Shown here: positions 1 to 64,000 of the stretch, piece by piece
Numbering within the stretch: position 1 is the first letter of the stretch
Layout of the letters: each line of letters starts with the position of its first letter
Assembly: GCA_017482385.1 (NCBI GenBank)
Contig: JAFUNI010000002.1
Span: 1 to 64,000 of the forward strand
Length of the DNA: 64,000 nucleotides
Direction of reading: 5' to 3'
From: Oscillospiraceae bacterium
GTDB lineage: Bacteria > Bacillota > Clostridia > Oscillospirales > Oscillospiraceae
Notes under the pieces: generated by a model
Told to the model about the DNA's origin: nothing
Database searches by the model: none
Seen by the model: only the letters and a program-made list of their open reading frames with translations
Translations under genes and position numbers: made by a program

Positions 1-856
1 CGCCTTGCGTATACTGTCCTCTCAATTCGTATCTGTAACTGAGTTGATGCAGCACCACAACAGCATTGGTGTCATTCTGCTTATAGATCGTGCCGTATAA
101 GTGACCGCCTCCTGTAACAGGGTTTTTGCACTTGAATTGCCTGGTACAGAATATCGGAGGCATTGCTCTGATAAGTTCTGTAATGCCGGAATTGATCTCA
201 TTTGTATTTGCGCCTTCCACTACCGGCAATTGCTCTCCGCCGTAGCCAAAGCCAGCGGGTGCAGCGCCTATTTGGGCCACCGTTACGCCGTGGGGGTTAT
301 CCCGGTTGAGCAGGTGGGGAATGAGCCCATCCGGATCACTGCTGCCATCTAAATTGCTGACCACATCCCGGAATTCTTTCTGCGTGACTGCTCCGATCTG
401 ATCGCAGTTTACACCATGGGGATTTTCTGTATTGCCAATATGCTCACTTAGCTGCGGTTCCATATTAGCAACCCGGGCCAAAGTCTGCTGCCAAATAGGA
501 TTGGAAGGCTCCAACGCAGGATCGCCCTCCGGGTCTACACCGGTGTAAACTGCCGCCACCTTGGTCCAAAGGGTGGGAATCACCACTGTTCCTTCCGGGT
601 TTGCGCCGTAAACGCCAACTGTGAGCCACAGATCAGGCTTTTCCAGCACCTCCCAGGGAACAATATGGGTATCGCTTTCCAAGGCGGCAGTGATGACCTT
701 ATCCCCAGCCTGGAATATTACCGTCTTTCCCAAGTTATTCCAGTGGCTGTCAAAACTGAATTCTGCCTCCAGACCCACTGTGCCGGCTGTGATCGCTGCC
801 GGGCGCTGCACCACTTGGATCTGGCTGCCCGACACTTGTAATTTAATTTTCTCCAT
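1..856 (-). CDS. Phage tail fibre / receptor-binding protein, 3' end outside window
   Basis: The frame is open from the start to position 1, so the C-terminus is missing. Two ATGs lie in tandem at 859 and 856. The AGGAGG at 862-867 sits too close to the first, so 856 is preferred. The N-terminal ~125 residues resemble the short structural domain at the start of clostridial phage fibres. Then come two spaced copies of an NPHGV...QIGA motif (about residues 145-155 and 188-198), which is typical of tail-fibre shaft segments. It is the last visible gene of the leftward phage operon and probably mediates adsorption. The role is inferred from motif and position. Confidence 0.7.
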   Translation of the reverse strand, partial: MEKIKLQVSGSQIQVVQRPAAITAGTVGLEAEFSFDSHWNNLGKTVIFQAGDKVITAALESDTHIVPWEVLEKPDLWLTVGVYGANPEGTVVIPTLWTKVAAVYTGVDPEGDPALEPSNPIWQQTLARVANMEPQLSEHIGNTENPHGVNCDQIGAVTQKEFRDVVSNLDGSSDPDGLIPHLLNRDNPHGVTVAQIGAAPAGFGYGGEQLPVVEGANTNEINSGITELIRAMPPIFCTRQFKCKNPVTGGGHLYGTIYKQNDTNAVVVLHQLSYRYELRGQYTQG

Positions 857-874
857 CATTTCCTCCTTTCTGAT

Positions 875-1864
875 TTACATAGGAATATTCCTGCGGTAAG
901 TACCGGTACATTCCAGAATACTCTTTTGACCACATTGGGTTTTTTTCATCACATACATAAGGACCTCCCGGTCATTTCTGTCCCGGAGTCGAAGAATGTC
1001 TCCACACTTGACCCGGACCGCCACCGGCACAGCCACCTTGCAGGGAGTATATTGCAGCGGATTTAGATGCTCATAGAGCACCCGGGCCAAGCCCTCAAAG
1101 GATTCATTGGGCACAACCGCCATCAACTGATTGCCGGTGATCACATAGGCATTGCCACCGCTTCCGTAAATATAGCCTCTTTCCTTTCTGTCCGCGCGGA
1201 TGACAATTTTATCGATTGCATGGGTCAAATAATCGCCGTGAGAAAACGAATCCAGAAAAACAAACTTGTTTTCCCCCTCCCAAACCGGCTCTTCTGCATC
1301 GGCATACCACTCCAGGGAAATATCTCCGTCGGGAGTAGCCCGACAAAACCGGCAGGATAGCTCTCCCACCCAGCGCATCAGTTTGCTGCCCGTAACATTG
1401 ACCACAGTGAATCGATGCACAGGCCACTCACCGTTGGTAAAATACCCCGGTAGCAGGTGTACCCCGCAGGCATCGCATACCATTTGGGCAAAGGTTTGCA
1501 ATTTATAAGGCCATCCCTCAAGATTATCCACCCATGTGGACAAATCCTTATCCAGCCAACGCAGCCGGTCATAGGCTGTGATCAAATAGCGGTTAGGGCT
1601 GGGATAAAAAGCATCTTCCACCGTAAACAGCCCCACCTGCTCCCGTGCGCCATCGTCATTTACTTTGTAAAGGGTCAGCTCCGAGTCAACAGGAATATGC
1701 AGATTCCCGCTGGGTGACAGCAATTCTGCCTCCAGCACAGTGGGACATACCGCACCGGGATTTAGGATCTTTCCTTCATTCACCTTTTCGGTAAGCTTTA
1801 ACCGGCAAATAACGTCTCCCCCAATTTGCCTGCCATCGGCCAGAACGATCAGATTTCTCTCCAT
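875..1864 (-). CDS. Phage baseplate / tail-associated protein
   Basis: 329 aa with a strong AAGGAGG ahead of ATG 1864. It is soluble, rich in beta-strand patterns, and has no signal peptide or membrane segment. A mid-protein stretch with several Cys and Trp and the IVIRADRKERGYIYG region recall the Tal-like or baseplate hub proteins next to receptor-binding proteins in Firmicutes siphophages. It sits between a 122-aa structural protein and the fibre gene, which supports a distal-tail role. I do not recognise a precise family. At 329 aa it is short for a full Tal protein. Confidence 0.5.
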   Translation of the reverse strand: MERNLIVLADGRQIGGDVICRLKLTEKVNEGKILNPGAVCPTVLEAELLSPSGNLHIPVDSELTLYKVNDDGAREQVGLFTVEDAFYPSPNRYLITAYDRLRWLDKDLSTWVDNLEGWPYKLQTFAQMVCDACGVHLLPGYFTNGEWPVHRFTVVNVTGSKLMRWVGELSCRFCRATPDGDISLEWYADAEEPVWEGENKFVFLDSFSHGDYLTHAIDKIVIRADRKERGYIYGSGGNAYVITGNQLMAVVPNESFEGLARVLYEHLNPLQYTPCKVAVPVAVRVKCGDILRLRDRNDREVLMYVMKKTQCGQKSILECTGTYRRNIPM

Positions 1865-1876
1865 AGGATCTCCTCC

Positions 1877-2245
1877 TTAACAAGCGGTGATCCGGAATCG
1901 GTAATCCCGGAACTGACCGTCAGCAGCGCAATGCCACAAAATACTGTGCTTGCTCCGGTAGGCTGTGATCTCCTGTCTAACACCGTTATAGGGAGATTCA
2001 AAAGCAAAGGTAAAGGTATCTTTTTGACCAAATAGCCCTTCCATATAGGCATACTCCTCCCGTGACAGCCGGGAATAGGAAAAGTCCCAGCTTGGGACAT
2101 TGCGCCGCAGAACGAATCTGTGGTATAGTCCGTTTTCATCCGCCCCGGAATCCAAGGTCTCCACATCCTCTTCCGAAAATGCAAGATTTCCGTCCGGCAC
2201 CAGTATAGGTTTGCCATCAATGGTAAATAAATCCGTCGTTCGCAT
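1877..2245 (-). CDS. Small phage structural protein, tail-tip or neck
   Basis: 122 aa from ATG 2245, chosen because AAGGAGG ends six bases upstream; a longer TTG start at 2266 lacks such a site. The protein is compact, with many aromatic residues and no membrane segment. Its first codons overlap the end of the upstream neck gene by 29 bases, so the two are likely translationally coupled. By position it could be a reduced distal-tail or tube-like protein, but no family is recognised. Confidence 0.45.
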   Translation of the reverse strand: MRTTDLFTIDGKPILVPDGNLAFSEEDVETLDSGADENGLYHRFVLRRNVPSWDFSYSRLSREEYAYMEGLFGQKDTFTFAFESPYNGVRQEITAYRSKHSILWHCAADGQFRDYRFRITAC

Positions 2246-2627
2246 ACAGCCCCTCCTTTGCGTCAATATCCTTACAGAAGTTAATTGCCAGTGTCACGGT
2301 ACACAGACCGCAATTCAGCCGGGAAACTTCTTTTGCTTCGGCCTTCTTTATCTGTACTGCATTTGTCTGCTCTGTCAGCCAGTTTTCAAAGTCCAGCAGC
2401 CACTGGGCGCTGTCCTGTCCGGGCTGCATCCGATGATACAGGGTAAACAAGCACTGATACCGCACCTGCATATTTCCCAGCAGATCCACATACCTGTCCA
2501 CCTCTGTAAGTTCCCCGGGAAACAGGCCGGAATTTCCCGGCCCGTCCTGGGTAAAATCTACAGGCAAATCCCCGTCAAAGCCGGGAAACCCCAGCAGGAA
2601 TTGCCGCAGCTTTTCCAAAATTTCCAT
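2217..2627 (-). CDS. Putative phage neck / tail-terminator protein
   Basis: 136 aa. Its start overlaps the stop of the preceding connector gene (TAAATG), implying coupled translation. The small alpha/beta composition and the R-Y-x-C-L-F-T-L-Y strand near residues 57-65 resemble minor capsid or tail-terminator proteins that follow the head-tail connector in SPP1/A118-like operons. The assignment rests on gene order and general character, not on a firm motif. Confidence 0.45.
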   Translation of the reverse strand: MEILEKLRQFLLGFPGFDGDLPVDFTQDGPGNSGLFPGELTEVDRYVDLLGNMQVRYQCLFTLYHRMQPGQDSAQWLLDFENWLTEQTNAVQIKKAEAKEVSRLNCGLCTVTLAINFCKDIDAKEGLYANDGFIYH

Positions 2628-2933
2628 TTACTGCTTCACTCCCCGGTAAATATCCAAATAGATGGACGCCTTCTCGTAAAGCTCCCGGCCGAGGGATTGT
2701 CTTTCACCGGTCTTGCTGCCGGAAAAAGTCAGCTCCCCGCGAGCGCGGCTCCACAAGGACTCCGCCATGGCGCATATGGCCATATTTTCTGCCGACCAGC
2801 CGGAGGACACAACACGATATTTACCTTTGAAACACTCCAGCCACTGCCGGGCCTGAGCCGCCACACCGGAAAATGCCTTTTCCGGAATGGCGCTGCCCAG
2901 GTAATCATTCACATAGAACTCATAATCCACCAC
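2628..2933 (-). CDS. Phage head-tail connector protein
   Basis: 101 aa, all-helical in appearance, directly downstream of the major capsid gene. The length, the N-terminal VNDYLGSAIPE segment and the C-terminal ASIYLDIYR helix match the small gp6/gp15-like adaptor proteins that dock on the portal ring. The gene overlaps the next one by its stop codon. Family membership is inferred from size and position. Confidence 0.55.
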   Translation of the reverse strand: MVDYEFYVNDYLGSAIPEKAFSGVAAQARQWLECFKGKYRVVSSGWSAENMAICAMAESLWSRARGELTFSGSKTGERQSLGRELYEKASIYLDIYRGVKQ

Positions 2934-2950
2934 AGGCAGCGCCTCCCTTA

Positions 2951-3901
2951 TCAGTTAGCGGCGATGGCGATGTCCTTGAGGACAGCGGCCTTCAGGGTGT
3001 TCTTCAGCACAACACCTGCCACCAGCTCCACCTCACCGGTCTTCACAGCGCCGGGGGCGTTCAAGTCGGGCAAATATGCCTGGATCACACCGTCACCCAT
3101 GGGAGAAATGCCGTGGAAGCCGTCCAGGCCCAGGGAAACCGCATAAATGGCGGTCTTGCCAGCCTCGGTGGCTACCACATCTTCTACGGTCTCGCCGTTG
3201 TAGAACTGACCCATATCCACCATGGGCACACCGGCATAGGTCTCCACAGTGCGGCCGAAGTCGTCCTGGGTACGCTCATAGTAACCGGCGCGGCGGGCGA
3301 TGGAACGCAGTTTCACCAGCATAGAGCGGTTCATCAGCAGCATGGAGGGCGTGCCGTCCAGAATGCTGATAAAGCTGTCCATCTCGTCCAGGAATGCGTT
3401 GTAGTTCTCGTCCAGTTCGTCGGAGGTCTTCAGGCTGACAGCACTGGTCAGCTCATTGGCAGTACCGCTCAGCAGCTTCTTGAGGCCGTCAAAAGTGCCG
3501 CCCTCACTGGTGCCGTTAATGACCAGGTTGTGGAAATAATTGGCGGTTGCCTTGATCTTCTGCTCCGCCTGGAACGCCATCTCATTGGCTGCGCCGGCGG
3601 TATTCTGGATCACCCGGTCCATCTGGAATGCGCCGCCCATAATGATCGCATTAGCGGTCTTCTTTTCCTTCTTGGCTTCGCCGGGGGTATACTCACCGCC
3701 CACAGTACGTACTGCTGCGGTGGAGGGAGACTTCAGCTGAATGTAGCCGTAAGTCAAAGTGCTGCCGCCGGTGCCGGGAGAGATGACATTGTCAAATACC
3801 ATCTGATCCAGCAACAGGCTGCTGCGGCGGAACATATCCACGATCTGCTGATCGACCTTATCCGCCATACCGATTTTTGCTTCTGCTAATGTAATTGCCA
3901 T
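2951..3901 (-). CDS. Phage major capsid protein
   Basis: 316 aa, HK97-fold type by character: an N-terminal helical arm (MAITLAEAKIGMADKVDQQI), a beta-rich central part with several GG turns, and a C-terminal P-domain-like region ending in VLKNTLKAAVLKD. It follows a Gp20-type scaffold gene, which is the usual order. No protease or long delta domain is fused to it. Start ATG 3901 has a purine-rich ribosome site. It would assemble with the scaffold around the portal. Confidence 0.75.
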   Translation of the reverse strand: MAITLAEAKIGMADKVDQQIVDMFRRSSLLLDQMVFDNVISPGTGGSTLTYGYIQLKSPSTAAVRTVGGEYTPGEAKKEKKTANAIIMGGAFQMDRVIQNTAGAANEMAFQAEQKIKATANYFHNLVINGTSEGGTFDGLKKLLSGTANELTSAVSLKTSDELDENYNAFLDEMDSFISILDGTPSMLLMNRSMLVKLRSIARRAGYYERTQDDFGRTVETYAGVPMVDMGQFYNGETVEDVVATEAGKTAIYAVSLGLDGFHGISPMGDGVIQAYLPDLNAPGAVKTGEVELVAGVVLKNTLKAAVLKDIAIAAN

Positions 3902-3907
3902 AATTAT

Positions 3908-4387
3908 TTACTTCCTTTCAAATTTTTCAAATAATGCGCCTGCCAAGGTGGCAGGACCTTTGTTTTCCTGCGGTGCTGCTGCACCTGTGCCCCTTGCGTA
4001 AGGGGGCGGGGTCTCCGTTTGGAATAAGTAGCTACATTCCTGTTTCAAGGTCTGCAGCGCCTCTTCCAAAGCGGTCTGCTGATTTTCGCTGGCTTTCAGG
4101 GCATCCACATCCAAAAGGGCGGTGATGGCCTTGGCATTGCGGCCCTTTGCCGCCATAATTGCCTTTTCCAGATTGTGACCGAAGATCACGCTTTGCAGTT
4201 CCTCCCGGTGAGCAGTCAACGCCTGGTTATACTTCTCCTCCCAAGCGCCTGCCGCGCCGTCAAGCTCTGCAAAGCGGGCCTTCACGGCCTCAATATCCCG
4301 TCCGTTCTCCGCCATAATGGCATCGATGACCTCCTTGGGCAGAGGGCTTCCCTCCACCTGTAATCCCTGCAAAAATTCTCGTTTCAT
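3908..4387 (-). CDS. Phage scaffolding protein, Gp20-like
   Basis: 159 aa, highly charged and helical, with a central coiled-coil-like segment (about residues 35-75) and a low-complexity Pro/Gly/Ala-rich tail before a final LAGALFEKFERK helix. This is the usual build of 'minor structural protein GP20' scaffolds placed just upstream of the major capsid gene. It ends six bases before the capsid ATG, so the pair is co-transcribed. It is expected to template capsid assembly and be absent from mature particles. Confidence 0.7.
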   Translation of the reverse strand: MKREFLQGLQVEGSPLPKEVIDAIMAENGRDIEAVKARFAELDGAAGAWEEKYNQALTAHREELQSVIFGHNLEKAIMAAKGRNAKAITALLDVDALKASENQQTALEEALQTLKQECSYLFQTETPPPYARGTGAAAPQENKGPATLAGALFEKFERK

Positions 4388-4682
4388 ACGTTCTCCTTTC
4401 CTATGCTTTTATACGGGGTCGCATCCCGATCGTTTTGGCCTTTTTACGCCGGCCAAGGCATATAAAAAAGCAGCCTTTCGGCTACCTTCTTAACAGATTT
4501 AATTGTTTTTTCGAGCCCTTCTTCTATTACCGAACAACAACTGCGAAACCTTAAACCGCACCTCCGGTAATGCGCCGGAGGGGTACATAGGGGAGGGGCG
4601 GTTCGCAAGTGGGAGTTGCGGCTCAGCCCCTCCCCTATGGCGCATTCTTTGGGTACTTTCTTGGCGAAACAAGAAAGTACCA
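4388..4682. repeat. Non-coding block with three hairpins inside the phage operon
   Basis: A 295-bp gap between portal and scaffold genes. It holds three perfect stem-loops: arms 4561-4567/4575-4581, 13-bp arms 4586-4598/4627-4639, and 11-bp arms 4652-4662/4671-4681. The last ends at the portal stop codon. On the minus strand a short GAAA-loop stem followed by six T residues lies near 4464-4485 and could attenuate transcription. Chromosome-type palindromic repeats inside a head-gene operon are unexpected and hint at decay or domestication. Confidence 0.6.
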
Positions 4683-5972
4683 TTAACTCGGCATAAGCTT
4701 TTCCCGGATGGTTTTATCGTCTGCATCGGCCATACCGAACCGCCAGGCAAGGGCCACTTCCGGCTTCAGGATGCCCCGGGAAACCATTTCCATATAATCC
4801 GCCCAGGTCTTCTCCTGGTCGTAAAGGACACCGTTGCCCCAGTCAAAATGAACCTCACCCAAATCCCGGCAAGGCAGCCCGTAAAGCTCAGCAAGCTGAC
4901 CGCACAGGGCCATCACTTCCTCCACTGCCGTTTGCCAAATATGCTGAAAATCCAACACCGTCAGAGAATACTCCATGGCGCTGGCGGTGATCTCCGTGGC
5001 AGTCCGGTCATCCATATTGGTGTCAGATACCATACCCCGGCGCAGGCCCAAAAGGGTCTCCAAATTGCGCAGATACTCCTGCTTCCGGGCAAGATAAGAC
5101 TCCTCCCGCAGTTGGGGAGAAAACACCGTCAGCCCCACCCGTTCGGGGTCGTCATCCAAGCCCACAAACAGATGATCCTGCAGTCCCTGCTCTGCATCCA
5201 GCAGATCCCGGGAGGCAAACACCCGGCTCTCGCCCCGCTCAAATTCTCCGTTCATCTGGGCTTCGTTGCGGTCAATATTACGGATCAGGCCCTCAGCGGG
5301 GGCATATACCGCCACGCCGTCGTTGGAGCCGTCCACACAGTTGAGCATAGGCAGCTTCATCGTCACCAGGCCCACAGAGCCCACAGGCTTTTCAAAGCGG
5401 TAGCTTTCCGCCAAATTGCTGTAAGCCGGAACATTCTTAAGGGGCACTTCCGCACCCAAATTCCGGCTGTCGCCACTGCGATAGAGCTTGTTTTGAATGG
5501 TGAGATACCCTTCCGCATCCACGCTTCTGCGCTCGAGCAGCGTGTAATAGGCATTGCCCCATACGCTCTTTTCCACAAGACCCATATCCGTGGGCCGACC
5601 TGCCCCATCGGCGCTAAAGATCAGCGCTCTGTTCCGGGGAACCAGGGTAAAGGAAAACCCCGTCCCATTCGGACAGGGCTTGATGTAACAGCTGCCGCCA
5701 ACCAGCGCCAGCTGCATGGCGATCCGTTTCTTCTCGTCTAAGCTTTTCAGAACACACTGCCCCAAGGGGGTATCTGCCTCTGCCCTGTACTCACCGAATA
5801 CCGACTTTACCAGCTTGTTCACCACAGTATAGGGAATCCGCTGGCACGGGTCTGTATGCTCCGTGGCGGTGCTTTCATAATACATCTGAAACCATCGCTC
5901 GATGGCCTTACGCATTGCGCTGCTGGTCTTGTCCGCAGCGCCAAAGGCCTGCTCGTAATTGTAAATACTCAT
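4683..5972 (-). CDS. Phage portal protein, SPP1 Gp6 type
   Basis: 429 aa, the usual length for this family. The sequence carries the typical portal features: an N-terminal helical wing, a central beta-rich clip region (residues ~95-260), and a long helix with the GLRRGMVSDTNMDDRTATEI stretch that aligns with the tunnel and stem region of Gp6-like portals. It forms the dodecameric DNA entry channel and terminase docking site. Its start overlaps the stop of the small gene upstream (ATGA), so they are translationally coupled. Confidence 0.8.
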   Translation of the reverse strand: MSIYNYEQAFGAADKTSSAMRKAIERWFQMYYESTATEHTDPCQRIPYTVVNKLVKSVFGEYRAEADTPLGQCVLKSLDEKKRIAMQLALVGGSCYIKPCPNGTGFSFTLVPRNRALIFSADGAGRPTDMGLVEKSVWGNAYYTLLERRSVDAEGYLTIQNKLYRSGDSRNLGAEVPLKNVPAYSNLAESYRFEKPVGSVGLVTMKLPMLNCVDGSNDGVAVYAPAEGLIRNIDRNEAQMNGEFERGESRVFASRDLLDAEQGLQDHLFVGLDDDPERVGLTVFSPQLREESYLARKQEYLRNLETLLGLRRGMVSDTNMDDRTATEITASAMEYSLTVLDFQHIWQTAVEEVMALCGQLAELYGLPCRDLGEVHFDWGNGVLYDQEKTWADYMEMVSRGILKPEVALAWRFGMADADDKTIREKLMPS

Positions 5973-6154
5973 TTTTCACCTCCCCGGCTGCGCCCTACCG
6001 CCCGCAGGCCTGTCTTTAACCCCCGGGCATAGGCATCCAGCCGATCAATTTCTTGCTGAAGGGCCTGGTTTTCCTGCTTCAAAAGCCGATTTTCTCGCAG
6101 CACGGTCTCCTTGGCCCACATAGGCAGGAATTTATTCACCAGATAATTCTTCAT
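5969..6154 (-). CDS. Small coiled-coil protein between terminase and portal
   Basis: 61 aa from ATG 6154, preceded by GGAGGAAGAAG. Residues ~15-50 form a leucine/glutamate heptad pattern (ENRLLKQENQALQQEIDRL) that should make a coiled coil; the C-terminus is basic. It overlaps the end of terminase by 23 bases and the portal start by 4. Small coiled-coil genes in this position are common in clostridial phages. The function is unknown. Confidence 0.5.
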   Translation of the reverse strand: MKNYLVNKFLPMWAKETVLRENRLLKQENQALQQEIDRLDAYARGLKTGLRAVGRSRGGEK

Positions 6155-7385
6155 TACTTCTTCCTCCATTGTTTCGTCGTTTGCGCCCCAATACTGTGGC
6201 GCAGAAATAGCGGATATCGTCCATTGCGTGATCGTTTTCCTTCTGCACACGATCGATTTGCCCGTCTTCCTCCCAGCGGTACAGGGAAAATTCCCGGATG
6301 GCATCCTTGCAGCAAGGGGCAAATTGCAAGTACCCCTCCCGGAGCAGTGACCCCACCAACCGAATACCGGAGAGCACCTCATTTCTTGCTTTGCGGACAG
6401 AGAACCGTCTGTGAGCACGGATCGTTGCGATAAACGATGCCGCCGAAGGGTCCACCACCACAAATTCCACCGGCAAGCTTCCCGCAAGGCGCTCCAGCTC
6501 CCGGTAGTACTCCTCGTCTGTGAGCATTTTCCCGCTGTCCCGGCCGCTGTGATAAAATTCTCTTATTCGCACCGCCCGGCCATCTGATACGCACCAAAGG
6601 CCCGCCGAGAAGGGATTTCTTGTGCCGTAGTCCACGGAAATGTAGTACCGGCCGTTTTGGGGGATATCCTTTGTGATATGCCGTTGGGGCTCAAACTCGT
6701 ACACCAGCCCCTCCGCCATACACCATTGCCCCAGGATATACCGCCGATAAAACACACCCGTGTACATTGCCTCGTACCGGGCGCGGATCGCCGGATCAAG
6801 CCCCGGATTGTCCGCCATGGTAAAGTGCAGATGGAGCAGGTTTTTCTGCCGGGCTTTTTGAATCCATTCTTTATAGAGCCAGTGCTCCGGCCCTTCCGGG
6901 TTGCAGTTAAACCACAGCTTTGACCCTGCCACCGAACACCGGGCGCAGGCCTGCTCCACAAAGGATCGGGGCATCAGCGCCACCTCATCCAGCAGCACCC
7001 CCGCTAAAGTAATGCCCTGGATCACTTTATAGGCGCTTTCGTCCTGACCGCCAAAGAGATAATAGGTATTGCATCTTCCCGCTCGGTCGGTGACCACCAG
7101 CTTATTTTCGCTGCGGTTTTCCCGAATCTGCACCACATCCCCCAGCCATGCCGGGAGATTGCCGATGATATTTCGCCGCAGCGCACCGATGGTCCTGCCG
7201 CACAGGCCGAAACAGCACCCATCAAAGCAGGTCATACTCCACAGAAAAAACCCAGTCACCATACTTAAGGTCTTTCCCGAACGGATAGCGCCGTCGCAGA
7301 TGATACCCTCCCGCTCCTTGAGCTTCGGTCTATTCCACCAGGTCATTGCCAACAGCTGCCGCTTACTGAAGCTCTGATACATCAC
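6132..7385 (-). CDS. Phage terminase large subunit, PBSX-like
   Basis: 417 aa. The ATPase half has Walker A GAIRSGKT at residues 32-40 and a Walker B LLDEVA at 131-136. The nuclease half has acidic residues at VDYG (D252), VVVDPS (D312) and HAMDDIRYF (~386-394), the expected RNase-H-like metal ligands. It packages DNA through the portal. The start overlaps the small-terminase stop by 23 bases. All key motifs look intact. Confidence 0.88.
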   Translation of the reverse strand: MMYQSFSKRQLLAMTWWNRPKLKEREGIICDGAIRSGKTLSMVTGFFLWSMTCFDGCCFGLCGRTIGALRRNIIGNLPAWLGDVVQIRENRSENKLVVTDRAGRCNTYYLFGGQDESAYKVIQGITLAGVLLDEVALMPRSFVEQACARCSVAGSKLWFNCNPEGPEHWLYKEWIQKARQKNLLHLHFTMADNPGLDPAIRARYEAMYTGVFYRRYILGQWCMAEGLVYEFEPQRHITKDIPQNGRYYISVDYGTRNPFSAGLWCVSDGRAVRIREFYHSGRDSGKMLTDEEYYRELERLAGSLPVEFVVVDPSAASFIATIRAHRRFSVRKARNEVLSGIRLVGSLLREGYLQFAPCCKDAIREFSLYRWEEDGQIDRVQKENDHAMDDIRYFCATVLGRKRRNNGGRSNEELSGE

Positions 7386-7698
7386 AGGTATCCACCTCCT
7401 GTCCGGTTGCTTGCAGGATCGCCTCCAGCAGATTGTTTTCTTTTTCTTCCCGGATATCCGCCCCTTCGAAAAGACCTAAGTACTTCCCCAGCAGTTCCAA
7501 GGCTTTCATTTTGTCGTAAAACTTCACCTTGATGCCGGTGGTGGATTTTTCCACAGATGCAACCGCCGCCCGCTGCCGGGGCTTCAAATCCTCCCGCAAG
7601 CGGATCTGTCCGTCCTCCACCACCAAAAGATCCGGCGCTCTTGCAAAGGCAATGGCCGCCAGCTCGTTTATGATTTTCTCCGGTGATATCTTTGCCAT
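7363..7698 (-). CDS. Phage terminase small subunit
   Basis: 111 aa and the first gene of the leftward phage operon. The central helix-rich region (LKPRQRAAVASVEKST) and the C-terminal KALELLGKYLGLFEG segment are characteristic of terminase small subunits, which bind packaging sites and load the large subunit. The ribosome site lies upstream of ATG 7698. No integrase, repressor or lysogeny gene lies between it and the chromosomal gene at 7905. Confidence 0.75.
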   Translation of the reverse strand: MAKISPEKIINELAAIAFARAPDLLVVEDGQIRLREDLKPRQRAAVASVEKSTTGIKVKFYDKMKALELLGKYLGLFEGADIREEKENNLLEAILQATGQEVDTCDVSELQ

Positions 7699-7904
7699 GA
7701 TCCTCTAAGCATCCTCCCCTTTCCATAAAAATAACGAAGTACCTGCGGGTACTCCGTTTCGCGTCTTGCGTCTGCTGTTGGCATACACAGCATACCACAG
7801 TTTTTACAGAAAGTCTTCTCGTTTTTTTATCAACCTTTTGAGATTGCAATTTACCCTGCCCCTGTGCTATAATAAATACAAATCTTAGGAAAGGAGCGGT
7901 GCAG
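7699..7904. promoter_or_regulatory. Divergent region between phage cassette and sanA-like gene
   Basis: On the plus strand TTGCAA (7844-7849) and TATAAT (7868-7873) are 18 bases apart, a good sigma-A promoter for the gene at 7905, followed by AAGGAG at 7891-7896. An imperfect stem-loop near 7730-7756 lies on the phage side. I see no clear promoter for the leftward terminase operon. Confidence 0.6.
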
Positions 7905-8588
7905 ATGGCAAAGAAATCCCGCAAGAACCTGACTAAAATTTTTCTGTGGCTTTTTATTTTGGCCCTTTTGGTTGTGGCCATTCCTGTGGGCATCAACGAT
8001 TGGGTGATCCAAAGCACCGCTTCCCGGATCGTCACAGTTGAGAAAGCTGCCGCACTGCCGGATGTGGAATGCATTTTGGTTTTGGGCTGCGCTGTCCGCC
8101 CCGACGGCACACCCAGCCCCATGCTTGCCGAACGGCTGGATCGGGGCGTGGAACTGTACGAAAACGGCGCTGCGCCCAAGCTGCTGATGAGCGGTGATAA
8201 TGGCCAGGTAGAATACAACGAAGTGGTCACTATGGGTAATTACGCTTTGGAAAAAGGTGTTCCCTCCCAGGATATCTTTTTGGATTATGCAGGCTTTTCC
8301 ACCTATGAAAGTATGTACCGGGCCAAGGAGATCTTCCAGGCTAAGAAGATCCTCATCGTCACCCAAAAATACCACCTCCACCGAGCCCTGTACATCGCCA
8401 AGGCTATGGGGCTGGATGCCTACGGTGTTGCCTGCGATACTCAGGTCTATGCCGGGCAAACCAACCGGGATGTCCGGGAGATCTTAGCCCGGAACAAGGA
8501 CTTCCTTACATCTATTTTCAAGCCCAAGCCCACCTATTTGGGCGACCCTGTGCCCGTCAGCGGCCCAGGTAACTTTATCACAGAATAA
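7905..8588 (+). CDS. SanA/YdcF-like DUF218 envelope protein
   Basis: 227 aa from ATG 7905, eight bases after AAGGAG; a GTG six bases upstream overlaps the ribosome site and is rejected. The basic N-terminus is followed by one membrane helix (~10-30), then a DUF218 domain with VLGCAVRPDG and the conserved LLMSGDNG and TQKYHLHRA motifs. Homologues (SanA, ElyC, YdcF) act at the cell envelope and affect peptidoglycan integrity. The soluble part should face outward. It is monocistronic, with its own promoter and terminator. Confidence 0.8.
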   Translation: MAKKSRKNLTKIFLWLFILALLVVAIPVGINDWVIQSTASRIVTVEKAAALPDVECILVLGCAVRPDGTPSPMLAERLDRGVELYENGAAPKLLMSGDNGQVEYNEVVTMGNYALEKGVPSQDIFLDYAGFSTYESMYRAKEIFQAKKILIVTQKYHLHRALYIAKAMGLDAYGVACDTQVYAGQTNRDVREILARNKDFLTSIFKPKPTYLGDPVPVSGPGNFITE

Positions 8589-8622
8589 AAAAACCGCTAC
8601 TCTTGACGAGTAGCGGTTTTTA
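8589..8622. terminator. Bidirectional rho-independent terminator
   Basis: A stem with arms AAAACCGCTACTC and its complement around a TTGA loop, flanked by A and T runs. It lies between two convergent genes and can serve both. Confidence 0.85.
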
Positions 8623-9795
8623 TTATACCAAAGCTCGGAAAACTTCCAAACTCCGCAGAATCTTCTCATAGCTGACGCAGTAGCACAGGCGGAACCAGCC
8701 GGGACAGCCAAAGCCTTCGCCGGGCACTACCAGCAGATCTTTCCCCTTAGCCTTTTCGCAGAAGGCCATCGAATCGCCACCGGGAGCTTTCACGAACATA
8801 TAGAAAGCGCCGTCGGGCTTGGCGACTTCATAGCCTGCCTGCCGCAATCCCTCGTAAAGGGCCTTGCGGTTGCGGTCATACTCTGTTAAATCCGGCTGCA
8901 AATGGGCGCACCGGGCAATCACATGCTGCCACAAAGAGGGTGCGCAAATATGGCCGATACCCCGGGCCGCGCCGGCAACAGCAGTGTACAGTTCCGGTCC
9001 ATCGGTAGCCTGCCGGGGAACATAGATGTAACCGATGCGCTCGCCGGGCAAAGACAAAGACTTGGAATAGGAATAGCACACAATCGTATCCTTATAAATC
9101 GTAGGAATAAAGGGCACTTCCACCCCATCGTAAGCCAGTTCCCGGTAGGGTTCGTCGGCAACAATGTAAATCGCGTGACCGTACTCCTTTGCTTTCCGGT
9201 TAAGAAGTTCCGCAAGCTGCTCCAGGGTCTTCCGGGTGTAGACCACACCGGAGGGATTGTTGGGAGAATTGATGATGATGGCTACGGTGTTGGGTGTAAT
9301 AGCTGCTTCCACCGCATCCAGGCGAATCTGGAAATTGGGAACGTCCGCCGCCACCACCTTCAATGTGCAGCCGGCAGACTGGGCAAAGGGCTCATACTCG
9401 GAAAAATACGGAGCAATGGCAATGATCTCGCCGCCATCCATTGACAATGCGCCAAATACCGCGCACAGCTCCGGGGATGCGCCGCAGCCCAAAAACAGCT
9501 CGTCGGCTGTAATATCCGTGCCAAAGCGATTATTCAGATCCTTGGCGATGGCCTTTCTGGCAGCCAGATCGCCTGTGGCGCTGGTATAGCTGTGGATAGC
9601 CAAATTGTCCATATTGTCCAAAATATCCCGGACAGTGTCTGTTACCTCCCGGGGGGCGGGCAGGCTGGGGTTGCCGATGGTAAAATTAAACACATTCTCC
9701 TCGCCCACGATCTGAGCCCGGGCAGCGCCGTAGGCTGCCAGTTCCCGGATGGTGCAGCCGTTTGTGCCCATCTCGTACGCAGTTTTGTTATACAT
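8623..9795 (-). CDS. PLP-dependent class I/II aminotransferase
   Basis: 390 aa, full length for fold-type I aminotransferases. Visible motifs are the substrate-loop SPNNPSGVVY, the VADEPYREL strand whose Asp contacts the PLP nitrogen, the SYSKSLSLPGERIGY motif with the Schiff-base lysine, and a C-terminal FRLCYCVS arginine region. Such enzymes transfer amino groups between amino acids and 2-oxoacids in the cytoplasm; the substrate cannot be read from sequence. It may be co-transcribed with the exonuclease gene that ends 11 bases upstream. Confidence 0.85.
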   Translation of the reverse strand: MYNKTAYEMGTNGCTIRELAAYGAARAQIVGEENVFNFTIGNPSLPAPREVTDTVRDILDNMDNLAIHSYTSATGDLAARKAIAKDLNNRFGTDITADELFLGCGASPELCAVFGALSMDGGEIIAIAPYFSEYEPFAQSAGCTLKVVAADVPNFQIRLDAVEAAITPNTVAIIINSPNNPSGVVYTRKTLEQLAELLNRKAKEYGHAIYIVADEPYRELAYDGVEVPFIPTIYKDTIVCYSYSKSLSLPGERIGYIYVPRQATDGPELYTAVAGAARGIGHICAPSLWQHVIARCAHLQPDLTEYDRNRKALYEGLRQAGYEVAKPDGAFYMFVKAPGGDSMAFCEKAKGKDLLVVPGEGFGCPGWFRLCYCVSYEKILRSLEVFRALV

Positions 9796-9806
9796 AGTAT
9801 TTCTCC

Positions 9807-10490
9807 TTACATTTCATACAGGGGTGCAGGTGGATCAAATTTCTGAGGTTTATATGTAACAGTGCCGATGGGCTTGCCCTCAACGCCGTACTTGGGATTG
9901 TACCCAAACAGGTTTACATAATGTTCTAAATCTGCCTTTTCAACTTCCATAGCCTTCATCACTTCCACCGTAGCCAGCACATCATCCACCGCCCGGTGGG
10001 AATTGACCACCTTGCCTGCCAGGTCATAGACCTCAATGGCATTGCAAAGCTTGTGGGGATAGCTGTGGCGGTCCTTGTAGACCGTGAGCAAATCCAGCTT
10101 ATCCTTGCCCTTTAAGATGGTGGGGTCACCGTCCCGGAGCAGAAGATAGTAGAGAAAGCTCAAATCAAAATGGGCATTGTAGGCCAAAAGCAGGGTGTTC
10201 CCCGCCACCATCCGGGCGATATCGCAGCAAAGCCTCGTCTTGGGAATGCCTTTTGCCCGGAGATCCTCATTGGATATGCCCGTAAGGTTCTGAATCATCG
10301 GCGGCACAAAGCCCCCGGGGCTTAGGGTGATCAGCTCGTCATACTCCTGGGTAACAACGATTTCTCCATTTTGCTTTTCCACCACCACGGCGGCAAACTC
10401 AATGATCTCATCCCGGTTAAAGATCAAGCCGGTGGTTTCTGTATCAAAGAGCATGAGCCGGTCATATTTTGCAAACAAGGTATCTAACAT
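9807..10490 (-). CDS. DEDDh 3'-5' exonuclease (DnaQ/RNase T superfamily)
   Basis: 227 aa. The four catalytic blocks are present: FDTETTG (D16, E18), YNAHFD (D109), and HRAVDD (H165, D170). It is a stand-alone exonuclease with no polymerase or BRCT domain. Homologues are polymerase III epsilon-like proofreaders or nucleic-acid turnover enzymes. The gene starts one base after the CYTH gene, so the two form a short operon that may also include the aminotransferase. Confidence 0.85.
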   Translation of the reverse strand: MLDTLFAKYDRLMLFDTETTGLIFNRDEIIEFAAVVVEKQNGEIVVTQEYDELITLSPGGFVPPMIQNLTGISNEDLRAKGIPKTRLCCDIARMVAGNTLLLAYNAHFDLSFLYYLLLRDGDPTILKGKDKLDLLTVYKDRHSYPHKLCNAIEVYDLAGKVVNSHRAVDDVLATVEVMKAMEVEKADLEHYVNLFGYNPKYGVEGKPIGTVTYKPQKFDPPAPLYEM

Positions 10491-10491
10491 A

Positions 10492-11067
10492 TCAATCTCC
10501 TCTGTAAAGGGCCAGCGCCCGGGCGAACTTACTCTTTTCCTCGGTCACAAGACCAAACCGCTCCGCTAACGCTTTGCCAAATGCATCGCAGGCAGCTTTT
10601 GTGCCGGCTTTCAGTTCCACCTCTGCCTCGCATAGTGGCTCTGTCTTACCGCCGCCCAGCAAAACGCCCTTGTCCAGGGCGATCTCCACAGTGCATTCCG
10701 GGAGGGTCACGGTTTTCGCCAACCGGGTGAACTTCGTGCCGCAGATGTGGACAAGCCCCTCTTTTGTAAGCGTTTCCAAATCCGCCGGTGCGCCCATTGC
10801 AATCAGCTTCGGGATCGCCGCTGCAATATCCTGGCATTCTGTTTCCCACTCCCCCCGGGCATCGCCCGCCGGGGTCTTCAAGGTACAGACGGAAATCCCA
10901 TTTTCCAGCCGCCGACGGAGGGTATATCGCCGCATGGACATTGCCCCGGTGGGGGTGTCATAATAAGCGGTTTCCATCTCCAACACGATCCCACCGGGAA
11001 AGGCCGCATCGATGGCCGACAAAACTGCTTCCACTGCTTTGAACTTCAATTCATATTCCGTTGCCAT
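10492..11067 (-). CDS. CYTH domain (triphosphate tunnel metalloenzyme-like) protein
   Basis: 191 aa. It begins with the ExExK-type motif (EYELKFK, residues 4-10) that defines CYTH proteins and has the expected alternating charged strands of a beta-tunnel (ETAYYDTP, RRYTLRRRLEN, TLPECTVEIALDKG, EAEVELK). Family members hydrolyse inorganic triphosphate or thiamine triphosphate. The substrate here is unknown. It is the promoter-proximal gene of the leftward cluster. Confidence 0.8.
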   Translation of the reverse strand: MATEYELKFKAVEAVLSAIDAAFPGGIVLEMETAYYDTPTGAMSMRRYTLRRRLENGISVCTLKTPAGDARGEWETECQDIAAAIPKLIAMGAPADLETLTKEGLVHICGTKFTRLAKTVTLPECTVEIALDKGVLLGGGKTEPLCEAEVELKAGTKAACDAFGKALAERFGLVTEEKSKFARALALYRGD

Positions 11068-11202
11068 CGTCGCCCCTCCTGAAATTTTTCTCTATTATAC
11101 ACCTTCTTTTGCCCAAGTGCAAGAATCTTTCCGGGATAATATATTCCGACAAAAAAATCGCGTCCTGCGTGGTACTTTATACACAGGAAGGACGTGAAGT
11201 AT

Positions 11203-13119
11203 ATGATCGTAATAGAATCTTATGTACGCCGGGGCAAACATATTCTCCGCCGATGGCTCTTAGATCCCCGGGTACATATTTTTCTCCGGATAACCGGCTA
11301 CCTGGCTGCCGGATTTGTGTTAAGCGCCGCCAGCTTGGGTCAGAGCATTCTCCCGTTGTCTCTGGCCTTGGTGTGCGCCTGCAGCGGCTGGCCGGCCGTG
11401 CTCAGCGCTGTGGGTGGCATTATGGGCTACCGCATTTTTTGGGGTGTGGGGCAGCAACCTATCGTATGGCTGACCGCAGGTCTTCTTTCTGCGCTGGCCT
11501 TGGGTAAAAGACAGCTCAGCCGGGAAACCCCACTGCTGATGCCTGCCATTTCCGGGCTGATCGTGGCATCCTGTGGGGTTCTGTTTCAAAACTTAGGGTT
11601 AGAGGATTCCCCCATCTCCCTGTACATAATCCGGGTGGCCCTGGCAATGGGCGCGACCCGGCTTTTTGCCCAGGTCCGCCGTGGCAGACACCCCATCTTG
11701 GAATGGCTGGCCTGCGGCTTAGGGGTGCTGGCATTGGTACAGCTTGCCCCGTCCAAATGGTTTAGTTTCGGTTTTTTTGCTGCCGGTATGCTGTCCGCAG
11801 TAGGCGCTTTTCCGGCAGTTGCTATCGCCGGCCTTGCTTTAGATTTGGCGCAGGTGACCGTTGTTCCCATGACCGCCGTACTGGTGCTGGCCTACCTGCC
11901 CCGGCTGCTGTCCAAACCTACCGGGCTCTTCGGACGGCTTGCCCCGGGGGCAACCTATTTCCTCATTATGTGGCTGTGCAATGTCTGGGATCTGTACCCG
12001 CTGCCCGCTCTGCTTTTGGGATCGGTGATCGGCGGCTTTTTGCCCGTACCCGGAAAGATCCCCCACCGCCGGGGTGAAACCGGCACTGCCCAGGTGCGCT
12101 TGGAATTGGCCGCCGGGGTGCTGAACCAAACCCAGCAGCTTTTGGCAGAAGCCCCGGAAGTGCCGGTGGACGAAGATGCCCTGGTAATGCGGGCAGCGGA
12201 ACGGGCCTGCGCCAACTGCCCCAACCGCAAAAATTGCAAGGACATCCAGCGACTTGGTATGCTCCCGGGCACACTTCTCCACAAGCCCCTACTGCAAACC
12301 GAGGAGCTGCCCATCATCTGCCGAAAAAGCGGACGTTTTCTTGCCGAGCTCCACCGCTCCCAGGAACAGCTGCGCTCCATCCGGGCCGACCGGGAGCGGC
12401 AAAAAGAGTACCGGGCGGCTGTGGAGCAGCAGTACCGATTCCTGTCCGACTTCCTCCGGGAGCTGTCCGACGGCCTTTCCCGTCGGACAGAGCAGCCCAA
12501 CATTTACAGTCCCCGGGTGGCTGTGTTCGGCAACCGTCCGGAGGAGGAAAACGGCGACCGCTGCCTGCGTTTTGCCGGCACAGAGGGGCGGTACTATGTG
12601 CTGCTGTGCGACGGAATGGGCACAGGCCTGGGCGCGATCCAGGAGGGCCGCGAGGCCGGAACTATGCTCCGCCGGCTCTTAAGCGTTGGTTATCCCGCCG
12701 AATATGCCCTGCGCAGTGTCAACAGCATCTGCGCCCTCCGGGATCGGGCGGGCGCGGTGACCGTGGACTTGGCAGAGATCCAGCTTTCTTCCGGCAAGGT
12801 CACTTTGTATAAATGGGGCGCTGTGCCCTCTTATCTGATGGGTGGCGTGGGTGTAGAAAAGATCGGCGCCGCTACGCCCCCTCCCGGCCTGTCCGTCACC
12901 GACTACCGGGAAAGTGTGGACAAGCTATCTCTGCGCCGGGGTCAGCTTTTGGTGATGGTCAGCGACGGCATCGGTGAAACTGAGGCCCTGCGGTGCTGTA
13001 TGAACAGCATTGGCAAAACCCCCAGGGAGATCGCCACTACCCTCCTCACCGCCGCCCAACCCGGCCCCCAGGACGATGCCACTGTGGTGACCATATCCCT
13101 GGAGCAGGAAGAGAAATAA
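11203..13119 (+). CDS. spoIIE: Stage II sporulation protein E-like phosphatase
   Basis: 638 aa from ATG 11203, placed ten bases after AGGAAGGA; a GTG at 11194 is too close. About ten hydrophobic helices fill residues ~25-280. A linker with a CxxC...C cluster (CANCPNRKNC) and a basic helical region follow. The C-terminal PP2C phosphatase domain has LLCDGMGTG, MVSDGIGE and DDATVV metal-binding motifs. SpoIIE dephosphorylates SpoIIAA to activate sigma-F in the forespore. It is shorter than the ~820-aa Bacillus protein, as in many clostridia. It is strong evidence for endospore formation. Confidence 0.88.
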   Translation: MIVIESYVRRGKHILRRWLLDPRVHIFLRITGYLAAGFVLSAASLGQSILPLSLALVCACSGWPAVLSAVGGIMGYRIFWGVGQQPIVWLTAGLLSALALGKRQLSRETPLLMPAISGLIVASCGVLFQNLGLEDSPISLYIIRVALAMGATRLFAQVRRGRHPILEWLACGLGVLALVQLAPSKWFSFGFFAAGMLSAVGAFPAVAIAGLALDLAQVTVVPMTAVLVLAYLPRLLSKPTGLFGRLAPGATYFLIMWLCNVWDLYPLPALLLGSVIGGFLPVPGKIPHRRGETGTAQVRLELAAGVLNQTQQLLAEAPEVPVDEDALVMRAAERACANCPNRKNCKDIQRLGMLPGTLLHKPLLQTEELPIICRKSGRFLAELHRSQEQLRSIRADRERQKEYRAAVEQQYRFLSDFLRELSDGLSRRTEQPNIYSPRVAVFGNRPEEENGDRCLRFAGTEGRYYVLLCDGMGTGLGAIQEGREAGTMLRRLLSVGYPAEYALRSVNSICALRDRAGAVTVDLAEIQLSSGKVTLYKWGAVPSYLMGGVGVEKIGAATPPPGLSVTDYRESVDKLSLRRGQLLVMVSDGIGETEALRCCMNSIGKTPREIATTLLTAAQPGPQDDATVVTISLEQEEK

Positions 13120-13153
13120 AAAAGAACCAAGGCCAAACGGTCTTGGTTCTTTT
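13118..13153. terminator. spoIIE terminator, 36-bp copy 1
   Basis: A stem-loop (GAACCAAG...CTTGGTTC) with A and T flanks right at the spoIIE stop. The same 36 bases recur exactly at 14242-14277, in the same orientation. Confidence 0.85.
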
Positions 13154-13205
13154 GGGGGAGCGTTTTGAACTTAATCACACGAATAAAACGCGCCTAAAAT
13201 ATGAA

Positions 13206-13583
13206 TTAGGAATTGGCTATTTTGCCTTTCTTAATCAGCTTTTTAAGACCACTCCCCGGCAAGGAAGGATCATCCTTGATTTTTACCCATACAATTAAAG
13301 GTATGATTCCAAAGAAGCTAATAAAGAGCAACAAATACAACAATGTACCGGTTAGTCCGGGACTTGGCTCCAAAGTGCCCTTCTCGATCCACTTAGAAAC
13401 TCTCCAGGCATTGAACATCAACGGTGCGCAGAACAAGCTGCCAACACCTAAAGTCAATGTAGGCAAAATAAACCACCATAAGACACGTCGCTTTGCCGCT
13501 TTGCGAAGGATGACCAAATCTCCATTATTGAAGCCGTTATCCTCCGCCCACTCTCTAAAATCATTGTCGCCATAAGTAACCAT
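13206..13583 (-). CDS. Small two-helix membrane protein of unknown function
   Basis: 125 aa. A soluble N-terminal ~30 residues (DNDFREWAEDNGFNNGD) precede two hydrophobic helices (~35-57 and ~80-99), then a basic tail. No family is recognised. It is divergent from the HTH gene at 13701 across palindromic operators, which suggests the regulator controls it. It lies inside the 1.1-kb segment between duplicated terminators. Confidence 0.6.
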   Translation of the reverse strand: MVTYGDNDFREWAEDNGFNNGDLVILRKAAKRRVLWWFILPTLTLGVGSLFCAPLMFNAWRVSKWIEKGTLEPSPGLTGTLLYLLLFISFFGIIPLIVWVKIKDDPSLPGSGLKKLIKKGKIANS

Positions 13584-13607
13584 ATTTATTACCTCCGTAA
13601 ATTTATG

Positions 13608-13679
13608 CTCTACAAGTAGAGTATAGTAATTATACTCGGTTTATAGAGTATTGTCAAGTAAAAGAGCAGAAATTATCAT
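13608..13679. promoter_or_regulatory. Divergent promoter/operator region
   Basis: Two palindromes lie side by side: CTCTA-CAAG-TAGAG at 13608-13621 and GAGTATA-GTAAT-TATACTC at 13619-13637. On the plus strand TTGTCA (13651-13656) and TATCAT (13674-13679) are 17 bases apart, ahead of the HTH gene. This is the usual layout of an autoregulated XRE locus. Confidence 0.6.
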
Positions 13680-13700
13680 AAGATACAAGAGGGTGTTACG

Positions 13701-13925
13701 ATGATTTCTTACGAACCTTTATATGAAACATTGAAGGCAAAAAATATTTCAACTTACAAATTGATAACCGAATATGGTATCAGCCGAAGTTTACTTGACA
13801 GACTTAAGCACAACCGTCCAATCAGTACTGTAACACTGAATGACCTGTGCAACATCCTGCATTGCCGTGTTCAAGATATCTTAGTTTTCACAGAAGATGA
13901 TATGGAGCAAAAACAAAAGCCGTGA
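13701..13925 (+). CDS. Small XRE-family HTH regulator
   Basis: 74 aa, nearly all one Cro/CI-type helix-turn-helix (residues ~8-62: ISTYKLITEYGISRSLLDRLK as turn and recognition helix, then CNILHCRVQDIL). This is the short YozG-like group found with small mobile or toxin-type loci. It probably represses itself and the divergent membrane-protein gene through the palindromes upstream. A stem-loop terminator overlaps its 3' end (13917-13945). Confidence 0.75.
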   Translation: MISYEPLYETLKAKNISTYKLITEYGISRSLLDRLKHNRPISTVTLNDLCNILHCRVQDILVFTEDDMEQKQKP

Positions 13926-14241
13926 AGTTCACGGCTTTTATTTTTGCAATATTGATTGCGGTCGGATTGCTCCCCTGTTGCGGTGCCCGGCATCTGCCTT
14001 CGTCGACGGCGCTCCTCGGCATCTGCCGACCGCGGCCACTCGTTCGCCTCCCTCCTCCCGCCACCGGCGGCGGTCGGCTCACTCCCCTGTTGCGGTGCCC
14101 GAAAAAATCTTCGGGCTTACGCTTTTCCTCGATTTTTTCGACCGCGGCCACTCGCTCGGGTCGCTTCATCTGCCACCGGCAGCGCTCCCCTCGCTCCCCA
14201 AATTTTCACTGGCTTCGCCATTTCAAATCGCTAAAAGCGTA
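13926..14241. repeat. Dispersed repeat, copy B, with internal duplication
   Basis: After the HTH terminator, 13974-14086 matches the reverse complement of 53111-53236 almost base for base over ~115 bp. An 18-base start motif recurs at 14084-14100, and the 16-base segment at 14027-14042 recurs at 14139-14154, so this copy carries a partial tandem duplication up to ~14203. Frames read across it are repeat-derived and are not called as genes. Confidence 0.7.
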
Positions 14242-14277
14242 AAAAAAGAACCAAGGCCAAACGGTCTTGGTTCTTTT
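14242..14277. terminator. Terminator, 36-bp copy 2
   Basis: Exact copy of 13118-13153, ending in TTTTTT. It faces the convergent TPR-like gene at 14324 and can end transcription from the left. Confidence 0.8.
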
Positions 14278-14323
14278 TTGTCATTCGTGTCCGAAAAAGA
14301 ACTGGTCGAAAACCTGATTTTCT

Positions 14324-15127
14324 TTATTTAATATGTTGTAGTTTTTCAATAGCAGATTTCTTTATTGCTGTTTCTCCACCAAAATCTGCACAATATTGAT
14401 AATAAGTGGCTGCTTTGCTGTTATCTTGCAATTTTTCATAAACCTCGCCCAACTTATAATGGACAACAAGTTTACCAAGATTATCAAGCTTGGGAAATGA
14501 ACGCTCTAATAATTTTAGATTATATGCCTCTACAGTTTTATAATCGCCCATAGCCATTGCTCTATCACATTTTAAAATAGCATCAACCAAGCCGCTACAC
14601 ATAATATCGAGTTTTTGTTTTTGTGTTTCATTAAAAAACAATTCTGCCTCTTCAAAGTTTCCATAAGAAAACAAAAAAGAGCATTTTATAAGATTTGAGA
14701 AAGCTTTTTTCTTATCGTCGGCAATATCAATCATTTCATCAACTGTTACAAGTACATTTTCTTTATCATCTAATGACTCATAGGCAATAGCGACCAATTG
14801 CAATACCTCTACACTTGACTTTTTAATCACAAGGTCATTTGAATTTTTCAAAGATTCATAGTGCAGGACGAACTCAGCAGGTTTTAATTCGTTACGAACA
14901 AGTTTATTGCCAAGATTTATTAACTTACCCTTGCCTTCTGCATATCGTCCCCAAAAAATCATAAGAACACATAACAAATATACGATTATGCCTAAAATTA
15001 ATAAAAAATTCTCGTTAATACCCATATTGTTAAAAACAAACCATAAAAAAATTGCGATACTTCCCAAAATAAAATAGCATATTGCCATAATCAAAATTTT
15101 TCTAATACTCTTTTTGGTTAAGAACAT
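14324..15127 (-). CDS. Membrane protein with TPR-like cytoplasmic domain
   Basis: 267 aa from ATG 15127; a longer frame back to 15250 would run through the hairpin array and is rejected. Two membrane helices (~10-33 and ~40-60) precede a helical domain with repeating ~34-residue pairs, ending in KLGEVYEKLQDNSKAATYYQYCADFGG, a clear TPR-like repeat. The gene is much more AT-rich than the chromosome around it, suggesting transfer. No function is assigned. Confidence 0.6.
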   Translation of the reverse strand: MFLTKKSIRKILIMAICYFILGSIAIFLWFVFNNMGINENFLLILGIIVYLLCVLMIFWGRYAEGKGKLINLGNKLVRNELKPAEFVLHYESLKNSNDLVIKKSSVEVLQLVAIAYESLDDKENVLVTVDEMIDIADDKKKAFSNLIKCSFLFSYGNFEEAELFFNETQKQKLDIMCSGLVDAILKCDRAMAMGDYKTVEAYNLKLLERSFPKLDNLGKLVVHYKLGEVYEKLQDNSKAATYYQYCADFGGETAIKKSAIEKLQHIK

Positions 15128-15180
15128 ATCATCACCGCCTATGTGTATTATAGCATAAAAGCGGCGGAGCCGCAAGAGAT

Positions 15181-15354
15181 TAGTGATATTCTGTGCTACG
15201 CACAGAGTGATATTATGCCTTACGGCATAGTGATATTTTTGCTTACGCAAAAGTGATATTATATTCGCCTCTTAACTGCCCGAAGGGCAATATCACTTAG
15301 GCGTAGCCTAAATATCACTGCGTAGCAATATCACTCGCCGTAGGCGAATATAAC
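15181..15354. repeat. Micro-hairpin array with GTGATAT/ATATCAC spacers
   Basis: Four GTGATAT spacers (from 15183, 15207, 15230, 15253) alternate with small perfect hairpins of different sequence (15191-15205, 15215-15228, 15237-15252). Past the centre the spacer flips to ATATCAC (15290, 15312, 15328, and a variant at 15348), alternating with hairpins at 15277-15289, 15298-15310, 15319-15327 and 15335-15347. Loops are TAC, TTAC, GAA or GTA. The whole array is an imperfect large palindrome. It lies between a TPR-like gene and the left end of the island. Confidence 0.8.
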
Positions 15355-15356
15355 TG

Positions 15357-15391
15357 AAAAAACTCTTGTTCGAATGAACAAGAGTTTTTTC
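15357..15391. terminator. Terminator beside the left attachment site
   Basis: A stem AAAAAACTCTTGTTC with its complement around GAAT. It sits next to the tRNA-Thr fragment and is probably the original terminator of the tRNA gene before the island inserted. Confidence 0.8.
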
Positions 15392-15436
15392 TGGAGCTGC
15401 TAGCCAGATTTGAACTGGCGACCTCATCCTTACCAA
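15392..15436 (-). other. attL: 3' fragment of tRNA-Thr, left end of island
   Basis: These 45 bases are identical, in the same orientation, to 49387-49431, the CCA end through the anticodon loop of the intact tRNA-Thr(GGT). No 5' half follows. This is the footprint of a tyrosine-recombinase element integrated in a tRNA 3' end. Confidence 0.88.
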
Positions 15437-15567
15437 CTATCTTGGAGTGATTTTTGCCTTGTGCCTCTTATCGTAAATTATTGGATAAAACCCTTGCGTA
15501 CCAACGACTTTCGGGATTTGCTTGTTGTTCCTTGCTGTGGCTTGCGGTGGGTGTTTTGTGTCGGTTT

Positions 15568-15645
15568 CTACGCGTCCTTAATTGCATTACGAAAAATCTG
15601 ACTTGCCCGTTTTATGCAGTCTTGATCAGCATGGGTAGTTTTTGC
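15568..15645 (-). pseudogene. Integrase C-terminal remnant
   Basis: Read leftward, this encodes a tail (THADQDCIKRASQIFRNAI) closely matching the end of the integrase at 20697 (THADQESIRRASQIFRDAI), with a TAG stop at 15568-15570. The sequence before THADQ no longer encodes the catalytic tyrosine, and nothing upstream remains. It lies next to attL, where the original integrase gene should have ended. The SDR stop codon begins about four bases away. Confidence 0.8.
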
Positions 15646-15649
15646 TGCA

Positions 15650-16435
15650 TTATCGTTTGCTGTCCTTATTTGCTAAATCGCCATAGACGGGAGTAGCCAA
15701 TCCAAAACCGCCGGATACGGTGAGAATTTGACCGGTGGTGTAGGCAGATGCATCGCTGGCGAAATAGCACACTGCTTCCGCAATCTCTTCCGGCAGGCCT
15801 ATACGGCCTAAAGGGATATGCTTCATGAACAGGTTCCGGAAATCATCAGACAGATGCTTTTCCACTGCTTCCGTTGCGGTCATACCAGGAAGGACAGCGT
15901 TGCACCGGATATGGTGCTTGGCCTCCTGAACGGCGATGAGTTTTGCCAGATAATTGATGGCTGCCTTGCTGGTACCGTAAGCAACCTGGGAAATATCCGG
16001 CACAAGGCCTCCCACAGAGGAAATGTTGATAATACTGCCACCGCCTTGCTTTGCCATGTGCTTTACCGCAGCCTGACTTGCCATAAAGACACTTCTCAGG
16101 TTTAGATTTACTGTGTCCAGGAATATCTGCGGATCTGTATTGGCAAAATCCAAATCCTTACCGGGATTGGATGTGCCGAAGTTGTTGACCAGTACATCAA
16201 TACGGCCTACATCTCGCACCACATCCTCTACCATAGAAGTAAAGGTTTCCGGTTTGGTGGCATCATTGTACACACATTTTACACTGCCCAGTGTGTTCGC
16301 GATTTCCTGTGCCCGTTCCATATCCCGGGCGGCCATATAGACCCTAGCACCTTCCTGAGCGCATTTTTTCACAATAGCAAGACCGATTCCTCGGGTGGAG
16401 GCAGTCACCAGAATAACTTTATCTTGTAATCTCAT
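15650..16435 (-). CDS. SDR oxidoreductase, 7-alpha-hydroxysteroid-dehydrogenase-like
   Basis: 261 aa, classical short-chain dehydrogenase. Cofactor motif TASTRGIG (residues 11-18), NNFG near 84-87, and catalytic S140, Y153, K157. The STRGIG variant, VPDIS next to the active site, the IRCNAVLPG strand and the C-terminal GGF.LATP motif match clostridial 7-alpha-HSDHs, which oxidise the 7-hydroxyl of bile acids. Related beta-ketoacyl reductases cannot be excluded. It lies one base from the MFS gene, in the same operon and on island DNA. Confidence 0.7.
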   Translation of the reverse strand: MRLQDKVILVTASTRGIGLAIVKKCAQEGARVYMAARDMERAQEIANTLGSVKCVYNDATKPETFTSMVEDVVRDVGRIDVLVNNFGTSNPGKDLDFANTDPQIFLDTVNLNLRSVFMASQAAVKHMAKQGGGSIINISSVGGLVPDISQVAYGTSKAAINYLAKLIAVQEAKHHIRCNAVLPGMTATEAVEKHLSDDFRNLFMKHIPLGRIGLPEEIAEAVCYFASDASAYTTGQILTVSGGFGLATPVYGDLANKDSKR

Positions 16436-16436
16436 A

Positions 16437-17828
16437 TTAGGACTCCTTTATAACTTTTCGCTTTGGCAGAAATGCAACCGCCACAATACCTAATGCTACA
16501 CACAGCAGTTCTGCGATTGCCAGGTAATGAATGGATGCAACTGCAGCAGCAGATTCCGCTGTGCCTGCGGAGATTCTTCCTGTGATCTGATTGGTAAACA
16601 ACGGGACAAACACGGCTACACCAAAAGGTGCTGCCAGATCCCGGAACAAGCCGTAGGTTCCCGTACCTGCGCCCGCCTTTTGAGGTGTCAATCCAGAAAG
16701 GACAACTTTCATAAAGATGGTACCGTTTCCTCCCAGACCGAAGCCAAGGACACCAAGGGATGCCATCAGCAACAGTACGGAGGTAACTTCTGTGAACAGC
16801 AACAGGATTCCGCATCCGATACCGGTGAGCAAAAAAGAGCTCACCAATATCCGCTTAGGATCAAATTTGTCTGCCAGCGGTCCAAGAATAACCGCGCCCA
16901 AAGACATACCCACATACATGACAGAGATAGCATAGCCGGAGATAGCGGAATTCTCCGGCTGGGTGTAGTTGACAAAGACGATGGTGTTTGTCATGTTTGC
17001 CTGCATGAGTCCCTGGGTCAAAAATAGAGCCAGCACACTTAAGATAAAAGCATTCCGCTTGATAAAGCTGCCCGACAGGATGGGATGGGAACTTTTTCTT
17101 TCCGCAAGGGCAAGGCCCACCAGACTGACAATTGCAAGAATCAGCACAATGAGAAACGGTGTGGATGTCCAACCGAAGTTTTGCCCAAAGGATGGGACAC
17201 ACAGCAGCAAACTGAAGAAGATCAGAATCAAAACCGCGCCGGATATATCAAAATTTTGAAGTGCCTTTTTCGTGGACACCTGATTGCAGGAAGTCAGAAC
17301 ACAGCCGGCAAAAACAGCAGCGCAAATGGCAACACATACCCACAGCATGGTTCGCCATCCGTAAGAAGAAACGATCAGTCCGCCAATGGTTGGTCCGATG
17401 ATCACCGATGCGCTGGAGAGCAGCATATATAGGGAAAATCCCTTCGCGATTTTGTCCTGTGGAAACTCCGTTGCAATATAGGCAAGGATTACAGGCCCCA
17501 TAGCTGCTGTGCCAACACCTACGATAAATCGGGCGATCATCATAAATACAAGAGAGTTTGCAAAGGCGGACAGTACATTGCCTAAGGTGAATACCGCAAT
17601 ACCCAAGAGCAGAGTCTTTCTGCGTCCGATCACATCTCCGACTTTGCCGAGAATGGGCGCACAGGCTGCCGTAGACATGGCCTGGGCCAGGGCGGTCCAG
17701 GTAGTATTATTATAGGAAATCCCAATGTCCTGTACAAAAGCCGGTCCTAAAACCGTGGAAAAGCCGCCAACCAGACCAATCAAAAGAGCAGCCAGTGCGT
17801 ATGGAATAAATCCGCGTTTATATGCCAT
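16437..17828 (-). CDS. MFS transporter
   Basis: 463 aa with 12-14 hydrophobic helices. The MFS signature between helices 2 and 3 is present (GKVGDVIGRRKTLLLG, ~61-76), as is the helix-5 motif GPTIGGLIVSSYGWR. It is a plasma-membrane secondary transporter of the drug:H+ antiporter type. Pairing with an HSDH-like dehydrogenase suggests bile-acid or steroid uptake or export, as for BaiG-like carriers, but the substrate is an inference. It is the first gene of the leftward operon and is divergent from dfx. Confidence 0.8.
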   Translation of the reverse strand: MAYKRGFIPYALAALLIGLVGGFSTVLGPAFVQDIGISYNNTTWTALAQAMSTAACAPILGKVGDVIGRRKTLLLGIAVFTLGNVLSAFANSLVFMMIARFIVGVGTAAMGPVILAYIATEFPQDKIAKGFSLYMLLSSASVIIGPTIGGLIVSSYGWRTMLWVCVAICAAVFAGCVLTSCNQVSTKKALQNFDISGAVLILIFFSLLLCVPSFGQNFGWTSTPFLIVLILAIVSLVGLALAERKSSHPILSGSFIKRNAFILSVLALFLTQGLMQANMTNTIVFVNYTQPENSAISGYAISVMYVGMSLGAVILGPLADKFDPKRILVSSFLLTGIGCGILLLFTEVTSVLLLMASLGVLGFGLGGNGTIFMKVVLSGLTPQKAGAGTGTYGLFRDLAAPFGVAVFVPLFTNQITGRISAGTAESAAAVASIHYLAIAELLCVALGIVAVAFLPKRKVIKES

Positions 17829-17918
17829 TCGTTCACATCCTTTTAGGGATAGTATGCCCAGACTTTCTTTGCATTATTTGTTTATATTTGGACACACTTT
17901 TTACAGGAGGGATCGAAT

Positions 17919-18293
17919 ATGAAGCAAAAATTTTTGATTTGCAAGCATTGCGGCAACATTGTCGCTATGATCCGGGATAAGGGGGTTCCGGTCTACTGCT
18001 GCGGTGAAGAAATGCAGGAGTTGATTCCTGGTACCACGGAAGCTTCCGGGGAAAAACATATTCCCGTATATGAGGTGGAGGGAAATACCGTCCATGTTAC
18101 AGTGGGCTCTGTGGAGCATCCCATGACCGAAGAACACTATATCGAATGGGTGTGTCTGGAAACAGAGCACGGCATCCAGTATGCCCACCTGGACCCGGAT
18201 GATAAGCCCAAAGTAAAGTTCTCTATTTGCGATGGGGACGAAGTCCGGGCGGTGTACGCATTTTGCAATCAACACGATTTATGGAGGAAGTAA
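17919..18293 (+). CDS. dfx: Desulfoferrodoxin / superoxide reductase
   Basis: 124 aa. The N-terminal desulforedoxin-like domain binds iron with C8, C11, C27 and C28. The catalytic domain has the expected ligands: H47 in the EKHIP motif, H67, H73, C116 and H119 (CNQHD). K46 is the conserved lysine near the active site. It reduces superoxide to peroxide in the cytosol without making oxygen, using rubredoxin as donor. An AGGAGG precedes the ATG. It leads an operon with the peroxidase system that would remove the peroxide. Confidence 0.92.
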   Translation: MKQKFLICKHCGNIVAMIRDKGVPVYCCGEEMQELIPGTTEASGEKHIPVYEVEGNTVHVTVGSVEHPMTEEHYIEWVCLETEHGIQYAHLDPDDKPKVKFSICDGDEVRAVYAFCNQHDLWRK

Positions 18294-18295
18294 GT

Positions 18296-18859
18296 ATGTC
18301 TATGATCAACAAGGAAATTTCCGATTTCCGCACCTATGCCTACCACGAAAATGAGTTCAAGTTTGTAAGCAAGGAAGATATCTTGGGAAAATGGAGCGTC
18401 TTTTTCTTCTATCCCGCGGATTTTACCTTCGTGTGTCCCACGGAGCTGGAGGACTTGGCTGACAAATATGAGCAGTTTAAGGCCATCGGCTGCGAGGTCT
18501 ATTCTGTGTCCACCGATACCCATTTCGTCCACAAGGCATGGCACGATGCATCCGAGCGGATTAAGAAGATCAACTATCCCATGCTGGCGGATCCTACCCA
18601 CAGCATTTCCAAGGATTTTGAGGTGTTGATCGAGGCCGACGGTCTTGCGGAGCGCGGCACGTTTATCATCAACCCCGAGGGTAAGGTCGTGGGCTATGAG
18701 GTAACTGCCGGTAATGTGGGTAGAAACGCAGAAGAGCTGCTGCGCAAAGTACAGGCCTGCCAGTTCGTCCACGCCCACGGCGATCAGGTCTGCCCTGCTA
18801 ATTGGAAGCCCGGCGCAGAAACCTTGAAGCCCAGTCTGGACCTGGTTGGTCAGTTGTAA
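18296..18859 (+). CDS. ahpC: Peroxiredoxin AhpC
   Basis: 187 aa, typical 2-Cys peroxiredoxin. Peroxidatic C47 lies in DFTFVCPTE and resolving C166 in QVCPANW. It reduces hydrogen and organic peroxides and is re-reduced by AhpF. Starts two bases after the dfx stop, with GGAGG just upstream in the dfx tail. Its stop overlaps the start of the reductase gene, so all three are translated together. Confidence 0.93.
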   Translation: MSMINKEISDFRTYAYHENEFKFVSKEDILGKWSVFFFYPADFTFVCPTELEDLADKYEQFKAIGCEVYSVSTDTHFVHKAWHDASERIKKINYPMLADPTHSISKDFEVLIEADGLAERGTFIINPEGKVVGYEVTAGNVGRNAEELLRKVQACQFVHAHGDQVCPANWKPGAETLKPSLDLVGQL

Positions 18860-20478
18860 TGGAAAACTTGTATGATGTAATCATTGTCGGCGGCGGCCCT
18901 GCGGGGCTGACCGCCGCACTGTACCTTGCCCGTGCAAAATACCGGGTGCTGGTGCTGGAAAAGGAAGCCTTTGGCGGTCAGATTTCCATTACTCATGAGG
19001 TAGTCAACTACCCCGGCATTGCCAAGACCAGTGGCAAAGCCTTGACGGATACCATCCGGCAGCAGGCAGAAAGTTTTGGAGCAGAGTTTGTGCTTGCGGA
19101 AGCTACCGGCTTCGACCTTGCCGGTGATATCAAGACTGTGCATACAGGTAAGGGGGATTACCGCTGCTTCGGTATCCTGCTTGCAACTGGCGCCCATCCC
19201 AGAACGGTGGGGTTCAAAGGCGAGGAAGAACACAAAGGTCGGGGCGTTGCCTACTGCGCTACTTGTGACGGCGAGTTCTTCACAGGAAAAGAAATTTTCG
19301 TTGTCGGCGGTGGCTATGCGGCAGCGGAGGAAAGCGTATTTCTGACGAAATTTGCCCGGCATGTAACGATCCTTGTTCGCAAAGACGATTTCTCCTGCGC
19401 TGCGTCTGTGTCGGATCAGGCGAAGAATCACGAAAAGATCACCGTACTGTATAACACAGTGATGGAGGAAGTGTCCGGTGAGAACGGACTGACCTACGCC
19501 CGATATAAAAATACCGCCACCGGAGAGGTGACGGAAGTCAAGAGCGCAGAATCCTTTGGCGTTTTTGTATTTGCCGGATATGCCCCGGCGACAGAGTCGG
19601 TCAAGGGAATCGTGGAACTGAATGAACAGGGGTATATCGTAACCGACGCTTCCCAAAAGACCAGTGCAGAGGGTGTCTATGCGGCGGGAGATGTGTGCAT
19701 TAAGCCCTTGCGGCAGGTGGTGACAGCCACCAGCGACGGCGCATTGGCGGCAACAGAACTGGAAAAGTACGTGGCGGCAGTACACCGAAAGACGGGCCTG
19801 CGTGCCAGCGCTCCTGCTCCAAAGCAGAGCAAAACAAATGTAACCGTTAATACCCATGAACCGGCAGATACGGATGAACTCTTTACAAGAGAAATGCGGC
19901 AGCAGTTGGATACCGTATTTTCCCGAATAGAAAGACCGCTTCTGCTAAAACTATATCTGGACAACCGTCCTGTTTCAGCCGAATTGCAAAACTTTATAAC
20001 TGCCCTTACCGCCCTGTCTGATAAGCTGGCAATCAATGTGGTTGACAGGCAAGCAGATGCAGCCTTTGCCCCCTGTGTGGAGGTGTGTCAGGCAGATGGT
20101 ACAACAACAGGTCTCGCTTTCCACGGGGTGCCCAGCGGTCATGAGTTTACTTCTTTTGTTTTGGGCCTGTACAATGCTGCAGGACCCGGACAGGCACTGG
20201 ATGAAGCCACCCGGGAACAGATCGCTGCCATTACGAACAACACGGATATGAAGATACTGGTTACTCTTTCCTGCACGATGTGCCCGGATCTTGTGGTGGG
20301 GGCTCAGCGGATTGCCGCAGCAAATCCCAATGTTACCGCACATGTATATGACATCCGTCATTTTGAGAATCTAAAGAACCAATACAATGTGATGAGTGTG
20401 CCATGTATGGTGCTGAATAACCAGAGCGTATTTTTTGGAAAGAAAAATATTGGGCAGATTTTGTCGCTGCTCAAGTGA
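18859..20478 (+). CDS. ahpF: AhpF-like peroxiredoxin reductase with C-terminal relay domain
   Basis: 539 aa. Residues 1-~310 are a thioredoxin-reductase-like flavoprotein: FAD motif GGGPAG (11-16), redox pair CATC (133-136), NADPH motif VGGGYAA. After a basic linker, residues ~350-539 form a tandem thioredoxin-fold domain with SCTMC (472-475). In E. coli AhpF the relay domain is N-terminal, so the order here is reversed; this layout also occurs in other anaerobes. It passes electrons from NAD(P)H to AhpC. TAATG overlap with ahpC. Confidence 0.9.
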   Translation: MENLYDVIIVGGGPAGLTAALYLARAKYRVLVLEKEAFGGQISITHEVVNYPGIAKTSGKALTDTIRQQAESFGAEFVLAEATGFDLAGDIKTVHTGKGDYRCFGILLATGAHPRTVGFKGEEEHKGRGVAYCATCDGEFFTGKEIFVVGGGYAAAEESVFLTKFARHVTILVRKDDFSCAASVSDQAKNHEKITVLYNTVMEEVSGENGLTYARYKNTATGEVTEVKSAESFGVFVFAGYAPATESVKGIVELNEQGYIVTDASQKTSAEGVYAAGDVCIKPLRQVVTATSDGALAATELEKYVAAVHRKTGLRASAPAPKQSKTNVTVNTHEPADTDELFTREMRQQLDTVFSRIERPLLLKLYLDNRPVSAELQNFITALTALSDKLAINVVDRQADAAFAPCVEVCQADGTTTGLAFHGVPSGHEFTSFVLGLYNAAGPGQALDEATREQIAAITNNTDMKILVTLSCTMCPDLVVGAQRIAAANPNVTAHVYDIRHFENLKNQYNVMSVPCMVLNNQSVFFGKKNIGQILSLLK

Positions 20479-20614
20479 GTGTTGCATTATCTGCTTGATT
20501 GCGCCCTTCAGAATAAAACAGTAATCTAATCGAAAATATTCGGGCATCAATTCCGTTCCGGAACGTTAAAGAATAGCAGATTGAAGTATTAACAGAATAA
20601 GCATGAAGTGGAAA

Positions 20615-20652
20615 AAAGAGGTTTCGCACCCTAACGGATGCGAAACCTCTTT
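20615..20652. terminator. Bidirectional terminator between ahpF and integrase
   Basis: Perfect 14-bp arms (20615-20628/20639-20652) with A and T flanks, separating convergent genes. The other ~150 bases from 20479 to 20696 show no tRNA fragment or gene. Confidence 0.85.
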
Positions 20653-20696
20653 GTAATAGACGTTTAAAGTTTCATATATCGCTGATTCCTCGCTGC

Positions 20697-21884
20697 TCAT
20701 GCTTCTTTAATTGCGTCCCGGAATATCTGACTTGCCCGCCTGATACTCTCCTGATCGGCGTGGGTATACATCCGCAATGTGACCGCTTTGTCCGTATGTC
20801 CTAACTTTTCTGATACACTGGCAATGTCCGCTCCGTTGGTGATGGCGATGCTGGCAAAGCTATGCCGGAGCTTGTGAGGGTGCAACCCCTGAACACCATA
20901 CTTCCTTGCAAAGTTTTGCAGATAACGGGCTGGGCTTTGAGGATGTATTGGCTCGTGGCTACCTTCCTGGGTAAATACATATTGGCTGATGGCTTTCCTG
21001 CTTTGCTCAAGCCGAAGCTCACGCAACAGCGCAATGATTTGCGGATCCACATCAATGGTACGGCTCCGTCCGTTCTTGGGGGTATCCAGATAGATACCCT
21101 TGTCCGGGGTATAACAGAGATTGCCGCAGATGGTGATGGTGTTCTTTGCAAAGTCCACATCCTTCCACTGCAGTCCGCAGCATTCTCCCCGGCGGATGCC
21201 TGTGTCAATCAGCAACCGGATCATTGCCCGCCATTTCAGCGGCTCTTGAGATAAGCAACTCCAGATATGCCGGATCTCCTCGGCGGTATAAGCCTTTGCT
21301 TCCTGCGTTTTCACTTCGTCCTTTCGGGGTCTAGGGCGCTGCACCTTGTCCATGGGGTTTCGGTCAATCAGATCTGCCAGATACGCCATTTTGAACAGAC
21401 CTTGCAAAACCGTATAAACTTTGATCACAGTGCTGTGGCTTTTGCTTTGAGCCTGCATAGATAGCAGCAGAGCAGTAATCTGCGCAGCAGTGACCTCCGG
21501 AAGCTTAAAACCTCATAGAACCGGATATATCCATTTGTTCAAATTCCCTTGATAGCCCGTCCGTGTGTTTTCAGAACAGCGGATCGCCAGAGAAGGCATA
21601 AACACCGTCTCGCCATATTGCTTTAGGGTTTTTATCTGCGCGGCTTCCAGTGCCTTTCGGTAGCTCTCCACGCGCTCTTCCTGCCGGGTAATTACCTCAC
21701 CGGCTTTGACCTTTCGTTCAAACTCCACTGCCACTTTGACCAGCTCCCGATCAATGGCTTTTTGACTCCAGCCTGCAGGTGGATACCACCTTGTGGTAAG
21801 CCGGGGAATGCCCCTGCCCCGGGATACAGAGATCTCGTAAAAGGGCGTTCCGTCCTTCGTATTCAGTTTTCTTGTGGATGCCAT
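20697..21884 (-). pseudogene. int: Tyrosine-recombinase integrase interrupted by an in-frame TGA
   Basis: From ATG 21884 (AAGGAG seven bases upstream) the frame runs 123 codons, meets TGA at 21513-21515, and continues in the same frame to 20697. The full product would be ~395 aa: AP2-like arm-binding part, SAM-like core-binding part (split by the stop), and a catalytic domain with TGIRRGE, HKLRHSFA and MYTHAD (Arg, His-x-x-Arg, Tyr). A single base change would restore it. Either the gene is dead or a shorter catalytic fragment starts downstream. It is the likely former driver of the tRNA-Thr island. Confidence 0.85.
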
Positions 21885-22051
21885 AAGTATACTCCTTTCT
21901 TGACAGTGCGCCTGAAAAAGGGTATAATATGGGCGCACTGATGCCTTATGATTTGAACGTTGTGGGTGTTTGTGTATTTGCCGTCTGGGTGTTGGCGCAC
22001 TCAGGCGGCTTTCTTTTTATTCTGGATATTGGCGTATCCATGTTTTTGCGC

Positions 22052-22339
22052 TTAGCCTAAACTCTTCAGATAAGTCTTTAGATTTTTTATTGGCTCTTTA
22101 AGCTCATTTATCTGGTACTCTTTGGAAATTTCATCTAAATTTCTCAATATAAGCTTTAACTGACTCTTGCTTGGTATGCAATTCCCCATTACATAGGACG
22201 CTAAATTTTTGCAAACGGGCGTAAGACGATTTGCCGCAGCACGCTTTTTCTGTGCCCCCAAACGGTTATCGAACATTGTGTTGTTCTCTATTTCGTTGGC
22301 TATATTCAAAAGCTGGTTTGTAATCTCGTTCAGTGTCAT
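22052..22339 (-). CDS. Hypothetical helical protein
   Basis: 95 aa from ATG 22339, with GAGGTG upstream; a GTG nine bases earlier is possible. All-helical, charged, no membrane segment or known motif. It lies between the integrase and the repressor gene on the same strand, a common place for small element-maintenance genes. No function is assigned. Confidence 0.45.
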   Translation of the reverse strand: MTLNEITNQLLNIANEIENNTMFDNRLGAQKKRAAANRLTPVCKNLASYVMGNCIPSKSQLKLILRNLDEISKEYQINELKEPIKNLKTYLKSLG

Positions 22340-22417
22340 AGTCAGCACCTCGCTATGCTCTAGTGTTGTTAGCGTTGGAGCATTTTTTATAAGTAATTCC
22401 CTTTCATAAAACCAATT

Positions 22418-23014
22418 TTATTCATCTTCTTTTAATCCGCTGTCAAGAAGGAATTTCTGGATCTGTTCGTCTCTGGGGTCGGTTTCAAACCATCCACCAG
22501 TTCCGTCATCGAAAACTTCAGTCGCTTTTGCCATCATTTCCTTAAACTGAAATTTTGCGTACGCTTCAATGGTTTGCTCTATCGTATCATGGTACTCCTC
22601 GCTATCAAGAAGAAATAGCCTTTTGCGGTTGTAATCGATTATCAAGGTGTGACCATGTGTTTCATCGGAAGAATCCATTGAGAATACTTCCCCTAAGCTG
22701 CCGTCACCACCATCTGTAATCAGCTCGTAACCCAATGAATGAATATAGGCATCAAAGTGGTTGCTTCGGTTTGTTTCGTCGTAAGCCGCTTCCGGCGTTA
22801 GATACTTGATGGGGGTAGAGCCGGGAAGAAGAAAGGCAAGGATAGAGATATTTAATGCCTGGCAAACCCTAACAAGAATCTCATATTTCGGCTCTCTCTT
22901 GCCAAGCTCATATTGTTGGATGGTGCCTGTTGCTACCCCTGCAGCTTCAGCAAGTTGTTTTTGGGTCATTTTTCGATATTTTCGGGCTTCCTTTATGCGT
23001 TCACCAATCGTCAT
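22418..23014 (-). CDS. XRE-family repressor of the island
   Basis: 198 aa from ATG 23014 (GAGGTGATC upstream). N-terminal Cro/CI helix-turn-helix: TIGERIKEARKYRKMTQKQL, then AGVATGTIQQYELGKREP. The C-terminal ~120 residues are acidic and of unknown type; there is no LexA-type Ser-Lys protease signature. It is divergent from the excisionase-like gene across two palindromes at 23087-23138, so it probably represses the element's rightward genes. Confidence 0.75.
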   Translation of the reverse strand: MTIGERIKEARKYRKMTQKQLAEAAGVATGTIQQYELGKREPKYEILVRVCQALNISILAFLLPGSTPIKYLTPEAAYDETNRSNHFDAYIHSLGYELITDGGDGSLGEVFSMDSSDETHGHTLIIDYNRKRLFLLDSEEYHDTIEQTIEAYAKFQFKEMMAKATEVFDDGTGGWFETDPRDEQIQKFLLDSGLKEDE

Positions 23015-23086
23015 ATGATCACCTCGCATTCAATATAGCATATCTTTTCTGAAAAAGCAATCAAAAATATGTGATTTTTAGCATCG

Positions 23087-23138
23087 ACACATTCAAACGA
23101 GTGTGTTAAACCAAAACACAATCAAATGAATGTGTTTT
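23087..23138. promoter_or_regulatory. Twin operator sites for the island repressor
   Basis: Two related palindromes, ACACATTC-N4-GAGTGTGT (23087-23106, one mismatch) and AAAACACA-N10-TGTGTTTT (23113-23138), start 26 bases apart between the repressor and the xis-like gene. Likely dimer sites of the XRE repressor. Confidence 0.6.
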
Positions 23139-23233
23139 CCACAAACTGAGCAAATACAGAATCAGTATACGAGAAGGCAACATTCTGATGGTACGCCAAG
23201 AACAAGAAACGAAATTGCAAAGGAGGTATAACT

Positions 23234-23419
23234 ATGCAAAACAAAACAACCACTGGCGCTCCCTTCCAGAAGATCCAGGATGCATGTGCGACCACCGGCC
23301 TGTCGAGGTATTTCCTTCGTAATGGCTGTAAGGATGGATCTGTCCCCCACATCAAAAGCGGCGGGGTATATTACATCAATATTCCCGCACTACTTAAGAA
23401 GCTGGAGGCAACACAATGA
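23234..23419 (+). CDS. Excisionase-like small HTH protein
   Basis: 61 aa with AGGAGG upstream. The layout KIQDACATTGLSRYFLRNGCKDGSVPHIKSGGVYYIN is the winged-helix pattern of MerR/HTH_17-type excisionases, as in Tn916-like elements. It would bend att-site DNA and bias the integrase towards excision. It is first in the rightward gene set. The partner integrase is interrupted, so function is uncertain. Confidence 0.7.
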   Translation: MQNKTTTGAPFQKIQDACATTGLSRYFLRNGCKDGSVPHIKSGGVYYINIPALLKKLEATQ

Positions 23420-23518
23420 AAACAGAAATATGCCGTTCGGGCAAAGCAGGCTCGGCAGAACCAAAGAATCACCGATAACAGGGGTGAGGACTTTCCTGTG
23501 GAGATAGAGAGAATACAC

Positions 23519-23566
23519 ATCAGGTGATATGGTCAGGCTATGCCCGGTCGTATCACCTGATTTTTA
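23519..23566. terminator. Stem-loop terminator
   Basis: Arms 23519-23529 and 23551-23561 (ATCAGGTGATA and complement) around a 21-base loop, followed by TTTTT. It separates the xis-like gene from the 362-aa gene. Confidence 0.65.
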
Positions 23567-23593
23567 TATATTGCGAGAAAGGAGGAAGCAAAT

Positions 23594-24682
23594 ATGAAGT
23601 GCTTATTGAAATACAACTGGGTCAAGCTACCCCGGGAAGAGATCCCAAAGTTGAAGGGCAATCTAGGCTTTTGGCTACATCTTGCTGAGCACGCAGCTTT
23701 TCGCAAGGGTATCGCTACCTATTGCGGTCACCAGAATCCCGTAGATCCCGGAATGTGGTCCGGCGGCATCGTGGGTCTTAAAAGGATCCTGGGTGTCAGA
23801 AGCCGGGAGAAGGCTTTGCAGGTGCTAGATGCGCTAAAGGATATGGGATATATTTCCTACACACTGGAGGATACCAAGCAGTTGACCTATCGTATTACTG
23901 ATTGGGTAATGGAATGCTCCGGTGCGGAGTGTATTGATGGAGCTGTATATACAACACCCGGCTACGGGTTTCTTTGCATACCCAGAAATATTACCGAGCG
24001 CCTTGTCGCTCAAGGGCACAAGTTCGAAGAGGCGGATGCCTGGTTGGATCTGTGGTGCCATACTGTCTTCCGGGATAAAGGCAATGCTTTCTCCTTTCTT
24101 TCTCCTGTAATCCAGTACGGGAAATACGGCTCCATGCTGACCCTGGAAAAGTTAGGGAACTGCTGGGGCTGGGAGAAAACCAAAGTGTGGAGATTCTTTC
24201 AAAAGTTTGCGCCCTATTTCCAGCTATACCGCTTGCCCGGTTCCTACGGCTGCGTGATCTACAGCCTGTTCTATCCTGTCTGCGACAAAATTGAATTGCC
24301 CGAGGAAGAAGCCGTTATGAGTATTTTCCGCAAAATACGTATTTGCGCCCAAAATACGCATACCGAGGGTACGATCAATGAAAAAGACAACCGCTATACC
24401 GCATGGAAGAGCCGTTGCGTGATCGATGCGCTGGAAGAGAAAGCGCAAAATCAGTATGGGGAAACTGCGCCCATTCAGGATGAGTCTGGCGCTGGTGTTG
24501 CACTTTCTGCCCTATATAATGCGCGTGTAATTTTCTCATGTAAGAACTGTAAGAATAGTAGGAACTGTATTTATGCCTGCCGAGGTATAGATATAGGGAA
24601 ACCTGTAAATCTACCAACCTATGTACAGAGGACCGTGCGCTCATACGAAGGCAGATCCTTTTTCAATCTTGATACAAGCTAA
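23594..24682 (+). CDS. Hypothetical element protein, possible replication initiator-like
   Basis: 362 aa with AGGAGGAAG upstream. Two winged-helix-like stretches are visible (~60-105 and ~175-225: RILGVRSREKALQVLDALKDMGYISY; KLGNCWGWEKTKVWRFFQKF). The C-terminus has a cysteine cluster (SCKNCKNSRNCIYAC, ~315-330), a probable zinc site. Proteins of this kind sit beside replication genes in clostridial integrative elements. I do not recognise a named family, and a replication role is only inferred from neighbours. Confidence 0.5.
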   Translation: MKCLLKYNWVKLPREEIPKLKGNLGFWLHLAEHAAFRKGIATYCGHQNPVDPGMWSGGIVGLKRILGVRSREKALQVLDALKDMGYISYTLEDTKQLTYRITDWVMECSGAECIDGAVYTTPGYGFLCIPRNITERLVAQGHKFEEADAWLDLWCHTVFRDKGNAFSFLSPVIQYGKYGSMLTLEKLGNCWGWEKTKVWRFFQKFAPYFQLYRLPGSYGCVIYSLFYPVCDKIELPEEEAVMSIFRKIRICAQNTHTEGTINEKDNRYTAWKSRCVIDALEEKAQNQYGETAPIQDESGAGVALSALYNARVIFSCKNCKNSRNCIYACRGIDIGKPVNLPTYVQRTVRSYEGRSFFNLDTS

Positions 24683-24692
24683 GGAGGTACAC

Positions 24693-25780
24693 ATGAAGCT
24701 ACACGAAAACCAACTGAATCTGATCCGGCATCTGATCAGGTTCAATCTAATGGTCTACCAGGACTGTTTGGAGATGCTGGACACGGATGGCAGCAAAAAT
24801 CGTACCGCCTTGTCTTATGCCTTTCGCCCTTGACAAAGAATAAGTACCTGTCCAAAAGCAAGAAAGGGGTCGTATCTGTCCTCAAGAAAGGGAGAGAACT
24901 GTTTCCCGAGGAAGTGCCACTGATCTCCACAGCTACGGGAGTAACGACACAGCAGCGGGTATTGCAGGTATCTAGGATAGCTTTGTGGCTTGGAAAGTGC
25001 GGTGTTCCCACCTTTTCCGATCGTCAGGACACCGAGGAACCCTACTTCATCCCCTCTGCCTGCTGGAGGAAGATCGCTCTGGGGATCCTGTCTACAACCC
25101 GGTTTGCCGGAATGCTGATGGCCTATGATAAGCGGTACGTGGTCTATGACATTGGAGATGGAACTATGGAGTGGCAGGTACGGGCGGAAAGCTCTCTGTT
25201 TTATTACCGCTACGGGTCCTTTGAGACCAAAGCCCATGGAATGATCCTGATCTGTGAAGACTGTAGGCGTGATGAGATCGCCAAGCAGATCATCCGTCAG
25301 ACCATGTGGAGCCGCAAATCTCTGCTGAAGGAACAGTATTCCGAAACGAACAAGCCTGTCCGATATTCCCGCTCACCCATCAAGCTAAGAGCCCAATATG
25401 AGCACGTGTATCTGACAACCCCTGCGCTGCTCGCCACAAGCTTGAAACGGATCTATGACGAAGAAGAAACCATCGAAACTACCATCGATGACGGTGAGCG
25501 CGCCTACAATTCCAAGGAAGGAAACTGGGTAGATTGGCCCAATCGGTACTTTCTGAACCCGGCTTTTGACATCCTTCTGCTGGTGTATTTCTTCTCTGCA
25601 GCAAAAAGTCTGCAGCATCTATTGATGGGTGAATGGGCAGATCATTTTAGTGAGCTGAAATACATCCTGTGTGTACACCAGGAGGACTTGGAGATAGCAA
25701 AAATGTATCCGGATGTTACGGGAATGAAGGAGGTATCAATGTATGTATATCGACCTGATGAAGACACTGAGGCAGATTGA
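24693..25780 (+). pseudogene. Replication-relaxation-like protein split by a -1 frameshift
   Basis: ATG 24693 has a strong AAGGAGG, but its frame stops after 46 codons (TGA 24831-24833). A second frame begins exactly there (TTG at 24830) and runs 316 codons. The two read naturally as one protein: winged-helix N-terminus (NQLNLIRHLIRFNLMVYQDC) joining ...SYAFRP to LTKNKYLSK... The overlap is TTGA at a CCCTTGA sequence. It may be a one-base deletion, a -1 slip, or coupled reinitiation at TTG. The family call is tentative. Confidence 0.55.
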
Positions 25781-26324
25781 AGCGCTGCTGGAGAACCAAG
25801 TACAGGACACGGCACAGATAGAAAAGGCCTATGAATTGACGCTACGCTTGCGCAGTCAGCTAATTGCCGTCCGGTATGACATGGAGCAGTTTGGTACAGC
25901 TGCCATAACACCTGCAGTAGAACCTGTAGAGCAGGCATCCCAGACTGAAAAGAAAATGATTGCGCTGACCATCCCGGAACCCTTGCCGGCACGGAAGGAG
26001 TTGACCAGCAACGTAGAGGAACACTGGATCCAGATGATCCACGATGCTATCGCCCAGGAGAGCAAAACCGGACTGCCGTACTTTGAAAAGGCCTTCGTGC
26101 TGATCCGGATCCAGACGCCCCGGGGCACTAATAACAAACAGGTCTGGGACACCTCCAACCGGGCAATCAATGTGGTCATTAACAATCTAAAGGGGATCTT
26201 CTTTGATGACGATGACTTCCAGCATATGGCCTGTGGAATTGTTGCCGATTGGGGTGAAATTGGGCAGACGGAGATCCGGATTTGTGCCTTAGAGGAGCTG
26301 GAAAAGCACGATATTTTCCGCTAA
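25743..26324 (+). CDS. Hypothetical protein with RusA-like C-terminal pattern
   Basis: 193 aa. The start at 25743 follows AAGGAGG and overlaps the previous gene by 38 bases. Residues 1-45 look like a coiled coil. Residues ~120-180 (IRIQTPRG...WDTSNRAINVVINNL...FFDDDDFQ) follow the layout of RusA Holliday-junction resolvases (Asp-rich loop, helix, second Asp cluster), but the usual DxDN is DTSN here, so one ligand is missing. It may be a divergent resolvase or an unrelated element protein. Confidence 0.4.
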   Translation: MYIDLMKTLRQIEALLENQVQDTAQIEKAYELTLRLRSQLIAVRYDMEQFGTAAITPAVEPVEQASQTEKKMIALTIPEPLPARKELTSNVEEHWIQMIHDAIAQESKTGLPYFEKAFVLIRIQTPRGTNNKQVWDTSNRAINVVINNLKGIFFDDDDFQHMACGIVADWGEIGQTEIRICALEELEKHDIFR

Positions 26325-26759
26325 AAATGATACCAATTATGACACCTCCCAAAGTGCCATAGAGAAAAAATCTCAAGGCTGTTGAAAACTGCCGTAATTT
26401 GCACTAGGCTCATTTATTTGACAGCCGTTGACGCAGGCAAAAAACGCAAATAAAAAGGGGTTCTGTGAGGACAATTTGCCTTAGCAAGTGTCTTCACAGA
26501 ACAGGCAAGGGAGGGTCATGATTGGCCTTGCTTCAATTCCAATCATACCCCTCCCGGGTAGGCATATCAGTGCTTCAATTCTTCCAAATCAAAGGGGTTT
26601 GGTTATGCGTAATGGAGGAAATCGCAATTACATCAATGTGCGCAAATGATCCACAATACCGGCAAGAATATCTGCCACACCCAACCCAACTGATGCTTGT
26701 CTGCCTACAAATTGAATATCAAATCCAACTTGATTGAATGATAAAGAAAGGAAAAGAAA
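26325..26759. other. 435-bp non-coding region with large inverted repeats
   Basis: Contains a 13-bp inverted repeat with one mismatch (26460-26472/26490-26502) and a nested pair GCAAGG/CCTTGC (26505-26510/26526-26531). There is no credible gene: the 71-codon frame at 26522 starts with TTG and has no ribosome site. The position between replication-type genes and cargo is where an origin of transfer or replication might lie, but no relaxase is visible. Confidence 0.45.
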
Positions 26760-27668
26760 ATGCGTAAGTTTATAATATTCACTTTAATCCTGAGCTTGGT
26801 TCGGGTTGGCTGTACTGCCCCAGACTCAAGTAAGAATACTACGAACACCCCTGATCTCTATCAGAGTACACGCTATGAAGACTGGTCCTCCCAGACTGAT
26901 CCTAATGAATCCCTGGAAAGTGCTGCATCAGGCCCGATGACATCAGATCCGACGCCGTCTACACCCACTGTGCCAGACCCATCTGAAAATAGCACCGACG
27001 AAACCAATGCACCCCAGCAGGCAACTGAAACACCAACCACTCCAACACTGCCAATTGAGGAGACAAAGCCGACACCGACTACACCTCCGGAAACAATTCC
27101 TACACAGCCATCAGAAACACAACCTCCGGAGACGACGCTTGAAGAGACTGTCCCGCCCACAACTGAGCCAGAAGTTACTGAGCCGCAGATCGATAAGCAT
27201 TCTTATGAATTCAAGCGGCAGGTCGCACAGTATGCTGTACAGTACATAAACCAGTACCGTGCTGAGGTAGGGGTTGGCCCCTGCGAGGTTCTGCCTGGTA
27301 TGACTTTGGTTGCGGAATACCGAGCCGATCAGCTTACACGAAACTATGCTCATGATACTGCAGATAAGCGTGAGGCGCTTGCCTATTATGCGTATGGCAG
27401 ATGGATCGATGCCACTATCGTGGGCTTAACTCCTGAGGACAGCTATTATGAAGCCGATGCTGCCGAGGCGATCTGTGCCGGCTTCGAGGGTAAAACTGCT
27501 GAGGAGATGGGTAAGTACATTGCAGATCTGTGCCACAACAGCCCCAGCCACTGGAGCTATATTGGGTCAAGTAAGTTCAGCTATATTGGCGCTGGTGTGG
27601 ACTACAGAGTCGGTACGGCTTATGGCTGGTATGGCTGCGTGATGGTAGGCAGAACAAATTACGGTTAG
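26760..27668 (+). CDS. Lipoprotein with CAP/SCP-like domain
   Basis: 302 aa. A signal peptide (basic start, hydrophobic core to ~15) ends in a lipobox-like VRVGC with the lipid cysteine near residue 18. Residues ~25-145 are a Pro/Thr/Glu-rich linker that should span the cell wall. Residues ~150-302 resemble the CAP (SCP/PR1) fold: AQYAVQYINQYRAEVGVGP, then LTRNYAHDT, HNSPSHWSYI and a final YGWYGCVMVG strand. It is surface-anchored. CAP proteins have diverse roles and none is assigned. Confidence 0.75.
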   Translation: MRKFIIFTLILSLVRVGCTAPDSSKNTTNTPDLYQSTRYEDWSSQTDPNESLESAASGPMTSDPTPSTPTVPDPSENSTDETNAPQQATETPTTPTLPIEETKPTPTTPPETIPTQPSETQPPETTLEETVPPTTEPEVTEPQIDKHSYEFKRQVAQYAVQYINQYRAEVGVGPCEVLPGMTLVAEYRADQLTRNYAHDTADKREALAYYAYGRWIDATIVGLTPEDSYYEADAAEAICAGFEGKTAEEMGKYIADLCHNSPSHWSYIGSSKFSYIGAGVDYRVGTAYGWYGCVMVGRTNYG

Positions 27669-27683
27669 GAAGGGAGAAAACTA

Positions 27684-28442
27684 ATGGAAAAACGAAAAAA
27701 GGAATATTTTGACCACGCGCTGGATCGCGCAATCAGTCGTACCAGGAAGATCCTGGACGATTTGAAATTTATTCGTGAGATGAACCAGGAAGGTAAAAAA
27801 GATGTGGTATATAAGTTCATATTGCTTACGGCAGAAGACGCGGAATTCTTGATCCGGAATACAAGAGAACTGATTTTGAGCCAAAAGACACCTACCGGTG
27901 AAGAAGATGTACAGCGAATCATTGATGCAACCTACCCAGTTGAAATTGGATTCAATGCGGAAGGCTGGTTTGGGGTGCGCATTCCCTTGCTTATCCCGAA
28001 GAAGGACAACCATTCTGTGAAATATTTGGAGAAGCGTTTGGGACCTGTATTGGAGGAATTCTGGAGAGTAAGACCACGTTTTCAGCTTGCCCCGCACGAT
28101 TCTGTAATTGTGTTCCGGCATATTTATTCTACGCACAGGCCGGGATGGGAACGATGCGTTCCAGCTGATTCGGAGATTGACTGTGTGATCCGTCTGTTTT
28201 TCTCATATGTTTTCCGTAAAATATTCCCCATAGAGTTTCGTCACTATCATTGCTGTGCGATTGGCGAGGAGGAGTGTACGGAAGTATATGTGATGCCTGC
28301 CACGGATCTTGGGAAATGGATTTCTCAGGAAACCTCTGTTTGGAGCATTCTGCCGAAAGGCGAAAAGCTATACAGGACAGCTGCAGAGGCTATAAAGGTA
28401 CAGAACGAGGGTGCCAGTAAGGCATCAACGGCAACCCAATGA
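27684..28442 (+). CDS. Hypothetical protein of integrative elements
   Basis: 252 aa, soluble. The charged helical N-terminus (KKEYFDHALDRAISRTRKILDDLKFIREM) is followed by a mixed region with no clear motif; a HYHCCAIGEEEC stretch near residues 187-198 holds three Cys. It lies 15 bases after the lipoprotein gene and may share its transcript, ending at the terminator at 28490. The family is not recognised. Confidence 0.5.
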   Translation: MEKRKKEYFDHALDRAISRTRKILDDLKFIREMNQEGKKDVVYKFILLTAEDAEFLIRNTRELILSQKTPTGEEDVQRIIDATYPVEIGFNAEGWFGVRIPLLIPKKDNHSVKYLEKRLGPVLEEFWRVRPRFQLAPHDSVIVFRHIYSTHRPGWERCVPADSEIDCVIRLFFSYVFRKIFPIEFRHYHCCAIGEEECTEVYVMPATDLGKWISQETSVWSILPKGEKLYRTAAEAIKVQNEGASKASTATQ

Positions 28443-28489
28443 ATGCACACCCCGACAGGCATAACATACAGTACCATTTCTAACAAATA

Positions 28490-28526
28490 GAGGATGCGGC
28501 CGGAGTGGCTGCATCCTCAGCTTTTT
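28490..28526 (+). terminator. Rho-independent terminator
   Basis: Arms GAGGATGC (28490-28497) and GCATCCTC (28511-28518), followed by CTTTTTATTT. It closes the lipoprotein/252-aa pair. Confidence 0.75.
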
Positions 28527-28624
28527 ATTTGGGTTTATAGAGAAAACTGCCTATGCCGAAATAATGATATTCACATACACTACTGAAAATTTCCGGCAAG
28601 CCAACACTATTTTTTCAATAGCTG

Positions 28625-28653
28625 TTGACTAAATCTTTGTTCGTGGGTATAAT
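28625..28653 (+). promoter_or_regulatory. Sigma-A promoter of the defence-like operon
   Basis: TTGACT (28625-28630) and TATAAT (28648-28653) exactly 17 bases apart, 55 bases before the TTG start of the ATPase gene. No operator palindrome is seen, so expression may be constitutive. Confidence 0.75.
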
Positions 28654-28707
28654 GATACTGAAAAAAGTGTGCAATGTAGCCATAAATTTTCAATAGAGGT
28701 GATTTCG

Positions 28708-29961
28708 TTGGAAATTAAGCGCGATTATTACTTAAATAAATTGATAACCAAAAAGCACAACGGTTTGATAAAGGTCATTACCGGTATGCGCCGTTGCGGA
28801 AAATCCTATTTACTTTTCTATATCTTCAAAAAGCATTTGCTGGAGAGCGGTGTGCCGGCGGACCATATTATTGAGATCGCTTTTGATTCTTATGAGAGCA
28901 AAAAGCTTAGAGATCCGGAAGTGCTCTATCCCTACGTAAAAGGAAAAATCGTCGATGACGAGAGATACTACATCCTGTTGGACGAAGTGCAGCTCCTGGG
29001 GGAATTTGAATCTGTGCTGAACGGATTTATGCGCATCCCTAATGTGGATGTGTATGTCACCGGCAGTAATGCTAAATTCCTTTCCAAAGACATCATTACC
29101 GAGTTCCGCGGCAGAGGGGACGAGCTGCATATGAATCCCCTGTCCTTTGCCGAGTTTATGTCGGTCTATGAAGGAAACAAGTACGACGGCTGGAAGGAAT
29201 ATGTGCTGTACGGCGGCCTACCTTCCGTGGTGCTTCTGCCTACTCCCGAGCAAAAAATCGAATTGCTGAAGCGGCTGTTTGATGAAACCTATGTCAATGA
29301 CATTGTGGGCCGTCACAGAATCCGCAACAAGGACGAATTCGAAGAATTGATCAACATCCTGTCTTCTGGCATCGGCTCACTGACAAACCCCAAGAAGCTG
29401 TCAGATACCTTTAAGACAAAAAAGAACAAGAAGATCAGTGTTAACACTGTGAAGAGTTATCTGGATTATCTGTGCGACGCCTTTATCGTCAGCCGGGCAA
29501 CCCGTTATGACATCAAAGGTAGAAAGTACATCGACACTCCGCAGAAATACTATTTCAGTGATGTGGGCCTGCGTAATGCCAGAATCAACTTCCGGCAGAT
29601 CGAAGAAAACCACACTATGGAGAATATCATTTTTAACGAGCTCGTTGGCAGAGGCTTCAATGTGGATGTGGGTCTGGTGTGCGTTCGGGATGATGACGGT
29701 TCCGGTAAAACTACCCGCAAGCAACTGGAAGTGGACTTCGTGTGCAATAAAGGCTCCAAGCGCTACTATGTCCAGTCTGCATTTGCCATTCCCGATGACG
29801 CAAAAATGCAGCAGGAATCCAATTCTCTGCTCCGCATTGATGACACCTTTAAGAAGATCATCGTGGTCAAAGACAACCCTGCTCCCTGGTATACCGATGA
29901 TGGTATCCTGGTCATCAGCATCTACGACTTCCTGCTGAATGCGGATAGTTTGGATATGTAA
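28708..29961 (+). CDS. AAA ATPase with DUF4143 domain
   Basis: 417 aa from TTG 28708, preceded by AGAGGTG; the longer GTG frame at 28669 is disfavoured. Walker A GMRRCGKS (residues 26-33) and Walker B LLDEVQ (90-95) mark an AAA_14-type ATPase. Residues ~200-400 carry the DUF4143 part with the YYFSDVGLRNA and QLEVDFVC motifs, a PD-(D/E)xK-like nuclease fold in related proteins. These proteins are very common in gut anaerobes and mostly uncharacterised. It opens a six-gene operon with restriction-type genes. Confidence 0.8.
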   Translation: MEIKRDYYLNKLITKKHNGLIKVITGMRRCGKSYLLFYIFKKHLLESGVPADHIIEIAFDSYESKKLRDPEVLYPYVKGKIVDDERYYILLDEVQLLGEFESVLNGFMRIPNVDVYVTGSNAKFLSKDIITEFRGRGDELHMNPLSFAEFMSVYEGNKYDGWKEYVLYGGLPSVVLLPTPEQKIELLKRLFDETYVNDIVGRHRIRNKDEFEELINILSSGIGSLTNPKKLSDTFKTKKNKKISVNTVKSYLDYLCDAFIVSRATRYDIKGRKYIDTPQKYYFSDVGLRNARINFRQIEENHTMENIIFNELVGRGFNVDVGLVCVRDDDGSGKTTRKQLEVDFVCNKGSKRYYVQSAFAIPDDAKMQQESNSLLRIDDTFKKIIVVKDNPAPWYTDDGILVISIYDFLLNADSLDM

Positions 29962-29979
29962 AAACAACGAGGTTTAAGT

Positions 29980-30252
29980 ATGGAACTAAAAATCACACAA
30001 ACAGAATACGACAAAATCGAACATCTTGCACGTTGTACCGTTTCTGCTTATTCCAAGAAAGATGCAAATCCTTATTTGACACAATTGGAGTTTATCGCTA
30101 ATTCGAGCGGTTATGCAGGCAGCGTTAGGAACATTATTAGCGAACTGTGTGGCTCCGTTAGAAATGCTGCAGGAAGTGTTGCAGATAAATCCAGAAAAAC
30201 TTATTTTGTTGAAATGGATCTAGCCAAATTGAAGGATTTTATCGAGGAATAA
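29980..30252 (+). CDS. Small hypothetical protein in defence-like operon
   Basis: 90 aa, 18 bases after the ATPase. Amphipathic helices with a Ser/Gly/Ala-rich middle (SVRNIISELCGSVRNAAGSV). No known motif. The tight spacing on both sides argues that it is a genuine member of the operon and not an accidental frame. Confidence 0.5.
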   Translation: MELKITQTEYDKIEHLARCTVSAYSKKDANPYLTQLEFIANSSGYAGSVRNIISELCGSVRNAAGSVADKSRKTYFVEMDLAKLKDFIEE

Positions 30253-30284
30253 GATGTCTTGCAAATAAAGGAGCAAGGATATAA

Positions 30285-33146
30285 ATGTTTTACAAAATGA
30301 TTGAGCGGGCACGGGATCGCTGGTATGCATCCCCGGAATGCGCCGTTACAGATTTGATAAATTACATGACACTGACAGGCAATCTGCGGGATGCGCAAAT
30401 TGAGGCCATTAAGACATACCTTTACCTAAAAGTAGTGTGCAATTGCCAGTCGCTGAAGAAGCTGTTTTGTCAGGGTGCCTTTAATACACTGGACTTGGAT
30501 GATCTTGAGATTTCTAAAAGCACACGGGAGTTTCTGAAAAGCAGGAAGGCTGCTGCAGCACTGCTGGAGTATGCGCTTCTGACCAATGAAGCCGGTGAGC
30601 AGGTATCGACTAAGCTGGAGCAGCAAATCAAAAAGAACCCTGAAAGCATCGATTATGAGCAGGTTTTTACAGATGCATTCTATGGCGTATCCTACACCGA
30701 TTATCTGTTTAGCCTTCCCATGGGTGCCGGTAAAACCTACCTGATGGCAGCATTCATTTATCTGGACTTATATTTTGCGAGTCAAGAGCCTAACAATCCG
30801 GCCTTTGCCCACAACTTCATCGTGTTTGCACCCTCGGGCCTTAAATCCTCCGTGGTTCCCAGTTTGAAAACCATTCAAAAGTTTGATCCCTCTTGGGTGG
30901 TTCCGGAACCTGCTGCATCTGCACTGAAACGGCAGATTTCCTTTGAAGTGCTGGATCAAGGAAAGACCGCAAATAAGTCCAACAAAACCAAGAACCCCAA
31001 TGTTCAGAAAATTGCTAATCATCAGCCCCTATCCGAATTATTTGGCCTCGTAGCTGTTACCAATGCGGAAAAGGTGATTCTGGATCGCATTCAGGAGAGT
31101 AAGGGGCAGTTGAGTTTCTTTGAAGAAAGCGATGACGAGAAGGACCGTCAAGCCAACGAATTGCGTAATCTGATCGGTAAGCTGCCCGGTTTGGCCGTCT
31201 TTATCGACGAAGTTCATCATGCGGTCAGTGACGAAATCAAGCTTCGTGCTGTGGTCAACCGCTGGGCAGAAAACGATACCGTAAACTCCGTTGTTGGTTT
31301 CTCCGGCACTCCCTATCTGGAGAAAGCCGAAAAAATCGCAATTGCGGACAAACTGTCTGTTGCCACCGCCGAGATCACCAACATCGTTTATTACTATCCG
31401 TTGATTGCTGGTGTGGGCAATTTCTTAAAGCGACCTGTGGTGAAGATCTCTGACGTTGCGGACAGCAGCGTGATCATCGAAGCCGGTGTTCGGGAGTTCC
31501 TGGATAGCTATAAAGATACAGTGTATGCAGACGGCTTGGTTGCCAAGCTGGGCATCTACTGTGGCACCATCGAGAAACTGGAAGAAGTTGTTTATCCTCT
31601 GGTCTCCAGAATCATTACCGAGTATGACCTGTCCGCAGATGTGATCCTGAAATTCCATAAAGGCAATAAGCAGTATCCACAACCTGCTGACAGCCAGATG
31701 CAGTTCGACACTTTGGATAACCCCATATCCAGAGTTCGTATCGTTCTACTGGTTCAGATCGGCAAGGAAGGTTGGGACTGCCGGAGCTTGACTGGTATCA
31801 TTCTTTCTCAAGAAGGTGACTGCCCCAAGAACATGGTGTTGCAGACATCCTGCCGCTGTTTGCGTCAGGTGGAAAAAGGTGTTCCTGAAACTGCGCTGAT
31901 CTATCTGAACGACTCCAATGCAGATAAACTGAATGCCCAGCTGCAGCAACAGCACAGGATCTCCCTGAAGGAATTCCAGGAAGCTGGCTCCGACAGCAAG
32001 GTTCTGTCGCGTTATGACCGCACCAAATACTTGAAACTCCCCAAGATCGACTTCTACCAACTTCGGGTGAACTATGCGACACAGCAGCTGGAAGCAGCCA
32101 ACCCTGTTCGGGATATCCCCAATGCGGATAAGGGTTCCAAACTGGCTCAGGCAGTTGTGAAAACCACCGATCTAACCATGGAAGCCCAGACAATTCGGGT
32201 GGATGATGAGGAGCGCGGCACTATCCCCGCAACCTTTACCACATGGCTCATGGAGATTGTCAAGGGCAGCTTCGGCACCCTGACTATGGCGCAGCTGAAG
32301 CCCTATGAGGACGAACTGCGTGTGCTGTTCGAAGCCATTGCCTATGAGCGGGATGGATCCCGGTATTATAGTTCTAAGTTTGACCGTCATGTGGTGGAAG
32401 CCAATGTACGTAAGGCCTTCTGTGATCGCCGCAGCTTCACGACTACCGAGGAACTGATTCCTCAAGAATCCAGTTTGCTGAATATCGCAAACTTTACTAC
32501 CACTGTTTCTACCACCACCCCGGAGGACTACTATCCCAAGCAGGATCTGGTGGAGCGGATCATTCTGGATGACAAGGGCAAGCTGAAGGTCGATACCAAT
32601 ACGCAAAAGCTGATGGAACTGGCTGAAGCCACTGGAAATACTGCCATTCTGGAAATGCTGCGCAAGCAGAGTTCCTCCCATCCCCAGAAGAATCGTTCCT
32701 TCCACTATCTGCCCTACCGCACGGATAGCAGCTTTGAGCAGACCTTCCTGGATCAGGTGCTAGCTATGGCTGAGGTAGAAAACATGGATCTGGAGGTCTA
32801 CTACAACGGAGACCGGGCCATGACCGAATTCAAGATCAAGTGCTACAAGGGCGATGCCGGTGCATGGCGGTATGTTGGTATGTACACCCCAGACTTCCTG
32901 ATCGTGAAGCGGAAGGACGGAAAGATCCACAAGGCCATCATCGTGGAGACCAAGGGTTCCATCTATGCCAACGATCCCACATTTAAGGACAAGCGCTCCT
33001 TTATGGAGCGGGAGTTCACCCGGCAGAATAACAAGGCGTTCGGCTACGAGCGGTTCGAATATCTGTATCTGGAAGATTCCTTCCCGGAAGCAGAACGGAT
33101 TCGGATGACACATGAGACGATTTGTGCGTTTTTTAAGGAGAGATAA
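30285..33146 (+). CDS. Res-like SF2 helicase-nuclease
   Basis: 953 aa. After a ~130-residue helical N-terminus it has Walker A PMGAGKT (145-151), DEVHH (308-312), SGTP (340-343), a WDCRS motif V region and QTSCRCLRQ as motif VI (~527). The C-terminus has a PD-(D/E)xK nuclease: D870 in TPDFLIV and E888/K890 in VETKG. This is the build of type III restriction subunits, though the family differs from the canonical Res remnant at 35947. It is likely the effector of the operon, translocating on DNA and cutting it. Confidence 0.8.
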   Translation: MFYKMIERARDRWYASPECAVTDLINYMTLTGNLRDAQIEAIKTYLYLKVVCNCQSLKKLFCQGAFNTLDLDDLEISKSTREFLKSRKAAAALLEYALLTNEAGEQVSTKLEQQIKKNPESIDYEQVFTDAFYGVSYTDYLFSLPMGAGKTYLMAAFIYLDLYFASQEPNNPAFAHNFIVFAPSGLKSSVVPSLKTIQKFDPSWVVPEPAASALKRQISFEVLDQGKTANKSNKTKNPNVQKIANHQPLSELFGLVAVTNAEKVILDRIQESKGQLSFFEESDDEKDRQANELRNLIGKLPGLAVFIDEVHHAVSDEIKLRAVVNRWAENDTVNSVVGFSGTPYLEKAEKIAIADKLSVATAEITNIVYYYPLIAGVGNFLKRPVVKISDVADSSVIIEAGVREFLDSYKDTVYADGLVAKLGIYCGTIEKLEEVVYPLVSRIITEYDLSADVILKFHKGNKQYPQPADSQMQFDTLDNPISRVRIVLLVQIGKEGWDCRSLTGIILSQEGDCPKNMVLQTSCRCLRQVEKGVPETALIYLNDSNADKLNAQLQQQHRISLKEFQEAGSDSKVLSRYDRTKYLKLPKIDFYQLRVNYATQQLEAANPVRDIPNADKGSKLAQAVVKTTDLTMEAQTIRVDDEERGTIPATFTTWLMEIVKGSFGTLTMAQLKPYEDELRVLFEAIAYERDGSRYYSSKFDRHVVEANVRKAFCDRRSFTTTEELIPQESSLLNIANFTTTVSTTTPEDYYPKQDLVERIILDDKGKLKVDTNTQKLMELAEATGNTAILEMLRKQSSSHPQKNRSFHYLPYRTDSSFEQTFLDQVLAMAEVENMDLEVYYNGDRAMTEFKIKCYKGDAGAWRYVGMYTPDFLIVKRKDGKIHKAIIVETKGSIYANDPTFKDKRSFMEREFTRQNNKAFGYERFEYLYLEDSFPEAERIRMTHETICAFFKER

Positions 33147-33149
33147 ATT

Positions 33150-33944
33150 ATGAGCGAAAATAATACTTCTTTGTTACCTGACATTATTACTCCGGTTTCT
33201 GATGCTATCCATCAAAATTTGCCTGAAACAGAGAAACAGACAGACGGAGCATTGTCAACAGTTGTTGGCTTTTTCAACAATGTAGTTCTGTATCCCGTAA
33301 AGAAAGCTAATTTAACTTTTCGCTATAAGTTGGAAGCTTTTGAGGATGATTTGAAAGAGAAAATAAAGGATATTCCTGAAGAGAATCTCCAGCTTCCACC
33401 AACCATGATTGCAGGCCCAACATTAGAAGCACTGCGGTATACATATGACGAAGCTGAGTTGAGAGAGATGTATGAAAATTTATTAGCTTCGGCAATGGAC
33501 ACCAGAAAGGATGCGGAAACGCACCCTGCTTATGTGGACGCGATTAGACAAATGAGTCCCCTGGATGCCCGAGTAATGGCAGAAATTGTTAACTACACAC
33601 AACTTCGATGCATTAGCATCAAATTCTCAATTGTAGACTCAACGAATGTATATAGTAAAGGAATGCCAGATTATTTTGTTGAAGAGTTATGCGGATTAGC
33701 AGACCCGTTTGCTGTTTCTGCATCGCTAATCAATTTGTCTCGACTTGGTTTAATTGAAATTATTAATGGAACTATTAAAGGTGCAGATTACGAGGCATTA
33801 ATGTCCCACCCATATGTTATATCTCGTAAAGAGCTTTTTGAGAGATTCGGCAACGAGTTTATACTTAAGGACACCAAAAGTACTGTAGCCTTAAATAACT
33901 ATGGCATTAATTTTGCAAAAGTTTGCTTGGCAAAGGAGTTGTAA
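33150..33944 (+). CDS. Abi-alpha-like (DUF4393) protein
   Basis: 264 aa. The block YDEAELREMYENLLASAMD..., followed by HPAYVDAIRQMSPLDARVM (~residues 92-135), is the hallmark of the DUF4393/Abi_alpha family linked to abortive infection. A short hydrophobic stretch near residues 35-50 may touch the membrane. The gene is clearly more AT-rich than both neighbours, so it looks inserted between helicase and methyltransferase, yet gaps are only three bases each side. It probably adds a population-level defence response. Confidence 0.75.
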   Translation: MSENNTSLLPDIITPVSDAIHQNLPETEKQTDGALSTVVGFFNNVVLYPVKKANLTFRYKLEAFEDDLKEKIKDIPEENLQLPPTMIAGPTLEALRYTYDEAELREMYENLLASAMDTRKDAETHPAYVDAIRQMSPLDARVMAEIVNYTQLRCISIKFSIVDSTNVYSKGMPDYFVEELCGLADPFAVSASLINLSRLGLIEIINGTIKGADYEALMSHPYVISRKELFERFGNEFILKDTKSTVALNNYGINFAKVCLAKEL

Positions 33945-33947
33945 TCT

Positions 33948-35801
33948 ATGCCAATTAAATATGTACCCTTCATCCCAGAGCCTGTGGAGGGGCAGGCTGT
34001 ACTGGGGAATTTCAGCCGGATTCTGCGCTACAAGGGTGCGGATGAAGTATCTATGACCCTCCAGCGGGGAATGCCGCTGTATGAGATGGAAAAACAGGAA
34101 ACCGTGGGTAAGAACGCCGACGGCAACATGGTCATCCGTGGCGAGTGTATTTCTGCCTGCGCCTATCTGAAGGAGCGGGGCATCCAGGTAGATCTGGTCT
34201 ATATTGATCCCCCCTTTGCCAGTGGTGCAGACTATGCCAAGCAGGTCTATATTCGCCGCAATCCCAAAGTGGCTGAAGCTATTGCACAAGCAGAGCAGGA
34301 AGTCGATATCGAAGAACTAAAAGCCTTTGAAGAAAAGATGTACGGCGATGTTTGGGATAAGGAAAAGTACCTGAACTGGATGTACGAAAACCTTATGGCC
34401 ATTAAGAGCATCATGAGTGAAACTGCCTCGATCTATGTTCATCTTGATTTCCATGTAGGACACTATGTAAAGATATTAATGGACGAAATCTTCGGTGATG
34501 AAAACTATCAAAACGATGTTTACTGGTACTATTATAATAAACTACACGGCGCAACGAAGAAGGTTTTCCCACGAGCTACTGATATGATTTTGTACTATGT
34601 AAAGAATCGAGATGCTGGTTTTACATTCCACCACTTAACTGAAGAGCGAGACAAACCTATCAAAAAATTAAAGTATAGCTTTGTTAATGGTCACATACAA
34701 AATGATAAAGATGAAAATGGAAAATCCATAACTTATCTGAGTACCGAACGGCAAATTGATAATGTATGGAAAATATCCATGTTGCAGCCTGCTGATAAAG
34801 AAGAACCGGTTGGTTATGCAACGCAAAAACCGGAAGCATTGCTGGAACGTATCATTGGAGCATCGTCAGATCAAGGAATGCTTGTAGCGGACTTTTTTGG
34901 TGGTAGTGGAGTTACTGCAAATGTCGCGCAAAAGATGGGACGCCGTTTTATTCATTGCGATATCGGTGTAAACTCTATCCAAACTACCCGTGATCGCTTA
35001 CGAGTCAACGGAACAGAATTTGATGTTCTGGAAATCAAGGACGGAGTTCAGCTTTACCGCAATCCTGTTCAGACCATGGACAAGATCAAATCTTTGATTC
35101 CGGGTCTCCGGAACGAAGATTCTTTGGATTCGTTCTGGGAGGGTGCCATTTCGGACAGTAAGCTGGGCACGATTCCGGTCTATGTGCCCAACCTGATGGA
35201 CAGTTCCTCCAAACTGCTGGATACTGTTCTCGTCAACCGGGTCATCCATCAGGCTATCCCCGAACTGGATTCCTCCATCAAGAAGGTCATCGTCTATTAC
35301 ATCGACATCACCAGCGAGGAGGAAATCCGTAAGTTCATCGCACAGGACGACAGCACCACCGTGGAGATCGAACTACGGGATCTGAAAACCGTTCTGGATG
35401 ATGTGGTCATCGGTGATCACGCAGAGTTCCGCTGTGAACAGACCTCTGAGGGCTTATTCACCGGCTACACCGTCACCATAGACCGCTTCATCAGTGACCG
35501 TGTACTGGGCAAGATCATGGAATACAACCAGAAAGCCATGCTCAACTCCAAGAAAGCATTCAATCCCATTGAAATCAGTGAGGACGGCCTGGAACTGATC
35601 GAGTTCCTGAGCCTGGACTGCACCGCCGCCGAAGGTGAATGGCACTCCGACAGCGAGATCAAGATTGACAAGCTGGGCTATGTCATCCGCAACGGTCAGA
35701 AAACCAAATTCTTCTGGGACGGCACTATCCAAAGCGACAAGCAGCCGAAGCGGCTGAAAATCCGGAATATTTGCGGTGATGAAACCATTTGGGAGGTGTA
35801 A
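33948..35801 (+). CDS. mod: Type III Mod-like DNA methyltransferase
   Basis: 617 aa. The beta-class motif order is seen: catalytic DPPF (87-90) first and SAM-binding DFFGGSG (315-321) later, with the target-recognition region between and after. It should methylate adenine in a short asymmetric site and protect host DNA from the partner nuclease. Codons ~155-345 (34410-34985) are visibly AT-rich compared with both ends, suggesting recombinational exchange of the specificity region. It overlaps no gene and is followed four bases later by a broken DUF4062-like frame. Confidence 0.88.
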   Translation: MPIKYVPFIPEPVEGQAVLGNFSRILRYKGADEVSMTLQRGMPLYEMEKQETVGKNADGNMVIRGECISACAYLKERGIQVDLVYIDPPFASGADYAKQVYIRRNPKVAEAIAQAEQEVDIEELKAFEEKMYGDVWDKEKYLNWMYENLMAIKSIMSETASIYVHLDFHVGHYVKILMDEIFGDENYQNDVYWYYYNKLHGATKKVFPRATDMILYYVKNRDAGFTFHHLTEERDKPIKKLKYSFVNGHIQNDKDENGKSITYLSTERQIDNVWKISMLQPADKEEPVGYATQKPEALLERIIGASSDQGMLVADFFGGSGVTANVAQKMGRRFIHCDIGVNSIQTTRDRLRVNGTEFDVLEIKDGVQLYRNPVQTMDKIKSLIPGLRNEDSLDSFWEGAISDSKLGTIPVYVPNLMDSSSKLLDTVLVNRVIHQAIPELDSSIKKVIVYYIDITSEEEIRKFIAQDDSTTVEIELRDLKTVLDDVVIGDHAEFRCEQTSEGLFTGYTVTIDRFISDRVLGKIMEYNQKAMLNSKKAFNPIEISEDGLELIEFLSLDCTAAEGEWHSDSEIKIDKLGYVIRNGQKTKFFWDGTIQSDKQPKRLKIRNICGDETIWEV

Positions 35802-35804
35802 TTT

Positions 35805-35972
35805 TTGGCACAAAATGTTACACTGTATAACCTCCTAATTTCTTGCCCTGGTGATGTAAAAGATGAGGTTGCTATAGTCGAATCTGCCGTTGAGGAATTC
35901 AATGAGCTGTATGCTGAGCCACTGGGAATAACGATCAAAACCCGACACGCTGGATCTTCCGCAAAAATATGA
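35805..35972 (+). pseudogene. Truncated DUF4062-like N-terminal fragment
   Basis: From TTG 35805, after GGGAGGTG, 55 codons encode a strand-helix pattern (VTLYNLLISCPGDVKDEVAI) typical of the N-terminus of DUF4062-type proteins next to type III methylases. It ends at TGA 35970 where the sequence switches to a Res gene in another frame. The junction is near 35945. About the last nine codons are already foreign. Confidence 0.6.
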
Positions 35973-36936
35973 GGCCGCCAGACAGCGCTTTGAGCAAATC
36001 ATCTCCAAAGCAGACCGCAGACCTCCCATCCGCAACGCATCCAGAGATGTTGTGGTGCGGATCAACAAGCAGGTTATTGTATCTCCCGAGTTCCTGGATC
36101 TTTGGAAAAGGATTAAGCAGAAAACAGCTTACCGGGTCAGCATCGATACGGACAGGCTAATTGAGAACTGTGTAAAAGCGCTGCAGGAAATGCCTGCAAT
36201 CCCCAAGGCACGAATCATTTCCCAAACTGCGGACATTCACATCGAAAAAGCCGGTGTGCATCATGTGGAACGGGAAATGCGCACAACGGATATCGCAGAT
36301 TCTTATCAGTCTCTGCCGGATATTATCACAACGATCAGTGATGCAACGCTGCTAACCCCTGCCATAGTCAACGAGATTCTGGTGCAGAGTGGAAGACTAA
36401 AGGATTTCCTGAACAATCCGGAAGCTTTCCTCGAGAAAGCCATCGAGCTGATCAAAAACAATCGGCACGCCTTGGCAATTGACGGTATCCGCTATGTGAA
36501 GCTGGACGGAAAGGAATACTATGTCCAGGAGATCTTCGATACCGCTGAGCTGATTGCCAATCTGGACCGTAATGCGGTAAAGGTTGAACACAGTGTTTAC
36601 GATTACATTATCTATGACAGCAGTACCGTTGAACGTCCCTTCGCACTGGCTCTGGACAATGATCCGGACGTAAAAATGTTCTTCAAAATCCCAGACCGAT
36701 TTAAGATCGATACACCCATTGGTGCTTATAATCCCGACTGGGCAGTGTATCTGACCAAGAACGGAGAAGAGAAGCTGTACTTCATTCTGGAAACTAAGGG
36801 CAGCGACAGCTTTATGGATCTGCGTACCCAGGAACAATTGAAGATCCACTGCGGCAAAAAGCATTTTGAAGCACTGGACAACGGTATCGAGATGCAGGTC
36901 GCAACCGATTGGCACGAGATCAAAGCAAGAGTATAA
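35947..36936 (+). pseudogene. C-terminal remnant of type III restriction subunit Res
   Basis: An open frame without its own start at the 5' side begins at TLDLPQKYEAARQRF, a segment lying after the helicase core of canonical Res proteins, and ends with an endonuclease motif: D in NPDWAVYL and E/K in LETKG. All helicase motifs are missing. A GTG at 36052 could start a 294-aa product with the nuclease domain. It looks like the product of a deletion that fused a DUF4062-like gene to this one. The Mod upstream may originally have partnered with it. Confidence 0.75.
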
Positions 36937-36937
36937 C

Positions 36938-36982
36938 GAAAGACCCGCTGTGATGTTGAATCTCACAGCGGGTTTCTTTGTA
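36938..36982 (+). terminator. Operon terminator
   Basis: An 11-bp stem ACCCGCTGTGA with its complement and a short T-rich tail, directly after the Res remnant. It ends the 28.7-36.9 kb operon. Confidence 0.75.
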
Positions 36983-37038
36983 CCGTGGGCCGCCTTGAAG
37001 CTTTGCTCTATGGCGGCGTTTTATAACGAGATTTTGGG

Positions 37039-37368
37039 TCAAAAGATTCCCTTGTTATACTTTATCATTGCCTTGAAACTAATTACCAAACCCACAATGA
37101 TGCCGGCAATAAGGATCCCTGTTCCAATCAGTATGAATAGGTCATTGTTGGTGTAAAGGGTCACGGCAGATAAACCGCTAAACAAAATAATAGCAACTCC
37201 AACAATGATCGTCCCAAGTCCAACTTTCCGGCCAAAAGGAATTCTGTCCTCCTTGGAAACTCTGTTTCTGTGGTATGAGTGCAACGATGATATATTGCCT
37301 TTCATATTTGAAACACCAAGAACGATACATACGATGCCAACAAGGGCAGAAACAATAAACGCAGGCAT
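37039..37368 (-). CDS. Small membrane protein, possibly DUF3784-like
   Basis: 109 aa with three hydrophobic helices (~1-20, ~50-72, ~77-98). A cytoplasmic loop contains ISSLHSYHRNRVSKEDR. Similar 100-aa proteins are common in Firmicutes and have no known role. It starts 13 bases after the DUF3592-like gene ends, on the same strand, so the two are probably co-transcribed with the hydrolase upstream. Confidence 0.55.
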   Translation of the reverse strand: MPAFIVSALVGIVCIVLGVSNMKGNISSLHSYHRNRVSKEDRIPFGRKVGLGTIIVGVAIILFSGLSAVTLYTNNDLFILIGTGILIAGIIVGLVISFKAMIKYNKGIF

Positions 37369-37381
37369 AGCAGAACCTCCT

Positions 37382-37705
37382 TTAAAGTCTCTTATCTAAC
37401 GGTGTAGAAACTATAACAACATATTTATCAGGCCTGTCCGGTTCATAATATACGGTGATTTTCTCACCCTTCATAGGACATTGCTTGTTCCAATTTACAT
37501 ACCGTTTTCCTGTGTAGGTCTGCTCATTTACACAGTAGGTAAAATGGATGATATGAGGGAATAACGCACCGTCGAACATGTTTCGGCGGACTGGCTTGGT
37601 GTTGACTTTAAGCCACCAGCAGGTTTTGACATCTGTGATCACACCTTCTGTCTGCCCACCAGTAATTGCGTCGCTAACACCAATACCGAACATTCTCAAA
37701 AACAT
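37382..37705 (-). CDS. DUF3592-like small protein
   Basis: 107 aa from ATG 37705; a TTG at 37711 is possible. The beta-rich pattern (GVITDV..CWWLKV, HIIHFTYCVNEQTYTGKRYV, KITVYYEPDRPDKYVV) matches DUF3592-type domains, which are short beta proteins often near membranes. No catalytic residues are known. It lies between a hydrolase gene and a small membrane-protein gene. Confidence 0.5.
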   Translation of the reverse strand: MFLRMFGIGVSDAITGGQTEGVITDVKTCWWLKVNTKPVRRNMFDGALFPHIIHFTYCVNEQTYTGKRYVNWNKQCPMKGEKITVYYEPDRPDKYVVIVSTPLDKRL

Positions 37706-37718
37706 AGACAACCCATCC

Positions 37719-38459
37719 TTATGAAATCAATGTCAAAAGCATCTGCGAATATTGTTCCGGGTGGTTCAGACTTAAATCGCCATGGTGGTATCCGGGGAGG
37801 ACTTCCAATGTGCTATCCGGGATCATACGATTTAGAAGCTTTCCGGATGTGCGAATTGAGGATTGTTCCTTGCTGCCGAAAACGATATGCACCTTGGTTT
37901 GCGTATCCCGGAGAGCAGGCTTTATGGAATAGGCACTGTTGCTTTCAAGAAATGCGATCATATCTTCTTTAGAGATTTTGCAGGTATCCCGGAAATAGTC
38001 ATTGAACAGTTTCTTGGGGATTCCCAGATAAGCTGCCTGCAATTTGGCAAACCACTTCTGCTTGATCAGACCGAAGCTCATACCAAAGGTTGGTTTGATT
38101 AGTGTATGGGTCAGTTTTGATGGCTTAACCAAAGCACTTTCGAGCAAAGCAAAGCGGCAAATGTCCGATCTTTGTGTCAGCATTTCCACGGCAATCTGTC
38201 CACCAAGAGACAGGCCACCAACTGCCAGGACTTTCCCGCCAAAATGCTCGTCAATATGGGAGATGATCTTTGCGGCAGTATCTTCAATGGAATTAAAGGG
38301 AGCATCACTGTCTGCATGACCATCCAACATCGGAAGAACCACATGGTATTTATCTGCCAAAAGCTGTGTAACTTCGCGGTAATTCCACCAGGACAGACCA
38401 CCGCCGTGGAGTAGGATGATGGTTTGCGAATTGTGTGCGCCGTATTCAACATACTGCAT
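37719..38459 (-). CDS. Alpha/beta hydrolase
   Basis: 246 aa. Oxyanion-hole motif HGGGLSWW (~18-25), nucleophile elbow GLSLGG with Ser near residue 103, catalytic-acid region VHIVFGSKE, and C-terminal His in GYHHGDLS. It is cytosolic with no signal peptide. The natural substrate cannot be inferred. It is divergent from trkH and leads a three-gene leftward cluster of island cargo. Confidence 0.8.
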   Translation of the reverse strand: MQYVEYGAHNSQTIILLHGGGLSWWNYREVTQLLADKYHVVLPMLDGHADSDAPFNSIEDTAAKIISHIDEHFGGKVLAVGGLSLGGQIAVEMLTQRSDICRFALLESALVKPSKLTHTLIKPTFGMSFGLIKQKWFAKLQAAYLGIPKKLFNDYFRDTCKISKEDMIAFLESNSAYSIKPALRDTQTKVHIVFGSKEQSSIRTSGKLLNRMIPDSTLEVLPGYHHGDLSLNHPEQYSQMLLTLIS

Positions 38460-38522
38460 TGTGCTTCACCTCTAACAGTATTATAATTTCCCCGGATATA
38501 GCCGTCAACATCTTTATACAAT

Positions 38523-38577
38523 CTTAACACCGCCTGCATGAGCCTTAACACCTTCTTTATGCGTTTTCTTATATGAT
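38523..38577 (+). promoter_or_regulatory. Putative KdpE-type direct-repeat operator of trkH
   Basis: CTTAACACC occurs twice (38523-38531 and 38544-38552), 21 bases apart, about two helical turns. A TATGAT (-10) lies at 38572-38577, so the second repeat covers the -35 position. This is the typical layout of an OmpR/KdpE-family activator site. Confidence 0.5.
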
Positions 38578-38608
38578 AACAATGAGAAAACAATCAGGAG
38601 GTATCGCC

Positions 38609-39940
38609 ATGTGGGCGGTTTTACATAAACGAAAACTCAGTTCATCCCAGATCATTCTCTTTGGCTTTGCCGGGGTGATTCTTGTGGGCACGCTGCTTTT
38701 AATACTGCCCTTTGCCACAAGAACAGGACACAGCGCACCCTTTGGAGATGCGCTGTTTACAGCCACCTCTGCCGTCTGTGTGACAGGTCTGATCGTTCAG
38801 GATACTGCAAGCTACTGGTCAGCCTTTGGACAGTCCGTGATCCTGCTGATGATCCAAATAGGCGGCATGGGCGTGATCACTGTTGCAGCGGCCATCGCTA
38901 TGGCCTCCGGCAAGAAGATATCATTAATGCAGCGCAGCACCATGCAGGATGCCATCTCAGCCCCTCAGGTGGGAGGAATCGTCCGGTTCACAGGTTTTAT
39001 TTTGAGAGGAATCTTCCTGTTTGAATTGCTGGGAGCATTGGTGCTGATGACTGTATTCATTCCGGAGTATGGTCTAAAAGGCATTTGGCTGGCGGTGTTT
39101 CATTCCATATCCGCATTCTGCAACGCAGGCTTTGACCTGATGGGCACGAAAAGCCCCTATTCTTCCTTGACTTCCTATGCAGCCCATCCGGTAGTAAATA
39201 TCACGATCATGCTACTGATCGTCATCGGCGGCATCGGTTTTCTCACCTGGCAGGACATCCGGCAAAATGGTATTCACATCCGGCGGTATCGGATGCAGAG
39301 TAAGGTGATCTTGGCTACTTCCGGCATTCTGCTGATCATCCCTGCAATTTACTTCTTCTTTTTCGAGTTTGCATCAGAGTCTATGGGAAGGCGTATCCTG
39401 CTGTCCCTATTCCAGTCAGTAACACCCAGAACCGCAGGCTTCAATACAGCAAATCTGACGGCGCTTAGCGAGACCGGTCAGACGTTGACCATTGGTTTGA
39501 TGCTCGTCGGCGGCAGCCCCGGTTCAACGGCGGGTGGTATGAAGACCACTACTGTTGCGGTGCTCATCGCCTGTGCGGTGGCAGTTTTCCGCAGACGGGA
39601 AAACGGACGGTTCTTCGGCAGGCGGATCGCGGACGATACTGTAAAAAACGCGCTGACCGTGTTTCTGATGTACATCTCCCTGTTCTTGCTTGGCGGTATG
39701 ATCATTAGCCGGGTAGAGAATCTGCCGATCCTGACCTGCCTGTTTGAAACAGCATCTGCCATTGGCACTGTTGGCCTAACTTTGGGAATTACACCAGGAC
39801 TGCACATGGTATCCAAGCTGATCCTCATCAGCCTGATGTTCCTTGGAAGAATCGGCGGTTTGACGCTGATTTTCGCCACGTTGTCCGCAAATAAAAACAC
39901 CCTCTCCAAGCTGCCTTTGGAGAAAATCACTGTTGGATAA
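38609..39940 (+). CDS. TrkH/KtrB potassium-uptake channel subunit
   Basis: 443 aa from ATG 38609 (AGGAGG seven bases upstream; an in-frame ATG at 38582 lacks one). Four membrane-pore-membrane repeats are visible, with selectivity-loop glycines in TSAVCVTGL, SAFCNAGFD, TPRTAGFNT and SAIGTVGLT. It forms the K+-conducting dimer in the membrane, gated by the TrkA-type ring encoded next. It is the first gene of a potassium operon with its sensor and regulator. Confidence 0.9.
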   Translation: MWAVLHKRKLSSSQIILFGFAGVILVGTLLLILPFATRTGHSAPFGDALFTATSAVCVTGLIVQDTASYWSAFGQSVILLMIQIGGMGVITVAAAIAMASGKKISLMQRSTMQDAISAPQVGGIVRFTGFILRGIFLFELLGALVLMTVFIPEYGLKGIWLAVFHSISAFCNAGFDLMGTKSPYSSLTSYAAHPVVNITIMLLIVIGGIGFLTWQDIRQNGIHIRRYRMQSKVILATSGILLIIPAIYFFFFEFASESMGRRILLSLFQSVTPRTAGFNTANLTALSETGQTLTIGLMLVGGSPGSTAGGMKTTTVAVLIACAVAVFRRRENGRFFGRRIADDTVKNALTVFLMYISLFLLGGMIISRVENLPILTCLFETASAIGTVGLTLGITPGLHMVSKLILISLMFLGRIGGLTLIFATLSANKNTLSKLPLEKITVG

Positions 39941-39952
39941 GGAGGAATCTCT

Positions 39953-40600
39953 ATGAAATCGATTCTTTTAATTGGCCTTGGCCGTTTCGGAAAGCACATC
40001 GCCATGAAACTCCGGGAGTTGAACCATCAGGTCATGGCAGTGGATCACAAGGAGGAACTGGTGCAGGAGATCCTTCCTTATGTGACCAACGCCCAGATCG
40101 GCGACAGCACCAATGAAGCGTTCCTGCGGAGCCTGGGTGTAGACAATTACGATGTCTGCATTGTTGGTATCGGCAACAACTTCCAAAACAGCCTGCAGAC
40201 CACAAGCCTGCTGAAAGAGCTGGGCGCCAAGCTGGTAGTGTCCCGTGCCGCAACGGATGTACAGGAGAAGTTTCTTCTGCGAAACGGCGCGGACGAAGTA
40301 GTTTACCCGGAAAAGCAGTTGGCAAGATGGGCCGCCATCCGGTACAGCGCCGATCATGTGCTGGACTACATCGAACTGGACAGCGAGAACGCGATCTTTG
40401 AAGTGACGATCCCCCAGAGCTGGATGGGTAAGACTGTCGGTCAGTTGGATATCCGTAAAAAGTTCAATATCAATATTCTTGGAACAAAGTGTGGAAGCAA
40501 GCTGGATTCCTTCATCACTCCGGACACCCTGCTGTGCGAGGGGAAGTCCTTAATGGTGATGGGAAGATTTAAGGACATCCAGAAATGCTTCCGGATTTAA
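39953..40600 (+). CDS. TrkA/KtrA regulatory subunit
   Basis: 215 aa. N-terminal RCK domain with the nucleotide-binding GLGRFGKHIA (residues 7-16) and acidic D at the end of strand 2 (MAVDHKEE). A C-terminal RCK_C domain follows (~135-215). It forms a cytoplasmic ring that gates TrkH in response to ATP/ADP or NAD(H). Twelve bases separate it from trkH. Confidence 0.9.
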   Translation: MKSILLIGLGRFGKHIAMKLRELNHQVMAVDHKEELVQEILPYVTNAQIGDSTNEAFLRSLGVDNYDVCIVGIGNNFQNSLQTTSLLKELGAKLVVSRAATDVQEKFLLRNGADEVVYPEKQLARWAAIRYSADHVLDYIELDSENAIFEVTIPQSWMGKTVGQLDIRKKFNINILGTKCGSKLDSFITPDTLLCEGKSLMVMGRFKDIQKCFRI

Positions 40601-40610
40601 GATCGCAATC

Positions 40611-40778
40611 ATGAATGTTTTTTGGATCATACTGGCAGTGCTGAGTTTTATAGGCGGTCAGGTATATCTGTTCTACTTACTTCGCAAGCTTGATAAGTTT
40701 TTAGAACGCAGGCCAAGCAATGAACCGACCTTTACTTACGATGACAGTTGTAGATATCCGGAGGATGTGATAGAATGA
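40611..40778 (+). CDS. Short single-pass membrane protein in potassium operon
   Basis: 55 aa. ATG 40611 has only a weak ribosome site. One hydrophobic helix fills residues 2-22 (NVFWIILAVLSFIGGQVYLF); the rest is charged. Its TGA overlaps the ATG of the sensor kinase gene (ATGA), which supports real translation and coupling. It could be a small partner of the transporter or kinase, comparable in position to short Kdp accessory peptides. No homology is recognised. Confidence 0.5.
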   Translation: MNVFWIILAVLSFIGGQVYLFYLLRKLDKFLERRPSNEPTFTYDDSCRYPEDVIE

Positions 40779-42625
40779 AGAAAAATGACGCAGGAGGGCT
40801 CAGTATGGCAGAGCATATTCTTGTGGGACTATCATCAGCTCCATCCAACGCCCGAATCATCCGCACAGCGGCAACGATGGCAAATGCCTTCGGTGGCACC
40901 TTTACCGCACTGTTTGTCCGTACACCCAATTATGAGGCAATGTCGGAAGAGAACAAGGAGCGCCTGCGGCAGAACACCTCGTTAGCACAGGAACTGGGAG
41001 CAACCATTGAAACAGTCTTTGGTGACGATGTATCCTATCAGATCGCGGAGTACGCAAGACTGTCCGGCGTAACAAAAATCGTTGTAGGCAGAAGCGCTGC
41101 ATCCAAGCGCAGGCTCTTAGGTAAACCCACACTGACAGAAAAACTGACCCAAATCGCACCGAATATTGATATTCACATTATACCCGATGCCAGCACGGAC
41201 CCGGCCTATCGGCAAAGGAAAGCCCGAAAGAGAGTCAATTTACGGACTGCACTCCGGGACTGGGGCATCTCTGTTGGCATTCTGGCACTTGCCAGTGGGT
41301 TAGCCTTCCTGTTTTCCAAGGTTGGCTTTAGCGAAGCAAATATCATTGCCATCTACCTGCTGGCAGTGCTGCTCACGGCAATGGTCACTTCCACCCGGTC
41401 AAGCTATGTGCTGTCGGCAATTGGAAGTGTCCTGGTATTTAATTTCTTCTTTACCTATCCGCAGTTCTCTCTGCGTGTATATGCGGATGGAGCGCCGCTG
41501 ACCTTCCTTATTATGCTCATTGCGTCTTTGACAGTCGGTACGATGACGGACCGGATGAAAGGACAGACAAAGCAATCCACCCAGGCAGCCTACCGCACCA
41601 ACCTGCTGCTGGAGACTAATCAGCTTTTGCAAAAAGCACAGATAGACGAGGAGGTCCTGCAGGCTTGCCTCACACAGGTATCCAAGCTGCTGGGCAGAAC
41701 AGCATCTGTGCTACCCGGTGTTGTCGCCAGTACCAATAAAGACGCTCAGAGATATCCCATCAAGGTCCAAGACCGAATCTATGGAACGGTCATTATTGAG
41801 GGCGCAGAACCGCTGGAAGCCTTTGAAAACAGTGTGCTGCTGTCCATTCTTGGTGAGTGTGCTTTGACACTGGAGAATAGCCGAAATGCCAAAGAAAAAG
41901 AAGCGGCGAAGCTGCAGGCAGAGAACGAGAAGCTTCGTGCCAACCTGCTGCGTTCCATATCTCATGATCTGCGTACGCCGCTGACCTCCATATCCGGCAA
42001 TGCCGGTATGCTGCTTTCCGATTTGGAAAAGCTGGACGACGATACCGTTCGGCAGATGTGCGGAGATATCTATGACGATTCCGCATGGCTGACCAATTTG
42101 GTGGAGAATTTGCTGGCGGTCACCAAGATCGAAGAAGGCAGGATGCGGCTTCAAAAACAACCGCATCTGGTAGAAGAGATCGTCTCGGAGGCTTTGCAGC
42201 ACATCAGCAGAAAGCAGACAGAGCATATCGTTACCGTTCATCACGAAAACGAGCTGCTCCTTGCCAAGTGCGATGCAAGACTGATCATCCAGGTCATTAT
42301 CAATCTGGTGGACAATGCCATCAAATATACACCTGCCGGTTCACACATTACCATCACCACAAAGCAGAATGAGCAACACACCGAGATCTCTGTAGCTGAT
42401 AACGGCGCTGGTATTCCGGACAGCGAAAAGGAAAAGGTCTTCCAGATGTTCTACAGCGGCAGCAATCCCATTGCCGACTGCCGCAGAAGCTTGGGCCTGG
42501 GCCTCAGCCTTTGCAAGTCTATCATCACTGCCCACGGCGGCAAGATCACTGTATCCGACAATGCGCCTGCCGGCACAATCTTTACATTTACCATTCCATC
42601 CGGGGAGGTGGAAGTCCATGAATAA
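40775..42625 (+). CDS. KdpD-like sensor histidine kinase lacking the KdpD ATP-binding domain
   Basis: 616 aa; an internal ATG at 40805 with AGGAGGG is an equally good start. Residues ~12-140 are a universal-stress-protein domain, ~160-255 four membrane helices of the DUF4118 type, ~280-370 a GAF-like region, then HisKA with the phospho-accepting H397 (SISHDLRTP) and an HATPase domain (NLVDNAIKY, GAGIPD, LGLGLS). The N-terminal KdpD Walker domain of E. coli is absent. It probably senses potassium or turgor and phosphorylates the next gene product. Confidence 0.87.
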   Translation: MKKNDAGGLSMAEHILVGLSSAPSNARIIRTAATMANAFGGTFTALFVRTPNYEAMSEENKERLRQNTSLAQELGATIETVFGDDVSYQIAEYARLSGVTKIVVGRSAASKRRLLGKPTLTEKLTQIAPNIDIHIIPDASTDPAYRQRKARKRVNLRTALRDWGISVGILALASGLAFLFSKVGFSEANIIAIYLLAVLLTAMVTSTRSSYVLSAIGSVLVFNFFFTYPQFSLRVYADGAPLTFLIMLIASLTVGTMTDRMKGQTKQSTQAAYRTNLLLETNQLLQKAQIDEEVLQACLTQVSKLLGRTASVLPGVVASTNKDAQRYPIKVQDRIYGTVIIEGAEPLEAFENSVLLSILGECALTLENSRNAKEKEAAKLQAENEKLRANLLRSISHDLRTPLTSISGNAGMLLSDLEKLDDDTVRQMCGDIYDDSAWLTNLVENLLAVTKIEEGRMRLQKQPHLVEEIVSEALQHISRKQTEHIVTVHHENELLLAKCDARLIIQVIINLVDNAIKYTPAGSHITITTKQNEQHTEISVADNGAGIPDSEKEKVFQMFYSGSNPIADCRRSLGLGLSLCKSIITAHGGKITVSDNAPAGTIFTFTIPSGEVEVHE

Positions 42626-43310
42626 TCCCAAGATCTTAGTGGTGGAGGACGATTCAACTGTCCGCAACCTGATCACTACTACTTTAAAATCCAATAACTA
42701 TGCTTACACAACCGCAGCCAACGGTGAAGCCGCCATTGCAGCCGCAACCACCCAGCAGCCGGATATTGTGTTTCTGGATCTGGGGTTACCGGATCTGGAC
42801 GGCGTGGAGGTCATTAAGCGTATCCGTTCCTGGTCCCAGATGCCCATTATCGTAATATCTGCCCGGAGTGAGGATGGGGACAAGGTTGCCGCGCTGGATG
42901 CGGGCGCTGACGATTATCTGACCAAGCCTTTTTCTGTCACAGAACTGCTTGCTCGTCTCCGGGTCGCGCAACGCCGAATTGCAACAATTGAGAGCAAGCC
43001 CGGTGATTCTGTGTTCCGCAACGGTAAATTGACAGTGGATTATGCCGCTGGCTGTGCTTTCCTAAACGGTGAGGAGCTGAAGCTGACCCCCACGGAGTAC
43101 AAGCTTCTGTTTCTGCTTGCAAAGGATGCGGGAAAGGTGCTGACTCACACTTATCTAACCAATAAGATCTGGGGCAGCGCCTGGGAAAGTGATATGGCAT
43201 CTTTGCGGGTGCATATGGCAACCTTGCGCAAGAAGCTGGAAAAGGATGCTCAGACCCAGTATATCCAAACCCATATCGGCATCGGATACCGGATGCTGAA
43301 GGTGGAATAA
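42618..43310 (+). CDS. KdpE-like response regulator
   Basis: 230 aa from ATG 42618, which overlaps the kinase stop by eight bases and follows GGAGG. Receiver domain with acidic pair (E10, D11, D12), phosphorylation site D54 (FLDLGLPD) and KPF lysine (~103). The C-terminal winged helix is OmpR type (LTPTEYKLLFLLA, then RVHMATLRKKLE and GIGYRM). It probably activates trkH through the direct repeats at 38523-38552. Confidence 0.88.
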   Translation: MNNPKILVVEDDSTVRNLITTTLKSNNYAYTTAANGEAAIAAATTQQPDIVFLDLGLPDLDGVEVIKRIRSWSQMPIIVISARSEDGDKVAALDAGADDYLTKPFSVTELLARLRVAQRRIATIESKPGDSVFRNGKLTVDYAAGCAFLNGEELKLTPTEYKLLFLLAKDAGKVLTHTYLTNKIWGSAWESDMASLRVHMATLRKKLEKDAQTQYIQTHIGIGYRMLKVE

Positions 43311-43316
43311 GGAAAG

Positions 43317-43353
43317 TTACACGGACCACCTTGGGTTTGAGGTGGTCCGTTGA
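43317..43353 (+). terminator. Terminator after the potassium operon
   Basis: A stem ACGGACCACCT with its complement around GGGTTTG, then TTGATTATTT. It is followed by a good -10 (TATAAT 43393-43398) for the next gene; no clear -35 is seen. Confidence 0.75.
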
Positions 43354-43421
43354 TTATTTACACTTTATCTTCAAAAGTTATCTGTGTTTTGATATAATAA
43401 ATATGAATGGGGTGAACCTCT

Positions 43422-45023
43422 ATGAAAATTCAATTTATCGGAGCAACCCATGAGGTAACAGGCAGTTGCACATTGTTGGAAGTGTGCGGCAAGAAGTACC
43501 TGGTGGACTGCGGTATGGAGCAAGGGATCGACGTACTTGAGAATGTGCCGATCCCTGTGCCTGCCAATACCATTGAGGCGGTCTTTCTGACACACGCCCA
43601 CATTGACCATTCCGGTATGCTACCAAAACTGTATAAGGACGGCTTCCGGGGCAATATTTACGCAACCACAACTACCTGCGATCTGTGCAACATTATGCTG
43701 CGGGACTCCGCCCACATTCAGGAATCCGAAGCGGAGTGGCAGAACCGGAAAGCACAGCGAGCCGGTGATGAATTAGTCGTACCGGTCTACACGATGGCAG
43801 ATGCCATTGGTGCCATCTCTCGTTTCCGTCCCTGCGAATACGGTCAGGTGATCCAGGCGGAGGAGGGCATCGTTGTTCGCTTTTCCGATATTGGACACTT
43901 GCTGGGCTCTACCTGTATTGAATTGTGGCTGACCGAGGACGGCGTTACCAAGAAAATCGTGTTCAGCGGTGATGTGGGCAACACCGATCAGCCACTGATC
44001 AAAGATCCTTTACCGGTGGAAGAAACGGACTACCTTGTTCTGGAATCCACCTATGGCAACCGTCTCCATGAAAAGCCCGGCAATACCGTTGGAGAGCTTG
44101 CAGATGTACTACAGCGGACCTTTGACCGGGGCGGCAATGTAGTGATCCCGTCCTTTGCGGTAGGAAGAACCCAGGAAATGCTGTTTGCCATCCGGCAGAT
44201 CAAGCAGGAAGGTATGGTTAAGGGGCACGACGGATTCCCGGTGTATGTGGACAGTCCCCTGGCGGTGGAGGCCACCGGTATATTCCTGCAATGCGACCAA
44301 AGCTGTTTCGACGAAGAAACAGCTGCTTTGGTAAGGCAAGGTATCAATCCCATATGGTTTGACGATATTTGCCTTTCCGTTACAAGCGACGAATCAAAGC
44401 AGATAAATCTTGATAGGCGACCCAAGGTGATCCTTTCTGCCAGCGGTATGTGCGAGGCGGGCCGTATTCGTCATCACCTGAAGCACAACCTTTGGGGTGA
44501 GGAAAATACCATTCTGTTTGTAGGTTATCAGGCAGAAGGTTCTCTTGGTAGAAAACTGCAGGACGGCGCACAGTATGTTCGCTTGTTCGGTGAAGATATT
44601 ACTGTCAATGCGGAGATCGCAGCGCTCCACGGCACCAGCGGTCACGCAGACCAGGCAGGCTTGATCCGATGGCTCGCAGGGTTCAAGGAAAAGCCTCAGA
44701 TGGTGTTTGTCAATCATGGCGATGACGGAGCCTGTATGATCTTCCAGAAACTGCTGACCCAGATGGGCTACTACGCAGAAGCACCCTACAGCAGCACTGA
44801 GTACGATTTGATAACCGGAAGAATGACTGTGTTTGCAGATTCCAAGCCCATTCGCCGGGAAGAGCAGACAAAGGGCTCTGCCAGAGCACGGGCGGTCTAT
44901 GGTGATCTGTTGTCAGCCGCAGAAGCGCTCCTTGCCTTTGTGAAAACCTGCAAAGGCCGCACCAACAAAGGCAACGCAAAACTCGCTTCACAAATTCGCA
45001 ATCTGATTGAAAAATGGAAATAA
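43422..45023 (+). CDS. MBL-fold beta-CASP hydrolase with RNA-specificity domain
   Basis: 533 aa. Metal motif HAHIDHSG (H58, H60, D62, H63), GDVGN acidic ligand, and the beta-CASP motifs (ESTYGNR, ILSASGMCEAGRI, LHGTSGHAD). Close relatives are CPSF-like RNases found in bacteria and archaea. It is cytosolic and probably acts on RNA, though the substrate is unknown. It stands at the head of the redox gene block with its own promoter. Confidence 0.82.
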   Translation: MKIQFIGATHEVTGSCTLLEVCGKKYLVDCGMEQGIDVLENVPIPVPANTIEAVFLTHAHIDHSGMLPKLYKDGFRGNIYATTTTCDLCNIMLRDSAHIQESEAEWQNRKAQRAGDELVVPVYTMADAIGAISRFRPCEYGQVIQAEEGIVVRFSDIGHLLGSTCIELWLTEDGVTKKIVFSGDVGNTDQPLIKDPLPVEETDYLVLESTYGNRLHEKPGNTVGELADVLQRTFDRGGNVVIPSFAVGRTQEMLFAIRQIKQEGMVKGHDGFPVYVDSPLAVEATGIFLQCDQSCFDEETAALVRQGINPIWFDDICLSVTSDESKQINLDRRPKVILSASGMCEAGRIRHHLKHNLWGEENTILFVGYQAEGSLGRKLQDGAQYVRLFGEDITVNAEIAALHGTSGHADQAGLIRWLAGFKEKPQMVFVNHGDDGACMIFQKLLTQMGYYAEAPYSSTEYDLITGRMTVFADSKPIRREEQTKGSARARAVYGDLLSAAEALLAFVKTCKGRTNKGNAKLASQIRNLIEKWK

Positions 45024-45062
45024 ACCGAACACAAAAGAACGCCTTTTTAGGAGGTGCAAAGA

Positions 45063-45383
45063 ATGGGATTCTTTCAATTCGTAAAAACACCGGATATCAA
45101 CCGGGGTATTGCGGATTGCCGCAATACCGAGGGCGCGGTCCTTTTGGATGTGCGTACACCCCAGGAGTACCGGGAGGGTCATATTCCCGGCAGCATAAAT
45201 ATTCCTCTGCAGCAACTTGACAAAGCGATCGATGCGTACGATAATAAAGCTGTCCACTTGTTTGTGTACTGCCACTCCGGTGCCCGCAGCCGTCAGGCAG
45301 CCGCCGTGCTGCAGTCTATGGGATATACCAATGTGACCAATATTGGCGGCATCACCGCTTATTCCGGAAAGGTGGAGAGGTAA
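45063..45383 (+). CDS. Single-domain rhodanese
   Basis: 106 aa from ATG 45063, after AGGAGGTG. Rhodanese fold with LDVRTPQEYREGHIPGS (~27-44) and active-site loop CHSGARS with C70. It transfers sulfane sulfur between thiols. Its stop is followed one base later by the CoA-disulfide-reductase-like gene, whose C-terminus carries a second rhodanese domain, so both likely handle persulfides. Confidence 0.87.
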   Translation: MGFFQFVKTPDINRGIADCRNTEGAVLLDVRTPQEYREGHIPGSINIPLQQLDKAIDAYDNKAVHLFVYCHSGARSRQAAAVLQSMGYTNVTNIGGITAYSGKVER

Positions 45384-45384
45384 T

Positions 45385-47076
45385 ATGAAAGTTGTGATCG
45401 TAGGCGGCGTGGCCGGTGGAGCCACAGCAGCAGCGAGAATCCGCAGACTGGATGAGAATGCAGAGATCGTCGTATTTGAGCGTTCGGGCTATATTTCCTA
45501 CGCCAACTGCGGCCTGCCTTACTATATCGGCGGTGTTATTGAAGATCCTGAGGATCTAACCCTCCAAACCCCGGAGAGCTTCTTCTCCCGGTTCCGTATT
45601 CACATGAAAGTACACCACGAAGTTACCGCAATTCATCCCGACAGAAAGACCGTTTCCGTAAAGGATCTGAAATCTGGTGAAGAATTTGAAGAGAGCTATG
45701 ACAAGCTGCTGCTTTCTCCCGGCGCAAAGCCTGTATGGCCGGACCTCCCGGGCATGGACAGTGACAAGCTGTTCTCGCTGCGTACCGTGGAGGACACCTT
45801 CCGGATCAAGGAATTTGTAGATCATAACAAACCTAAGTCCGCAGTCATGGTGGGCGGCGGTTTCATCGGTCTGGAGGTAGCGGAAAACTTAAGGGAATTG
45901 GGTATGGATGTGACCATCGTCCAGCGGCCTAAGCAGCTGATGAATCCCTTCGATGCAGATATGGCTTCCTTTATCCACAGCGAGGTTCGCAAGCACGGTG
46001 TAAAACTGGCACTTGGCTATAGTGTGGAGGGCTTTGAAGAGAAAGACGGCGGTATCAATGTGTTGCTGAAGAATAGAGAAGCCATCCATACGGATATGGT
46101 GGTGCTTGCCATTGGTGTCACCCCGGAATCCAGCCTTGCTAAAGATGCCGGTTTGGCTCTTGGCCTGAAGGGCAGCATTTTGGTCAATGACCGGATGGAG
46201 ACCTCCGTGCCCGACATCTATGCTGTTGGTGATGCGGTGCAGGTAAAGCACTATGTCACCGGTGAGGCTGCATTGATCGCACTGGCAGGGCCTGCCAACA
46301 AGCAGGGACGGATCGCTGCTGACAATATCTGCGGCGGCGACAGCCGGTACTTAGGCAGCCAAGGCAGTTCCGTGATTAAGGTCTTTGATATGACCGCAGC
46401 CACCACCGGCATTAACGAGACAAATGCCCTTAAGGCAGGACTTCCTGTGGATACGGTGGTGCTGTCTCCTATGAGCCAAGCCGGTTACTATCCCGGCAGC
46501 AAGGTCATGACTATGAAGGTGGTCTTTGAAAAGGAGACCTACCGTCTGCTGGGGGCGCAGATCGTCGGTTATGCAGGTGTTGACAAGCGCATTGATGTGT
46601 TGGCAACTGCCATCCGTGTCGGCATGAAGGCCACGGAGCTGAAGGATCTGGATCTTGCCTATGCGCCGCCCTATTCCTCTGCCAAGGATCCGGTCAATAT
46701 GGCAGGTTTTATGATCGACAATATTGCTCGGGGCATTTTGAAGCAGTGGCATCTGAAAAATGCGGATGCGCTTCCCAGGGACGGCAGTGTAACACTGCTG
46801 GACACCCGAACAGCAGGCGAATATAAACGGGGTCATATCGACGGCTTTCGTAATATTCCCGTGGATGAGTTGCGGCAGCGGCTTGAAGAGCTTGATCCCG
46901 GAAAGCCTGTGTATGTGATCTGCCAGAGCGGCCTTCGCAGCTATATCGCCAGCCGCATTCTGGAAGGCAACGGTTTTACCGCCTATAACTTTTCCGGTGG
47001 CTTCCGCTTCTACGATGCGGTGGTCAATGACCGTGCGCTGATCGAAAGCGCTTATAGCTGCGGAATGGATCAATAA
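45385..47076 (+). CDS. CoA-disulfide/persulfide reductase-like flavoenzyme with rhodanese domain
   Basis: 563 aa from ATG 45385. N-terminal FAD motif VGGVAGGATAAAR, redox Cys C42 in NCGLPYY, NAD-binding GGGFIGLE (~155-162), dimerisation domain (~330-445), then a rhodanese domain (LLDTRTAGEYKRGHI, catalytic C513 in CQSGLRS). This matches the CoADR-rhodanese class, which uses NAD(P)H to reduce CoA disulfide or CoA-persulfide. It may detoxify sulfane sulfur or oxidised thiols in this strict anaerobe. Confidence 0.88.
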   Translation: MKVVIVGGVAGGATAAARIRRLDENAEIVVFERSGYISYANCGLPYYIGGVIEDPEDLTLQTPESFFSRFRIHMKVHHEVTAIHPDRKTVSVKDLKSGEEFEESYDKLLLSPGAKPVWPDLPGMDSDKLFSLRTVEDTFRIKEFVDHNKPKSAVMVGGGFIGLEVAENLRELGMDVTIVQRPKQLMNPFDADMASFIHSEVRKHGVKLALGYSVEGFEEKDGGINVLLKNREAIHTDMVVLAIGVTPESSLAKDAGLALGLKGSILVNDRMETSVPDIYAVGDAVQVKHYVTGEAALIALAGPANKQGRIAADNICGGDSRYLGSQGSSVIKVFDMTAATTGINETNALKAGLPVDTVVLSPMSQAGYYPGSKVMTMKVVFEKETYRLLGAQIVGYAGVDKRIDVLATAIRVGMKATELKDLDLAYAPPYSSAKDPVNMAGFMIDNIARGILKQWHLKNADALPRDGSVTLLDTRTAGEYKRGHIDGFRNIPVDELRQRLEELDPGKPVYVICQSGLRSYIASRILEGNGFTAYNFSGGFRFYDAVVNDRALIESAYSCGMDQ

Positions 47077-47160
47077 TACGGATCATTTTCCTATCTGTAA
47101 ACCCGTCATTCTCTCTTGATAAGAGATAAAATAAAATCAATGAGGAGGCGCGGAAACCCT

Positions 47161-47823
47161 ATGAAACAAATGATATGCTCCATCTGTTCGTATACCTATG
47201 ACGAATCAGCTGGAATACCGGAGGCGGGCATTGCTCCAGGGACAAAATGGGAGGATCTCCCGTCTGATTGGAAATGCCCTTGGTGCGGTGCTGGCAAGGA
47301 CGCCTTTCGCCATAAGGAGGCTGCGGCGGAGGATTCTCCTGTACAGCCGACAGAAAAGCCCTATGTAGAGAAGGAACTCTCCGCCATGGAAATGAGCATC
47401 ATCTGCTCCAATCTGGCAAGAGGCTGTGAAAAGCAGTATCTTCCGGAGCAGGAAAAGGCATTCCGGCAGCTTGCGGATTTCTTTAAGTCCAAGGCAGAGC
47501 CAATGCCGTCAGCCGGTGTGCAGGAACTGCTGAAGCAGCTGGAACAGGATCTGAATGTTGGCTATCCCTACGCCAATGCGACGGCTTCTGAAAAACCGGA
47601 TCGGGGCGCTCTGCGATGTCAGGTATGGAGCGAGCGTGTGACCCGGATGCTCCAATCTCTGCTGACCCGTTACGTAGCGGAGGGCGACAGGATGCTGGAA
47701 AACACCGGTGTGTATGTATGCAGTATCTGCGGCTTCGTTTATGTTGGCGATGCAGCACCGGAGATGTGCCCTGTTTGCAAAGTCCCCAGCTGGAAGTTCG
47801 ACAAGATGGAAGGGAGGGCATAA
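47161..47823 (+). CDS. Protein with two rubredoxin-type domains and a helical centre
   Basis: 220 aa. Residues 1-50 are a canonical rubredoxin (C6, C9, C39, C42). Residues ~70-185 are helical with no metal motif. The last 35 residues form a short rubredoxin-like zinc/iron ribbon ([22 protein letters not shown]). An ATG at 47140 is possible but its GGAGG lies inside that frame. It probably carries electrons to the rubrerythrin module or to desulfoferrodoxin. Two bases separate its stop from the fusion gene's start. Confidence 0.8.
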
Positions 47824-47825
47824 AT

Positions 47826-48968
47826 ATGGCGGAAAAGTATGCAGTAAGAAACCTTCGTCTTTGCACAAAGGACTGTTTGTGCCTGTATGTGTGTCCTACC
47901 GGCGCAACAGACACAGAGAACAGTATTATTGATGCGAATAAATGCATCGGCTGCGGCAAATGTGCAGAGGCCTGTCCCTCTAGTGCTATCTCCATGATGC
48001 CGAAAACACTGCCGCCCCAGCAGCCGAAGGAGGAAGCTGTTGTGGAGACACTGAGAGTGCTGATTCAAAGCAAGGCTGCCGCAGAAGGCATTGCCTCGCA
48101 GTTGCCGGATGCCCTGAGTGTCGCAGTGGAAAGATCCTCCCGCCTGATGGCGGAGGACCTTTGCAGAGAGGCAGGCTTTATGCTGCCCCAGAGTGCGAAC
48201 ACCAGAGCGTTTCTGGAAACAGTCAGAAACTATCCCGGTGTCCCGGTGGATGCCGTAGAAACCCTTTTGACAACAATTCAGTTTAATGAGAAAACGGAGG
48301 CTAAGAAAATGGAAAAATGGAAATGCAGTATTTGCGGTTATGTTCATGAAGGTGCTATGACCCCTGATTTTAAGTGCCCGCTCTGCAAGCAAAGCGCAGA
48401 TAAGTTTGTGAAGGTAGAGGAAGCACCTGCCAAGAATCCCTTTGCAGGCTCCAAGACAGAGAAAAATTTGTGGGATGCCTTTGCCGGTGAGTCCCAGGCT
48501 CGGAACAAGTACACCTACTTTGCGTCTGTTGCTAAGAAGGCCGGCTATGAGCAGATCGCAGCCCTGTTCCTGCAGACTGCTGAAAATGAGAAGGAGCACG
48601 CAAAACTCTGGTTTAAGGCGCTGGGTGAGCTGGGCGATACTGCAGAAAACCTGCTGCACGCTGCAGAGGGTGAAAACTACGAGTGGACAGACATGTATGA
48701 CCGTATGGCCCGTGATGCGGACGAGGAGGGCTTCCATGAGCTGGCTGAGCAGTTCCGTGGTGTTGCCGCTATCGAGAAGACCCATGAGGAGCGCTATCGG
48801 AAACTACTGCACAATGTGGAGGCAAAGGCTGTCTTTGAAAAGAGCGGCGTTACCCTGTGGGAGTGCCGCAACTGCGGTCATCTGGTCATGGGTGTGAAGG
48901 CACCGGAGGTATGTCCTGTCTGTGCCCACCCCCAGGCATTCTTCGAGGTCCGGGCAGAAAACTACTAA
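47826..48968 (+). CDS. Ferredoxin-rubredoxin-rubrerythrin-rubredoxin fusion protein
   Basis: 380 aa in one frame. Residues 1-60: ferredoxin-like, with a C13/C17/C19/C23 cluster and a classical [12 protein letters not shown] (C40-C50). ~70-158: helical linker. ~162-195: rubredoxin with no long loop (C167, C170, then CPLC). ~200-345: rubrerythrin four-helix bundle with ExxH di-iron ligands ([25 protein letters not shown]). ~350-380: second rubredoxin (ECRNCG, CPVC). It likely reduces peroxide with electrons passed along the chain. An internal ATG at 48309 has its own GGAGG, so a ~219-aa rubrerythrin may also be made. Confidence 0.85.
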
Positions 48969-48974
48969 GAATCT

Positions 48975-49013
48975 ATCCTTTAAAGGCAGTGAGCTTCTCG
49001 CTCACTGCCTTTA
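48975..49013 (+). terminator. Terminator after the redox operon
   Basis: A stem AAAGGCAGTGAG with its complement around a five-base loop, seven bases past the fusion gene stop. T-rich tail is weak. Confidence 0.7.
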
Positions 49014-49386
49014 GGGTTAGCTGAGCAATTTCTTGGTAAATAATAAAGTAATGAAAGAGCCGATGCTGTTTGCTCACAGCGCAGACCATGCTATGGGCTA
49101 CTGCGTAGACCAGGAACGCTACAAAAAAACAGTTAAGGATTTCCGGAAAACCTATGATTTTTAGATATAGAATTATCCCACCCGTGCTTGTTAAGACAAG
49201 GGTGGGATAATTACTTTTATTGCATAACATTCCTCTCGATATGAAGGTGCCCATTTTGACATCATAGTTGGCGATCATAGTAGATTTTTGCATATGAAAA
49301 TAAAGCCGTGTCGGTTTTTAGGGTAGGCACCATATGGCACAAAAAAGAAGAAAGCCTAAAACCCGTTGGGGTTCTAGGCTTTTTCT
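49014..49386. other. Island right end, mostly non-coding
   Basis: No convincing gene. A 37-codon frame at 49050 ends in KDFRKTYDF and may be a gene remnant. An inverted repeat AATTATCCCACCC...GGGTGGGATAATT spans ~49173-49213. A terminator-like stem with arms AGCCTA.AACCC/GGGTT.TAGGCT lies at ~49351-49383, oriented to end leftward transcription of the tRNA. Confidence 0.5.
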
Positions 49387-49462
<76 letters not shown>

Positions 49463-49507
49463 ATTTAGTTGACAGCTTGGGTATTATATCGCATCAATGC
49501 CCAATTG

Positions 49508-50389
49508 TCAACCCTTTTTTGCAAATTTTCGGCCCATTTTTTCCGCCGGCAGTTCCCCGGCCAAAGTGCTGCCCAAAATCAGCACCGCCCCCAGGATTCC
49601 CTGCCAGCCCAACGGTTCTCGCAACCACAGGGCAGACAGCACGATGGCGATCACGGGGTCTAAGTAGCTGAACAGCGCCACCGTCTGGGAGGGAAGCTTT
49701 CCCAGCGCGCCAAAATACAGCCAGTAGGCAATTCCCGTATGCACAATGCCCACCACCGCCAAAAGCGCATAATCCCTGCCCCGCATTTGGCTCATGCCAA
49801 AGCCCCCGGTCAGCAGGACATAGGGCAAAATCACCACAACAGCAGAGATAAGCTGCGCGATGGTTTTGTCGTATGCATCGATAGGGCCTAACTTCTTATT
49901 GAGGAACATCACCGTAGCGTACAGCACCGCAGCGCCCACGGCAAAAGCAATACCCTTTCCGCCGGAAATTCCACCCTCCGGCACCCCGGACACAAACACC
50001 ATACCCACCAGCGCCACGGCGCAGAGCAGGCTCTTTTTGAGCGTGAGTCGTTCGCCCAACAGGGGCGATGCCAGCACCAAAAACACCGGTGCCAAATAAT
50101 AGCAGATGGTAGCTGTGGCCACAGAGGTATGGTTATAGCTTTCAAAGAGGAACACCCAGTTAAGGCCCATTGCGCCGCCGGACAGGAGCAGCACCCACAA
50201 ATTCTTTTTCAGATTCTGCCATTGGATCTTTTTTCCTGTGACCGCCATGATCCCCAACAGGAAAAGCAACCCCAGCACACCCCGGAAAAACGCTACCGTT
50301 GCGCCGGGCAGGGGGATATAGCGCACAAAGATACCCACTGTGCCGAATATAGTCATTGCGGTCAGCAAGCTGCACTTTGCCTTGTTCAT
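49508..50389 (-). CDS. EamA/DMT-family transporter
   Basis: 293 aa from ATG 50389, which overlaps the rluA stop (ATGA). Ten hydrophobic helices in two EamA repeats, with the usual GLNWVFLFESY and SYLDPVIAIVLSALWLREPL segments. A plasma-membrane exporter or importer of small metabolites; the substrate is unknown. Translationally coupled to the pseudouridine synthase gene but not obviously related in function. Confidence 0.82.
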   Translation of the reverse strand: MNKAKCSLLTAMTIFGTVGIFVRYIPLPGATVAFFRGVLGLLFLLGIMAVTGKKIQWQNLKKNLWVLLLSGGAMGLNWVFLFESYNHTSVATATICYYLAPVFLVLASPLLGERLTLKKSLLCAVALVGMVFVSGVPEGGISGGKGIAFAVGAAVLYATVMFLNKKLGPIDAYDKTIAQLISAVVVILPYVLLTGGFGMSQMRGRDYALLAVVGIVHTGIAYWLYFGALGKLPSQTVALFSYLDPVIAIVLSALWLREPLGWQGILGAVLILGSTLAGELPAEKMGRKFAKKG

Positions 50390-50979
50390 TCCTCTACACT
50401 CCATTCAGGCTCTTTCTCAAATACATACGCCTGCCCCTTATAGGGGAAGCTGATCCGCCGGGAAAACAGCATCGGTTCTTTTCTTTCATCCCGGCTGCCG
50501 TACTTATGATCGCCCACCAAGGGGAATCCCCGGCTGGAAAACTGCACCCGGATCTGGTGGCTTCTGCCGGTATAAAGCCGGATATGCACCAGGCTCTGCT
50601 CCCCGGCCTTTATAAGCTGATAGGTCAGCCGGGCGGCTTTCACCCCGGCTCTTTGCCGTTTCACCACGAAGACCTTGTTCTTCCGGCTGTCCTTAAACAG
50701 CAGGTCTTCCCAATCTCCTTCAGCAGGGGGTGTGCCATGGACCAAGGCCACATATTCTTTCACCATTTCGCCCTTTGCTATGGCTGCTGACAGTTCGGCG
50801 GCGGCGTTTTTGTTCCGGGCATAGACCATCACACCGCCTACATTTTTGTCCAGCCGATGCAAGGGAAAAATCTCTCCGCCCAACTGCTCCCGGAGCGCCC
50901 CGGGCACTTGGCTTTCCGAATCCAGACCCACGGGCTTGACACAGGCCACAAAGTCCCGGTTCTCAAACAAAATCTCCAT
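50386..50979 (-). CDS. RluA-family pseudouridine synthase
   Basis: 197 aa. Catalytic motif HRLDKNVGG (Asp near residue 43), LTYQLI and the GRSHQIRVQF motif are all present. There is no S4 domain, so it is a short RluA-type enzyme that isomerises uridines in rRNA or tRNA. A GGAGG precedes ATG 50979. Confidence 0.88.
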   Translation of the reverse strand: MEILFENRDFVACVKPVGLDSESQVPGALREQLGGEIFPLHRLDKNVGGVMVYARNKNAAAELSAAIAKGEMVKEYVALVHGTPPAEGDWEDLLFKDSRKNKVFVVKRQRAGVKAARLTYQLIKAGEQSLVHIRLYTGRSHQIRVQFSSRGFPLVGDHKYGSRDERKEPMLFSRRISFPYKGQAYVFEKEPEWSVEE

Positions 50980-51074
50980 ACCGCCACCTCCTTTTGCTAC
51001 CAGTATAGCAGAGATTTTTCTAAAGTCAAAAGAAACAGGATTTTATTGCAATTTTTTAGCCGTTTCAGTATAAT

Positions 51075-51125
51075 AAGAGGCAAAGAGATTGCCACGTCGC
51101 TGTGCTCCTCGCAATGACGTGGTTG
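51075..51125. repeat. REP-like palindromic element upstream of ABC gene
   Basis: GATTGCCACGTC...GACGTGG with a CGCTGTGCTCCTCGCAAT loop. Similar short palindromes are scattered through many Firmicutes genomes. It overlaps the leader of the ABC transporter gene. Confidence 0.5.
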
Positions 51126-51140
51126 TTTGGGAGGTTTACT

Positions 51141-52892
51141 ATGACCACGAAAGATTATCAGAGGAAACGGCCTCTGTTTATTTTCCTTAGCTATTTTAAG
51201 AACCACAAAAAGCTGTTTTTGGTGGATGTGCTGTGCGCCTGCCTGATCGCCGGCGTGGATCTGCTTTTTCCGCTGATCACCCGCAGCGCCCTGTACGATA
51301 TGCTTCCCGGGAAGCTGTACCGGACATTCTTCATTGTGATGGTCGCGGTAGTTGTTTGCTATGTTCTGCGCTCGCTCCTTAACTACATTGTGACCTTCTT
51401 TGGCCATATGTTCGGCGTGCGGGTGGAGGCGGATATCCGCAAGGATCTGTTTGCCCATATGCAGACCCTCAGCTTTGATTTTTATGACCGCAACCGCACC
51501 GGCAAGCTTATGTCCCGGCTTACTTCCGACCTGTTTGAATTGGTGGAGCTTGCCCACCACGGCCCGGAAGACTTGATTACTTCTACCCTCACCATCATTG
51601 GTGCGCTGATCGTCATGGGCAGTGTCCAATGGCAGCTGGCAGTGATCGTGCTGCTGATGATTCCCCTTTTCCTCACCATCGTGATGTGTATGCGCCAGCG
51701 CATGAGCCGGGCCTCCGCCCTTTCCAAAGAAACCATGGGCCATATCAACCAGGAGATTGAATCCAGCCTGTCCGGTGTCCGCACCGCCAAGGCCTTTGCC
51801 AACGAACAGGCGGAAAGCCAGCGCTTCCACAATGCCAACGAGCGATTCAAGACCGCCCGCCGTGATTTTTACAAAGCCATGGCCGTATTCCACAGCTCCG
51901 TGGAATTTTTCCTGTGCAGCCTCAATGTGGTGGTCATCGGTGTGGGCGGCTACTATGTGATGAAGGGCTCTATGGACTACCGGGACTTGGTCACCTTCTG
52001 CCTGTATATCACATCCTTTGTAGGCCCTATGCGTAAGTTATCCGGTTTCTCTGAGATGTTCGCCAGCGGCTTTGCAGGCCTCAAGCGCTTTGTGGAGGTT
52101 ATGCGGATGGAACCCTCCGTGCAGGATAAGCCCAACGCGCCCGACCTGGAGAATGTAAAGGGCGCGATTTCCGTGAAAGATGTGTCCTTTGCCTACGACG
52201 GGGATTTGGATGTGCTCCACAATGTAAGCTTAGAAGTGACCCCCGGCGAGACCGTGGCCATTGTGGGCCCCTCCGGCGGTGGCAAAACAACATTATGTCA
52301 ACTGATTCCCCGGTTCTATGATGTGTCCTCCGGCGCTATCGCCATCGACGGCCAGGACATCCGGGATGTGACCCAAAGCTCCATTCATAAAAATATCGGC
52401 ATTGTCCAGCAGGAGGTGTTCCTGTTCGCCGATACGATTTTTGAGAATATCCGCTATGGCAAGCCCGATGCCACCATGGAGGAGGTCATCGAGGCCGCCA
52501 AGAAAGCCGAAATTTACGAAGATATCCTGGCAATGCCCCAGGGCTTCCAGACCTATGTGGGTGAGCGTGGCACGCTCCTGTCCGGCGGACAGAAACAGCG
52601 TGTGGCTATCGCCCGGATCTTCCTGAAGAATCCGCCCATTTTGATTTTGGACGAAGCAACCTCTGCATTGGACTCCGTCACCGAAGCCAAAATCCAGCGT
52701 GCCTTTGATGCCCTGTCCCAGGGCCGTACCACTTTGATCATTGCTCACCGGTTATCCACCATCCGGGCAGCCCAGCGGATCGTGTCCATTGCCGACGGCA
52801 AGATCACCGAATGCGGCTCTCACGAGGAGCTGATGGCCCAGGGTGGCATCTACGCAAATCTTTATCAAACCCAAAATGCAACTTTTGCATAA
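51141..52892 (+). CDS. ABC exporter half-transporter
   Basis: 583 aa from ATG 51141 (GGGAGG upstream). Six membrane helices (~20-310) then an ATPase domain: Walker A GPSGGGKTT, Q-loop, signature LLSGGQKQR, Walker B ILILDEATSALD, H-loop AHRLST. It is a type IV (MsbA/LmrA-like) homodimer or one half of a heterodimer; no partner gene is adjacent. Substrate unknown (lipid, peptide or drug). Confidence 0.9.
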   Translation: MTTKDYQRKRPLFIFLSYFKNHKKLFLVDVLCACLIAGVDLLFPLITRSALYDMLPGKLYRTFFIVMVAVVVCYVLRSLLNYIVTFFGHMFGVRVEADIRKDLFAHMQTLSFDFYDRNRTGKLMSRLTSDLFELVELAHHGPEDLITSTLTIIGALIVMGSVQWQLAVIVLLMIPLFLTIVMCMRQRMSRASALSKETMGHINQEIESSLSGVRTAKAFANEQAESQRFHNANERFKTARRDFYKAMAVFHSSVEFFLCSLNVVVIGVGGYYVMKGSMDYRDLVTFCLYITSFVGPMRKLSGFSEMFASGFAGLKRFVEVMRMEPSVQDKPNAPDLENVKGAISVKDVSFAYDGDLDVLHNVSLEVTPGETVAIVGPSGGGKTTLCQLIPRFYDVSSGAIAIDGQDIRDVTQSSIHKNIGIVQQEVFLFADTIFENIRYGKPDATMEEVIEAAKKAEIYEDILAMPQGFQTYVGERGTLLSGGQKQRVAIARIFLKNPPILILDEATSALDSVTEAKIQRAFDALSQGRTTLIIAHRLSTIRAAQRIVSIADGKITECGSHEELMAQGGIYANLYQTQNATFA

Positions 52893-52960
52893 TTTCCCCT
52901 TGCTTTTTTTGAAAATATGGTGTATAGTATGTGGGTAACTGATGAAGCTACCCTACACCT

Positions 52961-53047
52961 GCCGGTGTGATGGAATTGGTAGACGTAGTGGACTCAAAAT
53001 CCACCGATGGCGACATCGTGCCGGTTCGAGTCCGGCCACCGGCACCA
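52961..53047 (+). tRNA. tRNA-Leu (CAA)
   Basis: 87 nt with encoded CCA. Acceptor GCCGGTG/CACCGGC, anticodon loop CTCAAAA, a long variable arm (GATGGCGACATCGT) and T-loop TTCGAGT. It reads UUG codons. Confidence 0.95.
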
Positions 53048-53086
53048 AAATATGGGATACCCCTAATGGGGTATCCCATATTTTTA
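53048..53086 (+). terminator. tRNA-Leu terminator
   Basis: A stem of about 16 bp (AAATATGGGATACCCC and complement) with a TAAT loop and T5. Confidence 0.9.
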
Positions 53087-53097
53087 TGCCGTGTCCG

Positions 53098-53240
53098 TCA
53101 AACTCGAACGTAGTTCGAGTTTGGGGAGCGAGGCGACCGCCGCCTGTGGCGGGAGGAGGGAGCCGAGCGAGTGGCAGCGGTCGGCAGATGCCAAGGAGCG
53201 CCGTCGACGCAGGCAGATGCCGGGCACCGCAACAGGAACA
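53098..53240. repeat. Dispersed repeat, copy A
   Basis: About 125 bp (core 53111-53236) that, reverse-complemented, matches 13974-14086 with roughly ten differences. It contains the internal stem CCGCC-GCCTGT-GGCGG and a short ACTCGAAC/GTTCGAGT stem at one end. Downstream of a tRNA, as is common for such extragenic repeats. Confidence 0.7.
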
Positions 53241-53252
53241 CCGGCACCAATT

Positions 53253-53540
53253 CTATTTATTTTTCCTGCCATCCACAGCATCCTCAATGGTTGGCAAAAA
53301 CTCCAAATTTAATACATACTGCAACAATTCTTTGCTAAGATATTCCTTTGAAACAAAGCCATTCTCATTTGATTCTTCGTAGATATAATTATCGCAAGCT
53401 GCCGTGTATGGGCGTTTTCTTTTAGGGCTCCCATATGTGCAGTGTCCACAATTCACCCGGAATATACGGCGCTTATCAAATGTGTAGTGCTGCCGAAAAT
53501 ATGTGCAGCTTTTGCATGTATTATTCTCCACCGTTATCAC
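53253..53540 (-). CDS. Cysteine-rich hypothetical protein
   Basis: 95 aa. Two CxxC pairs (CKSC at ~9-12 and CGHC at ~31-34) plus C49 suggest a small zinc-binding fold in the N-terminal half. The C-terminal half is helical and acidic. It is divergent from a small XRE regulator across two matching palindromes, so the pair looks like a self-regulated module. More AT-rich than the flanking housekeeping genes. Confidence 0.6.
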   Translation of the reverse strand: MITVENNTCKSCTYFRQHYTFDKRRIFRVNCGHCTYGSPKRKRPYTAACDNYIYEESNENGFVSKEYLSKELLQYVLNLEFLPTIEDAVDGRKNK

Positions 53541-53554
53541 CTCCGAAGCTTATT

Positions 53555-53597
53555 TTAACCTGTTCCAGGTTAAAAGTCAATAATCTGTTTTAGGTTA
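53555..53597. promoter_or_regulatory. Paired operators of the XRE/cysteine-rich locus
   Basis: A perfect palindrome TTAACCTG-TTC-CAGGTTAA (53555-53573) and a degenerate second copy TAATCTG-TTT-TAGGTTA (53581-53597) lie between divergent genes. Likely binding sites for the regulator at 53625. Confidence 0.7.
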
Positions 53598-53624
53598 GTG
53601 TACAATATTTTGCGAGGTGATTTT

Positions 53625-53825
53625 ATGTACCAACGTATTCGTAGTCTTCGGGAAGACCGAGACCTAACACAGACACAAATCGCACAAATGCTGGGCATGT
53701 CACAAACCGGCTATTCTAAATATGAAACCGGCGAAAATGACATTCCTACCTCCGTTTTAATTAAGCTCGCTGACTTTTATGGCACAACAACCGATTATCT
53801 TCTGGAAAGAACAGACAAGAAATAA
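53625..53825 (+). CDS. Small XRE-family HTH regulator
   Basis: 66 aa from ATG 53625 after GAGGTG. A complete Cro/CI helix-turn-helix: RIRSLREDRDLTQTQIAQML, then GMSQTGYSKYETGENDIP. Only DNA-binding and dimer contacts, no effector domain. Followed by a GGTCGTTCTT stem-loop terminator (53847-53874). Confidence 0.8.
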   Translation: MYQRIRSLREDRDLTQTQIAQMLGMSQTGYSKYETGENDIPTSVLIKLADFYGTTTDYLLERTDKK

Positions 53826-54016
53826 ATTTTCTGAGAAGCAAACATTAAGAACGACCCTCCCCGGTCGTTCTTTCTCGTTTCCCCATTTCAACAATATATC
53901 TTGCAACCTGCTGTATTTTATGATATACTGTCAGTTAATAGGTGGAGTATACCCTATTCCCCCTAAAAACAGCGCTCCCCTGCGCTTTAAAAAAGGAAGG
54001 AGAACACATCCATATT

Positions 54017-55054
54017 ATGGACGGAGACAGTAGTAGTTGGTTATTATTCGCAGCTTTAATTCTCTTGATTCTTGGCGGCGGCTATTTTGCTGCGGCTGAA
54101 ACGGCTTTTGCTTCAGTAAACCCCATTCACATCAAACAGCGGGTTGAAAACGGCGAAAGAAAAGCCAAGCGGGCCCAGTATGTGCTGGATCACTTCAACA
54201 AGGCCCTCTCCACCCTGCTCATCGGCAACAACATTATGCACATCGGCACAGCATCCCTTGCCACCTACCTGGTGGTGGAAGTGCTGAAGCGCCCGGATCT
54301 TACCACTGCCAGCACCCTGGTAACCACCGTGGTGGTATTCCTGGTGGCAGAAATGATCCCCAAGCAGTTTGCAAAGGACTGCCCCGAAGCTACCGCTTTG
54401 GTCTTTGCGCCCTCTCTTTCTTTGCTGATGAAGATTCTGACCCCCATCTCCGCATTTTTTGACGGACTTTCCGTTTTCGTATCCAAATTCTTCAATGTTG
54501 CTCCGGAGCCGGTCATCACCGAGGACGAGCTGATTGAAGCCATTGATTCTTTGGCCGAGAACGAAGAAAGCACCCCCGAGCGGCAGGAACTGCTGCACTC
54601 TGCGCTGAAATTTGACGATGCCATCGTGTTTGACATTATGACCCCCCTGGATCAGGTGGAATGCGTGGAGATCGGCATGAAGCCGGAGGAGGTCTTGGCA
54701 ATCGCCCGGGCCACCAAATATTCCAGACTCCCTGTTTATAAATCCACCAAGGATAACCTGGTTGGCCTTCTGAACATCCGAGATTATATCAAAGCCCATT
54801 TGGCTGCCCCCGGTACTGTAACCGTTTGGGAGCAGATGCATCCGGCTATGACAACTGATGACAGCAAGCAGATCGACGAGCTGTTTGACGAAATGAACCA
54901 GGCCAGAAGACATATGTGTCTGGTAACAAACAGCGAATATAAGTATGTGGGCATTGTCACTATGGAAGATATCCTGGAGCAGCTGGTTGGCGAAATTTGG
55001 GACGAAGCTGATGAAGTCCCTGCCGAACTGCTCAGTGAGGAGGCTGCACAATGA
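54017..55054 (+). CDS. CNNM/CorC-type membrane protein with CBS pair
   Basis: 345 aa; ATG 54017 lies 13 bases after GGAAGGAGA. A DUF21 membrane domain (~10-185, about four helices, with the AAAETAFASVNP motif) precedes two CBS domains (~205-335). There is no CorC_HlyC domain at the end. Related proteins handle divalent cations, probably Mg2+ export. Its stop overlaps the start of a second paralogue (ATGA). Confidence 0.85.
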   Translation: MDGDSSSWLLFAALILLILGGGYFAAAETAFASVNPIHIKQRVENGERKAKRAQYVLDHFNKALSTLLIGNNIMHIGTASLATYLVVEVLKRPDLTTASTLVTTVVVFLVAEMIPKQFAKDCPEATALVFAPSLSLLMKILTPISAFFDGLSVFVSKFFNVAPEPVITEDELIEAIDSLAENEESTPERQELLHSALKFDDAIVFDIMTPLDQVECVEIGMKPEEVLAIARATKYSRLPVYKSTKDNLVGLLNIRDYIKAHLAAPGTVTVWEQMHPAMTTDDSKQIDELFDEMNQARRHMCLVTNSEYKYVGIVTMEDILEQLVGEIWDEADEVPAELLSEEAAQ

Positions 55055-56313
55055 GTTATGTCTTAATAGCCTTCTTATTGGTTTGTTCTGCATTTTTCTC
55101 CTCTACGGAAATCGCATTTGCCTCTGCCAACCCCTCCCGGTTGCGGAAAGCTGCAGAATCCGGTTCCAAAAGCGGTAAACGGGCGCTGCACATCAAAGAG
55201 CATTACGACAAAGCTCTTTGCACCATCCTCATCGGCAACAACCTGGTAAACATCGCCTCCTCCTCCGTAGCCACCGTGATTGCGCTGGATCTTGTGGGCG
55301 ATGCAGGCGTGGCTATTGCCACCGGTGTTATGACCGTGCTGCTGCTGATCTTCGGCGAGATTTTGCCCAAGCAGATGGCCAAGCAGTTCTGCGACAAATA
55401 CGCCCTGTTCTCCGCGCCTCTGCTGCATCTGCTTTATAAGATCACCACGCCCCTCGTTTGGGTATTTATGAAGATGATCGCCCTGGTCTCCAAGGTTTGG
55501 ACCAAGGCCAAAACCGACGATTCCATCACCTATGACGACCTGATGACCATGGTGGAGATCGTCGAAGAAGAAGGCCTTTTGGAAGAGACCAGCGTGGAGC
55601 TTTTGCAGGCTGCCATTGAATTTGACGATATTGAAGTCCACAAGGTCATCACCCACCGGGTAAATATGACCGCCCTGGATATTAACGATCCTATCGAAGA
55701 ATCCATTCAGACCGCTCTGTCTTCCGAGTATTCCCGTATCCCTGTGTACGAAGACAGCATTGACAACATCATCGGCATCCTGCCTGTGAATGTGCTGCTG
55801 AAGGAAATGCTGGACAACCCCACCCCCGACATCCGCACCATGCTTACCGAGCCTTTGTTCGTTCCCCAGACCAAGAATCTGCCGGAAGTTTTGGACCAAA
55901 TGCGCCGCTCCAAGTTCCATATGGCTGTAGTCACCGATGACTACGGCGGAACGCTGGGTATCGCCACCATGGAAGATATCCTGGAAGAGCTGGTGGGCGA
56001 AATTTGGGACGAAACCGACGAGATCGAGCCGGAGATTGTGGAAGTCACCGAAGAGCATTTGCTGGTTGAAGGCGATATGCTGATGGTGGACTTCTTAGAG
56101 TACATCGAAGAGGAAGACCCGGAGTTGGACGGCGATTTCGCCACCGTAAACGGTTGGGTTACCGAGGTTTTGGACAAGTACCCCGAGGTAAACGACACCT
56201 TCCAGTATCGGAATTATCAGATCACCGTGTTGGAAACCGACAATCTGTGCGCTTCCAAGCTGCAGATCATAAAGCTTCCCGACCCGGAAGAAGACGAATC
56301 CGAAGAAGATTGA
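55051..56313 (+). CDS. CNNM/CorC-type membrane protein with CorC_HlyC domain
   Basis: 420 aa. DUF21 domain (SSTEIAFASANPSRL near the start), CBS pair (~195-325) and a C-terminal CorC_HlyC domain (~335-405). A paralogue of the protein upstream, translated from the overlapping ATGA. The two may form a heterodimer, with only this one carrying the terminal domain. An acidic tail (DPEEDESEED) ends the protein. Confidence 0.87.
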   Translation: MSYVLIAFLLVCSAFFSSTEIAFASANPSRLRKAAESGSKSGKRALHIKEHYDKALCTILIGNNLVNIASSSVATVIALDLVGDAGVAIATGVMTVLLLIFGEILPKQMAKQFCDKYALFSAPLLHLLYKITTPLVWVFMKMIALVSKVWTKAKTDDSITYDDLMTMVEIVEEEGLLEETSVELLQAAIEFDDIEVHKVITHRVNMTALDINDPIEESIQTALSSEYSRIPVYEDSIDNIIGILPVNVLLKEMLDNPTPDIRTMLTEPLFVPQTKNLPEVLDQMRRSKFHMAVVTDDYGGTLGIATMEDILEELVGEIWDETDEIEPEIVEVTEEHLLVEGDMLMVDFLEYIEEEDPELDGDFATVNGWVTEVLDKYPEVNDTFQYRNYQITVLETDNLCASKLQIIKLPDPEEDESEED

Positions 56314-56318
56314 TAGCT

Positions 56319-56352
56319 AAAAAAGAACGACCCTGTCGGGTCGTTCTTTTTG
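56319..56352. terminator. Bidirectional terminator
   Basis: A stem AAAAGAACGACCC with its complement around TGTC, between convergent CNNM and pdxK genes. Confidence 0.85.
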
Positions 56353-56353
56353 T

Positions 56354-57184
56354 TTACTTCAGCATTTGAATAAGGTCGCCCAAAGCGGTCTCGAACTTTG
56401 CGCCGTACCAATGGGTGGGATCACCCTGGGAATTTTCAATGCACTTGACTGTGTAATCCGCAGCAATACAAGCAGCATCAAACACGGTCTTGTCATTCAT
56501 CAAGGCACCCACAAAGGCGGATGCATAAATATCGCCGGTGCCGTGGCAGCCCTTGGCGATCTTATTGTGTACATAATAGTGGCACTTATTGTTCTCATAG
56601 ACCAGCACACCGGTCTTGCCGGCCTCATAGCTGACACCGGTGAGCACCACAGTCTTTGCACCCAAAGCCAGGAGCTTCTCCACCAGAGCCGCAATATACG
56701 CCTCATCGTAGACTTCCTTGTACTCTGTTCCGGTCAGGAAACAAGCCTCGGTGATGTTGGGCACAAGAATGTCCGCCACACCGCACAGGTCCTTCATGCC
56801 CTCCACATATTCCATATCAAAGATGGAATACAGCTGGCCATTGTCCGCCATAGCGGGGTCAACCACCCGGATGCAATCCTCTGTGCCCATCGTTTCTAAG
56901 ATGTTTTTCACATAGCCGATCTGCTTGAGGCTGCCCAAGTAACCGGTGTAAATGGCGCTGAACTTGATGCCTTCCTTCTGCCAGTGGGCTTGAATGGCAG
57001 GCATATCGTCAGTGAGATCCCGGAATGTAAAGCCGCTGAAGCCGGCAGTGTGGGTGGAAAGAACCGCCGAGGGCAGAATGCAGGTCTCCAGACCGCAGGC
57101 GGACAGAATGGGCAGCGCCACCGTCAACGAGCATTGTCCCACGCAGGAAATATCCTGGATGGTGAGAATTTTTTTGTAAGCCAT
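56354..57184 (-). CDS. pdxK: Pyridoxamine/pyridoxal kinase
   Basis: 276 aa, PfkB/ribokinase-like fold. Starts with ILTIQDISCVGQCSL, contains NITEACFLTG, and has the catalytic loop GCHGTGDIYAS with the base Asp. It phosphorylates B6 vitamers as part of PLP salvage. It is divergent from a MocR/PdxR-type regulator 90 bases away, a common arrangement for B6-controlled genes. Confidence 0.88.
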   Translation of the reverse strand: MAYKKILTIQDISCVGQCSLTVALPILSACGLETCILPSAVLSTHTAGFSGFTFRDLTDDMPAIQAHWQKEGIKFSAIYTGYLGSLKQIGYVKNILETMGTEDCIRVVDPAMADNGQLYSIFDMEYVEGMKDLCGVADILVPNITEACFLTGTEYKEVYDEAYIAALVEKLLALGAKTVVLTGVSYEAGKTGVLVYENNKCHYYVHNKIAKGCHGTGDIYASAFVGALMNDKTVFDAACIAADYTVKCIENSQGDPTHWYGAKFETALGDLIQMLK

Positions 57185-57274
57185 ATTTCTTCTCCTTGCT
57201 ATTTTGTTTTCCTTAGTTTATACTATAACTGATAATATAAAAATACCCAAAACAGGAGAAATATATATAACCAG

Positions 57275-58351
57275 ATGAAGTACAAAGTTGATAAAACCAT
57301 CCGGCCTGCCTACCTGCAGATCTACAACCAAATCAAAGCGGACATCATTTCCGGGGTGCTGGACAGCAAGCTCCCCTCCAAACGGCTGCTCTCAGACGAA
57401 TTGGGGGTCAGCACCGTCACCGTGGAACACGCCTACGCTCTTCTGGCTGACGAAGGCTATATCGAGCCCCGGGAGCGCAGCGGGTATTTTGTGATCTTTC
57501 AGCAGACCGACGGGTTTTCCTTAGGAGAACCCACCGCGGCTGTGCCTCAGTTTCAGCCTACCCACAGCTACCCGGACTTCCCATTCTCCGTGCTGAGCAA
57601 GACTATGCGGAATATCCTTTCGGTCTATGGCGAACGGATCTTGGAGAAATCCCCCGGCGAGGGCTGCGGGGAACTGAGAACCGCCCTTGCCCGGTACTTG
57701 GCACGAAACCGGGGCTTGAATATCACTACCGAGCAGATCGTCATCGGCTCCGGTGCAGAATACCTCTATGGCCTCATTATAGAGCTTTTGGGCCGTGACC
57801 GGGTCTACGGCATTGAAAAGCCCTCCTATGAGAAGATCGAGCAGGTTTACGGCGCGGCAGAGGTTTCTTTGGAGCATTTGCCTTTGTCCCACGACGGCAT
57901 TGACAGCGCCGCCCTGGCCGCCACCACCGCCACCGTGCTGCACACTACCCCCTACCGCAGCTTCCCCAGCGGTGTCACCGCCTCCGCCTCCAAGCGGCAT
58001 GAGTATATCCGCTGGGCAGAAAGGGGCAGATACATCATTGAGGACGATTTTGAGTCGGAGTTTTCTGTGTCCACCAAGGCTGAGGACACCCTGTTTTCCC
58101 TTTCCAAATCCGATAATGTGATCTACCTGAACTCCTTTTCCAAGACCATCTCCCCCGCCCTGCGTATCGGCTATATGGTGCTGCCCAAAGCGTTGGTGTC
58201 TGCATTCCGGGAAAAACTGGGCTTTTACTCCTGCACCGTTCCCACCTTTGAGCAACTGGTCATCGCCTCCCTGCTGAGCAGCGGCGACTTCGAGCGCCAC
58301 ATCAACCGCGTCCGAAGAAAGCTAAGAAAGGCGCAACAAACAAAAGACTAA
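57275..58351 (+). CDS. MocR/PdxR-type GntR regulator, short at the C-terminus
   Basis: 358 aa. N-terminal GntR winged helix (YLQIYNQIKADIISGVLDSKLPSKR...) and a fold-type I aminotransferase-like domain with SYEKIEQ and NSFSKTISPALRIGY (PLP lysine). Family members are usually 450-500 aa. This one stops soon after HINRVRRKLRK, so the C-terminal small domain is missing. The stop lies at the edge of an inverted repeat matching a nearby tRNA-like sequence. It probably senses PLP and controls pdxK; activity after truncation is uncertain. Confidence 0.8.
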   Translation: MKYKVDKTIRPAYLQIYNQIKADIISGVLDSKLPSKRLLSDELGVSTVTVEHAYALLADEGYIEPRERSGYFVIFQQTDGFSLGEPTAAVPQFQPTHSYPDFPFSVLSKTMRNILSVYGERILEKSPGEGCGELRTALARYLARNRGLNITTEQIVIGSGAEYLYGLIIELLGRDRVYGIEKPSYEKIEQVYGAAEVSLEHLPLSHDGIDSAALAATTATVLHTTPYRSFPSGVTASASKRHEYIRWAERGRYIIEDDFESEFSVSTKAEDTLFSLSKSDNVIYLNSFSKTISPALRIGYMVLPKALVSAFREKLGFYSCTVPTFEQLVIASLLSSGDFERHINRVRRKLRKAQQTKD

Positions 58352-58435
58352 TGGACTCGCTTTTCTGCGGAAAAGCCAGGTTGGTTGCAAGTGTCCACCG
58401 GACACTTGCCAAGAGCCGCCTTTCGAGTCCATTAG
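58348..58435. repeat. 88-bp inverted-repeat element at the MocR 3' end
   Basis: 12-bp perfect terminal arms CTAATGGACTCG (58348-58359) and complement (58424-58435) enclose two more stems (CTTTTC/GAAAAG and GCAAGTGTCC/GGACACTTGC). The left arm supplies the MocR stop codon. The same 15 bases (AGACTAATGGACTCG) occur in the tRNA-Val-like sequence at 58495-58509. Confidence 0.65.
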
Positions 58436-58454
58436 CCTAAATACCGATACCAAA

Positions 58455-58488
58455 AGAAAAACCTACCCGGTTGGGTAGGTTTTTCTTT
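58455..58488. terminator. Strong stem-loop terminator
   Basis: A stem AGAAAAACCTACCC with its complement around GGTT; symmetrical A/T flanks allow function in both directions. It immediately follows the 3' end of the tRNA-like sequence on the minus strand. Confidence 0.8.
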
Positions 58489-58588
58489 TGGTGGAGACTA
58501 ATGGACTCGAACCATCGACCTCATGCGTGTGAAGCATCACGGGACGGTGTCCCGTGGGTTATCGCTCTAACCAGCCGCAAAACTCCTT
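58489..58588 (-). pseudogene. Damaged tRNA-Val(CAC)-like sequence
   Basis: On the minus strand the 3' half is perfect: anticodon arm CATGC-TTCACAC-GCATG with CAC, a T-arm with TTCGAGT, acceptor AGTCTCC and ACCA. Upstream, between D-arm-like GGCTGGTTAGAGCG and the anticodon arm, lie 25 extra bases including a perfect CACGGGAC/GTCCCGTG hairpin. The 5' acceptor strand (GGAGTTT instead of GGAGACT) is degraded. This could be a disrupted tRNA or an old attachment site of the accessory region to its right. Confidence 0.6.
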
Positions 58589-58933
58589 GAAAACACTGGC
58601 TTCTTCGTGGTCTGCTACTCGGGAACTACTTTCTTTCCGTGAAAACAGACCGCCTGCCTTTACTTCTATTATATACATAAATGAACAAGAAAGCAAGATA
58701 AATCAACATCATTTAGCATCTTCCTTCGTTAATGGTCATCTTTAAGCAAAACTGCAACATCCTACCGCGTTACATCAAAAGAGAAAAAATTGAAAAAATT
58801 ATTTTTTCTTAAAGTCGGTCCCATTATTGTGGATAGGTTGACTGTTATAATGCGGTTGTAAAGAGTGAGGCGAACAAACCCACTCAAATAAAAAATAAGG
58901 GTTGCGACCTATCCGCAGATAAAGGAGTAAATT
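58589..58933. promoter_or_regulatory. Leader of the 58.9-kb module
   Basis: AT-rich, no gene seen. A TATAAT lies at 58846-58851 with only a weak -35. An imperfect 13-bp inverted repeat (58828-58840/58905-58917, core GGATAGGT/ACCTATCC) brackets this -10, which suggests regulation of the genes that follow. AAAGGAG stands before ATG 58934. Confidence 0.45.
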
Positions 58934-59407
58934 ATGGAAAACAAGAAGAATGCCGCCCGTTTTGTTATCGATTTCGCGAACAAGAAGATTATTGGCACAA
59001 AGGCCAGCTTCGATAAGGCCGGTAAAGGCATCGGTGATATCTACACCGAACTGGCAACCAAAATTGCTGCCCATCCTGAGTTCACACTTGAAGTCAAGGA
59101 ACAGAAGAGCCGCAGTAATAAGGTTAAGCAGACCTATCACGGCCTGAACTTCGAGCTGATGGAAAAATTCATCAAAATCCAGCCTAACGAAAAATCCCTG
59201 ATGCAGGCCTATAACGCTGCAAAGAAGATGGCCGAGGATACCGGAACAAACAAGTATCCCTTTGTAAAAAAGTGGTTCCTGGGTCAGTTCAAGGACTTTG
59301 ATGTAGCAAAAGCAAAGAAGGCTATTTCTGACTACTATGTTTCCAAGGTGGACCAAAACGCTACCACCACCCATTCCGGCGAAACTGATGTCGCCGAAGC
59401 AGCTTGA
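58934..59407 (+). CDS. Hypothetical protein, paralogue 1 of accessory module
   Basis: 157 aa, basic and helical, no signal peptide or membrane segment. The segment YHGLNFELMEKFI...KYPFVKKWFLGQF (~75-125) aligns with FKNLKYENMERFM...RYALVRDWFIAQF in the next gene, so the two are diverged tandem duplicates. No family is recognised. Strong AAAGGAG ahead of the start. Confidence 0.6.
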   Translation: MENKKNAARFVIDFANKKIIGTKASFDKAGKGIGDIYTELATKIAAHPEFTLEVKEQKSRSNKVKQTYHGLNFELMEKFIKIQPNEKSLMQAYNAAKKMAEDTGTNKYPFVKKWFLGQFKDFDVAKAKKAISDYYVSKVDQNATTTHSGETDVAEAA

Positions 59408-59434
59408 TAACCAAAAGAAAAGGAGAATAAAACT

Positions 59435-59893
59435 ATGGAAAAGTATAAGTTGGATGTTGTGAGCAGAACTTTGACAATTAGCAAGGAGTTCAGCGCTGCC
59501 GTCGCTTCCGGCAAGGGTGAGGAATACAATCTCTACACCCGCCTGATGCAAGAAATCCCCGGCCTAACGGTGGTACGCAAGACCCATCGCACCCCCGCAA
59601 GCTACACTTCCAGTAGTGGTGAGAAGTTTGCCTGTAATCAGTTCAAGAACCTCAAATATGAAAATATGGAGCGGTTTATGGCGGCCTTGCCGGATAACGA
59701 AGTTTACTTCGAGGAATATAGTTTTCTCCGGTATTCTGCATCTGTCATTCAGACCAACCGTTATGCGCTGGTGCGAGATTGGTTTATTGCGCAGTTCCCG
59801 GAGTTCCGCAAGAATCCTCTGTTCTATCTCCACAACAAGCCGGAGACCGTTAAGGCCGCCACCATATTGGAAATGCGGGGTGATGCCGCATAA
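59435..59893 (+). CDS. Hypothetical protein, paralogue 2 of accessory module
   Basis: 152 aa, 27 bases after paralogue 1 with AAGGAG upstream. It shares the C-terminal W-F-x-x-Q-F motif and central aromatic pattern but differs in the N-terminal part. Likely co-transcribed; the two may form a complex. Function unknown. Confidence 0.6.
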   Translation: MEKYKLDVVSRTLTISKEFSAAVASGKGEEYNLYTRLMQEIPGLTVVRKTHRTPASYTSSSGEKFACNQFKNLKYENMERFMAALPDNEVYFEEYSFLRYSASVIQTNRYALVRDWFIAQFPEFRKNPLFYLHNKPETVKAATILEMRGDAA

Positions 59894-59903
59894 GACAAAA
59901 ACC

Positions 59904-59962
59904 AAGTCAAACATTTCCGGTATAAATAAAAGGGTATATTATCTTGGAAAGGTTTGACTTGA
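59904..59962. repeat. Inverted-repeat motif, copy 1
   Basis: 15-bp arms AAGTCAAACATTTCC (59904-59918) and GGAAAGGTTTGACTT (59946-59960), one mismatch. The right side (59937-59962) recurs exactly, 26 of 26 bases, at 60695-60720. It lies just upstream of the 215-aa gene. Confidence 0.7.
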
Positions 59963-59981
59963 ATTCAAAGGAGGTATTGCT

Positions 59982-60629
59982 ATGTTAGAGTTAAGAACAT
60001 ACACCAAGGATGAAATAATCAATATCCTTGGCACAGAAGACCGTCAAGGCATCAAAAGAAAACTGGATGGCTACGGGGTGGAATACATCATAGATGGTTG
60101 GAGAGATTACACGTTAACCATTACCGCCATCAATGACCCATTCAAACTGTTCTGTATAACCATCCTTGGCATCCCCGCACAAGCAGATTTTAACAAAGTG
60201 AAAACCCTATACTATCATCTGTTCTGCTGCCCGGAGTTCGCCACCAAACCATACGAAGTGATGGCGAGCGTGTTAAAAGAAGAAGGCGAAAAAGACCCGC
60301 CATCCAGTAAAACAGTTAGCAAATGGGTTGCGTATTTGGGCAAGATTGACTTTGTTGCGTTCGACAGAGAAGATTGCTCATACTACGCAATTCAGAAGCG
60401 CAAAGGTGGATTGCGGAATTGCACCGAAATCAGCAAAGAAACCTACTGCACCGGATGGCACATTTACTGGGAATACAAAGAGTGCGAGGGGACGGACGCT
60501 GCCTATTATCGGATGTTCAACTATGTGGGTGGACACCCGTGCAGAAAAGCAAAGATGAAACCGAATGCAATATACTTGAACGAAATCAATCAACTTATCG
60601 ACATCCTGACCGATGAATATGTGAAATAG
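59982..60629 (+). CDS. Hypothetical DNA-binding-like protein between repeat copies
   Basis: 215 aa with AAAGGAGG upstream. The N-terminal ~60 residues (TKDEIINILGTEDRQGIKRKLDGYG) look like a helix-turn-helix or MerR-like wing. The middle contains KTVSKWVAYLGKIDF, and the C-terminal part is rich in Cys and aromatic residues. No named family. It is bracketed by two copies of an inverted repeat, as a regulator acting on its own sites or a mobile cassette would be. Confidence 0.5.
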   Translation: MLELRTYTKDEIINILGTEDRQGIKRKLDGYGVEYIIDGWRDYTLTITAINDPFKLFCITILGIPAQADFNKVKTLYYHLFCCPEFATKPYEVMASVLKEEGEKDPPSSKTVSKWVAYLGKIDFVAFDREDCSYYAIQKRKGGLRNCTEISKETYCTGWHIYWEYKECEGTDAAYYRMFNYVGGHPCRKAKMKPNAIYLNEINQLIDILTDEYVK

Positions 60630-60660
60630 CAACTGCTTATCCCCGGCAGTTGCTTTTCTT
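60629..60660 (+). terminator. Terminator of the 215-aa gene
   Basis: Arms GCAACTGC (60629-60636) and GCAGTTGC (60646-60653), then TTTTCTTATTTT. The stop codon touches the stem. Confidence 0.75.
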
Positions 60661-60665
60661 ATTTT

Positions 60666-60720
60666 AGTCAGACCTTTCTGAGATAAATGCCCCCTATTAT
60701 CTTGGAAAGGTTTGACTTGA
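60666..60720. repeat. Inverted-repeat motif, copy 2
   Basis: Arms 60666-60679 and 60704-60717 (12 of 14 paired), with the 26-base right part identical to copy 1. It follows the terminator of the gene it flanks. Confidence 0.7.
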
Positions 60721-60868
60721 TTGGGCGGTTTTGTTCAATCCTCCCTTTCTGAATTTCAAGAATATATGAAGGTTCCGCGTTAGTTTTTGGTGATACCACA
60801 AACTAACAGCGGCGAGGGACAGCCGCTTGCGGCTGCCCTCGTTAATAAGAAATAAAGGAGAAATACTT
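60721..60868 (+). ncRNA. Structured leader, possible regulatory RNA
   Basis: 148 bases ahead of a short gene. Two consecutive stems: GTTAGTTT/AAACTAAC (~60779-60808) and a long GC-rich stem CGAGGG.CAGCC/GGCTGCCCTCG (~60813-60840), then AAAGGAG. It does not match a riboswitch class I can name. Confidence 0.35.
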
Positions 60869-61030
60869 ATGGATTTATCAACTTACTTATCCTATCAGCA
60901 AGGCACCCTTCCATCACGCTACTGGTATCAGCTCAATGGCAAATCAGCAACCGAAAACTACACCGAGCAGCGGCTTGCAACGGACAGCGAAGAAGAAGTC
61001 ATTGTCCAAAGCGAGGTCAGCATCAAATGA
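60869..61030 (+). CDS. Short hypothetical protein
   Basis: 53 aa from ATG 60869 (AAAGGAG seven bases upstream). The N-terminus STYLSYQQGTLPSRYWYQLNG is aromatic and polar, and the C-terminus acidic. No motif. Its TGA overlaps the start of the next small gene (ATGA), which supports both being real. Confidence 0.5.
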   Translation: MDLSTYLSYQQGTLPSRYWYQLNGKSATENYTEQRLATDSEEEVIVQSEVSIK

Positions 61031-61158
61031 GCGACCCCAAAAGGAAGAAGAAAAAGAAGAAGGGTGCGCTGGAAGCGTCAATAATGGCACTCATCCACAA
61101 GAGCCTGAAAGCAACCTTCGATGAAGCAATGAAGGAAATACTCAAAGACTTCAAATAA
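61027..61158 (+). CDS. Very short basic protein
   Basis: 43 aa. A run of lysines (PKRKKKKKKG) is followed by an amphipathic helix (MALIHKSLKATFDEAMKEIL). It starts at the ATGA overlap with the preceding gene. It may bind nucleic acid. A GC-rich stem-loop (61163-61200) ends the transcript. Confidence 0.45.
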   Translation: MSDPKRKKKKKKGALEASIMALIHKSLKATFDEAMKEILKDFK

Positions 61159-61357
61159 AAAGGCGGCAGCCTGTTCCAAAGCGGGACGGGCTGCCGTTAT
61201 TTTCGTTATAGACCGTCTGACGGGATAAAATGCTCATATCGATGATGGGCGTAAAATCCGTCCCTGGAAATTAAAATACCTTGGGAAAACTGCCGTGGCC
61301 ACGCCTAACAAGTTTTATGTTCTGCCACTCTTTGCTCCCGGAATATAGCCCCGGGGA

Positions 61358-62257
61358 CTAACGCTGCTTTGCCAAAAGGCCTGTCAAATAATTCACAAAG
61401 GCACAGCAGGACACGAGCATAAATTTAGCTTCCTCGAATGTGGAATCTTTACCGCCAAGTTCACCTGCGTGCCGAACACCGGATGCATCACTTGTATATC
61501 CGTACAACTTACCAAATGCGCCCTTTAAGGCGGGGTGGATAGTTACACCGGAATCTTCCAAGTGTTTCAAAGCATCTCCCAAAGTGGTTGCGTGACCAAG
61601 AATGATGGAACACATTCGTTCAACAGCACTAATGCTTTCCTTTATGGAATTGGCGTAATCAGGTGCTTGGCGGTCAGAAAGAAAACCAAGTGCTTTGTTA
61701 ACATGTTGCTTTATCTCGGAGTACTTAGTGTCAATAGTTTCTTTAATCGCATTTATTTCGTTTTCGTCCGTAATAGGCCGTGCTTCACCATTGATGAGTC
61801 GGTATCCTACATACTCCTGCTCAAAGATGTGATTGTATAATTGCTCAATAGTATATAGTTTACCTTTGTATGGTATCCCTTTTTTCTCGTATTTGGGAAC
61901 TTCGTTTGCAATGTACTCTACAACAGACAAAATAGAGTCGTAATCATCTGTTGCAAATGTTTCTTGCATTATAGCCAAAACATCCTCATACCTGTAGGAT
62001 TTAGCCCAATCAAGAACTTGTCCATAAACATCAGCTAAAAGATGCTTTATGAATGTTTGGTGTTTTTGAAGATTAAAGGAAGAACGATGCGAAAAACCGA
62101 TATCAACAAGGCAGTTTTGGATAATAATATCAGTTGTATTTGATAAAGCCGTCCGTGTGCGCTCGTCAAAATCTTTGAACTGGATGGTTGTATTTTCCGC
62201 CTTAATCTTGTTGCGGTCAGAAAAGCCGCCACGAAGTGCCACTTTTAACTTAGCCAT
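61358..62257 (-). CDS. AbiJ-like (AbiJ-NTD4/Abi C-terminal) abortive infection protein
   Basis: 299 aa. The N-terminal ~100 residues match the small helical domain of AbiJ-NTD4 proteins by pattern. The C-terminal half has the typical run SIKESISAVERMCSIILG, then TLGDALKHLE, IHPALKGAFGKLYGYTSD and VRHAGE, an Abi_C/HEPN-type arrangement whose RxxxxH-like residues may be RNase-active. It lies two bases after an XRE gene on the same strand. It probably causes growth arrest on phage infection. Confidence 0.7.
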   Translation of the reverse strand: MAKLKVALRGGFSDRNKIKAENTTIQFKDFDERTRTALSNTTDIIIQNCLVDIGFSHRSSFNLQKHQTFIKHLLADVYGQVLDWAKSYRYEDVLAIMQETFATDDYDSILSVVEYIANEVPKYEKKGIPYKGKLYTIEQLYNHIFEQEYVGYRLINGEARPITDENEINAIKETIDTKYSEIKQHVNKALGFLSDRQAPDYANSIKESISAVERMCSIILGHATTLGDALKHLEDSGVTIHPALKGAFGKLYGYTSDASGVRHAGELGGKDSTFEEAKFMLVSCCAFVNYLTGLLAKQR

Positions 62258-62259
62258 AT

Positions 62260-62472
62260 TTATCCCTCACTCTCTACATATTCCAGCAACTCTCCCGGTT
62301 GGCAATCCAGCAGGCGGCAAAGCGTTTCAATATTCTCCCAAGCCACACCCTTCCCGGCGCGCAGCTTTTGGATGGTAGATTCGCTGAGCAGCTTCTCCTG
62401 ACGGAGTTTGTAGGATGTGTAGCCCTTCCCCTTCAAGGCGGCCACCACATCGAATTTGTATTGTAAAGGCAT
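62260..62472 (-). CDS. XRE-family HTH regulator paired with AbiJ-like gene
   Basis: 70 aa from ATG 62472. YozG-like compact helix-turn-helix (ALKGKGYTSYKLRQEKLLSESTIQKLRAG), then WENIETLCRLLDCQPGELLEYV. It overlaps nothing but ends two bases before the abi gene. The divergent palindromes at 62564-62601 are its likely operators. As antitoxin-like partner it would silence the toxin gene. Confidence 0.8.
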   Translation of the reverse strand: MPLQYKFDVVAALKGKGYTSYKLRQEKLLSESTIQKLRAGKGVAWENIETLCRLLDCQPGELLEYVESEG

Positions 62473-62554
62473 AGCTATACTCCTTTCCCATTGTAGCATT
62501 ATTATATCACAAAATATACACGAAAACAAGTGTATAAAGTATACAAAAATAGCC

Positions 62555-62607
62555 ACGATATTTCGTGCATAATGTCAATAGACAATACACGAAATATCGT
62601 GTATAAT
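62555..62607. promoter_or_regulatory. Divergent operator/promoter with mirrored palindromes
   Basis: CACGATATTTCGTG (~62564-62577) and its exact reverse complement CACGAAATATCGTG (62588-62601) face each other. The second lies between TAGACA (62579-62584) and TATAAT (62602-62607), 17 bases apart, a promoter for the gene at 62728. A related ACACGAAAACAAGTGT site is ~40 bases to the left. Confidence 0.7.
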
Positions 62608-62727
62608 AATATCGTAATCAAGGACAACCCAATTTCAACACCGCCTGTTGTAAGTCCTAAATCAAACACAAAAGCGCGGAGGCAGCACGGAAAGACGGCA
62701 TATAAAAAGAAAAGGGAGAAATAAAAA

Positions 62728-63006
62728 ATGTCTACTATCGAAATCACATCTAAAATCGAAAGCCTGCGGGAACTGGAAGAATTGATTGAGGAGGCCAAGA
62801 CCGAGGCCGAAGCCCTCCGGGACGAAATCAAGTCTGAAATGCTCAGCCGGAACACTGAGGAAATGAGTGTTGGTCAGTACATCATCCGTTGGACATCCGT
62901 CCTCTCCAACCGCTTCGATACCACCGGCTTCAAGAAAGCCTACGGCGAACTCTACAAGCAGTACACCAAGCAGACCACAAGCCGCCGCTTCACCATCAGC
63001 GCATAA
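62728..63006 (+). CDS. Gp157-like phage protein
   Basis: 92 aa with GGGAG upstream. Residues ~5-42 are a strong acidic coiled coil (SLRELEELIEEAKTEAEALRDE), followed by SVGQYIIRWTSV.SNRFDTTGFKKAY and KQTTSRRFTIS. This layout is widespread in clostridial phages and resembles siphovirus Gp157-type proteins. The role is unknown. A hairpin terminator (63011-63043) follows. Confidence 0.6.
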   Translation: MSTIEITSKIESLRELEELIEEAKTEAEALRDEIKSEMLSRNTEEMSVGQYIIRWTSVLSNRFDTTGFKKAYGELYKQYTKQTTSRRFTISA

Positions 63007-63180
63007 AACGCTCGAAACCGTGGGTGCAACCACCCACGGTTTTCCAAAAGCGCAAGAGTTCGTAAAAGGTAAATAATACGAACACCAAAATCCTTGCGGC
63101 TCCAACGCCCATTCCACACCCGCCCCCGGAAACGAACTTCCCGCCACGAAATTACGAACTTTCTGCTATTGGAGGTAGCT

Positions 63181-63744
63181 ATGAACAAGAAAACCAAGGC
63201 TCTGACACAAGAGCAATACAAGGAAATCATCGAAACATTGAAACAGGGCTTTTGCGGCTGCCGCCCCAATGAACGGGTGGCTACGGCCTTGGTGCTGGAA
63301 GCCAACCTGGGCTTGCGCATCAGCGACATTCTCCAGTTGCGGCTTTGTGATATTGTCCGGGATGGAGACCGCTACCGCTTGGAGATTGTGGAGCAGAAAA
63401 CCGGAAAGCACAGAATCTTCACCGTGCCGATGGTCATTCAGCAGTATATCGAAAACTACTGCTTGCGCAATAGCATCCAGCACACCGCCATTATCTTCCC
63501 CATCACCGAGCGCGCCGTTCAGAAGCAACTTGCCATTGTTTGCGATTACTTGGGCTACACAGGCATCAGCACCCACAGCTTCCGCAAGTGGTACGCCACG
63601 GAGATTTACAAGAACAATGGTTATGACATCGCCCTTGTCCAACGCCTGCTACAACACAGTTCCGCCTCCACTACGCAGCGCTATATCGGCATCGAGCCGC
63701 AGCGTATTGAACAGGCAATTCAGAATCACGCACAGTTAATATAA
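63181..63744 (+). CDS. Minimal tyrosine recombinase
   Basis: 187 aa from ATG 63181 (GGAGG upstream). Only the catalytic domain is present: R46 (GLRISD), K73/K76 (QKTGKH), H132 and R135 (THSFRKW), H159 (LLQHSS) and nucleophile Y168 (QRYIG). All six active residues are intact, but the arm-binding and SAM-like core-binding domains are absent. It may act with a partner or on a simple palindromic site. A perfect 15-bp palindrome overlaps its stop codon. Confidence 0.85.
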   Translation: MNKKTKALTQEQYKEIIETLKQGFCGCRPNERVATALVLEANLGLRISDILQLRLCDIVRDGDRYRLEIVEQKTGKHRIFTVPMVIQQYIENYCLRNSIQHTAIIFPITERAVQKQLAIVCDYLGYTGISTHSFRKWYATEIYKNNGYDIALVQRLLQHSSASTTQRYIGIEPQRIEQAIQNHAQLI

Positions 63745-63776
63745 CATATCTCGGGAGCATTGCTCCCGAGATATGT
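63744..63776. other. Perfect palindrome at the recombinase stop codon
   Basis: Arms 63744-63758 and 63762-63776 pair perfectly over 15 bp with an ATT loop. There is no T-run after it in either direction, so it is either a weak terminator or a recombination site for the adjacent enzyme. Confidence 0.55.
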
Positions 63777-63777
63777 G

Positions 63778-63999
63778 CTATGTATTACTTCCGCATTCAA
63801 CAAAGAACCGTCTGCCGCATTCAGGACACCCAACCTCCACCACATAGCCGTTTGGTGTGCGGGTTGTATTCTTCACATTTAAGTATAAATCGCTCAAACG
63901 CCCAAATGCACTCTCCATATGACCGCTAAGCACTATAGTTTTCCATGCAAATTCACCGTGAGATGGGCAAGTTTGAACGCCTTCTAAAATATCTTTCAT
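63778..63999 (-). CDS. Zinc-ribbon-like hypothetical protein
   Basis: 73 aa from ATG 63999; the true start could lie past the window edge. CPSHG near residue 11 and the C-terminal CPECGRRFFVEC form a likely zinc-binding ribbon. It converges on the recombinase gene. Function unknown. Confidence 0.5.
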   Translation of the reverse strand: MKDILEGVQTCPSHGEFAWKTIVLSGHMESAFGRLSDLYLNVKNTTRTPNGYVVEVGCPECGRRFFVECGSNT

Positions 64000-64000
64000 T

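Follow-up and report, generated by a model that had tools for sequence, protein, structure and literature searches.

Between the helicase-nuclease gene and the methylase gene of a restriction-modification (R-M) operon in an Oscillospiraceae bacterium lies a slot whose position is shared by relatives of this gene pair and whose content differs among them. By sequence comparison, the conserved unit is the nuclease (Res), the methylase (Mod) and the position of the slot, while the content of the slot is variable. On balance, we lean towards reading the two core genes as a type III-like R-M pair that works as a chassis for expressing cargo genes placed in the slot between them. In the locus described here, the slot is occupied by an abortive-infection gene of the Abi-alpha family.

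The locus is found on the forward strand of the window, the stretch of 64,000 nucleotides that was analysed. Upstream of the operon, a terminator-like hairpin of 13 pairs (28490..28518) is followed by a sigma-70-like promoter, TTGACT-17-TATAAT, which agrees with the consensus at 11 of 12 positions (28625..28653). Both signals are consensus matches only, and each scan as a whole came out close to chance (15 promoter-like sites against 13.3 expected, and 11 terminator-like sites against 8.6 expected), so that the single promoter proposed in the initial annotation is likely rather than certain. Gene A (28708..29961), in the upstream cargo position, encodes an ATPase with AAA_14 (3.2e-31) and DUF4143 (9.9e-21) domains. 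It is the sole DUF4143 match in its own genome and fits PDC-S01, an AAA-DUF4143 candidate model of PADLOC, at 5.6e-119; to our knowledge, no function of this candidate family has been tested. By eye, gene A likely starts at a TTG preceded by AGAGG. Gene B (29980..30252) encodes 90 amino acids and matches no family, and its distant relatives (35%) come from one other genome among 295 of the order and from one phage-like record. The first core gene, C (30285..33146), encodes an SF2 helicase with a PD-(D/E)XK-like nuclease and has a ResIII match. It is followed by the slot, which spans 801 nt here (33147..33947) and holds gene D (33150..33944), and then by the second core gene, E (33948..35801), a beta-class N6 methylase (N6_N4_Mtase, E=6.3e-42). 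Residues 58-259 of D match positions 3-196 of the 196 in the Abi_alpha profile (PF14337, 1.3e-46), the only Pfam match of D at E<=0.1, and D also matches PDC-S47 at 3.2e-46. The intergenic gaps from A to E measure 18, 32, 3 and 3 nt. These results agree with the initial annotation on the DUF4143 ATPase, on the 90-residue protein that matches no family, and on an Abi-alpha placed between nuclease and methylase.

The same annotation counted six tightly packed genes, and the count stands for five, which are intact and on the same strand. The sixth is the C-terminal fragment of a canonical type III Res, lacking a start of its own (35946..36936; the ORF is named 36052-36936, and by eye its frame is open from about 35946). 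The named ORF matches RE_endonuc at E=7.6e-38 and positions 688-967 of 989 in the PADLOC REase_III model. Ahead of it lies the truncated start of a DUF4062-like gene (35805..35969), a remnant of downstream cargo that is 75-77% identical over 53 residues to longer genes at the same place after Mod in loci L027 and L035. The longer relative in L027 matches DUF4062 at 7.5e-4, below the Pfam cut-off, and PDC-S60 at 1.2e-24. By eye, the two fragments abut near 35.94 kb. Read from the sequence, the operon consists of five intact genes and a broken tail, and the Res fragment stands outside its original gene set, unrelated to the C-E pair. The operon has lost its last gene and may be decaying. On the right side, the Trk genes can be aligned with four genomes of the same genus, starting at about 38.5 kb; left of this point, blastn aligned nothing from these genomes, in which the thioredoxin reductases are on different contigs. 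An integrase-like ORF, recognised by eye, is located about 7 kb upstream of the locus.

Both core proteins have the makeup of type III R-M enzymes. In C, an SF2 helicase is joined to a PD-(D/E)XK nuclease, as in type III Res. Its AlphaFold2 model (pLDDT 81, pTM 0.51) matches SF2 helicases over residues about 21-559 in a fold comparison (VIA-align); no type III Res is among the 50 matches listed, which excludes nothing. The end of C gives sub-threshold TnsA-like and RE_endonuc matches, and residues G147, G149-T151, D308-E309, S340-P343, P869-D870 and E888-K890 are invariant in 42 C sequences. A phmmer search found no PDB match for C at E<=1. Against six canonical-type Res of the order, hhalign aligned C over 77 columns of the nuclease only, at a probability of 32% and with few effective sequences. 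Given this limited alignment, C was not counted as a canonical type III Res and by sequence appears to be of a different family, as the initial annotation had claimed; for the same reason, the C-E pair is called type III-like. E has the arrangement of a type III Mod, namely a beta-class N6-adenine methylase with motif IV before motif I (DPPF at residue 87, FGGSG at 317) and the recognition domain between them, and it matches the EcoP15I Mod (4zcf) at 1.1e-12. The putative target recognition region, residues about 185-290 (34500..34817), is hypervariable: across 59 Mod sequences, mean identity in 25-residue bins is 20-51% over residues 176-300 and 63-95% in the remaining bins. A stretch of this kind would be expected if target sites change.

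A C-based scan of GTDB contigs yielded 77 loci, according to their records mostly in Clostridia and many from animal guts, at 64-89% identity, together with one in Paenibacillus (68%) and a few in Helicobacter and Kiritimatiellae (44-48%). Because peptides taken from the window's own C served to find the loci, near relatives are favoured in the sample. The gene is rare: among 295 genomes of the order 7 carry it, and among 391 of the class 4 do. Both counts include the window's own genome, and several of the matches are truncated at contig ends. A viral home for the locus was rejected: one viral_contigs scan with B and another with C gave no relative. Three phage records match C, including PV036460 (51-52% for C and Mod), in which the pair has an empty slot. 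Plasmid matches comprise 22 records, all below 60% identity, with one covering at least 80% of the query. Altogether, 84 loci were examined, one of which (L001) is a copy of the window, and Mod follows C in 69 of the 83 others. Among the 14 loci without a Mod match, 10 end within 700 bases past the matched part of C; L007, L042, L061 and L082 have no Mod in the 985-1985 bases after C (1985 for L061). The L007 match is confined to residues 1-107 of C.

The end of C and the start of Mod are readable in 68 loci, the window included, and removal of five near-duplicates leaves 63 distinct loci. L055, which has an internal stop in C, is kept among them. The slot is filled in 44 distinct loci and empty in 19, and the distance from C to E ranges from an 11-nt overlap to 2.4 kb. 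Genes in the filled slots (ORFs of at least 55 aa) form 19 BLAST clusters at E<=1e-5, each family being assigned to a representative and passed on by BLAST to the other members of its cluster. Distant kinship may be hidden by this clustering, given that the AbiJ_NTD4 representative matches the PDC-S32 model at 4e-4, and the single locus L004 accounts for both cluster 45 and cluster 46, each a small ORF. Occupants, several of which are established or suspected defence genes, include Abi_alpha (4 loci, counting the window), AbiJ_NTD4 with DUF7014 (2), PD-T7-3 (3; PADLOC 7.5e-124), PDC-S32 (7), a HEPN cluster (2; the Pfam match is in L051, and L068 itself has none), AAA_21 with a partner (1) and a protein with a sub-threshold PIN match (1). 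Other slots hold DUF2513 (5 loci), DUF5677 (2), a 68-aa protein with no clear family match (7) or, in several clusters, small proteins judged by eye to be membrane-like. We know of no defence role for these last four kinds of occupant, and neither Pfam nor PADLOC labels them as defence. Two or three genes share the slot in L021, L024, L048, L065 and L078. Since several filled loci (L016, L027, L052, L053 and L083) come from isolates according to their records, binning errors are not a general cause of filled slots.

This variability bears on the suggestion of the initial annotation that the gene set forms one composite system. The idea of a single fixed machine of six genes, comprising the ATPase, the 90-aa protein, the helicase-nuclease, Abi-alpha and Mod, draws on the tight packing and the single strong promoter-like site; it was rejected on the gene content of relatives and appears highly improbable. 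Each of A, B and D is absent from most loci that contain C and E. A DUF4143-type ATPase lies directly upstream in few (the window, L013 and L034/L070, by Pfam or PADLOC), with upstream genes of L028 and L078 reaching 33% identity to A, while B is found in none of 77 loci (tblastn, E<=1e-5). Furthermore, the closest cores, L008, L010 and L009 (C 85, 79 and 77% identical in DNA), have other genes in the slot and directly upstream. The order Res, Abi-alpha, Mod does recur elsewhere, in the isolate locus L016 and in L034/L070, but Abi-alpha fills the slot in only 4 of the 63 loci.

The junctions of the slot are stereotyped. In the window, AAGGAG lies within the final codons of C (33135..33140), 9 nt before the Abi-alpha start codon, and again within the final codons of D (33933..33938), 9 nt before the Mod start codon, with D ending at its own stop. 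Of the 63 distinct loci, 48 have a Shine-Dalgarno (SD)-like motif within the final 27 nt of C (35 of the 44 with cargo and 13 of the 19 without), against a background of 623 in 8446 same-size windows inside C (7%). Besides the window, the first cargo gene starts at most 60 nt from the C stop in 41 of 43 filled loci, and the last one ends at most 30 nt from the Mod start, or overlaps it, in 43 of 43, with ORFs searched using 60 nt of slack on each side. In 50 of 68 loci, a stop in the other frame is present within the first codons of Mod (ATG CCG ATT AA). The last cargo gene extends into Mod and terminates within these codons in 21 of the 44 distinct loci that are filled. Because cargo ends on the Mod start, proteins of different clusters have common endings (N-A-D, H-A-D, N-A-N). 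In the empty loci L043, L047, L062 and L075, C itself ends on the Mod start in this way.

These junctions argue against a reading of the slot as defence-island clutter, in which the slot is a tolerated landing place and Abi-alpha acts alone, with no functional link to restriction. Cargo that closely abuts both core genes and often stops within the Mod start is not what clutter predicts, and the ribosome-site motif and the stop inside Mod are left unexplained by it. Relatedness points in the same direction, as three Abi-alphas from slots are 62-68% identical to D and two from outside such loci only 28-29%. Within the order, Abi-alpha occurs in 3 of 295 genomes, namely the window's own and two distant ones, whose stretches (L090 and L091) have no C or E match. 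On the other hand, relatives of Abi_alpha are mostly located on prophages according to their discoverers (PMC6356687), and the integrase-like ORF upstream of the locus would suit a landing place. The positions flanking the pair are variable as well. In counts that include near-duplicates, 27 of 51 loci have a gene of at least 100 aa on the same strand whose start is no more than 60 nt from the Mod stop, and 48 of 71 have one of at least 60 aa that terminates no more than 150 nt ahead of C. Several defence families are among the representatives examined. Single representatives downstream are TIR/SpbK, AbiTii, OLD-TOPRIM, DUF4062-like, FRG and Hypoth_Ymh, and those upstream are AAA-DUF4143, Fic, YhcG nuclease, GmrSD and a sub-threshold HipA-like match. 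A non-defence neighbour also occurs, a glycosidase gene 100 nt after Mod in L012, and the gene after Mod in L016 has no family match. Taking both sides together, clutter is a possibility that we regard as doubtful.

A filled gap in ordinary type III loci of the order likewise speaks for clutter, and it widens the finding. For the control, a search with NF012027 at E<=1e-20 picked out 16 of 177 genomes, all of them short of the strict cut-off of the family, and 15 loci were taken. Two were left out of scoring (L126, inverted, and L131, in which no mod was found), and 13 have mod and res in line. The gap between mod and res is filled in 11 of these 13, by one gene of 114-401 aa each or, in L130, by three genes, and is empty in L122 and L124. 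Among ten occupants searched against Pfam, one is a YhcG nuclease, one an M78 peptidase and one an IVP protein; the others have no match above the cut-off. The slot is thus not peculiar to the C-E pair, although the gene order is res-slot-mod in C-E loci and mod-slot-res in the canonical controls.

Comparison of near relatives indicates how the content of the slot changes. When the 17 slot states are mapped on a quick tree of C proteins, 31 changes are required, compared with a mean of 40.1 and a minimum of 36 in 200 shuffles. The tree has 61 rows, 59 of them different; C genes incomplete at either end were skipped, L001, L002, L084, L055 and L058 were left out, L081 carries no state, and all membrane-like clusters count as one state. 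As every shuffle requires more changes than this, cargo descends in part together with the core, yet is often replaced. In 12 of 17 chosen pairs, cargo labels differ and the slots have no blastn or tblastx match (E<=0.01) despite near cores, and in the remaining 5 pairs a common cargo family is accompanied by matching slots. The window and L008, for example, have different cargo with C 85% identical in DNA, rising to 89% over its last 300 nt and 92% over the first 300 nt of Mod. Different cargo is also carried on near cores by L023/L033 (C DNA 95%), L014/L021 (86%), L016/L053 (88%) and L052/L083 (90%), and L037/L064 (C 91%) pair a filled with an empty slot. Conversely, L025 and L033 share a slot that is 99.9% identical over 920 bp while their C genes are 89% identical and mosaic. 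The tract that begins in the 3' end of C, spans the cargo and enters Mod is 99-100% identical as far as the L033 contig reaches, and identity drops to 60-85% in the middle of C. Such a pattern is a recombination footprint carrying the slot, and alignments of this kind establish that the slot is exchanged between closely related cores.

A further explanation is addiction: the cargo would act as a toxin or stabiliser whose presence makes the R-M operon costly to lose, and selection would favour persistence of the element rather than phage defence. Toxin-type folds are represented by the HEPN and AbiJ cargo, the weak PIN match and the Fic neighbour, and coupling of toxins with immunity loci has been proposed (PMC3506569). 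However, the slot is empty in 19 of 63 loci, and next to the Abi-alpha of the window no partner antitoxin can be seen. In addition, R-M pairs are addictive by themselves. Addiction is considered unlikely.

Under the favoured reading, that of a chassis with a cargo slot, the SD-like motif in the final codons of C would serve translation of whatever gene follows, and the end of the cargo would supply the ribosome site for Mod, often with its stop within the first Mod codons. C and E would restrict and methylate at a site set by the variable recognition region of Mod, forming a first line of defence, with Abi-alpha as the second. Abi-alpha would be made from the same messenger and be harmless in healthy cells. 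In Enterococcus faecalis, Abi-alpha leads to early lysis and abortive infection (PMC6356687), and by analogy the protein encoded here might act late, through premature lysis, against phages that evade or inhibit restriction. A role of Abi-alpha as a backup of restriction is plausible on this analogy, and we infer control of the cargo by the R-M proteins from position alone. Homologous recombination in the conserved core would swap cargo, recognition region and flanking genes, thereby sampling many second-line weapons.

More tentatively, type III and type III-like R-M operons might generally be cargo chassis, with a dedicated slot open to exchange by recombination. In the C-E family, the end of the upstream core gene would then provide the ribosome site and the conserved Mod start (ATGCCGATTAA, read in the other frame) the stop, so that nearly any gene could be expressed in step with Mod, and the R-M proteins would be a common guard of unrelated toxins. 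If the slot is a functional device, each occupant becomes a candidate backup defence that is found without guessing, and the 68-aa protein, DUF2513, DUF5677 and the small membrane-like proteins are directly testable. The chassis would also offer a natural comparison, with one R-M core and differing second weapons, and would account for small unknown genes inside type III operons.

Effectors embedded in R-M operons are already known, and in the literature searched the exchangeable slot between res and mod appears new. No title or abstract opening among the open-access matches listed describes one, subscription papers and preprints being mostly outside the scope of that search. Canonical type III systems such as EcoP1I and EcoP15I resemble C-E in having a beta-class Mod with a variable recognition region and an SF2 helicase with a PD-(D/E)XK nuclease. 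They differ in that C appears by sequence to belong to another family and that the order here is res-mod with cargo in the gap, although canonical-type Res loci of this order have genes in the mod-res gap too. LlaFI is reportedly a type III locus with extra genes. A close precedent is PrrC in EcoprrI, a type Ic system whose effector gene is embedded in an R-M operon, much as D is placed here, 3 nt from C on one side and 3 nt from E on the other. PrrC is an anticodon nuclease that is activated when restriction is blocked (PMC12707154, PMC3710099). The PrrC case involves type I R-M and one effector family, whereas the family described here is type III-like and has a single slot for 19 cargo clusters, filled by an Abi-alpha effector in the window; D, with Abi_alpha as its sole Pfam match at E<=0.1, shows neither the HEPN anticodon nuclease nor the ABC NTPase of PrrC. 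If correct, the chassis reading would widen the PrrC idea from a single case to an exchangeable architecture. Abortive-infection genes are also tied to R-M in the case of HEPN genes in R-M operons and of AbiU1/AIPR, which is linked to type III R-M (PMC3506569, PMC3710099), and coupling of immunity and suicide genes has been proposed in general (PMC3506569). In the accessible text of these papers, such cases are associations of particular families, as opposed to one exchangeable position for many families. Abi-alpha of E. faecalis V583 (ef2833) contains the same Pfam domain, DUF4393, now Abi_alpha (PMC6356687), but is a gene of prophage 6, whereas D lies inside an R-M operon with its ends fitted to its neighbours. 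BREX and BREX-related systems recruit diverse nucleases and toxins into or beside their core as backup effectors (PMC12839542). A BREX-type core was rejected for this locus, as PglZ, BrxC and DUF499 are absent from the Pfam matches of its six proteins. What sets the C-E family apart from BREX is a single slot at a fixed place between the two core genes, bounded by stereotyped junctions.

The helicase-nuclease gene and the Mod methylase gene (30285-33146 and 33948-35801 in the window) also occur as a pair in the Heliusvirales phage PV036460 (L088, 10001-14940), with 51-52% identity, and the slot between the two genes is empty in this phage. Directly upstream of the helicase-nuclease gene in another locus, L036, lies a second methylase-like gene (1070-2095), which matches the window methylase in two pieces with 27-40% identity.

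Within the helicase-nuclease gene, the first half is mostly 90-100% identical when L025 is compared with L023 and with L033, far closer than the middle (about nucleotides 1600-2500), where identity falls to 60-80% in both comparisons. Among these three loci, the pattern is as if this part of the gene had undergone exchange or diversifying pressure.

Upstream of the window operon, the region 20697-29961 suggests a mobile element, because it contains an integrase-like ORF and an XRE-type regulator, both judged by eye, in addition to further ORFs; borders of this element were sought and not found. The 90-aa protein of the operon (29980-30252) has relatives in L087 (5001-5249), a phage-like record, and in L086 (1495-1767), from one genome of the order, and it appears to be a mobile small protein. 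Repressor-like and UmuC-like ORFs, recognized by eye, lie near the relative in the phage-like record.

Among the type III loci of the order with a canonical-type Res (L118-L132), L124, L126, L128 and L132 have an ORF roughly 880-900 aa long at one or two genes upstream of mod, which may be another recurring module; its start appears helicase-like by eye in L124 and L128. The gap between mod and res is occupied in 11 of the 13 scorable loci of this set, with occupants that include a YhcG nuclease, an M78 peptidase and IVP proteins.
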